A DNA stretch of 37,774 nucleotides, taken from contig JAIPEE010000036.1 of the NCBI GenBank assembly GCA_021737275.1, positions 1 through 37,774 of the forward strand, read 5' to 3'. The notes under the pieces are model-generated. The model saw only the letters and a program-made list of their open reading frames with translations, was not told the DNA's origin and did not search any database. This document shows, piece by piece, positions 1 through 37,774 of this stretch (position 1 is its first letter; each line of letters begins with the position of its first letter). The DNA comes from Desulfobacterales bacterium. Its GTDB lineage: Bacteria; Desulfobacterota; Desulfobacteria; Desulfobacterales; JAIPEE01. Position numbers and translations under genes: made by a program.

Positions 1-49
1 TTTACTGGACTTCACTTGCGGTGGCCTCCTGGATAATGTTATTTTTGTT

Positions 50-114
50 GTAGTAAACACTATATAACCACTATTCATGGGCTTCCGCAAGCTTTTTACT
101 ACTTGTTTTACTAC
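50..114. repeat. Three copies of an 8-mer upstream of creB
   Basis: GTAGTAAA at 50-57 is the inverse of TTTACTAC, which occurs at 95-102 and again at 107-114. The two direct copies are 12 bases apart and extend to a shared 10-mer (TTTACTACTT). A TATATA stretch lies between the inverted and direct copies. The spacing suggests operator half-sites in the creB leader, but no matching regulator is known to me. Confidence 0.35.
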
Positions 115-151
115 TTTTTTATGCAACTACAGGGTAAAAAGAGATATTCTT

Positions 152-841
152 ATGAAACCTAAAATCCTCATTGTCGAAGATGAAACGGCCATTGTCGATA
201 ATATACAATTTGCTCTTGAAACTGAAGGCTTTCAAACCATATGGCATTCAGAAGGTAAAGAGGTGCTGCCACTTTTAATACAGGATAAAATTGATCTTAT
301 TGTTCTGGATATTGGTTTGCCGGATATAAATGGGATGGAGTTGTGCAAGGAGATCAGGAAAACAAAAACAACGCCCATTATATTTCTTACAGCTCGCTCA
401 GATGAGATTGACAGAATTGTCGGCCTTGAGATAGGGGCCGATGACTATATGGTAAAGCCGTTCAGCCCGAGAGAGCTTTCTGCAAGGGTTAAAGCAATTT
501 TGCGTCGTACAATGAATAACCTTGATGTGAAAACCGAAGTACTTGAATCATCTCCATTTAAAGTTGATGAAGATCGCAACCGGATGACTTATTTCAAGCA
601 GAAACTTGATCTTTCTCGTTATGAGTTCAAAATCTTGCAGATGTTTATAAATAGACCCGGCCGGATTTATTCCCGGGAGCAATTAATGGAAAATATCTGG
701 GATGAACCTGAAATGAGTATGGACAGAACTGTTGATACCCATATTAAAAATATCCGGAATAAACTCAAAGTTGTTGCTCCGGAAATTGATCCTATTTTAA
801 CCCATCGCAGTCTTGGATATTCGCTTAAAGAGGATATATGA
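152..841 (+). CDS. creB: CreB-like OmpR-family response regulator
   Basis: DNA-binding response regulator, 229 aa. The N-terminal receiver has the acidic pocket (E9, D10), phosphoacceptor D53 in the LDIGLPDINGMEL stretch and the conserved Lys in the MVKPFSP loop. The C-terminal half is an OmpR/PhoB winged helix (SRYEFKILQMFINRPGRIYSREQL, then a DTHIKNIRNKL recognition region). The frame is open upstream to an ATG at 77, but the ATG at 152 starts directly at the canonical MKPKILIVEDE, so I prefer it. The gene overlaps the downstream kinase gene by 4 bases (ATGA), which implies translational coupling. The CreB assignment rests on gene order: the kinase and a CreD homologue follow. In the enterobacterial system CreB activates creD and metabolic genes; the stimulus here is unknown. 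Confidence 0.88.
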   Translation: MKPKILIVEDETAIVDNIQFALETEGFQTIWHSEGKEVLPLLIQDKIDLIVLDIGLPDINGMELCKEIRKTKTTPIIFLTARSDEIDRIVGLEIGADDYMVKPFSPRELSARVKAILRRTMNNLDVKTEVLESSPFKVDEDRNRMTYFKQKLDLSRYEFKILQMFINRPGRIYSREQLMENIWDEPEMSMDRTVDTHIKNIRNKLKVVAPEIDPILTHRSLGYSLKEDI

Positions 842-2262
842 AACTGGGAACGAAGATATTGCTTTGCTACCTTTTGATTTTTGGCACTGCTTTTTACTAC
901 CTGACCAATGATTTTATAAAAAATATTCGCTTCAGATACCTTGAAAGTGTCGAAGATTCAATGGTCGATCAGGCACACATCCTGGCGTCACTGGTATCCA
1001 TAGAGATGGAAAACAACATCTTTCATTCCAGTAAGTTTCAGCAGATATTTGATAAAGCCTACCAGGAAAACTTTACAGCAAAAATATATGAACTTAACAA
1101 ATCCACTGTTGATATGAGGGTTTATGTAACGGATCAGAATGGCATTTTGATTTTTGACTCTTTTAACAAAGATAATGTAGGTGCCGATTATTCTCAGTGG
1201 CGTGATGTCTACCTGACCTTAAAAGGGGAATATGGTGCGAGATCCAGTGAAGCAGCTCCTGATGATCCGGACTCTGATATTCTTTATGTGGCGGCGCCTG
1301 TTTTAGTGAATGGAAATATTACCGGCGTTTTAACCGTAGGCAAACCCACTACAAATATTAATAACTTTCTGGAAATTGCAAGAGCACAGATAAAACGGCA
1401 GAGTATCATGGCCGGATTATCCGTTCTGCTGATCAGTGTTCTGATTATGTTATGGATTACACGGCCGGTTAAAAAACTTACCGTTTATGCTAATAAAATC
1501 CGTGAAGGTAAGAAGGCTGAGTTTCCAAAACTGGGAAATAATGAAATCGGAGAGATGGGCAGCGCCTTTGAGGGGATGAGAGAGGCTCTTGAGGGTAAGA
1601 AATATGTTGAAAACTATGTTCAGACCTTAACACATGAAATCAAAAGCCCCATTTCCGCCATAAAAGGCGCGGCAGAACTGTTAAAGGAGGAGATGACGCC
1701 CGAACAACGCACTCGGTTTCTGAACAATATTTATAGTGAATCTGAGCGGATTCAGCAATTGATTGACAGAATGCTATCCCTGACAGCACTTGAAGGTAAG
1801 GACAGCCTCGAAAATATTGAATCACTAAATATCAGTGAACTGGTAACAGGTGTTCTGGAAGGATTTCGTCCTGTGATAGAACAGAAAGAGCTGGTTCTGG
1901 TTATTGAACTTCAAAAGCAAATGAAAATTAAGGGAGATTCCTTTCTTTTAAGACAGGCTATTTCAAACCTTATTCAAAATGCAGTTGATTTCAGTCTTAA
2001 GGGCCGGAAAATTACTGTTATTGGCAAATATGAAAATGGGATATGCCTGTTTATAGTTCAGGATGAAGGGCCGGGTATTCCTGATTTTGCTTATGATAGA
2101 ATTTTTGAAAAATTCTTTTCTACCCGACGTCCCAATGGAGAAAAGAAAAGCAGCGGGCTTGGATTAAATTTTGTAAAGGAGATTGCAACATTGCACAAGG
2201 GGGCAATTGAGCTGGAGAACTCCGTGTGTGGCGGAGTTTGCGCTACATTGACAATCCTTTAA
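838..2262 (+). CDS. creC: CreC-like sensor histidine kinase
   Basis: Inner-membrane sensor kinase, 474 aa, expected to phosphorylate the CreB-like regulator. It has a membrane segment at about residues 7-22, a periplasmic sensor region at about 25-185 and a second membrane segment at about 190-207. A HAMP linker follows (ITRPVKKLTVYANKIREG). The H-box is LTHEIKSPISAIKGAAELL with phosphoacceptor H266. The catalytic domain has an N-box (NLIQNAVDFS), a G1 box (DEGPGIPD) and a G2 box (GLGLNFVKEI). All catalytic motifs are intact. Its start overlaps the creB stop by 4 bases. The CreC assignment follows from family features plus gene order; the ligand cannot be read from the sequence. Confidence 0.88.
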   Translation: MKLGTKILLCYLLIFGTAFYYLTNDFIKNIRFRYLESVEDSMVDQAHILASLVSIEMENNIFHSSKFQQIFDKAYQENFTAKIYELNKSTVDMRVYVTDQNGILIFDSFNKDNVGADYSQWRDVYLTLKGEYGARSSEAAPDDPDSDILYVAAPVLVNGNITGVLTVGKPTTNINNFLEIARAQIKRQSIMAGLSVLLISVLIMLWITRPVKKLTVYANKIREGKKAEFPKLGNNEIGEMGSAFEGMREALEGKKYVENYVQTLTHEIKSPISAIKGAAELLKEEMTPEQRTRFLNNIYSESERIQQLIDRMLSLTALEGKDSLENIESLNISELVTGVLEGFRPVIEQKELVLVIELQKQMKIKGDSFLLRQAISNLIQNAVDFSLKGRKITVIGKYENGICLFIVQDEGPGIPDFAYDRIFEKFFSTRRPNGEKKSSGLGLNFVKEIATLHKGAIELENSVCGGVCATLTIL

Positions 2263-2278
2263 GTCAAATTTTAAAAAT

Positions 2279-2322
2279 TTCATACAGAGTTCATCTTTAC
2301 TTCATATTCACTTCAAACAAAT
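2279..2322 (+). promoter_or_regulatory. Probable CreB-binding tandem site (cre tag) for creD
   Basis: TTCA starts at 2279, 2290, 2301 and 2312, which is four half-sites phased at exactly 11 bp. The enterobacterial cre tag is TTCAC-N6-TTCAC, which also has an 11-bp period. The array lies in the gap between creC and creD, just upstream of a weak -10 candidate (TACAAA at 2327-2332). It replaces a recognisable -35 element, as PhoB-type boxes do. Confidence 0.6.
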
Positions 2323-2371
2323 ATTCTACAAATATCCTTACATTAACAAAACTGATAAGGAGGAAGTGGCT

Positions 2372-3742
2372 ATGAATGAAAATTTTCCAGTAAAAAATGA
2401 AAACAACACAATGAAGGCGGTATCAGGTGCGATCAAAAATTCTGTCAGCTTCAAAATATTGAGTATATTTATTTTGATTCTTATATTGTTGATACCCTCA
2501 TCAATGGTTCAATCATTAATTCGTGAAAGGGAATACAGAAGCAGAGATGTCATCAGTGAGATCAGCTCAAAATGGGGACGCAGCCAGACATTAGCCGGGC
2601 CTGTTATTTCAATACCGTATAAAAAATATTTTGAAGATAAAAACGGGGAAAAAACCTTCTCAATCAGATACATGCATCTGCTGCCGGATGATATTCATAT
2701 TAAAGCCGAACTGAACCCCGAGATCCGGTATAGGGGTATTTATAAGGCGGCGCTTTATAATGGAAATATTGAACTGTCAGGCAGCTTTCCATTCCCTGAT
2801 TATGAAAAAATGAATATTCCGGATGAGAATATAATATGGGAGAGTACATCGATTTCTATTGGAATATCTGATATGCGCGGCATAAAGGATCAGATCGGTG
2901 CAACATTTAATGAAAGCAAAATTATGATGAATCCGGGTGTTGATACCAATGATGTTATCTCCTCCGGTATCAGTTCCAGAATTGTGATCCAAAAACAAAG
3001 TTCAAAATTTCCTTTTAAATTCATGATAAATCTCAATGGCAGCCAGGAGATTAATTTTGTTCCTGTCGGTAAAGAAACCAATGTATCTATCTCTTCAACA
3101 TGGCAAGATCCCAGTTTTAGCGGTGAATATCTCCCTGTGGAAAGATCAATTGGTGAAGATGGTTTTACGGCAAGGTGGAAGGTGCTTCATTTAAACAGAA
3201 GTTTTCCCCAGTTCTGGATTGGCAACCAGTATCAGCTCGCTAAATCAGCATTCGGTGTAAAGCTGTTTATCCCGGTAGATATTTATCAAAAATCAATGCG
3301 GACAGCTAAATATGCCCTCATGTTTATTGTATTTACCTTCATGGCATTTTTTATTTCAGAAGTGATGAACAGATTCAGGGTTCACCCCATACAATATTTG
3401 CTGATCGGATTTTCAATTATCATTTTTTATGCATTGCTGATATCAATATCCGAGCATCTGAATTTTGGCGGTGCATACTTTATTTCAAGTATATCCATAG
3501 TTGGCCTTATAACGGGATATGCCGGAAGTATTCTTAAAAATACGAAGATGGCGGTTATGGTGGGAGGTGTAATGGTTGTACTCTATTCATACCTGTATAC
3601 TTTATTGCAGCTAAAAGATTATGCGTTATTAATGGGCAGTATTGGTCTTTTTGTTGTGCTGGGTCTTATTATGTATATGACACGAAAGATAGACTGGTAT
3701 AATTTCAGATTTGGTGACCATAGCGAACAGAAAGCGGTTTAA
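2372..3742 (+). CDS. creD: CreD-like inner-membrane protein
   Basis: Predicted 456-aa CreD-family membrane protein. It has one N-terminal membrane segment (about residues 24-45), a large extracytoplasmic domain of roughly 250 residues, and five or six C-terminal membrane segments from about residue 310. The frame also offers a GTG at 2366, but AAGGAGGA at 2357-2364 sits 7 bases before the ATG at 2372, so the ATG is the start. In enterobacteria CreD is the strongest CreBC target and affects envelope integrity and colicin/beta-lactam phenotypes; its molecular activity is unknown. The array of TTCA half-sites directly upstream supports control by the adjacent CreB. Confidence 0.85.
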   Translation: MNENFPVKNENNTMKAVSGAIKNSVSFKILSIFILILILLIPSSMVQSLIREREYRSRDVISEISSKWGRSQTLAGPVISIPYKKYFEDKNGEKTFSIRYMHLLPDDIHIKAELNPEIRYRGIYKAALYNGNIELSGSFPFPDYEKMNIPDENIIWESTSISIGISDMRGIKDQIGATFNESKIMMNPGVDTNDVISSGISSRIVIQKQSSKFPFKFMINLNGSQEINFVPVGKETNVSISSTWQDPSFSGEYLPVERSIGEDGFTARWKVLHLNRSFPQFWIGNQYQLAKSAFGVKLFIPVDIYQKSMRTAKYALMFIVFTFMAFFISEVMNRFRVHPIQYLLIGFSIIIFYALLISISEHLNFGGAYFISSISIVGLITGYAGSILKNTKMAVMVGGVMVVLYSYLYTLLQLKDYALLMGSIGLFVVLGLIMYMTRKIDWYNFRFGDHSEQKAV

Positions 3743-3760
3743 AAAATAATTATCAAAAAA

Positions 3761-3812
3761 GGGTGTCGCTAAAACCGACAATAACAAGGAGGGACAGTTT
3801 TAAGCGGCACCC
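3761..3812. repeat. Long imperfect stem-loop downstream of creD
   Basis: The left arm starts GGGTGTCGCTAAAAC at 3761 and the right arm GTTTTAAGCGGCACCC ends at 3812. The arms pair apart from one bulged base and a wobble, with a loop of about 20 bases. On the plus strand no U-run follows. On the minus strand the hairpin is followed by TTTTTTG, as in an intrinsic terminator. The loop contains AAGGAGGGA, a Shine-Dalgarno-like run with no start codon at a usable distance. Confidence 0.45.
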
Positions 3813-3901
3813 ATAGTCTGAATGCCATGTTTGTATCCTTCATCGCTTTTTTTTAATATTGATATCTGAGCCCAAATGAAATAAGTTTATTAAACCAATA
3901 G

Positions 3902-4069
3902 ATTAAAATACTTGTATATCATAAATATTTAAATGCAGATTATCTGAATCAGACATATGATTTTAACCCTGATGCACAATACGAAATTCGAAAACCGGTT
4001 GTAGCGGTTTTAGAAAATCTATGGGCATGGATATTTCCGAAATACTATATGGATAGATTAAGAGGTTGA
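3902..4069 (+). pseudogene. 3' remnant of an unidentified coding sequence
   Basis: An open frame of 55 codons ends at TGA 4067-4069 and has no ATG, GTG or TTG at its beginning; an in-frame TAG lies at 3899. Its translation looks like genuine protein (ending ENLWAWIFPKYYMDRLRG) with typical codon use. I do not recognise the family. The rest of the 3743-4107 interval shows only the stem-loop described separately and AT-rich sequence. I read this as the tail of a deleted gene. Confidence 0.4.
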
Positions 4070-4107
4070 CTTATAGAACACAACCCTGACTATAAGGAGC
4101 AGAAGAT

Positions 4108-5013
4108 ATGAACATTGATTACGATAATTTGATGGAAAATCTGTATGACGGGTTGTATCTGGTAGATCCGGAGAGAAAGATTACCTATTGGAATAACGCG
4201 GCTGAACGTATTACAGGATTTAGTACTCAAGAGGTTGTTGGGCGAAGTTGTTCAGATAACATCCTCATTCATATTGATGGGAAAGGCCAAAGCTTATGTC
4301 TTGGCATGTGCCCGCTTGCGGCAACTATTGCAGATGGGCATTCCCGGGAATCAGAAGTGTATCTGCATCACAAAGATGGACACAGAGTGCCGGTGTCTGT
4401 TCGTACGACAGCATTATATGACACGGATGGATATATTGTTGGCGGTGCCGAGTTGTTTACCGATCTAAGCCAAAAAGACAGCTTGTCTCTTAAGATCGAA
4501 GAACTGGAAAAACTGGCATTTCTGGATAATCTTACCCAGCTTGCAAACAGGCGTTATATTGAAATGGAACTTGAGGCGCGTTTGTCGGAAAAACTTCGTT
4601 GTAATTTATCATTTGGCATACTGTTTATGGATATTGACCATTTTAAAAACTTTAATGATACGTATGGTCACGACATAGGGGATCTTGTCCTTAAAATTGT
4701 TTCAAATACATTTAAAAGTACCGGAAGGCCTTATGATCTTTTTGGAAGATGGGGCGGAGAAGAGTTTATCGGTATTATTCGAAATGTAGATCATGCCGGT
4801 CTGGTTAATATCGGCGAGAGGATTAGAAGGCTTGTGGAAAAAACATTTATTCATGTTTCTGAAAAATTACTTAATGTTACAGTTTCTATTGGCGCAACCA
4901 TGGCAAAAGATTCTGACAGTATGGCTTCGCTTACAAAAAGATCGGATGATCTGCTTTATATGAGTAAAAAGAATGGGCGTAACCGAATGACGTCAGATCT
5001 CAATAGTAAATAG
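4108..5013 (+). CDS. PAS-GGDEF diguanylate cyclase
   Basis: Cytosolic 301-aa protein with no membrane segment. Residues about 5-120 form a PAS domain (VDPERKITYWNNAAERITGF, then the FTDLSQKDSL linker). Residues about 130-295 form a GGDEF domain. The active site is GGEEF at 216-220, preceded by RPYD at 207-210. RPYD is the RxxD inhibitory site at the canonical five-residue spacing, so product inhibition by c-di-GMP is expected. There is no EAL domain. A Shine-Dalgarno (AAGGAG) precedes the ATG. The next gene follows after 18 bases and may be co-transcribed. The PAS ligand is unknown. Confidence 0.9.
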   Translation: MNIDYDNLMENLYDGLYLVDPERKITYWNNAAERITGFSTQEVVGRSCSDNILIHIDGKGQSLCLGMCPLAATIADGHSRESEVYLHHKDGHRVPVSVRTTALYDTDGYIVGGAELFTDLSQKDSLSLKIEELEKLAFLDNLTQLANRRYIEMELEARLSEKLRCNLSFGILFMDIDHFKNFNDTYGHDIGDLVLKIVSNTFKSTGRPYDLFGRWGGEEFIGIIRNVDHAGLVNIGERIRRLVEKTFIHVSEKLLNVTVSIGATMAKDSDSMASLTKRSDDLLYMSKKNGRNRMTSDLNSK

Positions 5014-5031
5014 ACGGAAAGGAATTAAAGA

Positions 5032-5610
5032 ATGAAAATATATAGTATATCAAAAATTATAACGGCAGCTATATTGATATTTACTTTTTGTGGAACGGCG
5101 CATGCTGATTCATACAGTAAAGCCATTGATGCTTATAAAAGGTCTGAGGTTGTTCAGCCTTTTTTTGAAAGTGCATATGGTTTTGCAGTTTTTCCGGCTA
5201 TTGGAAAAGGAGGCGTTGGAATTGGGGGGGGCTATGGTAAGGGGCAGGTATACCAGGGTGGTAATGTTACCGGAAAAGCATCTGTGTTTGAAGTATCAAT
5301 AGGTTTTCAACTGGGCGGCCAGGCTTTCAGTGAAATAATATTTTTTGTAGATAAACGCGCTTATGATGAATTTACCGGTGGGTCATTTGAGTTCGATGTA
5401 ACAGCATCGGCTGTGGCGATAAATGCAGGTGTTCAGGCAAAAGCCGGCACTGAAGGCAGCACTTCCAGCGCAAATAAAGGTGTTCTCACAGGTAAACAGG
5501 CGAAGACGGAATATCAAAACGGTATGGCTGTGTTTATATACACCAAAGGTGGGTTAATGTACGAAGCGAGCATCAGTGGCCAAAAATTTAACTTTGAGGC
5601 TAATGAATAA
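5032..5610 (+). CDS. Secreted SYLF-domain (Ysc84-like) lipid-binding protein
   Basis: A 192-aa protein with a cleavable signal peptide (hydrophobic about residues 8-22, likely cut after AHA at 25), so periplasmic or outer-membrane associated. The mature part is a SYLF/Ysc84 domain: ESAYGFAVFPAIGKGG, a glycine-rich GIGGGYGKGQVY stretch, and VSIGFQLGGQAFSEIIFF. In this family the domain binds phosphoinositides or lipids in eukaryotes, while the role of the bacterial secreted forms is not established. GGAAAGGA upstream is a good ribosome binding site. Immediately after its stop codon lies a transposase remnant, so sequence originally downstream has been lost. Confidence 0.85.
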   Translation: MKIYSISKIITAAILIFTFCGTAHADSYSKAIDAYKRSEVVQPFFESAYGFAVFPAIGKGGVGIGGGYGKGQVYQGGNVTGKASVFEVSIGFQLGGQAFSEIIFFVDKRAYDEFTGGSFEFDVTASAVAINAGVQAKAGTEGSTSSANKGVLTGKQAKTEYQNGMAVFIYTKGGLMYEASISGQKFNFEANE

Positions 5611-5730
5611 ATTTTAACTGATCGTGGGACAGAATTTTGTAGTAGTATGGACAAGCATCCCTATGAACTTTATCTGCAACTTAACGAAATTGCACACACT
5701 AAAACCAAAGTTATGTCATTGATATTATAG
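5611..5730 (+). pseudogene. IS481-like transposase remnant (DDE domain fragment)
   Basis: The frame reads LTDRGTEFCSS, then HPYELYLQLNEIAHTKTKV, and stops at TAG 5728-5730. This matches the integrase-core region of IS481-type transposases, with the second catalytic Asp in DRGTEF and the characteristic HPYELYL and HTKTKV motifs. The sequence before the Asp and everything through the catalytic Glu is missing, and no terminal inverted repeats are visible. It begins directly after the SYLF stop codon. This is an old, inactive fragment. Confidence 0.7.
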
Positions 5731-5929
5731 TATGGTAATTAGCTGTAGGATAGTTTTTGTATATGAACTTTATTGTAATTAGCTCCTTATGATCTGAATA
5801 TTACAGATGTTTATCTGAGCTTTTGGATGCCTTCGATATCGTTGTTACTAAAAGGTAGTTTATGCATATCGAATCAAGTTTGTATTAAAGAAACCGGCTT
5901 TAAAATTTTTAAAAAGTGTGGCAAAAATT
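5731..5929. other. AT-rich stretch with short direct repeats, no gene
   Basis: GTAATTAGCT occurs at 5735-5744 and 5775-5784. TATGAACTTTAT occurs at 5662-5673 and 5762-5773, exactly 100 bases apart. A short open stretch (LSELLDAFDIVVTKR) could be a further gene remnant, but I do not recognise it. Confidence 0.3.
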
Positions 5930-6229
5930 TTATAAATCCTTACTCATAAAATATTTTTTATGCCCCTTAGGGTAATTATCTAACTTAGCAAAAACTTTGT
6001 AATCAAGAGATTCATAGAATGGTTTTTCTTCGAAACTAAATGTTTCAAGGTGATCTTTTTCACAACCTCTTTCACGAGCAACATATTCAAACGATTCATG
6101 ATTTCCCTTCCGAGACCCCTGCTGCGCAACCCGGAATGAACCCATAAATGTGAAACGTAAAACCAGTTCCAGATAATTTGTGCGATGGCCCCTCCAACAA
6201 CTTTATCATTTTCATCCCTTGCTATTAAT
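5930..6229 (-). pseudogene. GNAT acetyltransferase, frameshifted remnant
   Basis: Two minus-strand frames join into one GNAT C-terminal domain. From about 6229 one frame reads ARDENDKVVGGAIAQIIWNW, SHLWVHSGLRSRGLGREIMN, including the acetyl-CoA-binding R-x-x-G-x-G motif. Near 6085-6095 the homology moves to another frame, which reads EYVARERGCEKDHLETFSFE, KPFYESLDYKVFAKL and ends at 5930. That second part is the typical FY-x-x-x-x-Y-x-VF end of this family. The frameshift lies between the two halves, so no functional enzyme is made. The N-terminal part is missing or lies in yet another frame upstream. Confidence 0.7.
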
Positions 6230-6239
6230 TAAAGATAAC

Positions 6240-6600
6240 ATTCTGCTATCAGACTCACCCGCAACCTCTAAATAGATATTTCTAAAATTTGGTTCAGCCC
6301 GGAATGCAAACCATACTGAAATATTGTGATAATTATGCGTCGAAGGTTTTAGGTATCCATTTATTATTTCAATTAATTTTATTTCCGGGGATATCTCTTT
6401 ATTATCAAAAATTTTAATAGAGATGCATATAGATCATCTTCAATAAAACGAAGTGTTTCGAATAAAAGGTTCTCTTTATTTTTAAGTCGTTGAAGCAAAT
6501 TTAAGCTATGTTCTAATCTGAAATCTTTGACACCGTTGTCTTTGTTTGAATTTTGATGGGACTGGAAACGACAGTGAGCGGGATTTAAAATCCGATTTGT
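6240..6600 (-). pseudogene. Unidentified coding remnant on the minus strand
   Basis: Two minus-strand frames look like real protein. One reads FRLEHSLNLLQRLKNKENLL, FETLRFIEDDLYASLLKFL and stops at 6379-6381. The other continues from about 6425 as IFDNKEISPEIKLIEIINGY and ISVWFAFRAEPNFRNIYLEV. A single frameshift near 6425 would join them. The product might be the N-terminal part of the adjacent acetyltransferase remnant or a separate gene; I do not recognise it. Confidence 0.35.
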
Positions 6601-6703
6601 GCCATCCGTAATTTGACTGTCCTGGGAATAATATCAATTAACTTATAATTTGACCTTCCTCTTTAAGTAAAACACTCCCCGTAGTTAGCAGACCATCTGA
6701 AAT

Positions 6704-6741
6704 GGGTCATATGCCACCATTGGTTAAATATGACCCTTTTT
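6704..6741 (+). terminator. Intrinsic terminator without an upstream gene
   Basis: GGGTCATAT at 6704-6712 pairs perfectly with ATATGACCC at 6728-6736, followed by five T. The loop contains a smaller CCA/TGG pairing. No intact plus-strand gene ends nearby, so it may be left over from a lost gene or a mobile-element end. Confidence 0.5.
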
Positions 6742-7128
6742 AATGGCGATCAACGGTGTCCCCTCCAGAATGTTTGTTTAGTAAAATATGATAAAATATC
6801 AGATGGATGGATATCGTTATAGTAGGTGTGTTGTACCTGGCATAAAAATTGAATATTCATCAGTTAGAAGATATTGGCACGATGATTTCCATTAGCGTTA
6901 CTTTTCACCTTCAGATACGCGATGGCGCTTACTGTGAACCGTTGCCGACCGGAGTACCACCGCCGCCTGAAGTTCGCGATGCCTTGATTATCGAATTCAT
7001 TTCTTCGTTAGCCCGACAATCGCGCTGTTAATCTTCAACCGGTTGAGAATTAAGATAATTCCGAAAAAAGCACCATTGGTCTTTTTCATGGAAACTTCAA
7101 TTCAACCGCTATGTAACAGGAGTCTATC
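6742..7128. other. Interval with no assignable gene; part is unusually GC-rich
   Basis: A 35-codon plus frame from 6788 (reading GYRYSRCVVPGIKIEYSSVRRYWHDDFH) and a 60-codon frame at 6849-7031 overlap in different frames. On the minus strand the same DNA reads FRRRWYSGRQRFTVSAIAYL. I cannot tell which, if any, was coding. About 6890-7030 is clearly more GC-rich than the DNA on either side, like the lipoprotein gene further on. Confidence 0.3.
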
Positions 7129-7262
7129 ATGAAATCAAGCACCCAGGACAATACAGAGGGCAAGTGGTAGTGAAGGGCAAGATCAAGCAGGTCGCTGGAA
7201 AAACAATCGTGAACCGTTACTTGGAAGTTGATGGCAAGGCAGAGATCGTTTTTTTAGAAGAC
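7129..7262 (+). pseudogene. CsbD-family stress protein, frameshifted
   Basis: An ATG at 7129 with CAGGAG six bases upstream begins MKSSTQDNTEGKW, the N-terminus of CsbD-like proteins, and then meets stop codons. In the next frame the family sequence continues: VKGKIKQVAGKTIVNRYLEV, DGKAEIV. Normally this would be EGKW-x-x-VKGKIK in one frame, so a small indel near 7168 broke the gene. The 3' end is also worn. CsbD proteins are small, abundant, general-stress-induced proteins of unknown activity. Confidence 0.65.
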
Positions 7263-7662
7263 TTGACAGTCTTTTGTGTAACTTTTAACAGATCAATATA
7301 TAGTTTTTTTTGTTTATAATTTTAAGCGGTTATAAACATAATATTATTAATATAAGAATAATTTGTCCAGTATAAAGTGCGCATTTTTTATTAATTTCAA
7401 TTACTTATATTCATGGAAGGACACTATTAAAAAACAAAAGAAGCACACCTTTAATTTAGGTGAAAATTGTCCTTGACTTGGAATCCACTTTAGCCCAAAT
7501 GATCTGATCGTAAAATGAGTGTATAATAAAAGATGGATAGGGGGTCTATACTTTGCTCGATAAATACTTGAACCCAAAAATGAGGATAAGGGGATGAATA
7601 AGATAGACATCTTCAGTAATCAATAACCAATGATATCAGCAACCACAACAGAGGAGAACCAA
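7263..7662. other. AT-rich leader region before the lipoprotein gene
   Basis: No gene is seen. A TATAAT at about 7523-7528 is a reasonable -10 candidate for the lipoprotein gene, and TTGACT at about 7473 is too far upstream to pair with it. The only other open frames are very short. Confidence 0.3.
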
Positions 7663-9114
7663 ATGAAAAATAAACTTCAGTACCTGTTTCTATGTTTTAC
7701 TTTAATTCTTTTTAGTGCTTGTGCGACAATTCAGCCGGAACCTTTCGCTTCAGGAAACACCGGAGAACTGGTGAGTCAGTTGGAAGCAAACTTGGCAACC
7801 GCAAAATCCAACCAGGTGGACGTGCTTGCACCCGGCTTGTTCAACGACGCCCAGTCCGCATTCATGAAAGCCAAACAAGGCTTGGATAAAGGTATTAAAC
7901 TGACTGACATCCAGGAATATGTTGCCCAAGGAAGCGCCAGTTTGAAGAAAGCCGAAGAGATCGCCCAGGTCTCCCGGACTATTCTGGGCGAGACAAACAA
8001 AGCCCGAGATAAAGCCCTCAAGGTGGGAGCCGACAAACTCGGTGAGCCTTATATGAAGGTGGAAAACCAATATCTGGAACTCAATATGGCCATCGAAAAT
8101 GACAATATGAGCTATGCGCAGAAAAATGCGGCCGAGGTGCAGGCAGCCTTCCGGGAATTGGAAATCATGGCCATTAAAAATAGTGCCATCGGCAAGGCAC
8201 GCCAGATGATGGCCGACGCCAAAAAAGCCAATGTTCAGAAAACCGCCCCAACGGCCTACGAGGATGCACTTCAGGCCTTGATGGATGCCGATGCCTATAT
8301 TGGCCAGAACCTTTATGAGGCAGACACCATCAGTCAAAAGGCTGCCCATGCGGAATTTATGGCACGGCGGATGATGAGCATCAGTGAGAGCGGCGACAAG
8401 TTTAAGGAGATGACACCGGAAGCATCCGCCCTGTACGTGGAGAGTCTGCTCGCTCGCCTGGGGAAAACCATGAACGCCGGCGATTTGCGGGATAAGAGTA
8501 TCAACGCCCAGCTCAGCGCGATGACTGGCACAGTCGAAACCCTGGGGCAAAAAAATCAGTCCATTGAAAAGGACAATCAAGCCTACCAGGACCAGATTGC
8601 CGCTCTGGAGCAGCAGCTCATCGGGCTGAAAGGTTATTCGCGCGAGCAGGAAGCAGCCAAAGAAAAACTGGCTGCCGAGCGCGCATTCAATGAAAAATTT
8701 AATAAAGTCCAGCGGCTTTTCCAGTCTGACGAGGCGGAAGTCTATAAACAGGGCGGCCAGATGGTTATACGCATGCGGGGCATTCAGTTCCCGGTGGGAA
8801 AGGCAACACTGACCCCGGAAAATTATACCTTGCTCAGCAAAGTCCAGCAGGCGATTGGGATATTCGGGCAGCCGACCGTGATCATCGAAGGCCATACCGA
8901 CAGCACCGGCTCCGTCCAGACTAATCAGGAACTGTCCCAGAAACGGGCCGAGGCGGTCAAAACCTACCTGGTGGCCAACAATACTCTGCCGGCGAATCGT
9001 ATCCGGGCAACCGGTTATGGACCGAGTCGGCCGCTTGCACCGGAAACCACACCGGAAGGCCGTGCCATGAACCGGCGCATCGATGTCTTGATTACACCGT
9101 CCCAAGTACAATAG
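7663..9114 (+). CDS. OmpA-family outer-membrane lipoprotein with DUF4398-like N-terminal region
   Basis: A 483-aa lipoprotein. The lipobox LFSAC gives lipidated C20, and the +2 residue is Ala, which favours outer-membrane sorting. Residues about 30-250 are helical repeats of the DUF4398 type (DAQSAFMKAKQGLDKGIKL, EDALQALMDADAYI). Residues about 290-335 are a coiled coil. Residues about 370-480 form an OmpA C-terminal peptidoglycan-binding domain (IIEGHTDSTGS, LSQKRAEAVKTYLV, TGYGPSRPL, NRRIDVLI). The frame is open to an ATG at 7630, but GAGGAG before the ATG at 7663 and the signal peptide fix the start. GC content and codon choice (GCC, CTG, CGG rich) differ sharply from neighbours, which suggests recent transfer. 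A 483-codon antisense frame here is a shadow. Confidence 0.9.
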   Translation: MKNKLQYLFLCFTLILFSACATIQPEPFASGNTGELVSQLEANLATAKSNQVDVLAPGLFNDAQSAFMKAKQGLDKGIKLTDIQEYVAQGSASLKKAEEIAQVSRTILGETNKARDKALKVGADKLGEPYMKVENQYLELNMAIENDNMSYAQKNAAEVQAAFRELEIMAIKNSAIGKARQMMADAKKANVQKTAPTAYEDALQALMDADAYIGQNLYEADTISQKAAHAEFMARRMMSISESGDKFKEMTPEASALYVESLLARLGKTMNAGDLRDKSINAQLSAMTGTVETLGQKNQSIEKDNQAYQDQIAALEQQLIGLKGYSREQEAAKEKLAAERAFNEKFNKVQRLFQSDEAEVYKQGGQMVIRMRGIQFPVGKATLTPENYTLLSKVQQAIGIFGQPTVIIEGHTDSTGSVQTNQELSQKRAEAVKTYLVANNTLPANRIRATGYGPSRPLAPETTPEGRAMNRRIDVLITPSQVQ

Positions 9115-9138
9115 CACAGTATTGCAAATAGGATTGAG

Positions 9139-9178
9139 CGGGCCATACATGGTTAAAAGGACTAACCTGTTTGGCCCG
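9139..9178 (+). terminator. Two-tier stem-loop after the lipoprotein gene
   Basis: CGGGCCA at 9139-9145 pairs with TGGCCCG at 9172-9178, and inside it GGTTA pairs with TAACC. It begins 25 bases after the stop codon. The following DNA is T-rich only further on, so termination is likely but not textbook. Confidence 0.5.
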
Positions 9179-9181
9179 TGA

Positions 9182-9554
9182 TCAAGTTTGTCCTTTAACA
9201 CCCTGTTTTTTTAAAAAAAGACGCCATGAAAATTTTTTGATGATTAGTTGACTTTCATTTTGTAATAACAGGGGAAAATTGGAGACAGATTTCTTTGGAT
9301 TTCTCCAACGAATCAACCGATTTGGGAAGGTCCAGGTATTCAAGATACGCTCAATATCTGTGATCGACATTTTGGGATAACAACTTTTAGTAAGCCTTTG
9401 TGGTTTCTGCAAGGGGTGGGCGATCAAATATATATCGCAAATAACTATAAGGTTTCAATCCATGCGCTTTCGCTGTTTCTATCAGGCTTTAATCGTCTAT
9501 ATTTAATACCGACAGCCTTTAAGATTTAAGAGGGGTGTTTGGGTTTACATGGTG
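9182..9554. other. Interval with no assignable gene
   Basis: An 81-codon minus-strand frame (9182-9427) reads SITDIERILNTWTFPNRL but matches nothing I recognise and has no clear ribosome binding site. A run of nine C/G-poor bases then eight C (about 9562-9570) lies just beyond. I see no firm feature. Confidence 0.25.
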
Positions 9555-10045
9555 GTGATATGCCCCCCCCAATTATGAGATCCAGTTTTTCATTCAATAT
9601 CCAGCTTACAATACCATTTATGAGTGAAGCAAGTGCACCAGGTCCATTCGATTTTTTCCAGAACATGCCTCAAATACTTCTGCCAGTGTGGGTAACATAA
9701 TCGCACCACCAAAAACAACCAGTTGATAAACCTTTTCAAAATATAATCCGATCAGCATGGCATCAATCCCGATTAATGGAATGGATATCCTTAATATTTT
9801 TAGAATATCTTTGTTTGAAGCATCGGATTTATAGTGACGACAAAAATTATGGGTAAAGATAGTCGCATAGTCGCATCTGCCTGAATAAGATCACCTGTCG
9901 TGCCGACAACAGCCGCTACCAGAGAAACGGCAATGAGTACTGAAAGTCAGTCCGGTGAGTAGTTTGCAAAAAACCAGGGTAGAACATCGCCGTACTTATC
10001 CAGAGGGAAACCCAGCTTGATTTGAAATATGGCCATTCCAATGAA
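9555..10045 (-). pseudogene. Sodium:solute symporter remnant
   Basis: Reading the minus strand from about 10045 downwards, pieces in different frames follow the C-terminal half of an SSS-family transporter in order. They are DVLPWFFANYSPD, LIAVSLVAAVVGTTGDLIQA, then NKDILKILRISIPLIGIDAM, YFEKVYQLVVFGGAIMLPTL, GPGALASLINGIVSWILNEK. At least two frameshifts and an in-frame stop interrupt it, and the N-terminal half is absent. SSS transporters carry substrates such as proline, pantothenate or acetate with Na+. The substrate of this one cannot be inferred. Confidence 0.6.
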
Positions 10046-10222
10046 AACTGAGATAAGGTCTAAATTCGTAAACAATTATGAATATAAATACGAAAAGTCA
10101 ATATATAAAAATGAAAATTTATTCTTGAATAATCCAGAGACTGAGGATGCTGGATCAATTTGCTTCAACTTGCATTTATATGAAATTTTATTTGGGCTGT
10201 TAAAAAATAACCGACTTAGCTG

Positions 10223-10253
10223 TTTATGATTTCGAAATCATAAATACGTATTT
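10223..10253. repeat. 22-bp perfect palindrome abutting a 12-bp palindrome
   Basis: TTTATGATTTCGAAATCATA plus AA (10223-10244) is its own reverse complement over 22 bases. AAATACGTATTT at 10242-10253 is a second perfect palindrome that shares three bases with it. No U-run follows. They lie 370 bases upstream of the binding-protein gene. They could be an operator pair, a mobile-element trace or a bidirectional hairpin. Confidence 0.5.
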
Positions 10254-10397
10254 CTACTATCAGTTAATGTAGTCACTTTCAGATACGATAAAAATAAAAA
10301 ATATATCAAAAAAATACGTTTAAGCAGCTATATATTTGATAATCCAAATTAAAAACGTATATTCGTTATGTGTATAGTTCTAAAATCGTAAAAAATG

Positions 10398-10426
10398 TTG
10401 ACAAAGATGGTTAAATCGGATAAAAA
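10398..10426 (+). promoter_or_regulatory. Candidate sigma70 promoter for the binding-protein gene
   Basis: TTGACA at 10398-10403, a 17-base spacer, then TAAAAA at 10421-10426. The -35 is perfect and the -10 is weak. The predicted leader would be about 180 bases. The rest of 10046-10613 is AT-rich without a credible gene. Confidence 0.4.
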
Positions 10427-10613
10427 ATCTAAAAAAAAAAGATTGTATCGGAAAATAATTATCGTTCAACATGGATAAACGAAAAAGTAAATTTAATTTC
10501 GTTAAGCGCGAATTGATCGTCCACCAGCTCTTTTATACGTTACTTCGCACTTCAAGTTATTGGGCACATAAGCCAATATAAATTATTATTCAGGCTTTAG
10601 AGAAGGAGGGATT

Positions 10614-12257
10614 ATGGGTTACAGAATTATATCAGGCAGGAAAAGAAGTGTTTTGTTTTTATTCGGCATTTTGAGTTTTTTGGTAATGCATTGCAATATT
10701 TCTACCGTTATGGCTGCCGGTGAATTGCGTGTGGGCTGGAGTACAACGGAAATGCTTGATACACTTCAAACAGGTGAAACTTGGCAGTATGAAACCATGG
10801 GCTGTATGTTTTGGCAGCTTGTTTATGATCAAGCCTATCATTTTGGCGCACCTCCGGATTATAGCACAGAGTTGCGAGCCGTAACGGAAGTTAAAACGGC
10901 AGATAATAAAAAATTTCAATATACCATTCGTGAAGGGATGACATTTCATGACGCTAAACCGGTAACTGCAAAGGATTTTGCTTTTACTTATAAACATCTT
11001 CCACAGAATAGCCCGGTATGGGCCTTTTATGACACCGTAACAGTTGAAGATTCTTTTACAGTTATTGATGATCACACTTTTGAATTTGAGCTTGAAAAGA
11101 CAATCGCACCTAAATACCCGCCATTTAACTGGTATCCGATATTGCCCGAACATATCTGGCGCCGTTACAAATTTGAGATGACAGATTATACTAATAAAAA
11201 GCCTGTTGGATCGGGACCTTTTAAGTTAAGAGAGTTTAAAAGCGGCGAGTACATGATATTTGAAAATTTTGAAGATTACTGGGAGAAAAAGCCTCGTGTA
11301 GATAAGGTCATTTTTAAAGGTTATGGTGGTAGTGATGCCATAAACATGGCATTAAAACGCGGCGATATTGATATGATCGGCTATGCCGGCATATCACCGC
11401 TATCCATGAAATTTTTGGAAAATCAGAAAAATATTGAAATACTGATTTCTCCCGGCAGTAGTTTATGGTGGGTAACATTTAATTTGTTTATGGATGGTCC
11501 ACTGAGAAATGTTAATGTGAGAAAAGCTATAGCACATGGTATTGATAAGGATAAAATCGCGGAAATGGTTTTCCATGGTTATGTAAAGCCTGCTGACAGT
11601 TTTGTTTATCCTGAACTGAGCGAGTATAATCCAAATCTTCCTCAATACAAGTATAATAATGATATGGCCAATAAAATACTGGATGATGGCGGATATCTTG
11701 ATACGGATGGAGACGGGATTAGAAATGATCCTGAAACCGGTGAAAATATGAAATTTTCATTTATTGCTTCTTCTGATGTTGCTGAAGATGTAAAAGTCGT
11801 AACCTTAATACGAGAACAACTTAAAGGTATCGGTATTGATATACGTATAAAAGTGATGGATTATGATACATATGTTGATATGTATTACTATCCGGAGGGC
11901 GCAGGATTTGACATGGCATTACACAACATTGATCCCGGTCCCTATGGATCCTGGATTTGGGAGTATATGAGAAGTCATGAAGCCGGGGGAGCAGGGTGGA
12001 ACACGGCGTATTATTCAAATCCGGCATTTGATAAAGCACTTGATGAATATCTGCAGGTTGTTGATCTGGATGAGCGGAAAGCGTTGAGCTGGAAACTTCA
12101 GGAAATTTTGGCAACAGATATTCCTCACTATGTCTTATGTCGGCCAGATATAATTGAACCGGTTCGTACAGATAAACTGACAGGGTATACTCCTAAAATG
12201 GGTGGTATTTCATCATGGATTAATCCGTTTACATACTTTAATGTACATGCAAAATAA
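10614..12257 (+). CDS. Family 5 extracellular solute-binding protein (peptide/Opp type)
   Basis: Periplasmic binding protein of 547 aa, the usual size for the SBP_bac_5 family (OppA/DppA type). A signal peptide spans about residues 1-35 (hydrophobic FLFGILSFLVMHCNISTVMA). Family landmarks follow: FTIREG-like YTIREGMTFHDAKPVTAKDF, VGSGPFKLREFKSGEYMIFE, VRKAIAHGIDKDKIAEMVF and DPGPYGSWIW. AGAAGGAGG upstream is a strong ribosome binding site. No permease or ATPase genes lie nearby, so it is an orphan that either serves a transporter encoded elsewhere or acts in sensing. Substrates of the family include peptides, nickel and opines. The gene ends at a strong terminator. Confidence 0.88.
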   Translation: MGYRIISGRKRSVLFLFGILSFLVMHCNISTVMAAGELRVGWSTTEMLDTLQTGETWQYETMGCMFWQLVYDQAYHFGAPPDYSTELRAVTEVKTADNKKFQYTIREGMTFHDAKPVTAKDFAFTYKHLPQNSPVWAFYDTVTVEDSFTVIDDHTFEFELEKTIAPKYPPFNWYPILPEHIWRRYKFEMTDYTNKKPVGSGPFKLREFKSGEYMIFENFEDYWEKKPRVDKVIFKGYGGSDAINMALKRGDIDMIGYAGISPLSMKFLENQKNIEILISPGSSLWWVTFNLFMDGPLRNVNVRKAIAHGIDKDKIAEMVFHGYVKPADSFVYPELSEYNPNLPQYKYNNDMANKILDDGGYLDTDGDGIRNDPETGENMKFSFIASSDVAEDVKVVTLIREQLKGIGIDIRIKVMDYDTYVDMYYYPEGAGFDMALHNIDPGPYGSWIWEYMRSHEAGGAGWNTAYYSNPAFDKALDEYLQVVDLDERKALSWKLQEILATDIPHYVLCRPDIIEPVRTDKLTGYTPKMGGISSWINPFTYFNVHAK

Positions 12258-12318
12258 AGCAGATTCTCATTGCTGCCAATAAATACCGGGATATCGCTGA
12301 TTGGGATAATTATAGGAT

Positions 12319-12391
12319 GATTGAAGTACCCTGCAGTTTATCAAATATCTACTAAGCCTCAACACTGCAGGGTACATCTTCAATCTTTTTT
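12319..12391 (+). terminator. Strong intrinsic terminator after the binding-protein gene
   Basis: The outer arm GATTGAA (12319-12325) pairs with TTCAATC (12379-12385). The inner 12-bp arm GTACCCTGCAGT (12326-12337) pairs perfectly with ACTGCAGGGTAC (12364-12375), with a 3-base bulge. Six T follow. The remaining 12258-12667 interval has no gene; TATAAT at about 12577 may be the -10 of the regulator downstream. Confidence 0.8.
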
Positions 12392-12667
12392 CTACATTCC
12401 GTATTTTATTTAGCCTGAAACAATAATGATAAAGTGAGTTTCAAACGCGCCTGAAGTTAGTCAATTTTTGGGCACATGCCTCTCTATAGCCAATGAAAGC
12501 ACTGTGACAAGGATCTTTTAGCGCTTTATAATTATTTGTAAATTATATGATCAAAAATATACCAAGAATTTGCCTGTATAATGGACAAGCAAAATAATTT
12601 GTGATATCAGGAAATATTCCCGTAAAAACAGCTATATAATCTACGTATATTTTAAAGGGACATTTTT

Positions 12668-13354
12668 ATGGTTAAAGAAAAACCACAACAGAGCTGGAAA
12701 CATGATACTAAATCGGTAGTTGCAAAGCGGAGAGCTGCTGAAAAACAGGCAAGAGTTGATCAGATCCTTAAGGCTGCCAGGAAAATCTTTATAAAAAAAG
12801 GCTATACAGATGCCACTATCCGCCGGATTGCCTATGAGGCAACACTTTCTACCGGTGCTATTTATGCATATTTTAAGGGTAAAGATGAACTTTTTGCATG
12901 GGTATATATTGAGACATTTAAGTTGATGAAGGATTATATGGCAAAGGCATATAATACTGACCTGCCAATTCCGGAAGTGTTTGAAAACTGGGCAACCGCC
13001 TACTGGATGTTTGATCAGGACTATCCTGAAGATTCCAGTATCCTTGATGCAAACCTTGAGCTTCTGGATATTTCACAGGAGCTTCGAGACAAAATTTCTG
13101 AAATGACCCTGAAAAGCTTGAAAGAATCAGTCGATATATTTGAAAGAGGTATTAAGGAAGGCTATTTTCCCGGGAATATGAATAAATGGGAGGCTGCATT
13201 TTTATTTTACTCCGCTATCGAAGGTATTTTTTATACGCTCAGTTATAATCAATATCCTCATTTAAAATTTGATGGTAAAGCGTTGATGAGACATCAGGCC
13301 CGTATAATTATTGAAGGCCTTCGTCAGGAGATAAACAAGTCGGAAAAAAAATAG
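12668..13354 (+). CDS. TetR/AcrR-family transcriptional regulator
   Basis: A 228-aa DNA-binding regulator. Residues about 25-75 hold the TetR N-terminal domain: ILKAARKIFIKKGYTDATIR, RIAYEATLSTGAIYAYFKGK, then DELF. The C-terminal ligand-binding part (about 85-220) is diverged, as is usual. The basic N-terminal extension (residues 1-24, rich in Lys/Arg/Gln) is longer than in many family members. Family members are mostly repressors of adjacent transport or fatty-acid genes. Here the flanking genes are a binding protein and a Nudix hydrolase, and no palindromic operator is obvious, so the target is unknown. Confidence 0.88.
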   Translation: MVKEKPQQSWKHDTKSVVAKRRAAEKQARVDQILKAARKIFIKKGYTDATIRRIAYEATLSTGAIYAYFKGKDELFAWVYIETFKLMKDYMAKAYNTDLPIPEVFENWATAYWMFDQDYPEDSSILDANLELLDISQELRDKISEMTLKSLKESVDIFERGIKEGYFPGNMNKWEAAFLFYSAIEGIFYTLSYNQYPHLKFDGKALMRHQARIIIEGLRQEINKSEKK

Positions 13355-13372
13355 AAAATATTTTTTATAAGA

Positions 13373-13409
13373 GATTCTGTAGCGTTATATTACAGGATCC
13401 TTTTGTTTT
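13373..13409 (+). terminator. Terminator between the TetR and Nudix genes
   Basis: GATTCTGTA at 13373-13381 pairs with TACAGGATC at 13391-13399 (one G-U), with a 9-base loop, followed by TTTTGTTTT. It lies 16 bases before the Nudix start codon, so the Nudix gene may be read partly from upstream or from its own start. Confidence 0.55.
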
Positions 13410-13425
13410 GAAAGATTGGAAAAAT

Positions 13426-13929
13426 ATGGAAGAAATTTTTGATATTGTAGATGAAAATGATAATGTAACAGGAACAGCAACCCGTGGTGAAGTACACGGA
13501 AATCCTGCACTGTTTCATCGCGTTTCACATGTACTGGTTTTTAACGCCACAGGTGAATTGTTTCTTCAAAAAAGGGGGCTTGATAAGGATGTTCAGCCCG
13601 GGAAATGGGATACATCCGTTGGTGGCCATCTGGATTCCGGTGAAACATATGAAGCCGCTGCAATCCGGGAGATGGAAGAGGAGTTGGGCATCAGGGATCT
13701 GGCTGTGACGTTTCTTTATAAATATTCCCACGCCAATGATTACGAAACTGAATTTGTTTCAACTTTTTCTTCTGTCTGGGATGGTGAAATCGTTACAAAC
13801 AGCGATGAGATTATCAAAGGGCGGTTTTGGAAACTTAAAGAGATAGAAGCGAATATTCCGAACGGGATTTTTACACCCAACTTTCTTGATGAATTAAAAC
13901 GATATAAGCACCACACAGGAAGATACTGA
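13426..13929 (+). CDS. Nudix hydrolase (YfcD-like)
   Basis: A 167-aa Nudix protein from the ATG at 13426; a TTG at 13408 would add six residues. The Nudix box is complete: GHLDSGETYEAAAIREMEEE followed by LGI (G-x5-E-x7-REUxEExGU), so metal-dependent hydrolysis of a nucleoside diphosphate derivative is expected. The N-terminus (EEIFDIVDENDNVTGTATRG) and the FHRVSHVLVFNATGELFLQK strand resemble the YfcD and isopentenyl-diphosphate isomerase branch of the superfamily. The true substrate is not predictable. No functional link to the neighbours is evident. Confidence 0.87.
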   Translation: MEEIFDIVDENDNVTGTATRGEVHGNPALFHRVSHVLVFNATGELFLQKRGLDKDVQPGKWDTSVGGHLDSGETYEAAAIREMEEELGIRDLAVTFLYKYSHANDYETEFVSTFSSVWDGEIVTNSDEIIKGRFWKLKEIEANIPNGIFTPNFLDELKRYKHHTGRY

Positions 13930-14154
13930 GACATCCTTTATACATCCACCGCGGCTATATTAGATAACACAACTTAACGGTGTTGGTTTGAGTGAATATC
14001 CTGAAATGAAAGACAATGATGGCTTCGGCAAGACCACAGGAGAGGGTGCTGATCTTCAACCGGCTCATTGGCTGCCAGAAAGATATTTCATATCTGTAGC
14101 AGGACACTTTGTCTAACCGTGAGAGGGCCGGATGTTTGTTGAATAAAATAATGC
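13930..14154 (+). other. Intergenic stretch with a short coding-like frame
   Basis: A plus-strand frame ending at TAA 14114-14116 can begin at an ATG at 14006 (36 codons, ending HWLPERYFISVAGHFV). Amino-acid composition is protein-like, but there is no ribosome binding site and I do not recognise it. It may be a gene remnant. Otherwise nothing is seen before the aro promoter. Confidence 0.25.
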
Positions 14155-14182
14155 TTGACAAAACAGATCCTTTAGATATAAA
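14155..14182 (+). promoter_or_regulatory. Sigma70 promoter of the aromatic operon
   Basis: TTGACA at 14155-14160, a 16-base spacer, and TATAAA at 14177-14182 form a near-consensus promoter. Transcription would begin near 14189, some 36 bases before the leader-peptide ATG. Confidence 0.7.
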
Positions 14183-14224
14183 AACGAAAAATAAATTTTA
14201 ATTATTTAAAGGATATTTATTTTC

Positions 14225-14305
14225 ATGGCGCATAACTTTTCAAGCAACTTTTTTAATTATTACTGGTATTATTTTTTTAGTACCGGGCTGCCTGGAGTGC
14301 GCTAA
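14225..14305 (+). CDS. Aromatic-rich leader peptide of the aro operon attenuator
   Basis: A 26-codon open frame from ATG 14225 to TAA 14303-14305, with AAAGGA at 14208-14213 as a possible ribosome binding site (11-base spacing, somewhat long). Residues 5-18 read FSSNFFNYYWYYFF. In all there are five Phe, four Tyr and one Trp in 26 residues, which is far beyond chance even in AT-rich DNA. It lies between a near-consensus promoter and a terminator hairpin, upstream of eight aromatic-biosynthesis genes. This is the layout of the classic pheA and trp leaders: ribosomes starved of a charged aromatic tRNA would stall on these codons. Unlike those leaders, it would sense all three aromatic amino acids at once. 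Confidence 0.85.
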   Translation: MAHNFSSNFFNYYWYYFFSTGLPGVR

Positions 14306-14329
14306 AGCAAAATTACATAACTAAGCGCA
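14298..14329 (+). promoter_or_regulatory. Candidate anti-terminator hairpin of the aro leader
   Basis: TGCGCT at 14298-14303 pairs with AGCGCA at 14324-14329. It can extend by pairing GGCT 14286-14289 with AGCC 14332-14335, which would take bases from the terminator stem. A ribosome at the leader stop codon would cover the left arm; one stalled on the aromatic codons would leave it free. The pairing is modest and has not been computed. Confidence 0.4.
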
Positions 14330-14371
14330 AAAGCCGTGGCGGTCCTTGATCCCCACGGCTTTATTATTTTT
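14330..14371 (+). terminator. Attenuator terminator of the aro operon
   Basis: AAAGCCGTGG (14330-14339) pairs perfectly over 10 bases with CCACGGCTTT (14353-14362), loop 13 bases, followed by ATTATTTTT. It lies 25 bases after the leader stop codon and upstream of the first aro gene, as expected for transcription attenuation. Confidence 0.75.
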
Positions 14372-14409
14372 AAAGGCCGTGGTGGACATGAAAGTCCTCG
14401 CGGCCTTTT
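14372..14409 (+). promoter_or_regulatory. Second leader hairpin that competes with the terminator
   Basis: AAAGGCCG (14372-14379) pairs with CGGCCTTT (14401-14408), with GGAC/GTCC closing the top over a 6-base loop. Its left arm, AAAGGCCGTGG, nearly repeats the left arm of the terminator. It can therefore pair instead with CCACGGCTTT (14353-14362) with one bulged G. This gives mutually exclusive structures. The hairpin ends 11 bases before the ribosome binding site of the first aro gene. Confidence 0.55.
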
Positions 14410-14432
14410 GCATCACAAAGGGAGAAAAGAAA

Positions 14433-15230
14433 ATGACAATTTTGGGAAAACAGATCAGAATGGAACGTATCATCAATCGTAATACCGGTAAAACCATCAT
14501 TGTTCCACTGGATCATGGCACAACGGTTGGCCCGATTCCGGGTGTTGTTGATATGAAAACAACGATTCAAAGTGTTGCAGAGGGTGGTGCTAATGCGATT
14601 GTAGAACATAAGGGACTTGTTGGTGAAGGTCATCGCAAAAAAGGCGGAGATATTGGTCTCATCATTCACCTTTCAGCATCAACCAGTCTTTCTCCTTACC
14701 CGAATGCAAAAACCCTTGTATGTAGCGTTGAAGAAGCAATCAAGCTTGGTGCCGATGCCATATCAATTCATGTGAATATTGGTAATGGTGATGAAAAAGA
14801 TATGCTGGCTGATTTCGGTCGTGTGAGTTATGAAGCCCGTACATGGGGTATGCCGCTTCTGGCAATGGTTTATCCTCGTGGTGAAAAGATAAAAGATGAA
14901 TACGATGTTAAAGTTGTAAAGCATGCTGCTCGTGTTGGTCATGAGCTTGGCGCGGATATCGTTAAGGTTCCTTACACCGGCTCCGTTGAGAGCTTTCGTG
15001 AAGTAACCGGAGGCTGTTCAATCCCGGTTGTTATTGCCGGCGGTGCAAAGATGGATTCAGACAGGGACATACTTGAAATGGTTAAAGGCTCCATTGATGC
15101 GGGCGGTGCAGGTGTTTCCATTGGTCGAAATGTGTTTCAGCATACAAATCCCACAAAAATTGTGAAGGCAATATCAGCTGTTGTTAATGATGGCAGTAGT
15201 GTTGATGAGGCATTGAAAATTCTTGAATAA
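14433..15230 (+). CDS. 2-amino-3,7-dideoxy-D-threo-hept-6-ulosonate (ADH) synthase
   Basis: First enzyme of the alternative dehydroquinate route. It joins L-aspartate semialdehyde to 6-deoxy-5-ketofructose 1-phosphate to give ADH. It is a class I aldolase TIM barrel of the DeoC/LacD type, 265 aa, like Methanocaldococcus MJ0400. The Schiff-base Lys is K178 in [14 protein letters not shown], with D27 in [10 protein letters not shown] and Y147 in LAMVYPRGE as expected partners. These sit at a constant offset from the residues I recall for MJ0400. The frame is open upstream to 14346, through the attenuator, but GGGAGA before the ATG at 14433 and the family N-terminus fix the start. Often written aroA'; I leave the symbol blank to avoid confusion with EPSP synthase. 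Confidence 0.87.
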
Positions 15231-15269
15231 CACGATAAGACATCAAAAATCTGATACAGGAGAGAAAAA

Positions 15270-16262
15270 ATGCGTAAGGTATGGGTTAAGGTAGATCCCT
15301 GGGATAAAGACCTGGTTACAACTGCGCTTGAAGGCGGTGCGGATGGAATTGTCGTGGAAAAGGGGATGTCCAAAAAAGTAAAAGAGCTGGGCCGGGTTCA
15401 GACAATTGCTGAAGATGGTGATCTGAAACTCGGTAAGGATGTCATTAATTTTACGATTAAAAGCGGTGCAGATGAGGAAGAAATCGTTAAGCTTACCCGG
15501 TCCAAAAAAGTTGTTTTAGAGTGTACGGACTGGACCATCATTCCGCTTGAAAATCTTATCGCAAAAAAGGCTGATGTAATAGCTCAGGTTACAAATTATG
15601 AAGAGGCTGAAACTGCCTTTGGCATTCTTGAAATTGGCGTAAACCATGTTCAGATTCATACTTCAGATGTTGTTGAATTAAAAAAAGTACTGACACTTGC
15701 AAAGGCGATGGGCGATAAAACAGAACTTGAAACAGCTGTAATAGTTTCTATAACACCGGTTGGGATGGGTGATCGTGTTTGTGTTGACACCTGTACCGCT
15801 ATGGATGTAGGGCAGGGAATGCTTGTCGGAAACAGCAGCAGTGCTTTGTTTCTGGTACATGCGGAAAGTATCTCCAATCCGTATGTTAATCCCCGCCCAT
15901 TCAGAGTCAACGCAGGGCCGGTTCATGCTTATACAAGAGTCCCCGGCGGAAAAACGCGTTATCTTTCTGAACTGGCCTCCGGCGATCAGGTTCATCTGAT
16001 TGATTTTAAGGGAAACACAACCGTCGGTATTGTTGGCCGTCTCAAGATTGAAAAACGTCCATTGATGCTGATAACCGCAAAAGCCGGTGACAAGGAGATT
16101 TCCTGCATTGTGCAGAATGCTGAAACAATTCGTCTGACAGATCCGGATGGTAAAGCAGTATCTGTTGTTTCTCTTCAACCGGGTGATAAGGTTCTAGTTG
16201 CGATTGAGGCAGGTGGAAGGCATTTTGGCCATAAGATTGATGAAACGATAACAGAAAAATAA
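15270..16262 (+). CDS. 3-dehydroquinate synthase II
   Basis: Second enzyme of the alternative route: NAD-dependent oxidative deamination and cyclisation of ADH to 3-dehydroquinate, replacing classical AroB. It is 330 aa, the usual size for the MJ1249/DHQS-II family, and unrelated to AroB. Family-typical stretches are MRKVWVKVDPWDKDLVTTAL, VCVDTCTAMDVGQGMLVGNS, and NPRPFRVNAGPVHAYTRVPG, GKTRYLSEL. AGGAGAG lies 7 bases before the ATG. It is separated from the ADH synthase gene by 39 bases. The two together mean the organism does not need DAHP synthase plus AroB to reach dehydroquinate. Sometimes called aroB'. Confidence 0.9.
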   Translation: MRKVWVKVDPWDKDLVTTALEGGADGIVVEKGMSKKVKELGRVQTIAEDGDLKLGKDVINFTIKSGADEEEIVKLTRSKKVVLECTDWTIIPLENLIAKKADVIAQVTNYEEAETAFGILEIGVNHVQIHTSDVVELKKVLTLAKAMGDKTELETAVIVSITPVGMGDRVCVDTCTAMDVGQGMLVGNSSSALFLVHAESISNPYVNPRPFRVNAGPVHAYTRVPGGKTRYLSELASGDQVHLIDFKGNTTVGIVGRLKIEKRPLMLITAKAGDKEISCIVQNAETIRLTDPDGKAVSVVSLQPGDKVLVAIEAGGRHFGHKIDETITEK

Positions 16263-16279
16263 AATTGGAATTTTAAACA

Positions 16280-17389
16280 ATGGACAAAACTGAAAATACA
16301 GGCGACAAAGCTTTGCCCGGCACTATTCCTGAACTCCGACAGTCGATAGACAGTATTGATGATGAAATATTGTCGCTTATAAACAGAAGACTGTCACTTG
16401 CCTTAAAAATTGGAAAGCTCAAGGCGACCAACGGAAATCAGGTTATTGATACGACACGTGAAAGCAGTATTATTAACCGTCTGGTAAAACAGAATGCAGG
16501 ACCGCTGGATAACCGGGTACTTCATCACATGTATTCAGAGATAATGGCTGCATCACGAGAACTTCAGCGGCCGCAGCATATTGCCTTTCTTGGACCGGAG
16601 GCAACGTTTACTCATATTGCCGCCATGAACCATTTTGGACATTCAGTAACATTCAGCCCGCAGGCCAGTATAAGAGATATCTTTTATGAGGTGGAAAAGG
16701 GAACTTTTCATTACGGGGTGGTGCCGGTTGAAAACTCAATTGAAGGGTCGGTGAACTACACACTGGATCTTTTTTTTGAGTCAGGCCTTAAAGTTTGTGC
16801 TGAAATTTATCAGAGTATTTCACATGATTTGCTTTCAAATGAGACCCGGTTGGAAGATATCAACACGATATATTCTCATCCGCATGCATTTGCACAGTGC
16901 AGACACTGGCTGAGAAAAAATCTGCCGACTGTAACACTGGCAGAATGCAGCTCAACAGCCCATGCGGCTCAGTTGGCTTCTGAACAAAAGGGTGCTGCCG
17001 CCATCGCAAGTAAAGAGGCGGCTCAGATTTATGAAATAGAAATAATGGCCGATGCGATTGAAGACCTTTCAAGGAACATTACCCGGTTTCTGGTTATCGG
17101 GAAAGACAAGATTGGTCCGACAGGAAATGACAAAACCTCCATTATGTTTGCTACCGGCCACGTACCGGGGGCGCTCTACAAGGCTTTGAAGCCTCTTGCG
17201 GATTCCGGTGTTAATATGGATAAGCTGGAGTCAAGACCGGCCAAGCATGAAAACTGGAACTACTTTTTCTTTGTAGATATTGAAGGTCATATTGATGATC
17301 CCAATGTAAGTAAAACATTTGAACAGATGGAAAAAATTTGTACATTTATCAAATGTCTCGGATCATACCCCAGAGAGAAAAACAGTTGA
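16280..17389 (+). CDS. pheA: Bifunctional chorismate mutase / prephenate dehydratase
   Basis: P-protein of phenylalanine synthesis, 369 aa, converting chorismate to prephenate and then phenylpyruvate. Residues about 15-95 are an AroQ-type chorismate mutase (LRQSIDSIDDEILSLINRRL). Residues about 100-285 are prephenate dehydratase (IAFLGPEATFTHIAA, VVPVENSIEGSV, and the catalytic TRF motif in NITRFLVIG). Residues about 295-365 are an ACT domain with the ESRP motif (KLESRPAKHENWNYFFF) that binds Phe for feedback inhibition. Enzyme-level inhibition by Phe would act alongside transcript-level attenuation. It starts 17 bases after the DHQS-II stop. Confidence 0.93.
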   Translation: MDKTENTGDKALPGTIPELRQSIDSIDDEILSLINRRLSLALKIGKLKATNGNQVIDTTRESSIINRLVKQNAGPLDNRVLHHMYSEIMAASRELQRPQHIAFLGPEATFTHIAAMNHFGHSVTFSPQASIRDIFYEVEKGTFHYGVVPVENSIEGSVNYTLDLFFESGLKVCAEIYQSISHDLLSNETRLEDINTIYSHPHAFAQCRHWLRKNLPTVTLAECSSTAHAAQLASEQKGAAAIASKEAAQIYEIEIMADAIEDLSRNITRFLVIGKDKIGPTGNDKTSIMFATGHVPGALYKALKPLADSGVNMDKLESRPAKHENWNYFFFVDIEGHIDDPNVSKTFEQMEKICTFIKCLGSYPREKNS

Positions 17390-17423
17390 TATCCGGCCGG
17401 TTTATTTTGATGGAGTTCATATA

Positions 17424-18245
17424 ATGTCCATAGTTGATACCAAAACCAATCTTTATGCAGTCATAGGAGACCCGATATTCCATAGTCTCAGCCCGGTAAT
17501 GCATAATCGGGCATTTAACCATATTGGGTATAACGGCGTTTATGTTGCCTTTCATGTAAAAGATGTTGCAGCTGCCATAACCGGCATGCGTGCACTGGAT
17601 ATTAAAGGCTTTAGTGTTACCATACCGCATAAACGTGCCATCATGGAATTTGTGGATGAGCTTGATGAGATGGCAGAAAAAATTGGTGCTGTTAATACGG
17701 TTGTAAATGAAGCAGGAAAATTGATCGGGTATAATTCAGATTGCCTGGGCGCTGTAAAGGCACTGAAAGAGATAACCGAAATCGAGAGCAAAAAGATTGT
17801 GATATTAGGTGCAGGTGGTGCGGCTCGCGCCATTGGATTCGGTATGGCCGGTGAGGGCGGGCTGGTTACAATTGTTAACCGGACCGTTCAAAAAGGGGAA
17901 CGTCTCGCTCGTGATATCGGCGCTGGTTTTTGCCCGATGGATCAGGTTGAGCAGCTGGATTGTCATATACTTATTAATACAACATCTGTAGGTATGACGC
18001 CCAATATAGACCAAATGCCGGTTCCTGAAAATATGTTTAAACAGGCTATGACGGTGATGGATATTGTTTATAATCCGCTTAAAACATTGTTTCTTAAAAC
18101 AGCACATGAAAACGGATGTACGGCAATTGACGGTGTTGCCATGTTTGTTTACCAGGGGGCGTTTCAGTTTGAACAGTGGACCGGCCGGAAAGCACCTGTG
18201 GATGTCATGCGAGAGGTCGTCATTAACGCCCTTTCAGGGAGATAA
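17424..18245 (+). CDS. aroE: Shikimate dehydrogenase
   Basis: NADP-dependent reduction of 3-dehydroshikimate to shikimate; 273 aa, normal for a stand-alone AroE. The substrate-binding region has YAVIGDPIFHSLSPVMHNRA and SVTIPHKRAIMEF with the catalytic Lys. NTVVNEAGKLIGYNSDCLGA follows, with the catalytic Asp. The nucleotide fold is VILGAGGAARAIGF, and NRT in VNRTVQKG is the NADP clamp. The frame is open back to 17319, inside pheA, but GGAG before the ATG at 17424 and the family N-terminus place the start there. It has no fused dehydroquinate dehydratase domain, which matters because none is encoded in this operon. Confidence 0.92.
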   Translation: MSIVDTKTNLYAVIGDPIFHSLSPVMHNRAFNHIGYNGVYVAFHVKDVAAAITGMRALDIKGFSVTIPHKRAIMEFVDELDEMAEKIGAVNTVVNEAGKLIGYNSDCLGAVKALKEITEIESKKIVILGAGGAARAIGFGMAGEGGLVTIVNRTVQKGERLARDIGAGFCPMDQVEQLDCHILINTTSVGMTPNIDQMPVPENMFKQAMTVMDIVYNPLKTLFLKTAHENGCTAIDGVAMFVYQGAFQFEQWTGRKAPVDVMREVVINALSGR

Positions 18246-18331
18246 TAACGCGTTGAAAGTGAATATTATCATTAATAAAATCATGAACGTATATGGCATT
18301 TGCTTGCCGGTTAAAGTTATAAGGAACCACC

Positions 18332-19588
18332 ATGATAGAAATTAAGACACAGCAGATTGATAACCGCTCTGTTATCATACCCGGCTCCAAAAGTTATACA
18401 CACAGGATACTTATTGGTTCTGCATTATCAGATGGTGTTTGTAAAATAAGCAACGCCTTGAAAAGTGAAGATACACTTCTGACGTTTAGTGCATTAAAGC
18501 AATTTGGTATTAATGCTGAAGAGACTTCGGACGGGTTTACTATCACCGGTGAAAAAGGCTCTCTTAAGTCTGCGCCCGAAGCTATATTCATGGGTAATTC
18601 CGGCACATCAATACGATTATTAACCGGTGTGGCCGCACTTGGTCAGGGAGAATATATTCTTACCGGCACGACCCGAATGTTTGAACGTCCCATTCAGGAT
18701 CTGCTTGACGGGCTGAACCAGGTGGGCATTGCCGCGTGTTCAACAAAAGGAAATGGTTGTCCCCCGGTATCTCTTGTTGCCGGAAACAGAAAAGGCGGCC
18801 ATGTTGATCTGAAATGTAAAATCAGCAGTCAGTACCTTTCATCTCTTTTACTGATCGCACCATGTCTGGAAGAGGGGCTTGAAATCGATATTATAGAAGG
18901 TCCTGTTTCAAAACCTTACATCGATATGACAATTGATGTCATGGAAAGGCTTGGCATTGAAACCAGCCGTGAAGGTTATGAGCACTTTAATATTCCTGGT
19001 AACCAGATATATAATGCCGGTAACTATAACGTAGAATCAGATTGTTCAAATGCGAGTTATTTCTGGGCAGCAGGAGCAATTACAGGTGCTGAAATAACAG
19101 TAAAAGGAATAAGTGCTGAAACACAACAGGGTGATATCCGGTTTGTTGATGTTCTTGAGCAGATGGGCGCACAAGTTAAAAAAGATGATAGCGGTATCAC
19201 TGTTTTCGGAAATAATCTTAAGGCAATAGATGTTGATATGTCTGATATGCCGGATATTGTACCAACACTCGGTGTGGTGGCTGCATTTGCAGAAGGGACG
19301 ACGACGATCAGAAATGTCGCACACCTTAAAGCCAAGGAGTGTGACCGTTTATCTGCAGTAGCCACGGAACTTGGCAAGATGGGTATTGATGTTACATGTA
19401 CGGATGATGGTTTGATCATTAAGGGCGGTAAGCCACACGGTGCAGAGATTGAAACATATAATGATCATCGGATAGCGATGTGTTTTTCAATTGCCGGTTT
19501 AAAGGTGCCCGGTGTTGTTATTACGGGTGAGAACTGTGTTGAAAAATCATTTCCGACGTATTGGGATGTATTCAGCACGCTGTATTAG
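18332..19588 (+). CDS. aroA: 5-enolpyruvylshikimate-3-phosphate synthase
   Basis: EPSP synthase, 418 aa, transfers enolpyruvate from PEP to shikimate 3-phosphate. Family landmarks are PGSKSYTHRILIGSALSDG at the N-terminus, GNSGTSIRLLTGVAALGQG (PEP/S3P site), DIVPTLGVVAAFAEGTT, KECDRLSAVATELGKMG, and YNDHRIAMCFSIAGL near the C-terminus. The motif is GNSGTSIRLLTG, in contrast to the GNAGTAMRPL seen in enterobacterial class I enzymes, so it may differ in glyphosate response; this is inference. There is an 86-base gap after aroE and AAGGA precedes the ATG. Confidence 0.93.
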   Translation: MIEIKTQQIDNRSVIIPGSKSYTHRILIGSALSDGVCKISNALKSEDTLLTFSALKQFGINAEETSDGFTITGEKGSLKSAPEAIFMGNSGTSIRLLTGVAALGQGEYILTGTTRMFERPIQDLLDGLNQVGIAACSTKGNGCPPVSLVAGNRKGGHVDLKCKISSQYLSSLLLIAPCLEEGLEIDIIEGPVSKPYIDMTIDVMERLGIETSREGYEHFNIPGNQIYNAGNYNVESDCSNASYFWAAGAITGAEITVKGISAETQQGDIRFVDVLEQMGAQVKKDDSGITVFGNNLKAIDVDMSDMPDIVPTLGVVAAFAEGTTTIRNVAHLKAKECDRLSAVATELGKMGIDVTCTDDGLIIKGGKPHGAEIETYNDHRIAMCFSIAGLKVPGVVITGENCVEKSFPTYWDVFSTLY

Positions 19589-19695
19589 TAAAAAATCTTA
19601 ATCGTATTCCTAATAAAAGTAATTAAAAAAACAGATTAAGACTGAGCGTACGATTTAGATTACGACAACATTTGGCTTGGGAAGTGGAATCTAAT

Positions 19696-20238
19696 ATGAA
19701 CATATATCTGATCGGGTACCGCTGCACCGGAAAAACAACGACTGGAAAATATCTGGCTGAAAATCTGAACCGGCCTTTTATTGATGCGGATACTGAGCTG
19801 ATAAAAGAGCAGGGGAAAACAGTTAAAGAGATTGTAAGTGTTCAGGGGTGGGGTGCTTTCAGAAGTATGGAAAAAGATGTGCTTAAACGTCTTTCCATGT
19901 TAAGAAATCATGTTGTTTCAACCGGCGGCGGTGTTGTTCTGGATAATGATAATATTGACAGAATGAAAAGTACCGGTGTTGTTATCTGGCTAAATGCCCG
20001 GCCGGAAACTGTGCTGAAAAGAATTATGCAGGATGAAAAAACGGGTGATCTTCGCCCGGCGCTTACAGATAAAAAACTAAAAGATGAAATTGAAGAGACC
20101 ATCGCTGCCCGAAAACCGTTTTATGAAAAGGCCATGGATTATCTTGTAAATACGGATGACAAGCGTATCAGTGACGTTTGCGATAAGCTGACTAAGTTGA
20201 CCGATATTATTACGGCAACAAAGAATTTTAAAATTTAA
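19696..20238 (+). CDS. aroK: Shikimate kinase
   Basis: ATP-dependent phosphorylation of shikimate to shikimate 3-phosphate; 180 aa. The Walker A loop is GYRCTGKT at residues 7-14. The shikimate-binding DADTELIKEQGKTVKEI and the F-R pair (WGAFRSMEKDVL) follow, then STGGGVVL and the lid Arg in DLRPAL. The frame extends to a TTG at 19672, but the ATG at 19696 gives the family N-terminus. The 107-base gap after aroA contains an 8-bp inverted repeat (19596-19603 with 19634-19641) without a U-run. aroC follows after 9 bases. Confidence 0.92.
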   Translation: MNIYLIGYRCTGKTTTGKYLAENLNRPFIDADTELIKEQGKTVKEIVSVQGWGAFRSMEKDVLKRLSMLRNHVVSTGGGVVLDNDNIDRMKSTGVVIWLNARPETVLKRIMQDEKTGDLRPALTDKKLKDEIEETIAARKPFYEKAMDYLVNTDDKRISDVCDKLTKLTDIITATKNFKI

Positions 20239-20247
20239 GAGGTTCTA

Positions 20248-21300
20248 ATGCCTGGAAATACCTTTGGAAATATGTTCAGGATCACAACTTGGGGCGAGTC
20301 CCATGGTATGGGAATCGGTGTCGTTATAGATGGTTGCCCGCCAGGTATCCCCATGAATGAGAGTATTATCCAGGAAATGATGGATCGCCGTAAACCCGGC
20401 TCTTCTGTTGCGAGTACAACTCGCAAGGAAGAAGATACCGCCATTATTATGTCCGGCGTTTTTGAAGGGAAAACAACCGGTACGCCGATTATGGTCATGA
20501 TCAACAACAAGGATGCAAAATCCGGTGCATATGCTGCTTTTGCAGAGCTTTACAGACCGGGGCACGGAGATATTTCCTATGATGCAAAGTATGGATTTCG
20601 TGATTACCGTGGTGGCGGCCGTTCTTCTGCGAGAGAAACTGCCGGCCGGGTGGCAGCAGGAGCCGTCGCCAAAGCTGTTTTGAAAAAAGAGAATATTACT
20701 GTGTCCGCATATACAATAGCACTTGGTGGTATCAAAGCTGAACAGCGGGATATGACAGTGATTGACAAAAACATGTTTGGTTGCCCTGACCCGGAAGCTG
20801 CTGAAAAAATTAAAGCACGTGTTGAGGAAGTAAAAAAAAAGTGTGATTCACTTGGCGGCATTGTCGAAATTTCAGCTAAGGGTGTCCCGGCAGGACTTGG
20901 GGACCCTGTTTTTGATAAGCTGGATGGTGAATTGGCTAAAGCTATGATGAGTATCGGTGCTGTAAAAGGTGTTGAAATCGGAGCCGGATTTCAGGCTGCA
21001 GAAATGCTGGGTTCTGAAAATAATGATGCCATCACACCTGATGGATTTGAATCTAACAATTCCGGCGGGATACTGGCCGGAATTTCAAATGGTGATGATA
21101 TTATTGTTCGTGTTGCAGTAAAACCGATTCCTTCCATAGCAAAGGAGCAGAAAACCATCAATAAATCAGGTGTTGCAACAACAATTAAAATGTCCGGCAG
21201 GCACGATATTTCAGCAATTCCCAGGATAAATGTCGTATGTGAAGCAATGACCGGTATTGTGCTGGCCGATCACCTTTTACGTCAGAGGGCAATTTCATGA
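20248..21300 (+). CDS. aroC: Chorismate synthase
   Basis: Converts EPSP to chorismate with reduced FMN; 350 aa. Signatures are GESHGMGIGVVIDGCPPGIP near the N-terminus, GHGDISYDAKYGFRDYRGGG, RSSARETAGRVAAGAVAKAV in the middle, and the C-terminal GRHDISAIPRINVVCEAMTG. AGAGG lies just upstream of the ATG. The stop codon overlaps the tyrA start by 4 bases (ATGA), so the two are translationally coupled. It provides the branch-point metabolite used by PheA and TyrA of the same operon. No trp genes are present in the window. Confidence 0.94.
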   Translation: MPGNTFGNMFRITTWGESHGMGIGVVIDGCPPGIPMNESIIQEMMDRRKPGSSVASTTRKEEDTAIIMSGVFEGKTTGTPIMVMINNKDAKSGAYAAFAELYRPGHGDISYDAKYGFRDYRGGGRSSARETAGRVAAGAVAKAVLKKENITVSAYTIALGGIKAEQRDMTVIDKNMFGCPDPEAAEKIKARVEEVKKKCDSLGGIVEISAKGVPAGLGDPVFDKLDGELAKAMMSIGAVKGVEIGAGFQAAEMLGSENNDAITPDGFESNNSGGILAGISNGDDIIVRVAVKPIPSIAKEQKTINKSGVATTIKMSGRHDISAIPRINVVCEAMTGIVLADHLLRQRAIS

Positions 21301-22142
21301 GCAACGGGTTTACAATTGGTATTATTGGCGGCACCGGTGAGATGGGCCGCTGGTTTGAAAAGTTTTTTACTGAAGCAGGGCATACGGTTTTAGTAGCTGG
21401 CAGAAAAACTGAAATTACCCATGGTGATGTTGCGCAGCAGTCAGACATAGTTATTATCAGCGTGCCGATTGGTGTTGATGTTGAAATTGCAAAGCAAGTA
21501 GGGCCGATGCTTAAACCTGATCAGTTATTGATGGATTTTTCTTCTCTGAAAGAAGATATTGTTAATGCCATGTATGAGCACTCCAAAGCTGAAGTGATTG
21601 GTACCCATCCGCTTTTTGGACCTTCTACGGAGTCCATTAAAGGCCAAAATGTTGCCCTTTGCCCTGCACGCGGCAGCAAATGGCTGGCGTTCCTTGAAGA
21701 ACTTTTAAATAATAAAGGCGCAGTCTCTACCCGAATGACACCCGAACGGCATGACAGAAACATGGCTGTTATTCAAAGTCTGACACATTTTCTGACAGTA
21801 TGCCTCGGACGTACAATGCAGAAAATGGATCTTACACCGGATGAAGCCAGGTTTTGCGCCACACCTGTATTCAGGATCAATTTTGACCTGGTAGGCAGGC
21901 TTTTTGCGCAGGATCTCAGCATGTTTTCAAAAATCATCGGCAAAAACAGACATGCCCGTGATGTACTTGGGATATTCAAAGATGCCATAGATGAAAGCAA
22001 GGCATTACTTCTTACCGATAATAATGGCTCGGGTGTCGAGTTTATGGAATCTATTCATGGCTTTCTTGGCGACGCCTGTGAGGAGAGCCTTAAGTCGAGT
22101 AATCACATCTTTAATGTACTTTATGAGAATAATAAAAAGTAG
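21297..22142 (+). CDS. tyrA: Prephenate dehydrogenase
   Basis: NAD(P)-dependent oxidative decarboxylation of prephenate (or arogenate) to the tyrosine precursor; 281 aa. The Rossmann motif is GIIGGTGEMGRWF at residues 8-20. VIISVPIGVDVEIAKQV, LLMDFSSLKEDIVNAM and GTHPLFGPSTESIKGQ follow, the last with the conserved catalytic His. There is no chorismate mutase or ACT domain, so prephenate must come from the mutase of PheA. It is the last gene of the aro operon; the 188 bases to the next gene show no clear terminator. Confidence 0.9.
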   Translation: MSNGFTIGIIGGTGEMGRWFEKFFTEAGHTVLVAGRKTEITHGDVAQQSDIVIISVPIGVDVEIAKQVGPMLKPDQLLMDFSSLKEDIVNAMYEHSKAEVIGTHPLFGPSTESIKGQNVALCPARGSKWLAFLEELLNNKGAVSTRMTPERHDRNMAVIQSLTHFLTVCLGRTMQKMDLTPDEARFCATPVFRINFDLVGRLFAQDLSMFSKIIGKNRHARDVLGIFKDAIDESKALLLTDNNGSGVEFMESIHGFLGDACEESLKSSNHIFNVLYENNKK

Positions 22143-22330
22143 ATAGTAATTTTCAGGTAGTATTGAAAAACACTTATTTTTTAGCAAGCCTGCTTATTTA
22201 ATAACATTATTATAATTACTCTCGTTTCGACAGCTATTAAGGCTATAGTGATTATGATTAAAAGTAAGATTACAATTATGAATTTTCAGATAAAGCGGTA
22301 AAATTTATAGTTGAACCATTAGGAGATATC

Positions 22331-23380
22331 ATGGCTGAAACAAACAGGTTGTCCAGTGGTACCAGGGTACTTTTGGCTTTGGCATGTTTTGTGATCCTTG
22401 TAGCCGGCATGAAAGCGGCCGGTTCGATTCTTGTTCCTTTTCTTCTTTCTGTATTTATTGCAATAATCTGTGCACCATTTATGTTCTGGCTGCAGCGAAA
22501 AGGTTTACCTAACTGGCTTGCCATATTATCTATTCTGGTTATTATATGTGTACTGACATTTTTTCTGGCAGGATTTGTCGGTTCGTCCATTAATAGTTTT
22601 ATCAAAACAATGCCGGCTTACCATGCAAAATTATCTGAGATAACCGGCACCGCAATTACATGGTTTGAAGGTTTCGGTTTTGATGTTGATGGTAAACTGA
22701 TATCTGATAATTTAAATCCGGCAAAAGTTATGAGCATTGCCGGTAATATGCTTGGCATGTTGAGCGGTGTTTTTACTAACGGATTTATGATATTACTTAC
22801 AGTTGTTTTTATTTTGCTTGAAGCCTCCGGTTTTCCAAAAAAACTCCAGGTCGCCATAAAAAATCCTGAACAGTCTATGTCCGGTTTCAGTTTTTTCCTT
22901 GAAAGTGTGAATCGCTATCTGGGCATTAAAACCATCTTCAGTCTGATTACCGGGACTGTTATCTGGCTATGGCTTACCGTTCTTGGTGTTGATTATGCAT
23001 TATTGTGGGGACTGCTGGCATTTTTACTAAATTATGTTCCAAATATCGGGTCAATTATTGCAGCTGTTCCGGCCGTTCTTATGGCATTGGTTCAAATCGG
23101 GTTTGGCAGCGCCTTATTGGCAGCCGGTGGTTATCTGGTTGTAAATATTGTTGTTGGAAGCGTCATTGAGCCAAAATTTATGGGTAAAGGCCTCGGCCTT
23201 TCAACTCTGATTGTATTTCTTTCTCTTGTTTTCTGGGGATGGGTATTGGGGCCTGTCGGCATGTTGCTGTCTGTACCGCTTACAATGATTGTAAAAATCG
23301 CTCTTGAAAGCAGTGAAGACACTCAATGGTTTGCTATTCTTCTTGGCGGTGTTCCTTCTGAGAATGTAAAATCTAAGTAA
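22331..23380 (+). CDS. AI-2E family transporter (PerM/UPF0118)
   Basis: Inner-membrane protein of 349 aa with about eight membrane segments. It has an N-terminal pair (LLALACFVILVAGMKAAGSI, VPFLLSVFIAIICAPFMFWL), a central soluble part at about residues 90-140, and a C-terminal block. The C-terminal block carries the conserved ALLWGLLAFLLNYVPNIGSI and EPKFMGKGLGLSTLIVFLSL, FWGWVLGPVGMLLSVPL. These are the hallmarks of the AI-2E transporter family. Members export AI-2 or act in Na+/H+ exchange; the substrate here is unknown. AGGAGATATC precedes the ATG. It converges on the minus-strand cyclase gene, 17 bases away. Confidence 0.9.
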   Translation: MAETNRLSSGTRVLLALACFVILVAGMKAAGSILVPFLLSVFIAIICAPFMFWLQRKGLPNWLAILSILVIICVLTFFLAGFVGSSINSFIKTMPAYHAKLSEITGTAITWFEGFGFDVDGKLISDNLNPAKVMSIAGNMLGMLSGVFTNGFMILLTVVFILLEASGFPKKLQVAIKNPEQSMSGFSFFLESVNRYLGIKTIFSLITGTVIWLWLTVLGVDYALLWGLLAFLLNYVPNIGSIIAAVPAVLMALVQIGFGSALLAAGGYLVVNIVVGSVIEPKFMGKGLGLSTLIVFLSLVFWGWVLGPVGMLLSVPLTMIVKIALESSEDTQWFAILLGGVPSENVKSK

Positions 23381-23400
23381 CACAATACGGTATGGTGTTA
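23378..23400. repeat. Imperfect palindrome spanning both stop codons of convergent genes
   Basis: The 23 bases from 23378 to 23400 pair as TAACACaATA / TATgGTGTTA. The first three bases are the stop codon of the permease and the last three are the complement of the stop codon of the cyclase. It is short and lacks U-runs, but may act as a compact bidirectional terminator. Confidence 0.45.
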
Positions 23401-24297
23401 ACAGGAACAAACCCGGTTTCGGCCGGAAGCCTTGGCTTCATAGAGTGCTGAATCAGCTTTTTTGATAAGATCCTGTGCCGATTCAACTTGATCTGAAAGT
23501 TCCGATACGCCCTGGCTGATCGTAAACCGGATGTCAATATCATTATAGTGATAAATGCTTTTTTCAATGATATTTCGCAAATTTTCAGCCATGATTACAG
23601 CAGCATCAAGCGGTGTTTCAGGCAGAAGACAACAAAATTCTTCACCGCCATATCTGGCAACGATGTCAACAGTCCGGATATTGGTCGATATTGATTCTAC
23701 AAATGCCTGAAGCACATAGTCCCCACATTGATGCCCGTGTGTATCATTTATCTTTTTGAAAAAATCAATATCCATCATGACGACACTGAATGGCCTGGAG
23801 TAGCGCTGATGCCTTGCGAACTCACCTTCCAGTGTTTTTTCAAGATACCGGCGATTAAAAATTCCGGTCAAACTGTCCTTTGTATTCAGGTCAATGAGTC
23901 GTTGTTCGTACGCGGCAATTTCAGTAACATCCTGGATCATGATATAGGTATACGCGATATTATTATGCTCGTCACGAAGCGGGCCCATGGTGCAGCTTTG
24001 CTGCATAAATTCAAATTTTGACCCAAGTGTATTTGAAGCTTTAAAAGGAAAAAAATACTTGTGCAGTTTCTGTGAAAAGAAGGAAAAATTTCCAAAGTTT
24101 ATAACTGACTTGAAATTGCGATGGAACCATGACTTGTTCAGTTCCGGAAAGTAGTTAAATATGGGTTCCCCGATAATTTTATCAGCAGAAATCTTGCTTC
24201 TGGTTTCAAGCCATCGGTTCCACTTGAATACATTGCAATCCTTGTCAAGGATAACAATGCCGACATTTACCATGTCAAATATCTGAGAGAAAATCAT
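23398..24297 (-). CDS. PAS-GGDEF diguanylate cyclase
   Basis: Cytosolic 299-aa protein. Residues about 5-125 form a PAS domain (VNVGIVILDKDCNVFKWNRW, then the PAC-like NNIAYTYIMIQDVTEIAAYE). Residues about 140-297 form a GGDEF domain (KDSLTGIFNRRYLEKTL, MMDIDFFKKINDTHGHQCGD). The active site is GGEEF at 217-221 and an RxxD inhibitory site (RTVD) lies at 208-211, so it should make c-di-GMP and be product-inhibited. Its start overlaps the stop of the CheC-like gene by 4 bases, so the two are coupled. It is the last gene of a prepilin peptidase, receiver, CheC, cyclase run. Confidence 0.92.
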   Translation of the reverse strand: MIFSQIFDMVNVGIVILDKDCNVFKWNRWLETRSKISADKIIGEPIFNYFPELNKSWFHRNFKSVINFGNFSFFSQKLHKYFFPFKASNTLGSKFEFMQQSCTMGPLRDEHNNIAYTYIMIQDVTEIAAYEQRLIDLNTKDSLTGIFNRRYLEKTLEGEFARHQRYSRPFSVVMMDIDFFKKINDTHGHQCGDYVLQAFVESISTNIRTVDIVARYGGEEFCCLLPETPLDAAVIMAENLRNIIEKSIYHYNDIDIRFTISQGVSELSDQVESAQDLIKKADSALYEAKASGRNRVCSC

Positions 24298-24941
24298 TCG
24301 TCAAAAGATTCAAGATAGTCGTATAGGGCTTTTTTAAGCCATTCAATGGAATCCTGGTTGGTGATCAAAAACAACAGGCCGTTAATATGCTGATTTTCAA
24401 ATTCAAACACCGTTTTCATGATGATCGCAGTCTGGTTGAAATTAAAAGGTTCAACCAGTGTGCTGAAATCTTTACTCTCACTCTGAGATGCAACCGGAGG
24501 TGAGTAGGTTACGTTTGTATTCAGTAATCCGGCAATTTTCCCGACACAAGCGCCAACAAGGATATTTCCAATTTCAAGCAGCACCTCTTTTTCAAGAGAT
24601 TCAATCTGTTTGCTTTCAACTTCTTCAGTGTCACCGGTATCAAAAAGATCAATAAGTGTTTTGCCGGATCGAGCCGGAAAAATAAGAAATCCGGACCCGC
24701 TGAAATCACCCCAAAACTTTTGATCCAATGCCCATATTTTATCAAAATCATGAATGTTTTTTTTAAAATATACCGACAGGTCATTGACCTTCATAGCCTG
24801 AATTTCCGGCACATTCAGAACGACAAAAATATCTATCATTTCAGCAAGGTCAGCAGTCGCATTGCCAAAAGCAATATTCATAACTTCCTGCAGTATATCT
24901 TTTTCCTCGTCTGAAAAAAGAGCAATAGCTTCAATATTCAT
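24294..24941 (-). CDS. CheC/CheX-like phosphatase
   Basis: A 215-aa protein of the CheC/FliY/CheX fold. The two phosphatase signatures D/S-xxx-E-xx-N are visible: D15-E19-N22 in DILQEVMNIAFGNA and E119-E123-N126 in EVLLEIGNILVGA (the first position is Glu in the second site). CheC proteins dephosphorylate CheY-type receivers in chemotaxis. Here no chemotaxis genes lie nearby; instead the upstream gene encodes a CheY-like receiver and the downstream, 4-base-overlapping gene a diguanylate cyclase. I infer a module in which a receiver and its phosphatase tune c-di-GMP output. Confidence 0.82.
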   Translation of the reverse strand: MNIEAIALFSDEEKDILQEVMNIAFGNATADLAEMIDIFVVLNVPEIQAMKVNDLSVYFKKNIHDFDKIWALDQKFWGDFSGSGFLIFPARSGKTLIDLFDTGDTEEVESKQIESLEKEVLLEIGNILVGACVGKIAGLLNTNVTYSPPVASQSESKDFSTLVEPFNFNQTAIIMKTVFEFENQHINGLLFLITNQDSIEWLKKALYDYLESFDE

Positions 24942-24949
24942 TAGCTGCC

Positions 24950-25334
24950 TCAGCTTGAACTTTTTTCAATTTGTGTTTCAACCTTATCAATAATATCTTC
25001 AAGTATTTGTTTGCGCGGTGGTTTTTTTAATACGGTAAAAGCGCCCAGTGCCATAACTTTGGCAAGAGATTTAGGTTGAACATCTGCGGTTGCGACAACG
25101 ATCATTGCATTTTTATCAAGGTTTTTGATCTCTTCGGTTGCTTTATAGCCGTCAATCTCAGGCATGGTCAGATCCATAAATACCAGATCAGGCTTAACGG
25201 TCTGAAACATCTCAACACCTTCACGCCCGTTGGCAGCTTCGAATAATTCATACTCCCTGTCTTTGGGAATGCAGGTTTTCATAATTTTCCGTGCTACAGG
25301 GGAGTCGTCAACAATAAGAAATCTTTTTAATCAT
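24950..25334 (-). pseudogene. CheY-like receiver with a +1 frameshift in its start region
   Basis: The receiver core is intact: phosphoacceptor Asp in LVFMDLTMPEIDGY, Thr in VVATADV and Lys in FTVLKKPP. An ATG at 25282 would give only 110 residues and omit strand 1 and the acidic pair. The missing part, RFLIVDDSPVARKI, lies in the same frame just upstream but has no start codon. The natural start is the ATG at 25332-25334, which runs MIKKISYC and stops. Removing one A from the A5 run (25323-25327) joins ATG-ATT to the receiver frame and gives about 127 aa. So this is either a sequencing indel, a recent mutation, or a slippage-controlled switch. GAGG lies upstream of that ATG. Confidence 0.7.
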
Positions 25335-25387
25335 AAAGAAACCGACCTCATAAAACTGATATTAATAATGCAACGGATAAAAAATTT

Positions 25388-26179
25388 TTATATAAAGAAA
25401 CTGAAATACCACATTTTCAGTTCGGTGCCCAAAAATATACTCAAGATTGCGCCAATGGATAAAAACGGCCCAAATGGAACAGCAATTTTCAATCCCTTCT
25501 GTGAACGGAGCATAATAATAAGTCCGGTAATTGTTCCAATAATGGATGAAATAAATATGGTTATCATAACACCCTCTAAACCGATAAATGCACCGATCAT
25601 TGCCAGAAGTTTGATATCACCGCCGCCCATCCCCTGTTTTCCGGTGATCATCTGGTAACCCCAGGCTATAGTGAAAAGAGTGCCGCCGCCGACAAAAATG
25701 CCCAGAATTGAACTTTTGATACTGACCAGCGGCAGTAAAAAGGATGCTGCAAATCCAATGGGGATTCCCGGAATTGAAATCTCGTCAGGAATAATCTGAT
25801 GGTCAATATCAATAAAGGTTATGACAATCAGCGCTGCAATTAAAATATAATAAATAATTGTTTCCGGACTTATGCCAAATTTCAGATAAACACATAGTGC
25901 AAAAAAACCGCTGATCATTTCAATAAACGGATATCGAATTGGAATGTGAATGCCGCATTTACGACAGCGCCCTTTCAGCCACAGGTAACTCAAAACAGGA
26001 ATATTATCATAAAAGCTGATTATATTTTTACATTTGGGACACATGGAGCGGGGGTGAACAATAGATTTTTTTTCAGGAAGTCTGTATATGCAGACATTTA
26101 AAAAACTGCCAATACAGAGGCCAAACAACAGACATGAAATTTCAATCAGATAATAATCAGGCATCAAGAAGATCCGCAT
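25388..26179 (-). CDS. pilD: Type IV prepilin peptidase / N-methyltransferase
   Basis: Inner-membrane A24 peptidase of 263 aa that cleaves and N-methylates type IV prepilins or type II secretion pseudopilins. The N-terminal cytosolic loop has the zinc-binding pairs C47-x-x-C50 and C72-x-x-C75 (MCPKC, CRKC), which are needed for the methyltransferase domain. The catalytic Asp residues are D124 in FIDIDHQIIPDE and D188 in GMGGGDIKLLAMIG. Several membrane segments follow. An alternative start at the sixth codon (MPDYYLIE) is possible. No pilin genes are in the window. The receiver, CheC and cyclase genes follow on the same strand, suggesting surface-motility or attachment signalling. Confidence 0.93.
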   Translation of the reverse strand: MRIFLMPDYYLIEISCLLFGLCIGSFLNVCIYRLPEKKSIVHPRSMCPKCKNIISFYDNIPVLSYLWLKGRCRKCGIHIPIRYPFIEMISGFFALCVYLKFGISPETIIYYILIAALIVITFIDIDHQIIPDEISIPGIPIGFAASFLLPLVSIKSSILGIFVGGGTLFTIAWGYQMITGKQGMGGGDIKLLAMIGAFIGLEGVMITIFISSIIGTITGLIIMLRSQKGLKIAVPFGPFLSIGAILSIFLGTELKMWYFSFFI

Positions 26180-26255
26180 TCAGTTAAGATGATATTTTTT
26201 AAAATTAATTTAGACATATAAATATTTAATAACCATAAAAAAAGCAAGATTGATA

Positions 26256-26283
26256 TTGTCAAAGGGGAAAAATGTTTTATAGT
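26256..26283 (+). promoter_or_regulatory. Candidate promoter upstream of lon
   Basis: TTGTCA at 26256-26261, a 16-base spacer and TATAGT at 26278-26283. A hairpin (CGGCAG 26368-26373 with CTGCCG 26396-26401) lies further on in the leader. No CIRCE element is visible. Confidence 0.4.
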
Positions 26284-26446
26284 ATTAGCGATAAATTATT
26301 ATAATTTATATAGTTCCAATAAATTACATCGTATAAGAGATACTTAAAAGTGATAGATTGGATAAAGCGGCAGGCGTTTCAACAGATAATCTGATCTGCC
26401 GGTAACTTAAAAAAATCCCGTAAGGGCTTCACATACAGGAGATAAA

Positions 26447-28855
26447 ATGGCTGAAACAGATAAGGATGATCTCATTAGTATTCTTGACGAGGAAGAGAAT
26501 GAGAGCGATATTCCCACAACATTACCATTGCTGCCGGTCAGAGATGTTGTAATTTTCAGTGACATGCTGTTGCCGCTTTTTGTGGGCCGGGAACGTTCTG
26601 TTCGCGCAGCCGAAGATTCTGTTTCTAAGGAAAGATTTATTTTCCTGGCTACCCAGATGGATTCCGGTATAGAAGACCCCAAAGCTGAAGAGATCTATTC
26701 CGTGGGTACGATTGGCCGTATTCTCAGGATGTTGAAATTGCCTGACGGCCGAGTTAAGGCTCTGGTTCAAGGCATTACTAAAGCAAAAATTTTAAAATAT
26801 ACCCGCAAAAAATCTTTTTATAAGGTTAAAATCGAGTTGTTAAAAGATGAGCCTGTTTCCGGCACCGATGTCGAAAAAGAGGCTCTGATGCGTAATGTTC
26901 AGGAAAATGCCGAAAAGATTCTTGCTCTTAGGGGTGAACTTACCGGCGACGTCGGGTCAATTCTTGACAGTATCGAAGATCCCGGCAAGCTGGCGGATCT
27001 TGTTACCTCAAATCTTAAGCTCAAGATTGATGAAGCCCAGGAATTGCTGGAAATGACGGATCCGGTTAAGCGGCTTAAAAAGGTAAATGATCTTCTCTCC
27101 AGAGAGGTTGAACTGTCTGCCGTTCAGGCCAAGATCCAGTCCGAGGTCAAAGACGAGATTTCAAAAACCCAGCGGGATTATTTCCTCAGGGAACAGGTTC
27201 GGGCCATTCACAAAGAACTGGGTGAGGCGGATGAAAAAACCCTGGAGCTGGAGCTTTATAATAAACAGATCAAAAAGGCTAAAATGCCCAAGGCGGCAAG
27301 AGATGAAGCCGGAAAACAGCTGAAGCGCCTTGAACAGATGCATCCGGATTCTTCCGAAGCCTCTGTTATCAGAACATATATGGACTGGCTTGTTGAGATG
27401 CCGTGGAGTAAATCAACTCATGATATGATTGATATCAAAAAAGCCAAAAAGATCCTTGATAAAAATCATTATTCCCTGGACATGATCAAAGACAGGATTC
27501 TTGAATATCTGAGTGTTCGAAAGCTGAATCCAAAAATGAAGGGTCCGATCCTCTGTTTTGTCGGCCCGCCCGGTGTCGGAAAAACATCACTCGGACAGGC
27601 CATTGCAAAAGCGCTTAAACGGAAATTTATCCGGATATCTCTTGGCGGAATACGTGATGAAGCTGAAATCAGAGGGCACAGAAGAACTTATATCGGTGCC
27701 ATGCCCGGCAGAATTCTTCAGGGTTTAAAACAATGCGGTACCAACAATCCCGTATTTATGATGGATGAAATTGATAAGCTTGGCAATGATTTCCGGGGAG
27801 ATCCTTCCTCTGCTCTTCTTGAGGCACTTGATCCCGAGCAGAATGCTGATTTTAGTGATCATTATCTGAATCTGCCTTTTGATCTTTCAAAGGTCATGTT
27901 TATCCTGACAGCAAATTTGACGGATACCATTCCATCGGCCCTGCTTGATAGAATGGAGGTTATTACACTTTCAGGGTATACGGAAGAAGATAAGAAGGTT
28001 ATCGCGGAAAAATATCTTCTGCCGCGCCAACTCAAGGAAAACGGGCTGAGTGAAAAGAAATTGTCATTGAGTGATGGGGCAATGGAACAGGTAATTTCAG
28101 AATATACACTGGAATCAGGATTGAGAAATCTGGAGCGAGAGCTGGGTACCATATGTCGGAAGGTTGCCCGTAATGTTGCCGAAGGAGATAAAGGCTCTTT
28201 TAAAATTACAAAAAATAATTTGTCAAAATTTCTTGGAGTTCCAAAATATCTGGATGAGATGGATCAGGAAGAGAGCCAGATCGGTCTTTCAACGGGACTC
28301 GCCTGGACACAGGTTGGCGGAGAAGTGTTGTATATCGAAACTTCCCTTATCAACGGCAAGGGAGAGATAATTATAACCGGCCAGATTGGTGAGGTCATGC
28401 AGGAGTCGGCAAGGGCAGCTATAACTTTTATCAAAGCAAATTATGATCAGTTCGGTTTGAAGCCCGGCCTTTTTGATAAAGTCGATATGCATATTCATGT
28501 GCCTGCAGGCGCCATTCCGAAGGATGGTCCATCTGCCGGTATTTCCATAGCAACATCACTGATTTCGGCACTTACAGAACAACCGGTTCTGAAAGATGTT
28601 GCCATGACCGGGGAGATTACACTCAGGGGCAGGGTATTGCCGATCGGCGGTTTGAAGGAAAAAGCGCTTGGTGCACTGAGAGGCGGTATTACCAAGATTG
28701 TTATTCCGGAAAAAAATAAAAAAGATCTGGCTGAAATACCGGACAATGTTAAGCGGAAAATTGAATTTATTCCTGTGTCTCAGATGGAGGATGTTATTCC
28801 CGTAGCTTTCGGCAAAACGCTTAAAAAGAAGACGATAAAAAAGAAGAAAAAATAA
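26447..28855 (+). CDS. lon: ATP-dependent Lon protease
   Basis: Cytosolic AAA+ protease of 802 aa that degrades damaged and regulatory proteins. The N-terminal LON domain spans about residues 25-220 (LPLLPVRDVVIFSDMLLPLF), followed by a coiled coil. The AAA domain spans about 320-560, with Walker A GPPGVGKTSLGQAIA and Walker B VFMMDEIDKLG. The C-terminal protease domain has the catalytic S696 in PKDGPSAGIS and K739 in LKEKALGALRGG. The 43-residue spacing of this dyad equals that of E. coli Lon. The C-terminus ends in a Lys-rich tail. CAGGAG precedes the ATG. tsaB follows after 16 bases. Confidence 0.97.
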   Translation: MAETDKDDLISILDEEENESDIPTTLPLLPVRDVVIFSDMLLPLFVGRERSVRAAEDSVSKERFIFLATQMDSGIEDPKAEEIYSVGTIGRILRMLKLPDGRVKALVQGITKAKILKYTRKKSFYKVKIELLKDEPVSGTDVEKEALMRNVQENAEKILALRGELTGDVGSILDSIEDPGKLADLVTSNLKLKIDEAQELLEMTDPVKRLKKVNDLLSREVELSAVQAKIQSEVKDEISKTQRDYFLREQVRAIHKELGEADEKTLELELYNKQIKKAKMPKAARDEAGKQLKRLEQMHPDSSEASVIRTYMDWLVEMPWSKSTHDMIDIKKAKKILDKNHYSLDMIKDRILEYLSVRKLNPKMKGPILCFVGPPGVGKTSLGQAIAKALKRKFIRISLGGIRDEAEIRGHRRTYIGAMPGRILQGLKQCGTNNPVFMMDEIDKLGNDFRGDPSSALLEALDPEQNADFSDHYLNLPFDLSKVMFILTANLTDTIPSALLDRMEVITLSGYTEEDKKVIAEKYLLPRQLKENGLSEKKLSLSDGAMEQVISEYTLESGLRNLERELGTICRKVARNVAEGDKGSFKITKNNLSKFLGVPKYLDEMDQEESQIGLSTGLAWTQVGGEVLYIETSLINGKGEIIITGQIGEVMQESARAAITFIKANYDQFGLKPGLFDKVDMHIHVPAGAIPKDGPSAGISIATSLISALTEQPVLKDVAMTGEITLRGRVLPIGGLKEKALGALRGGITKIVIPEKNKKDLAEIPDNVKRKIEFIPVSQMEDVIPVAFGKTLKKKTIKKKKK

Positions 28856-28871
28856 AACAATATAGTACTAT

Positions 28872-29567
28872 ATGAAGATTTTAGCACTTGATACCGCAAC
28901 AAAAAGCTGTAGCGTTGCTATATGTGAAGATACAATGCTGCTTGCAGAGATTAATACCGCCACAGGCCGGACTCACTCAAAACATTTGATGGAAATGGTT
29001 GATTTGACCTTTCGGATGGCAGGTGTGGGGTTGTCTGATATTGACGGTTTTACGGTAACCCGGGGTCCGGGAAGTTTTACCGGCCTCCGGATAGGATTGA
29101 GTACCGTAAAGGGGCTTGCTGCCGGTATGGGAAAACCGGTTGTGGCTGTTTCAAGTCTTGATGTGCTTGCATTTCAGGCAGCGGTTCATGGTTATACTAT
29201 TTGTCCGCTGCTTGATGCGAGAAAGGGAGAGGTTTATGGGGCTTCTTACAGATTTGATGAAAGGGGTTTGCAGAAAGTAACGGATGAACTCGTTTTTTCT
29301 CCAACGGATTTTAAATTGGATACCACTACACCAAGTCTTTTTGTTGGTGATGGTGCGAAGGTTTATAAAGATATGATTAAGGATCTTTATCATGATAACG
29401 CGCTTTTTGTACCGGAATCTCAGGGCAGAATCCATGCTGCGACAGTTGCCCTTTTAGGTCTTGAGCGGTTTAATGCCGGTTCAGATCAGGAGGTGGGCGC
29501 CATTATACCCCAATATATCAGAAAGTCTGATGCAGAATTAAACCTTGGAAAAAAACTGCTAAAATGA
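28872..29567 (+). CDS. tsaB: tRNA threonylcarbamoyladenosine biosynthesis protein TsaB
   Basis: A 231-aa member of the ASKHA superfamily (YeaZ/TsaB), partner of TsaD in forming t6A at position 37 of ANN-decoding tRNAs. Typical stretches are MKILALDTATKSCSVAICED, TGRTHSKHLMEMVDLTFRMA, and TRGPGSFTGLRIGLSTVKGL near the middle, with LLDARKGEVYGASY after it. It has no metal-binding His motif of TsaD, as expected for TsaB. It lies 16 bases after lon, probably in the same transcript. A new promoter follows it. Confidence 0.93.
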   Translation: MKILALDTATKSCSVAICEDTMLLAEINTATGRTHSKHLMEMVDLTFRMAGVGLSDIDGFTVTRGPGSFTGLRIGLSTVKGLAAGMGKPVVAVSSLDVLAFQAAVHGYTICPLLDARKGEVYGASYRFDERGLQKVTDELVFSPTDFKLDTTTPSLFVGDGAKVYKDMIKDLYHDNALFVPESQGRIHAATVALLGLERFNAGSDQEVGAIIPQYIRKSDAELNLGKKLLK

Positions 29568-29600
29568 ATAAATAAAGAAAAATGTAGAATTTGTAACCAA

Positions 29601-29629
29601 TTGACATTAAAAAATGAAGCTGATATAGA
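29601..29629 (+). promoter_or_regulatory. Sigma70 promoter for psd-pssA
   Basis: TTGACA at 29601-29606, a 17-base spacer and TATAGA at 29624-29629: a near-perfect consensus promoter, in the gap between tsaB and psd. Confidence 0.7.
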
Positions 29630-29688
29630 CAGCAACATTATAATTAGCAGATTGTTCTGTGATTGACAGAGAGATTAAGGTTTTATAT

Positions 29689-30360
29689 ATGGATAAATAT
29701 TCGTGGTCTGACCCACCCGCTCAGACAGCTTTTCCGGTAGCAAGAGAAGGCTACCCGTTTATATTTTTTTCAGGCTTTGTGGTAGCCGTTTTTGCAATTC
29801 TGGGTTTCAAATGTCTCTCCATAATTGGCCTTATCGTTACGGTTTTTATCTGTTTTTTCTTCAGAGATCCGGATCGGGTTATACCGAACGGTGAGGGAAT
29901 GTTTGTCTCTCCGGCAGATGGCAGGATTGTTTATATAAACCGCGTTGACGAGACACCTTTTTATGATGGACCATGCCTGAAGATCAGTATTTTTATGTCG
30001 GTTTTTAACGTTCATGTCAACCGGGTTCCTTATGAAGGAGAAATCAAAAAAATAAGCTATTTTCCGGGCAAGTTTTTTAATGCCAGCCTGGATAAGGCTT
30101 CAAAGGATAATGAACATAATGCTGTTTACCTTGAAACAACTAAAGGCAAACGGATCTGTTTTGTCCAGATTGCAGGTTTGATTGCAAGACGAATTATCTG
30201 CAAGGTTCAAAAGGATGAGCACGTTCTGAGGGGACAGCGTTTCGGGATTATCTGCTTTGGGTCACGTGTTGATGTTTATCTGCCTGAAGGGGTTAAAATT
30301 GGTGCTTCTGTCGGAGATAAGGTCAGTGCCGGCTCGTCAGTACTGGGGTATTTTGTATGA
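29689..30360 (+). CDS. psd: Phosphatidylserine decarboxylase proenzyme
   Basis: Makes phosphatidylethanolamine from phosphatidylserine at the inner membrane. It is the short (type II) form, 223 aa from the ATG at 29689; a GTG at 29659 would add ten residues but lacks a ribosome binding site. A hydrophobic hairpin lies at about residues 20-55. FVSPADGRIVYI and SVFNVHVNRVPYEGEIKKIS follow. The self-cleavage site is the G191-S192 bond in CFGSRVDVYLPEG, where Ser becomes the pyruvoyl prosthetic group. Its stop overlaps the pssA start by 4 bases, so substrate-producing and substrate-using enzymes are coupled. Confidence 0.93.
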   Translation: MDKYSWSDPPAQTAFPVAREGYPFIFFSGFVVAVFAILGFKCLSIIGLIVTVFICFFFRDPDRVIPNGEGMFVSPADGRIVYINRVDETPFYDGPCLKISIFMSVFNVHVNRVPYEGEIKKISYFPGKFFNASLDKASKDNEHNAVYLETTKGKRICFVQIAGLIARRIICKVQKDEHVLRGQRFGIICFGSRVDVYLPEGVKIGASVGDKVSAGSSVLGYFV

Positions 30361-31142
30361 GTGGTAAGACAAGGTTTAACAAAGAGCAATTTCGCCGGGG
30401 GATATATATCCTGCCGAATCTGTTTACATCGCTGAATATGTTTTGCGGCTTTTATGCTATTATATCAGCTATAAACGGCAAGTTTGTTTCAGCTGCAGTA
30501 GCCATTCTGATCGCTTCTGTGTTTGATCTGCTGGATGGTAAAGTTGCAAGGGCAACCAACACGCAGAGCAGCTTTGGTGTTGAGTATGATTCTCTTGCTG
30601 ATCTGGTATCATTTGGTATGGCACCTGCCCTGATGATGTACTTGTGGGCATTGCAGCCTTTTGGTCGAATCGGCTGGCTGGCGGGATTCCTTTACATGGC
30701 TTGCGGCGCGTTAAGACTTGCGCGTTTCAATACGATGGTGGGTAAAATCAGCAGTGACTATTTTCAGGGATTACCTATTCCCGCAGCAGCAGGAATGAAT
30801 GCCGTTACGATTTTGTTCTTTAATAAATTGAACCTTGGTGTTGAAACAATCCCAGTCATGGTGCTTGTAATGATATATATATTATCTTTTTTGATGGTCA
30901 GTAATATTAAATATCAAAGCTTTAAAAATTCGAAATTTCTCAGAAAAAGTAATTTTAATTTCCATGTTTTTGTAATTCTTGTTCTGATTTTTATTGCAGC
31001 ACAACCATCCATTGCCCTGTTTTTAATTGGGTTTACCTATATTGTTTCAGGCCCTCTTTTTACAGTCAGATACTACAAAAATAGTAAAAAGAAAGATGCT
31101 GAAACCCGCAAAATTGAGGAGCAAAGAGAAAACCAGATCTGA
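30357..31142 (+). CDS. pssA: CDP-diacylglycerol--serine O-phosphatidyltransferase
   Basis: Integral membrane enzyme, 261 aa, type II (Bacillus-like) PssA that makes phosphatidylserine from CDP-diacylglycerol and serine. The CDP-alcohol phosphotransferase motif D-G-x2-A-R-x8-G-x3-D-x3-D is complete in LLDGKVARATNTQSSFGVEY followed by DSLAD. About seven membrane segments follow, and the C-terminus is Lys/Glu rich. It is translationally coupled to psd. Together they form the whole branch from CDP-diacylglycerol to phosphatidylethanolamine. Confidence 0.94.
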   Translation: MSGKTRFNKEQFRRGIYILPNLFTSLNMFCGFYAIISAINGKFVSAAVAILIASVFDLLDGKVARATNTQSSFGVEYDSLADLVSFGMAPALMMYLWALQPFGRIGWLAGFLYMACGALRLARFNTMVGKISSDYFQGLPIPAAAGMNAVTILFFNKLNLGVETIPVMVLVMIYILSFLMVSNIKYQSFKNSKFLRKSNFNFHVFVILVLIFIAAQPSIALFLIGFTYIVSGPLFTVRYYKNSKKKDAETRKIEEQRENQI

Positions 31143-31178
31143 TAATTTTTAGAGTAACTATAACCGGATCGGTCAAGC

Positions 31179-31228
31179 GCCGGCCTGGTAATGATTTATA
31201 ATAGAATAAGCCGGCCCCCGGAGGCCGG
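31179..31228 (+). terminator. GCCGGCC hairpins between pssA and leuB
   Basis: CCGGCC (31211-31216) pairs with GGCCGG (31223-31228) across a 6-base loop; TATGGTTTTT follows. A second GCCGGCC at 31179-31185 could pair with either arm, giving alternative structures. The tail is only moderately U-rich. Probably the psd-pssA terminator. Confidence 0.5.
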
Positions 31229-31303
31229 TATGGTTTTTATGAAGCATGTGGAATATATGAATAAATTCAAAATATGAAATAAAATTTTTAATGGAGAGTT
31301 GTT

Positions 31304-32374
31304 ATGGCAAACGTTTACAATATCGCAGTTGTTCCCGGTGATGGTACCGGTCCGGAAGTTATCGCTGAAGGCATAAAAGCCCTGAATGCTGCTGCTGCAA
31401 AAGCAGGTTTTAAGCTTAAATATACCCGCTATAATGTTGGTGGTGATCAGTATCTTGCAACCGGAGAGGTTCTTCCTGATTCTGTTGTTGAGGGTCTTAA
31501 AAAGGCGGATTCAATTTACCTGGGCGCTATCGGCCACCCGGATGTAAAACCGGGTATTCTTGAAAAGGGCATACTTCTAAATCTCAGGTTTACCCTGGAT
31601 CAGTACATTAATCTTCGCCCGGTCAAACTATATGAAAATGTTGAAACACCATTAAAAGATAAGGGCCCTGCAGAAATTGACTTTGTCGTTGTTCGTGAAA
31701 ACACCGAAGGGCTTTATGCCGGTGCCGGTGGAACGCTTAAAAAGGGGACACCTGATGAAGTTGCCATTCAGGAATCTATTAATACACGCAAGGGTGTAGA
31801 GCGCTGTGTCCGTTACGCATTTGAGTATTGCCGAAAAAGAAATAAACGCAAAAAACTGACACTTTGCGGTAAAACAAACGTTCTGACGTTCGCATTTGAT
31901 TTATGGGAAAGAACTTTTAATGAGGTTGCAAAGGACTATCCGGATATTGAAACAGATTACGCTCATGTTGATGCCATCTGCATGTGGATGGTCAAAAACC
32001 CGGAATGGTTTGATGTTATAGTAACAGATAATATGTTTGGTGATATTATAACTGATTTAGGCGCAATGATTCAGGGTGGCATGGGGATTGCCGCAGGTGG
32101 CAATATCAACCCCGAAGGCGTTTCCATGTTTGAGCCCATTGGCGGATCAGCACCAAAATATACCGGCATGGGTGTAATCAATCCTGTCGCTGCAATTTCT
32201 TCTGCCCAGTTGATGCTCGAAACACTTGGTGAAGATAAGGCCGCTGCCATGATTGAAGCAGCCGTTATTAAAGTGCTTCGTGAAGACCTTGAAGACCTTG
32301 GTGCCGGTAAAATGGGGTACTCAACCAGTGAAGTTGGCGATCTTATTGTAAATCATATTAATGAAAATAATTAA
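31304..32374 (+). CDS. leuB: 3-isopropylmalate dehydrogenase
   Basis: NAD-dependent decarboxylating dehydrogenase of leucine synthesis, 356 aa. The nucleotide and metal motifs of the beta-decarboxylating dehydrogenase family are present: [15 protein letters not shown] at the N-terminus, [34 protein letters not shown], and [40 protein letters not shown] follows. The [13 protein letters not shown] loop favours LeuB over isocitrate dehydrogenase, though homoisocitrate or tartrate dehydrogenases are close relatives. GGAGAG precedes the ATG. Other leu genes are not in the window. Confidence 0.87.
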
Positions 32375-32417
32375 TAAAAGTATTAACCACGATTAACCGG
32401 ACAAAGAAAGTGAAGTC

Positions 32418-33440
32418 ATGGCAGATAAAAAAGTAAATGTAGCGATTGCAGGGGCCACGGGTGCCGTTGGGAACCAGATGATTGAATGTCTTGAGGAACG
32501 TAAATTTCCTGTAAAAAACATTAAATTTCTGGCATCATCACGATCGGCCGGCCGTGAATTAAAGTTTATGGGTGATACCGTTGTTGTAGAAGAGATGACC
32601 GAAAAATCTTTTAAGGATGTTGATATTGCCATCTTTTCTGCAGGTGGTGGAACGAGTCAGAAGTTTTCTCCTATTGCAGCCGAATCAGGTGCAATTGTAG
32701 TTGATAACTCCAGTGCATGGCGGATGGATCCGGATGTACCGCTGGTTGTTCCGGAAGTTAATCCGCATGCTATTGCCGGTTATACGAAAAAAGGCATTAT
32801 TGCCAATCCGAACTGTTCAACCATACAGATGCTGGTTGCGCTTTATCCGATACATAAAAAGGTCGGTATCAGACGTGTTGTTGTTTCAACCTACCAGGCC
32901 GTATCAGGAACAGGAAAGAAAGCGATTGATGAGCTTTTTGACCAAACCCGTGCCATAATGAACTTTGTTGATTATGAAAAGAAGGTTTACCCACACCAGA
33001 TTGCTTTTAACTGCCTGCCGCATATTGATGTCTTTCTTGATAATGGCTATACCAAGGAAGAGATGAAGATGCTCAATGAGACCAGGAAAATTTTTGAAGA
33101 TGATTCCATTGGCGTAACGGCAACAACAGTTCGTGTCCCGGTATTCTTCAGCCATTCTGAATCCGTCAATATTGAGACAAATTCTCATATTACTGCTGAT
33201 GAGGTAAAGGAACTTCTTTCTGTATCAGAAGGCGTTAAGGTCGTTGATGATCCGGAAAACAATGTTTATCCGCTTGCGATTGATGCAGCCGGAAAAGATG
33301 AAACCTTTGTCGGACGTATTCGGCAGGATGAGTCTATTGAAAATGGAATAAATATGTGGATTGTTGCCGATAACATCCGTAAGGGTGCTGCAACAAATGC
33401 AGTACAAATTGCAGAAATTTTAGCGGAAAAATATTTGTAA
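32418..33440 (+). CDS. asd: Aspartate-semialdehyde dehydrogenase
   Basis: NADPH-dependent reduction of aspartyl phosphate to aspartate semialdehyde, 340 aa. The N-terminal VAIAGATGAVGNQMIECLEE is the nucleotide fold. The catalytic Cys is C133 in IANPNCSTIQMLVAL, and SGTGKKAIDELFDQT and VRVPVFFSHSESVNIETN follow, the latter with the active-site Arg/His region. In this organism the product feeds Lys, Met, Thr and diaminopimelate synthesis. Through the ADH synthase encoded at 14433 it should also supply the carbon skeleton of all aromatic amino acids. It starts 43 bases after leuB. Confidence 0.95.
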   Translation: MADKKVNVAIAGATGAVGNQMIECLEERKFPVKNIKFLASSRSAGRELKFMGDTVVVEEMTEKSFKDVDIAIFSAGGGTSQKFSPIAAESGAIVVDNSSAWRMDPDVPLVVPEVNPHAIAGYTKKGIIANPNCSTIQMLVALYPIHKKVGIRRVVVSTYQAVSGTGKKAIDELFDQTRAIMNFVDYEKKVYPHQIAFNCLPHIDVFLDNGYTKEEMKMLNETRKIFEDDSIGVTATTVRVPVFFSHSESVNIETNSHITADEVKELLSVSEGVKVVDDPENNVYPLAIDAAGKDETFVGRIRQDESIENGINMWIVADNIRKGAATNAVQIAEILAEKYL

Positions 33441-33487
33441 AAAATCAAGCGGCGCCTGATATATAACGCTGCAGCAGGAGTGTCAAG

Positions 33488-33955
33488 TTGGATAGAGTAC
33501 CAATAACCAGAGAAGGGTATGAAACCCTTAAAAAAGAGTTACAAAATTTAAAAACGGTAGAGCGCCCTGCAAACATAAAAGCGATTGAGGTGGCCCGGGC
33601 GCATGGCGACCTTTCTGAAAATGCTGAGTTTGATGCGGCAAAAGATCGTCAGGCATTTATTGAAGGACGAATCGGTGAACTGGGCCATAAATTGGCTGTT
33701 GCTGATATTATTGATCCTGAAAATTTGCCTAAGGATCGAGCCGTATTCGGAACCAGAGTGGTTCTTGAGAATGTTGAGAATGGTGAAAGTGTTGAGTATC
33801 AATTAGTTGGCCCGGAAGAGTCCAGTATTGAGCATGGACGGATCTCAGTTTCATCACCACTGGGTAAGGGCATTCTCGGAAAACAGCCGGGAGATGAGAT
33901 TTCACTTCAGGCTCCTGGTGGTAAAAGGGTTTATGAACTTGTTGACATACTTTAA
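33488..33955 (+). CDS. greA: Transcription elongation factor GreA
   Basis: Rescues backtracked RNA polymerase by stimulating transcript cleavage; 155 aa. The N-terminal coiled coil is present (ITREGYETLKKELQNLKTVE, then EVARAHGDLSENAEFDAAKD) with the acidic tip residues. The C-terminal FKBP-like domain ends in ISVSSPLGKGILGKQPGDEI. The start codon is TTG at 33488, supported by AGGAG at 33476-33480; no in-frame ATG gives the family N-terminus. It starts 47 bases after asd. Confidence 0.95.
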   Translation: MDRVPITREGYETLKKELQNLKTVERPANIKAIEVARAHGDLSENAEFDAAKDRQAFIEGRIGELGHKLAVADIIDPENLPKDRAVFGTRVVLENVENGESVEYQLVGPEESSIEHGRISVSSPLGKGILGKQPGDEISLQAPGGKRVYELVDIL

Positions 33956-34017
33956 CCCGATGGTAGTTACTGATAAATAGTAAATAGATATATAATTTTA
34001 ATGATGGAGGTATCTCT

Positions 34018-34284
34018 GTGGCGCGAATTACAGTAAAAGATTGTCTGGAGAACGCGGAAAATCGTTTTGCCCTGGTTCATATGGCGGCCAAACGTGTCAG
34101 ACAGATTCGTGAGGGTTCGGATTACCTGGTAAATTCTCCCAAAAATGAAGACATTGTTATTTCCCTGCGTGAAATTGCTGCAGGTAAAATAGGTATTAAA
34201 ATTCCTGATGCGGTAGAGCCGAAGGCGGTTGAAACAGTTGCTGTTGAAGAAGCTGAAGCCGGCAAAGAAACTGCTTCAGAGTAA
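34018..34284 (+). CDS. rpoZ: RNA polymerase omega subunit
   Basis: Small subunit assisting assembly of RNA polymerase, 88 aa. The family core is MARITVKDCLENAENRFALV, HMAAKRVRQIREGS, then DIVISLREIAAGKI. The C-terminal 20 residues are Glu/Ala/Val rich and variable, as usual. The start is GTG at 34018, with GGAGG six bases upstream. It lies 62 bases after greA, not beside gmk or spoT as in enterobacteria. Confidence 0.92.
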   Translation: MARITVKDCLENAENRFALVHMAAKRVRQIREGSDYLVNSPKNEDIVISLREIAAGKIGIKIPDAVEPKAVETVAVEEAEAGKETASE

Positions 34285-34302
34285 ACAGTCAGGCTGAAAC
34301 CG

Positions 34303-35031
34303 TTGCCGGAAACAAGTTCAGCATATAAAGCTGTTAACAAAACCCTGGGTAAGGCTATCCATCAATACGATATGGTTGCTGACGGGGATCGGTTAGCAGT
34401 GGGACTGTCAGGCGGCAAAGACAGTATGGCACTGATGTGGATGCTGACGGAGCGTCTGAACCGTATCCCCGTAAAGTATAAATTATTTCCCATTTATATT
34501 GATCCGGGATTTGAACCCGGCTTTAGTAGAGACCTGGCCGGGTATTGTGAAAAGCAGGGTTATAATCTGCATATAGAATATACGGATTACGGCATCGTCA
34601 GCAATGGGCCTGAAAATCGAGAAAACCCCTGCTTTTTATGTTCAAGGCTCAGGAGAAAGCGCCTTTTTGAAATTACCCATGAGCTGGGTTGTAAAAAACT
34701 GGCTCTCGGACATCACAAGGATGATTTGATAGAAACGCTTTTCCTGAATATTTTTTATTCGGGAGAGATTAGTACGATGGTACCGGTACAGTCATTTTTT
34801 AATGGTGAAATTAAAATTATCCGACCCCTGGCTCTTTCAGATGAAGAAAGTATCGGGAAGCTGGCCGCAGAGCAGGATCTTCCGATTTTTTCCAATTCAT
34901 GTCCGGAATCCGGTATTTCAAAACGAAAAGAGATTAAGGGTCTTTTACAGCAGCTTTATAGAAGTAATAAAAAAATAAAAGGGAATATTTTCAGAGCAAT
35001 GAACCATGTTAACCTGGAGTATCTCTTGTAG
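34303..35031 (+). CDS. ttcA: TtcA-like tRNA-thiolating PP-loop ATPase
   Basis: Predicted tRNA 2-thiocytidine synthetase, 242 aa, acting at position 32 of tRNA. The PP-loop is SGGKDS at residues 36-41 (VGLSGGKDSMALMWML). The iron-sulfur Cys residues are the CFLC pair in NPCFLCSRLRRKRLFEI and a third in SNSCPES, matching the three-Cys pattern of TtcA. ALGHHKDDLIETLFLNIFYS is also typical. The only start I see is TTG at 34303, with a weak AGG upstream. It is somewhat shorter than E. coli TtcA. Related TtuA/NcsA enzymes are an alternative. Confidence 0.8.
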   Translation: MPETSSAYKAVNKTLGKAIHQYDMVADGDRLAVGLSGGKDSMALMWMLTERLNRIPVKYKLFPIYIDPGFEPGFSRDLAGYCEKQGYNLHIEYTDYGIVSNGPENRENPCFLCSRLRRKRLFEITHELGCKKLALGHHKDDLIETLFLNIFYSGEISTMVPVQSFFNGEIKIIRPLALSDEESIGKLAAEQDLPIFSNSCPESGISKRKEIKGLLQQLYRSNKKIKGNIFRAMNHVNLEYLL

Positions 35032-35040
35032 GAGTCAGTG

Positions 35041-35850
35041 ATGCCCAAAACGCTTGCTCAAAAAGATATTTTAAAAAAAATGATTGATATTCAGAACCAG
35101 CGTGATGACAGGAATATGCCCATCGACAAAGTTGGCATTAAAAATATTCGTTACCCCATCACCGTCCAGGACAAACAAAATGGGTTTCAAAATACAGTTG
35201 CCATTATAAATATGTATGTGGATCTGCCCCATGAATCAAAGGGTACACATATGAGCCGATTTATAGAGCTGCTGCATCTTTTTAGACCGGAAGTTTCTTT
35301 AAAAAAAATTGGGGAAATTCTGAGCCGGATGAAAACACATCTGGATGCCGATTCGGCCCATATCAAGATAACGTTTCCTTATTTTATCGAAAAGGGTGCA
35401 CCGGTAAGCAAGGTGCCGGGCTTGATGGACTATACCTGCAAATTTGTCGGTTCATGTGATAAGGACAATAATGTAGACCTTGTTTCCGAGGTTGTTGTTC
35501 CTATTACATCTGTTTGTCCCTGTTCAAAGGAGATCAGTGATGCAGGCGCCCATAATCAGCGTGGTGAGGTTCATTTGAAAACCCGATTCAATAAATTTAT
35601 ATGGATTGAAGATATGATCGATCTTGTTGAAAGGGCTGCTTCCTGTGAGGTCTATTCTATCTTAAAGCGGGTTGATGAAAAACATGTTACTGAAAAAGGC
35701 TATGATAATCCAAAATTTGTTGAAGATATTGTAAGAGATATTGCGGTCGATCTTAAATCAGATTCAAATATCACCTGGTTTTCAGTTAGTGCGGAGAATT
35801 TTGAATCTATCCATAACCATAGCGCTTATGCTCATATTATGAGTGAATAA
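35041..35850 (+). CDS. folE2: GTP cyclohydrolase FolE2 (type IB)
   Basis: Converts GTP to 7,8-dihydroneopterin triphosphate for folate and, potentially, queuosine synthesis; 269 aa. It belongs to the FolE2/MptA family, which is unrelated in sequence to FolE and can use metals other than zinc. VGIKNIRYPITVQDK lies near the N-terminus, LPHESKGTHMSRFIELL follows, and the catalytic Cys region is TSVCPCSKEISDAGAHNQRG (C159/C161). A GTG at 35038 directly precedes the ATG; GGAG at 35031-35034 fits the ATG. It begins 9 bases after the ttcA-like stop, and the strong terminator downstream closes the transcript. Confidence 0.93.
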   Translation: MPKTLAQKDILKKMIDIQNQRDDRNMPIDKVGIKNIRYPITVQDKQNGFQNTVAIINMYVDLPHESKGTHMSRFIELLHLFRPEVSLKKIGEILSRMKTHLDADSAHIKITFPYFIEKGAPVSKVPGLMDYTCKFVGSCDKDNNVDLVSEVVVPITSVCPCSKEISDAGAHNQRGEVHLKTRFNKFIWIEDMIDLVERAASCEVYSILKRVDEKHVTEKGYDNPKFVEDIVRDIAVDLKSDSNITWFSVSAENFESIHNHSAYAHIMSE

Positions 35851-35885
35851 AAATTAAAAATCAGTGCTTTAAAATAAATAGTGAC

Positions 35886-35913
35886 AAAAATCCCGTTCCG
35901 GCGGGATTTTTTT
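35886..35913 (+). terminator. Intrinsic terminator after folE2
   Basis: AAAAATCCCG (35886-35895) pairs with CGGGATTTTT (35902-35911) across a 6-base loop, and the T-run continues to 35913. Strong and, thanks to the A-run, usable in both directions. Confidence 0.9.
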
Positions 35914-35940
35914 GTATCCGGGATAAAATACCCTTTCAAT

Positions 35941-36084
35941 TTATCTCTTCTGTGGCAACACTATCTGTAAAACCATCTGAAATGAAGGCCGGTTGAATTT
36001 TTTAAGATGATATTCAATAAAATGGGTGTGTTGAGCACAGCGGATTATATCAAAACCAGTCTCTTTATATTCCTTGATCGTCAT
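35941..36084 (-). pseudogene. Short unidentified coding frame (47 codons)
   Basis: From an ATG at 36082-36084 the minus strand reads MTIKEYKETGFDIIRCAQHT, HFIEYHLKKFNRPSFQMVLQ and stops at 35941. The frame is open for a further eleven codons upstream without another start, and I see no ribosome binding site, so this is probably the 3' end of a lost gene rather than a small gene. I do not recognise the family. Confidence 0.35.
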
Positions 36085-36279
36085 GTTTTTAACATATTTT
36101 TCAAGAACATTTCCATTTTATAAATATTTGACGCCATTAGCAGTTTCTGATATTTTTATTAAAATTGTTGCTTCTTTACGGCATTTTTTTCAAAATCTGA
36201 TATCAGTTATATTAAATTAATTAACTTTGTACTTAAAACAACCTGATCCGTTACAAGTTGTTCTTTTGGAGTTTTATTC

Positions 36280-36632
36280 ATTACTGATCAATCCAGGAAC
36301 AATAATCCGATAAAAATAAAAAACCTGCCGGCTCAAGCAGATAAAATTTCATGGCATGATCCGCGTCTTGCGAATGTTCTGTTTTCTGTCGGCGGGATGC
36401 TGCTTGTCGTGCTGGATTGCAGCGGCCGTATAGTTCAGTTTAATGGCGCCTGTGAGGCGTTAACCGGATATAAAGCTGATGAAGTTATGGGAAAATGTTC
36501 GTCTGGGGGACATCTTTATTAAATATATTTAATACCATTCAGAATGGGGTATCTGTTCTGGGTATGGAGATGAAGATACTTCAGGTTAGTAAAGCAAAAG
36601 AAAGTGGTTGTAACAAAGTAATTCGGGGATAA
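36280..36632 (+). pseudogene. Broken PAS-domain signalling gene
   Basis: GGAG at 36268-36271 is followed after 8 bases by ATT, where an ATG would be expected, then TDQSRNNNPIKIKNLPAQAD. A PAS domain begins with GMLLVVLDCSGRIVQFNGAC, EALTGYKADEVMGK. A frameshift near 36500 moves the reading to NIFNTIQNGVSVLGMEMKIL, the start of a second PAS, which then runs to TAA at 36630-36632. A lost start codon, a frameshift and a truncation make it a pseudogene. It lies directly upstream of an intact-looking multi-PAS gene and may have been its N-terminal part or a paralogue. Confidence 0.6.
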
Positions 36633-36668
36633 TTATAACTCAAGGCCAGTAGTTGAAAAGGAAGAAGC

Positions 36669-37694
36669 ATGACTGACAAATCGACAATTGAAATACTTGA
36701 AAAAAAGACAAAAGCACTTGAAGAGACTATTGAAACTCAAAAGAAAAGTTATGAGCGTATGGCGCTGGCGTTGTGCAGTGCTAATATTGGAACGTGGGTC
36801 TATGACTCTTTAAATGACATATACTTTATTGATGATCTTGCTATTGAAATACTCGGCTTTAAACCGGATAATGATGTTGCATGGAAAGAGCATGTTCACC
36901 CGGATGATGTTGATTATAAAGATGTTTTATTCAATAATACTGAACGAACATCATGTGAATATGAATACAGGGTTGTTTCTGATTCAGGCGATTTCAAGTG
37001 GATATATGATCGGAGAAAATTAGTTGAAAGGGGTACAGACGGCAGGGCCAATAAGGTTTTCGGTACACTTCAAGATATAACAATCCGAAAAAAGTATGAA
37101 GAACAGCTTCGGAAAAGCCATGAGCGGACCGAACTTGCCCTTTTTGGTGCAGACCTTGGAATGTTTGAGTGGAACCTGCAAAATAATACTTTTATACATG
37201 ATCAGCATTCAATCGAAATATTGGGTTTTGACCCCAAAGATAACCAGACATACAACCGGCATCTTCATCCTGATGATCTGGAAAAAGTAAAAGCCCTGGA
37301 TAAAGCGATTGCTGATGGAACCGCCAATGTTTTTAATATTGATTACCGAGTGGTTACACCTGATGGTGATGTACGCTGGATTCTGGATCGCGGCAAGGTT
37401 GTGGAGTGGCGTCAGGATGGAAAACCATTTCGGTTAATCGGCACCCTTCAGAATATAACTGACAAAAAGAAGATTGAAGATAAGCTTAATGATGCAATTG
37501 CATTAAGGGGTGTGGCGCTTGATGCAGCAAGGTTGGGGACATGGGTTTATATTGTGCCTGATGACAAGGTTATCATGGATGAGCGAGGAGTTGATATACT
37601 CGGGTTTGATCCATCAACTGGAAGTTCATGGAATGAAAGGGGCAACGCATGTAAAATATATAGAGCCCCTATCATGTTTGCGTTATGTTTTTGA
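36669..37694 (+). CDS. Multi-PAS sensory protein, truncated in its third PAS domain
   Basis: A soluble 341-aa protein. A short coiled coil (about residues 6-35) precedes PAS/PAC repeat 1 (SANIGTWVYDSLNDIYFIDD to GTLQDITIRKKYEEQL) and repeat 2 (GADLGMFEWNLQNNTFIHDQ to GTLQNITDKKKIEDKL). Repeat 3 begins ARLGTWVYIVPDDKVIMDER but stops after GFDPSTGSSWNE. The last 18 residues are unrelated, and no output domain (kinase or GGDEF) follows. The three repeats share the EILGF / HPDD / WI-DR pattern of the PAS_3 class. Foreign sequence from about 37640 has evidently replaced the 3' end. A good GGAAGAAG site precedes the ATG. Confidence 0.8.
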   Translation: MTDKSTIEILEKKTKALEETIETQKKSYERMALALCSANIGTWVYDSLNDIYFIDDLAIEILGFKPDNDVAWKEHVHPDDVDYKDVLFNNTERTSCEYEYRVVSDSGDFKWIYDRRKLVERGTDGRANKVFGTLQDITIRKKYEEQLRKSHERTELALFGADLGMFEWNLQNNTFIHDQHSIEILGFDPKDNQTYNRHLHPDDLEKVKALDKAIADGTANVFNIDYRVVTPDGDVRWILDRGKVVEWRQDGKPFRLIGTLQNITDKKKIEDKLNDAIALRGVALDAARLGTWVYIVPDDKVIMDERGVDILGFDPSTGSSWNERGNACKIYRAPIMFALCF

Positions 37695-37774
37695 TCAGGT
37701 GAACATAATTTCCTCCAGATAATCAACATCAAGCGCCGCACTAAACCGTTTGGTCTTAATGCTCCCTTTAAATG
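37640..37774. other. Unassigned sequence that truncates the PAS gene
   Basis: From about 37640 the sequence no longer codes for PAS. On the minus strand an open frame begins KGSIKTKRFSAALDVDYLEE and is followed by IMFT and a stop. It resembles the edge of another gene or mobile element that continues beyond the window. No terminal repeat can be confirmed within the 135 bases present. Confidence 0.3.

Follow-up and report, generated by a model that had tools for sequence, protein, structure and literature searches.

How can a single leader RNA, in which one hairpin arm is able to pair with either of two partners, decide whether RNA polymerase continues into the operon behind it? The question is raised by a stretch of DNA from a Desulfobacterales bacterium, a complete contig of 37,774 bases of a draft genome (hereafter the window), in which such a leader stands in front of a probable operon for aromatic amino acid synthesis. 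The nearest relatives in the genome collection are Desulfobacterales that are mostly metagenome-assembled, with named strains including Desulfonema magnum and Desulfatibacillum alkenivorans. In our view it is likely that the leader attenuates transcription in a ribosome-mediated way, and that its two intrinsic terminators, placed one after the other, are linked by a relay of alternative helices. Here we set out the evidence from the locus, from its relatives, and from computed folding, and weigh it against other explanations.

The features of the locus are listed in Table 1. After the synthase gene, the probable operon carries genes for 3-dehydroquinate synthase II, chorismate mutase/prephenate dehydratase, aroE, aroA, shikimate kinase, aroC, and prephenate dehydrogenase; the HMM matches for the chorismate mutase domain, shikimate kinase, and prephenate dehydrogenase lie below curated cut-offs. 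The probable promoter is missing from the results of a consensus promoter scan, which requires T at the last -10 position. A TTGAC with a -10-like hexamer lies 5' of 50 of 125 leaders, at a median of 70 nt before the leader start. The leader was not seen 5' of two further synthase gene copies in this genome (L151, L152). Second synthase copies in two genomes (L149, L150) follow a different leader, with the peptide MNRSLTH(A/T)RAFFWFFWFFTCAWGVCRSY.

Table 1. Features of the leader and the operon behind it (window coordinates).
Feature	Position	Strand	Details and basis
Probable sigma-70 promoter	14155..14182	+	TTGACA (14155-14160), 16 nt, TATAAA (14177-14182); sequence
Leader	14183-14432	+	directly before the probable aromatic operon
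Probable Shine-Dalgarno of leader peptide	14208..14213	+	AAAGGA; sequence
Leader peptide gene	14225..14305	+	MAHNFSSNFFNYYWYYFFSTGLPGVR, 26 codons; open reading frame
Segment A, protector	14226..14246	+	pairs with 14289-14304 (overlaps B); minimum-energy fold, swap test
Control codons	14249-14278	+	FFNYYWYYFF; in leader peptide gene
Segment B, 5' arm of antiterminator	14285..14295	+	codons G-L-P onward; pairs with 14338-14345 and 14334-14336
Segment C, 5' arm of terminator 1 (14330-14344)	14330..14345	+	fold, covariation
Segment D, 3' arm of terminator 1	14348..14362	+	then U-rich tract 14360-14371
Segment E, 5' arm of terminator 2	14372..14387	+	core 14372-14382 pairs with D or F
Segment F, 3' arm of terminator 2	14394..14409	+	short U tract TTTTGC
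Shine-Dalgarno of synthase gene	14420	+	GGGAGAA
First structural gene, 2-amino-3,7-dideoxy-D-threo-hept-6-ulosonate synthase	14433..15230	+	NCBIfam NF005556 and TIGR01949 above cut-off
Rest of probable operon	15270..22142	+	gene order and HMM matches

The open reading frame in the leader is rich in codons for the products of the operon, as befits a leader peptide, and its translation is predicted. It is the one aromatic-rich frame among nine (of at least 20 amino acids) that overlap 14100-14440, and a pair of regulatory frames of the mgtCBR type was not found in that interval. We collected 148 orthologous loci from the order, 141 of them with at least 300 nt upstream. A frame with at least five aromatics in nine residues occurs in 132 of these 141 upstream regions, compared with 68 of 705 shuffles; with at least seven aromatics in nine the counts are 121 of 141 and 0 of 705. 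Tyrosine (618) and phenylalanine (491) codons predominate over tryptophan (98) across the 132 leaders, and tryptophan is absent in 45. The aromatic frame is missing in nine of the 141 regions: the hairpins lie far upstream in L061 and L070, no leader was seen on inspection in L143, L144, and L148 (one genus), and L067, L105, and L128 also belong here. In the ninth, L075, reading of the sequence finds an in-frame stop inside the aromatic run, with the hairpins intact.

The leader RNA is strongly structured—the 241 nt from 14200 to 14440 fold at -73.1 kcal/mol, compared with a mean of -53.9 (sd 4.7) for 200 dinucleotide shuffles, none of which does as well (z -4.1). A preliminary description of this DNA had located the arms AAAGCCGTGG (14330), CCACGGCTTT (14353), AAAGGCCGTGG (14372), and GTCCTCGCGGCCTTTT (14394-14409), all of which match exactly; it had numbered them 1 to 4 and taken the terminator as the 1:2 hairpin of a scheme shifted downstream. 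These arms are our segments C, D, E, and F. The partners of two further helices, A:B and B:C, lie upstream of C:D, so the leader holds six segments, among which the terminator takes the place of 3:4; the counterparts of the classical 1:2 and 2:3, A:B and B:C, are found upstream, in and after the leader peptide gene that had been overlooked. The predicted helices are thus A:B, a protector; B:C, an antiterminator; C:D, terminator 1; D:E; and E:F, terminator 2.

The antiterminator B:C joins the leader codons GGG CTG CC(T) to the loop-side part of C, GGCGGTCC (14338-14345), and is extended by an inner helix TGCGCT:AGCGCA. It excludes the terminator, and its 5' arm lies just after the control codons. 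The core of D, CCACGGCTTT (14353-14362), pairs with C or alternatively with E. Hairpin C:D is followed by the U tract TTTATTATTT, with T at 8 of the 10 positions beyond the 7-nt core, and has the form of an intrinsic terminator at which transcription is predicted to end; the tract behind terminator 2 (5 T of 10) is weak in this genome. A simple terminator scan listed none in 13900-14500, probably due to its loop limit of 8. No Rfam family matches anywhere in the window at the gathering score, or in 14100-14440 up to an E-value of 1, and a T-box, riboswitch, or other known Rfam leader is ruled out by this lack of a family-model match.

The competing structures are of comparable energy. The fold from B to C (14282-14346) reaches -26.3 kcal/mol, and the hairpins taken alone reach -19.5 for C:D (14330-14362), -14.3 for D:E (14353-14382), and -23.5 for E:F (14372-14408). 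When the RNA is folded to F and a stalled ribosome is mimicked by masking 14225-14273, B:C with D:E comes to -50.1, B:C with E:F to -50.3, and C:D with E:F to -57.3 kcal/mol; given these three combined energies, no alternative pairing is energetically out of reach. The proposal that the three pairings of C, D, E, and F are real alternatives, with no energy gap that excludes one of them, is borne out by these values and by the covariation described below. Hairpins with shared arms also recur across the order.

That recurrence was assessed in 140 loci (153 minus 13 removed by hand for want of a visible leader or as paralogs). Two hairpins with shared arms were parsed in 129, and 123 leaders were kept after inspection, in which seven more were removed by hand together with leaders that lack the second hairpin; in L015 and L032 the parse did not yield two hairpins because D:E is itself their minimum-energy fold. 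Both hairpins are followed by at least 6 T within 10 nt of the core in 96 of the 123 leaders. The exceptions run in both directions. The first hairpin has at most 3 T of 10 in 13 of the 123 (four families), leaving a his-like leader; D:E keeps all seven core pairs in 11 of these 13, and peptide control, if any, would be possible only through D:E, as only terminator 2 remains. Terminator 2 is absent, and the leader trp-like, in L004, L041, L064, L071, and L135; it is thus not essential. Extra sequence lies between terminator 2 and the start codon in L045, L061 (a distance of 298 nt), and L070, with short repeats in L045 and L070.

Covariation was examined in an alignment of 55 of 58 genus representatives (A1; L005, L027, and L127 were left out as long or divergent). 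Cells changed on both sides number 35 for C:D (10.4 in shuffled alignments), 27 for E:F (6.9), 20 for D:E (6.0), and 17 for B:C (4.7), values that none of 500 shuffles reached for any of the four helices. Cruder measures are weaker for D:E: four pairs changed on both sides compared with 2.2 (20 of 500 shuffles as good) and 11 pair types compared with 8.6 (9 of 500); its covariation score is 0.258 compared with 0.186 (0 of 500). As all the arms share a favoured sequence, we chose as control the pairing C:F, which is complementary through the chain of helices and has no role in the model. It shows 6 cells changed on both sides compared with 3.3 (39 of 500), no excess of pairs changed on both sides (272 of 500) or of pair types (291 of 500), and a small excess in paired cells (91.4% compared with 89.9%, 3 of 500) and in covariation score (0.202 compared with 0.179, 7 of 500).

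Kinship among the leaders was addressed in several ways. Three of the 123 leaders were set aside for swap tests, leaving 120 from 58 genera and 33 families. When each genus or each family was represented by a single leader, none of 400 swaps reached D:E in either case, and 11 and 80 of 400, respectively, reached C:F. Swap tests for A:B and B:C gave 0 of 60 each, compared with 46 of 60 for a control pairing, A:C. A null model of random changes along a tree, built on taxonomy (120 leaders) or on a protein tree (63 leaders), gave 0 of 400 for D:E on both trees; for C:F it gave 44 and 42 of 400 with all standard pairs, and 22 and 59 of 400 with Watson-Crick pairs. The 63 leaders are what remains of 81 loci after removal of 10 without a leader (five of them with less than 200 nt upstream) and 8 without clean hairpins. 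Changes of both partners on the same branch are in small excess for D:E in this set (4.0 compared with 2.1 expected), in large excess for C:D (11.0 compared with 2.2) and E:F (11.1 compared with 2.8), and in none for C:F (1.0 compared with 1.8).

A second set came from 37 loci that were picked by hand from the listed covariance-model matches, none of them used before, and that precede other genes as judged by open frames; two hairpins were parsed in 36, three were dropped, and 33 were used. With kinship uncorrected, D:E pairs in 228 of 231 cells (0 of 2000), and the control C:F gives 585 of 2000, or 181 of 2000 for Watson-Crick pairs. For leaders outside the order, 20 loci were chosen from 39 genomes and one was dropped; among these 19, D:E gives 7 and 0 of 2000, but C:F gives 0 of 2000, so that D:E is not set apart from the control there. 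In sum, B:C, C:D, D:E, and E:F covary, D:E less strongly than C:D and E:F, and C:F has little support within the order and is significant in the small set from the wider phylum. The check suggested in the preliminary description—whether covariation would back a single pairing alone—thus came out in favour of the alternatives.

Position 7 of the core is informative here. U in D goes with A in E in eight genera (two exceptions), and C in D with G in E in 45 (three exceptions), an association with a Fisher p of 3e-6 by genus and 0.0015 by family. F is often U at this position and can pair with A or G in E; in the eight genera with U in D and A in E, F is U in all eight and C is G in five. Given these bases, E at position 7 is neither dictated by F nor copied from C. 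Leaders L010, L079, L111, and L121 are exceptions in which E follows F rather than D. At sites where C:D is not a Watson-Crick pair, 28 patterns have E complementary to D, and E matches C in 26, of which many still form G-U with D.

How might these helices act together? When Phe-, Tyr-, or Trp-tRNA is scarce, a ribosome would stall on FFNYYWYYFF and cover A, leaving B free to form B:C. C would then be unable to make terminator 1, and D would be free once E emerges; if D:E forms ahead of the synthesis of F, terminator 2 would fail too and the operon would be transcribed. When aromatics are plentiful, a ribosome at the leader stop codon would cover B, so that C:D could form and terminate transcription, and a polymerase that escapes terminator 1 would meet E:F, D being already used. 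If the leader is not translated, A:B should have the same effect as a covered B. The preliminary description had seen D:E as the 2:3 of its scheme; this helix could act on terminator 2 only, since E is made after RNA polymerase has passed terminator 1.

Computed folding agrees with a dependence of D:E on B. With E made and F not yet made, the probability of D:E in the 58 genus representatives has a median of 0.99 with B free, compared with 0.08 with B hidden (the predicted fold with the ribosome at the leader stop codon). Hiding B lowers this probability by more than 0.2 in 38 of the 58 and raises it by as much in none; it stays above 0.5 with B hidden in 14. The window itself is a weak example of the switch: the probability falls from 0.99 to 0.47 when the RNA is folded from B onward, and the effect of hiding B is small, from 0.99 to 0.89, when the whole peptide gene is folded with a narrower ribosome mask. 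Equilibrium folding favours C:D at terminator 1 even if B is free (median 0.89; window 0.98), so antitermination there would have to be kinetic, with B:C forming first. Attenuators are usually assumed to work in this order. After synthesis of F, the equilibrium probability of D:E is above 0.5 in just 4 of the 58; E:F wins, and we infer that D:E must act before the polymerase leaves the second U tract.

An ordinary attenuator at terminator 1, with the second hairpin as an independent back-up and D:E as a by-product of a shared favoured stem, would account for part of the data, and we think it rather unlikely. The bias to GCCGTGG is strong in all the arms, E:F is favoured over D:E at equilibrium, some lineages do without terminator 2, same-branch double changes in D:E are few, and C:F is significant in the out-of-order set, all of which fit a back-up. 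Against this, exchanging the partners between genera or families makes D:E pair less well, and C:F should profit equally from a shared bias yet gains little within the order. It can also be argued that an unswitched second terminator would cut expression in the on state as well. There is only a slim chance that terminator 2 is instead a local duplicate of terminator 1 whose arms are kept alike by gene conversion rather than by selection on D:E. The arms resemble one another in most genomes, and each of the four is GCCATGG or its complement in L303, L304, and L309, which belong to two families; however, gene conversion would be expected to give C:F as much covariation as D:E, a result not seen within the order, and A in E stands with T in D while C has G in L008, L016, L049, L056, and L101.

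The second hairpin might also act on the translation or stability of the downstream message and not on termination, a reading to which we give a shade less credence still than to gene conversion. It draws on the window, where the hairpin ends 11 nt before the Shine-Dalgarno, its core 28 nt before the start codon, and the U tract is weak. The Shine-Dalgarno lies outside the hairpin, however, and across the 123 leaders the distance from the end of the hairpin core to the start codon ranges from 19 to 298 nt and exceeds 60 nt in 30 leaders of 11 families; a terminator-like U tract is present in relatives, with at least 7 T of 10 behind terminator 2 in 82 of the 123. The earlier suggestion that the last hairpin affects the ribosome binding site is accordingly unlikely as a general role, and control of that kind was rejected on these distances. 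We retain the coupled pair of terminators as the likely reading of the leader.

Leaders of similar design precede other genes, and their codons appear to match the gene behind. We compared downstream genes with HMMs for L262, L263, L267, L269, and L277 only; the others were judged by reading open frames. The same genome has a second tandem-hairpin leader on contig C21 (L262; 6907-7042, minus strand), whose peptide MENLSNINLQGWWWQNYIKGLLTE contains WWW; the gene behind it is trpE-like, with an HMM score just below the trpE cut-off. WWW also occurs before trpE-like genes in L276 and L277, and WWWW in L278. A mix of F and Y is found before pheA (L267), and a mix of F, Y, and W before DAHP synthase (L263 and others). 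In L269, YYYYYRYY and tandem hairpins stand before tyrS, the gene for tyrosyl-tRNA synthetase; its aromatic control codons are for tyrosine only.

In a sample of 247 genomes from the phylum, 45 have a covariance-model match at an E-value of 1e-10 or below, 39 of them outside the order. Leader frames with 3 to 8 aromatics in nine residues are present at 19 of 20 inspected out-of-order loci. The exception, L319, has tandem hairpins and a leader frame without aromatics (MKTNTARIAVVGSLALAGLPGGRSTAA) before a gene that reads as 2-isopropylmalate synthase-like; the two-hairpin design may thus extend beyond aromatic pathways. Hits at E-values up to 0.01 (375 of 389 genomes) were rejected as a count of leaders—they are unspecific, as this genome alone gives six. 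Two further leaders were noted by reading. L315 has the leader VRTQFSFNHIGYYYYGYLRRSAL and tandem hairpins before an ABC transporter substrate-binding-like gene, perhaps an attenuated gene for aromatic amino acid uptake. On contig C79 of the same genome (L157:1427-1606), a frame MILSNVLNNLISIIILLVISVSNHDEQGW and one terminator-like hairpin precede an ilvD-like gene, probably as a branched-chain attenuator.

The closest known designs come from enteric bacteria. Their trp and pheA leaders are four-segment attenuators with aromatic control codons, and our A, B, C, and D correspond to their segments 1, 2, 3, and 4 (1:2 protector, 2:3 antiterminator, 3:4 terminator); the present leader differs in its extra segments E and F, in its sequence, and in its phylum. 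The his leader of Salmonella and E. coli has six segments, in which A:B, C:D, and E:F compete with B:C and D:E, and only the last hairpin terminates. The present leader shares with it six segments in the same order, a control-codon peptide, an extra hairpin before the last terminator, and a D:E alternative between the middle and last hairpins, for which the support is weaker by same-branch changes and in the out-of-order set. Unlike in his, the middle hairpin C:D has a U tract in most genomes, giving two terminators rather than termination at the last hairpin only; of the two in the window, terminator 2 has the poorer tract (5 T of 10, compared with 8). The signal here would be Phe, Tyr, and Trp, and no Rfam family matches. 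A role in low basal read-through has been proposed for the extra hairpin before the his terminator (PMC1183508).

Leaders with paired elements have been described elsewhere. That of Salmonella mgtCBR contains two attenuating elements, at least one sensing tRNA charging; they are described as having two peptides and two signals, independent and additive in effect, and stem-loops unlike intrinsic terminators (PMC3641672). In the present leader, by contrast, a single peptide appears to govern a coupled pair of intrinsic terminators. The gene rimP is not an amino acid synthesis gene. Its leader has two tandem terminators and a potential antiterminator, and the passage describing it mentions no leader peptide (PMC2965389). 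The general idea of alternative helices that form a chain is shared with the "chains of RNA helices" in attenuation of Lopatovskaya et al. 2010, as cited in PMC4833913. Among the matches listed in the open literature, taken by titles and abstract beginnings, none is an account of this leader in these bacteria.

In all the sequence features tested the leader is a leader-peptide attenuator, with a predicted response to starvation. It is best read as a new design that lies between the trp and his types and has two terminators in series, both of which a single ribosome position would set. The broader proposition, on which our judgement is evenly balanced, is that these leaders form a class of coupled double-terminator attenuators, present throughout one order and scattered in the phylum, in which B:C would free D and D:E would disarm terminator 2—a double lock with no cost in the on state, and a bridge between trp-like and his-like designs. 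The bridge is plausible because the leaders that have lost terminator 2 are trp-like and those that have lost the U tract of the first hairpin are his-like. In this order of sulfate reducers, and in further families of its phylum, a conserved probable attenuator without an Rfam match is found before aro, DAHP synthase, trpE, pheA, and tyrS genes. Two coupled terminators make it testable how one leader joins tight repression to full induction, and also how a his-type leader of six segments could evolve from a trp-type leader of four.
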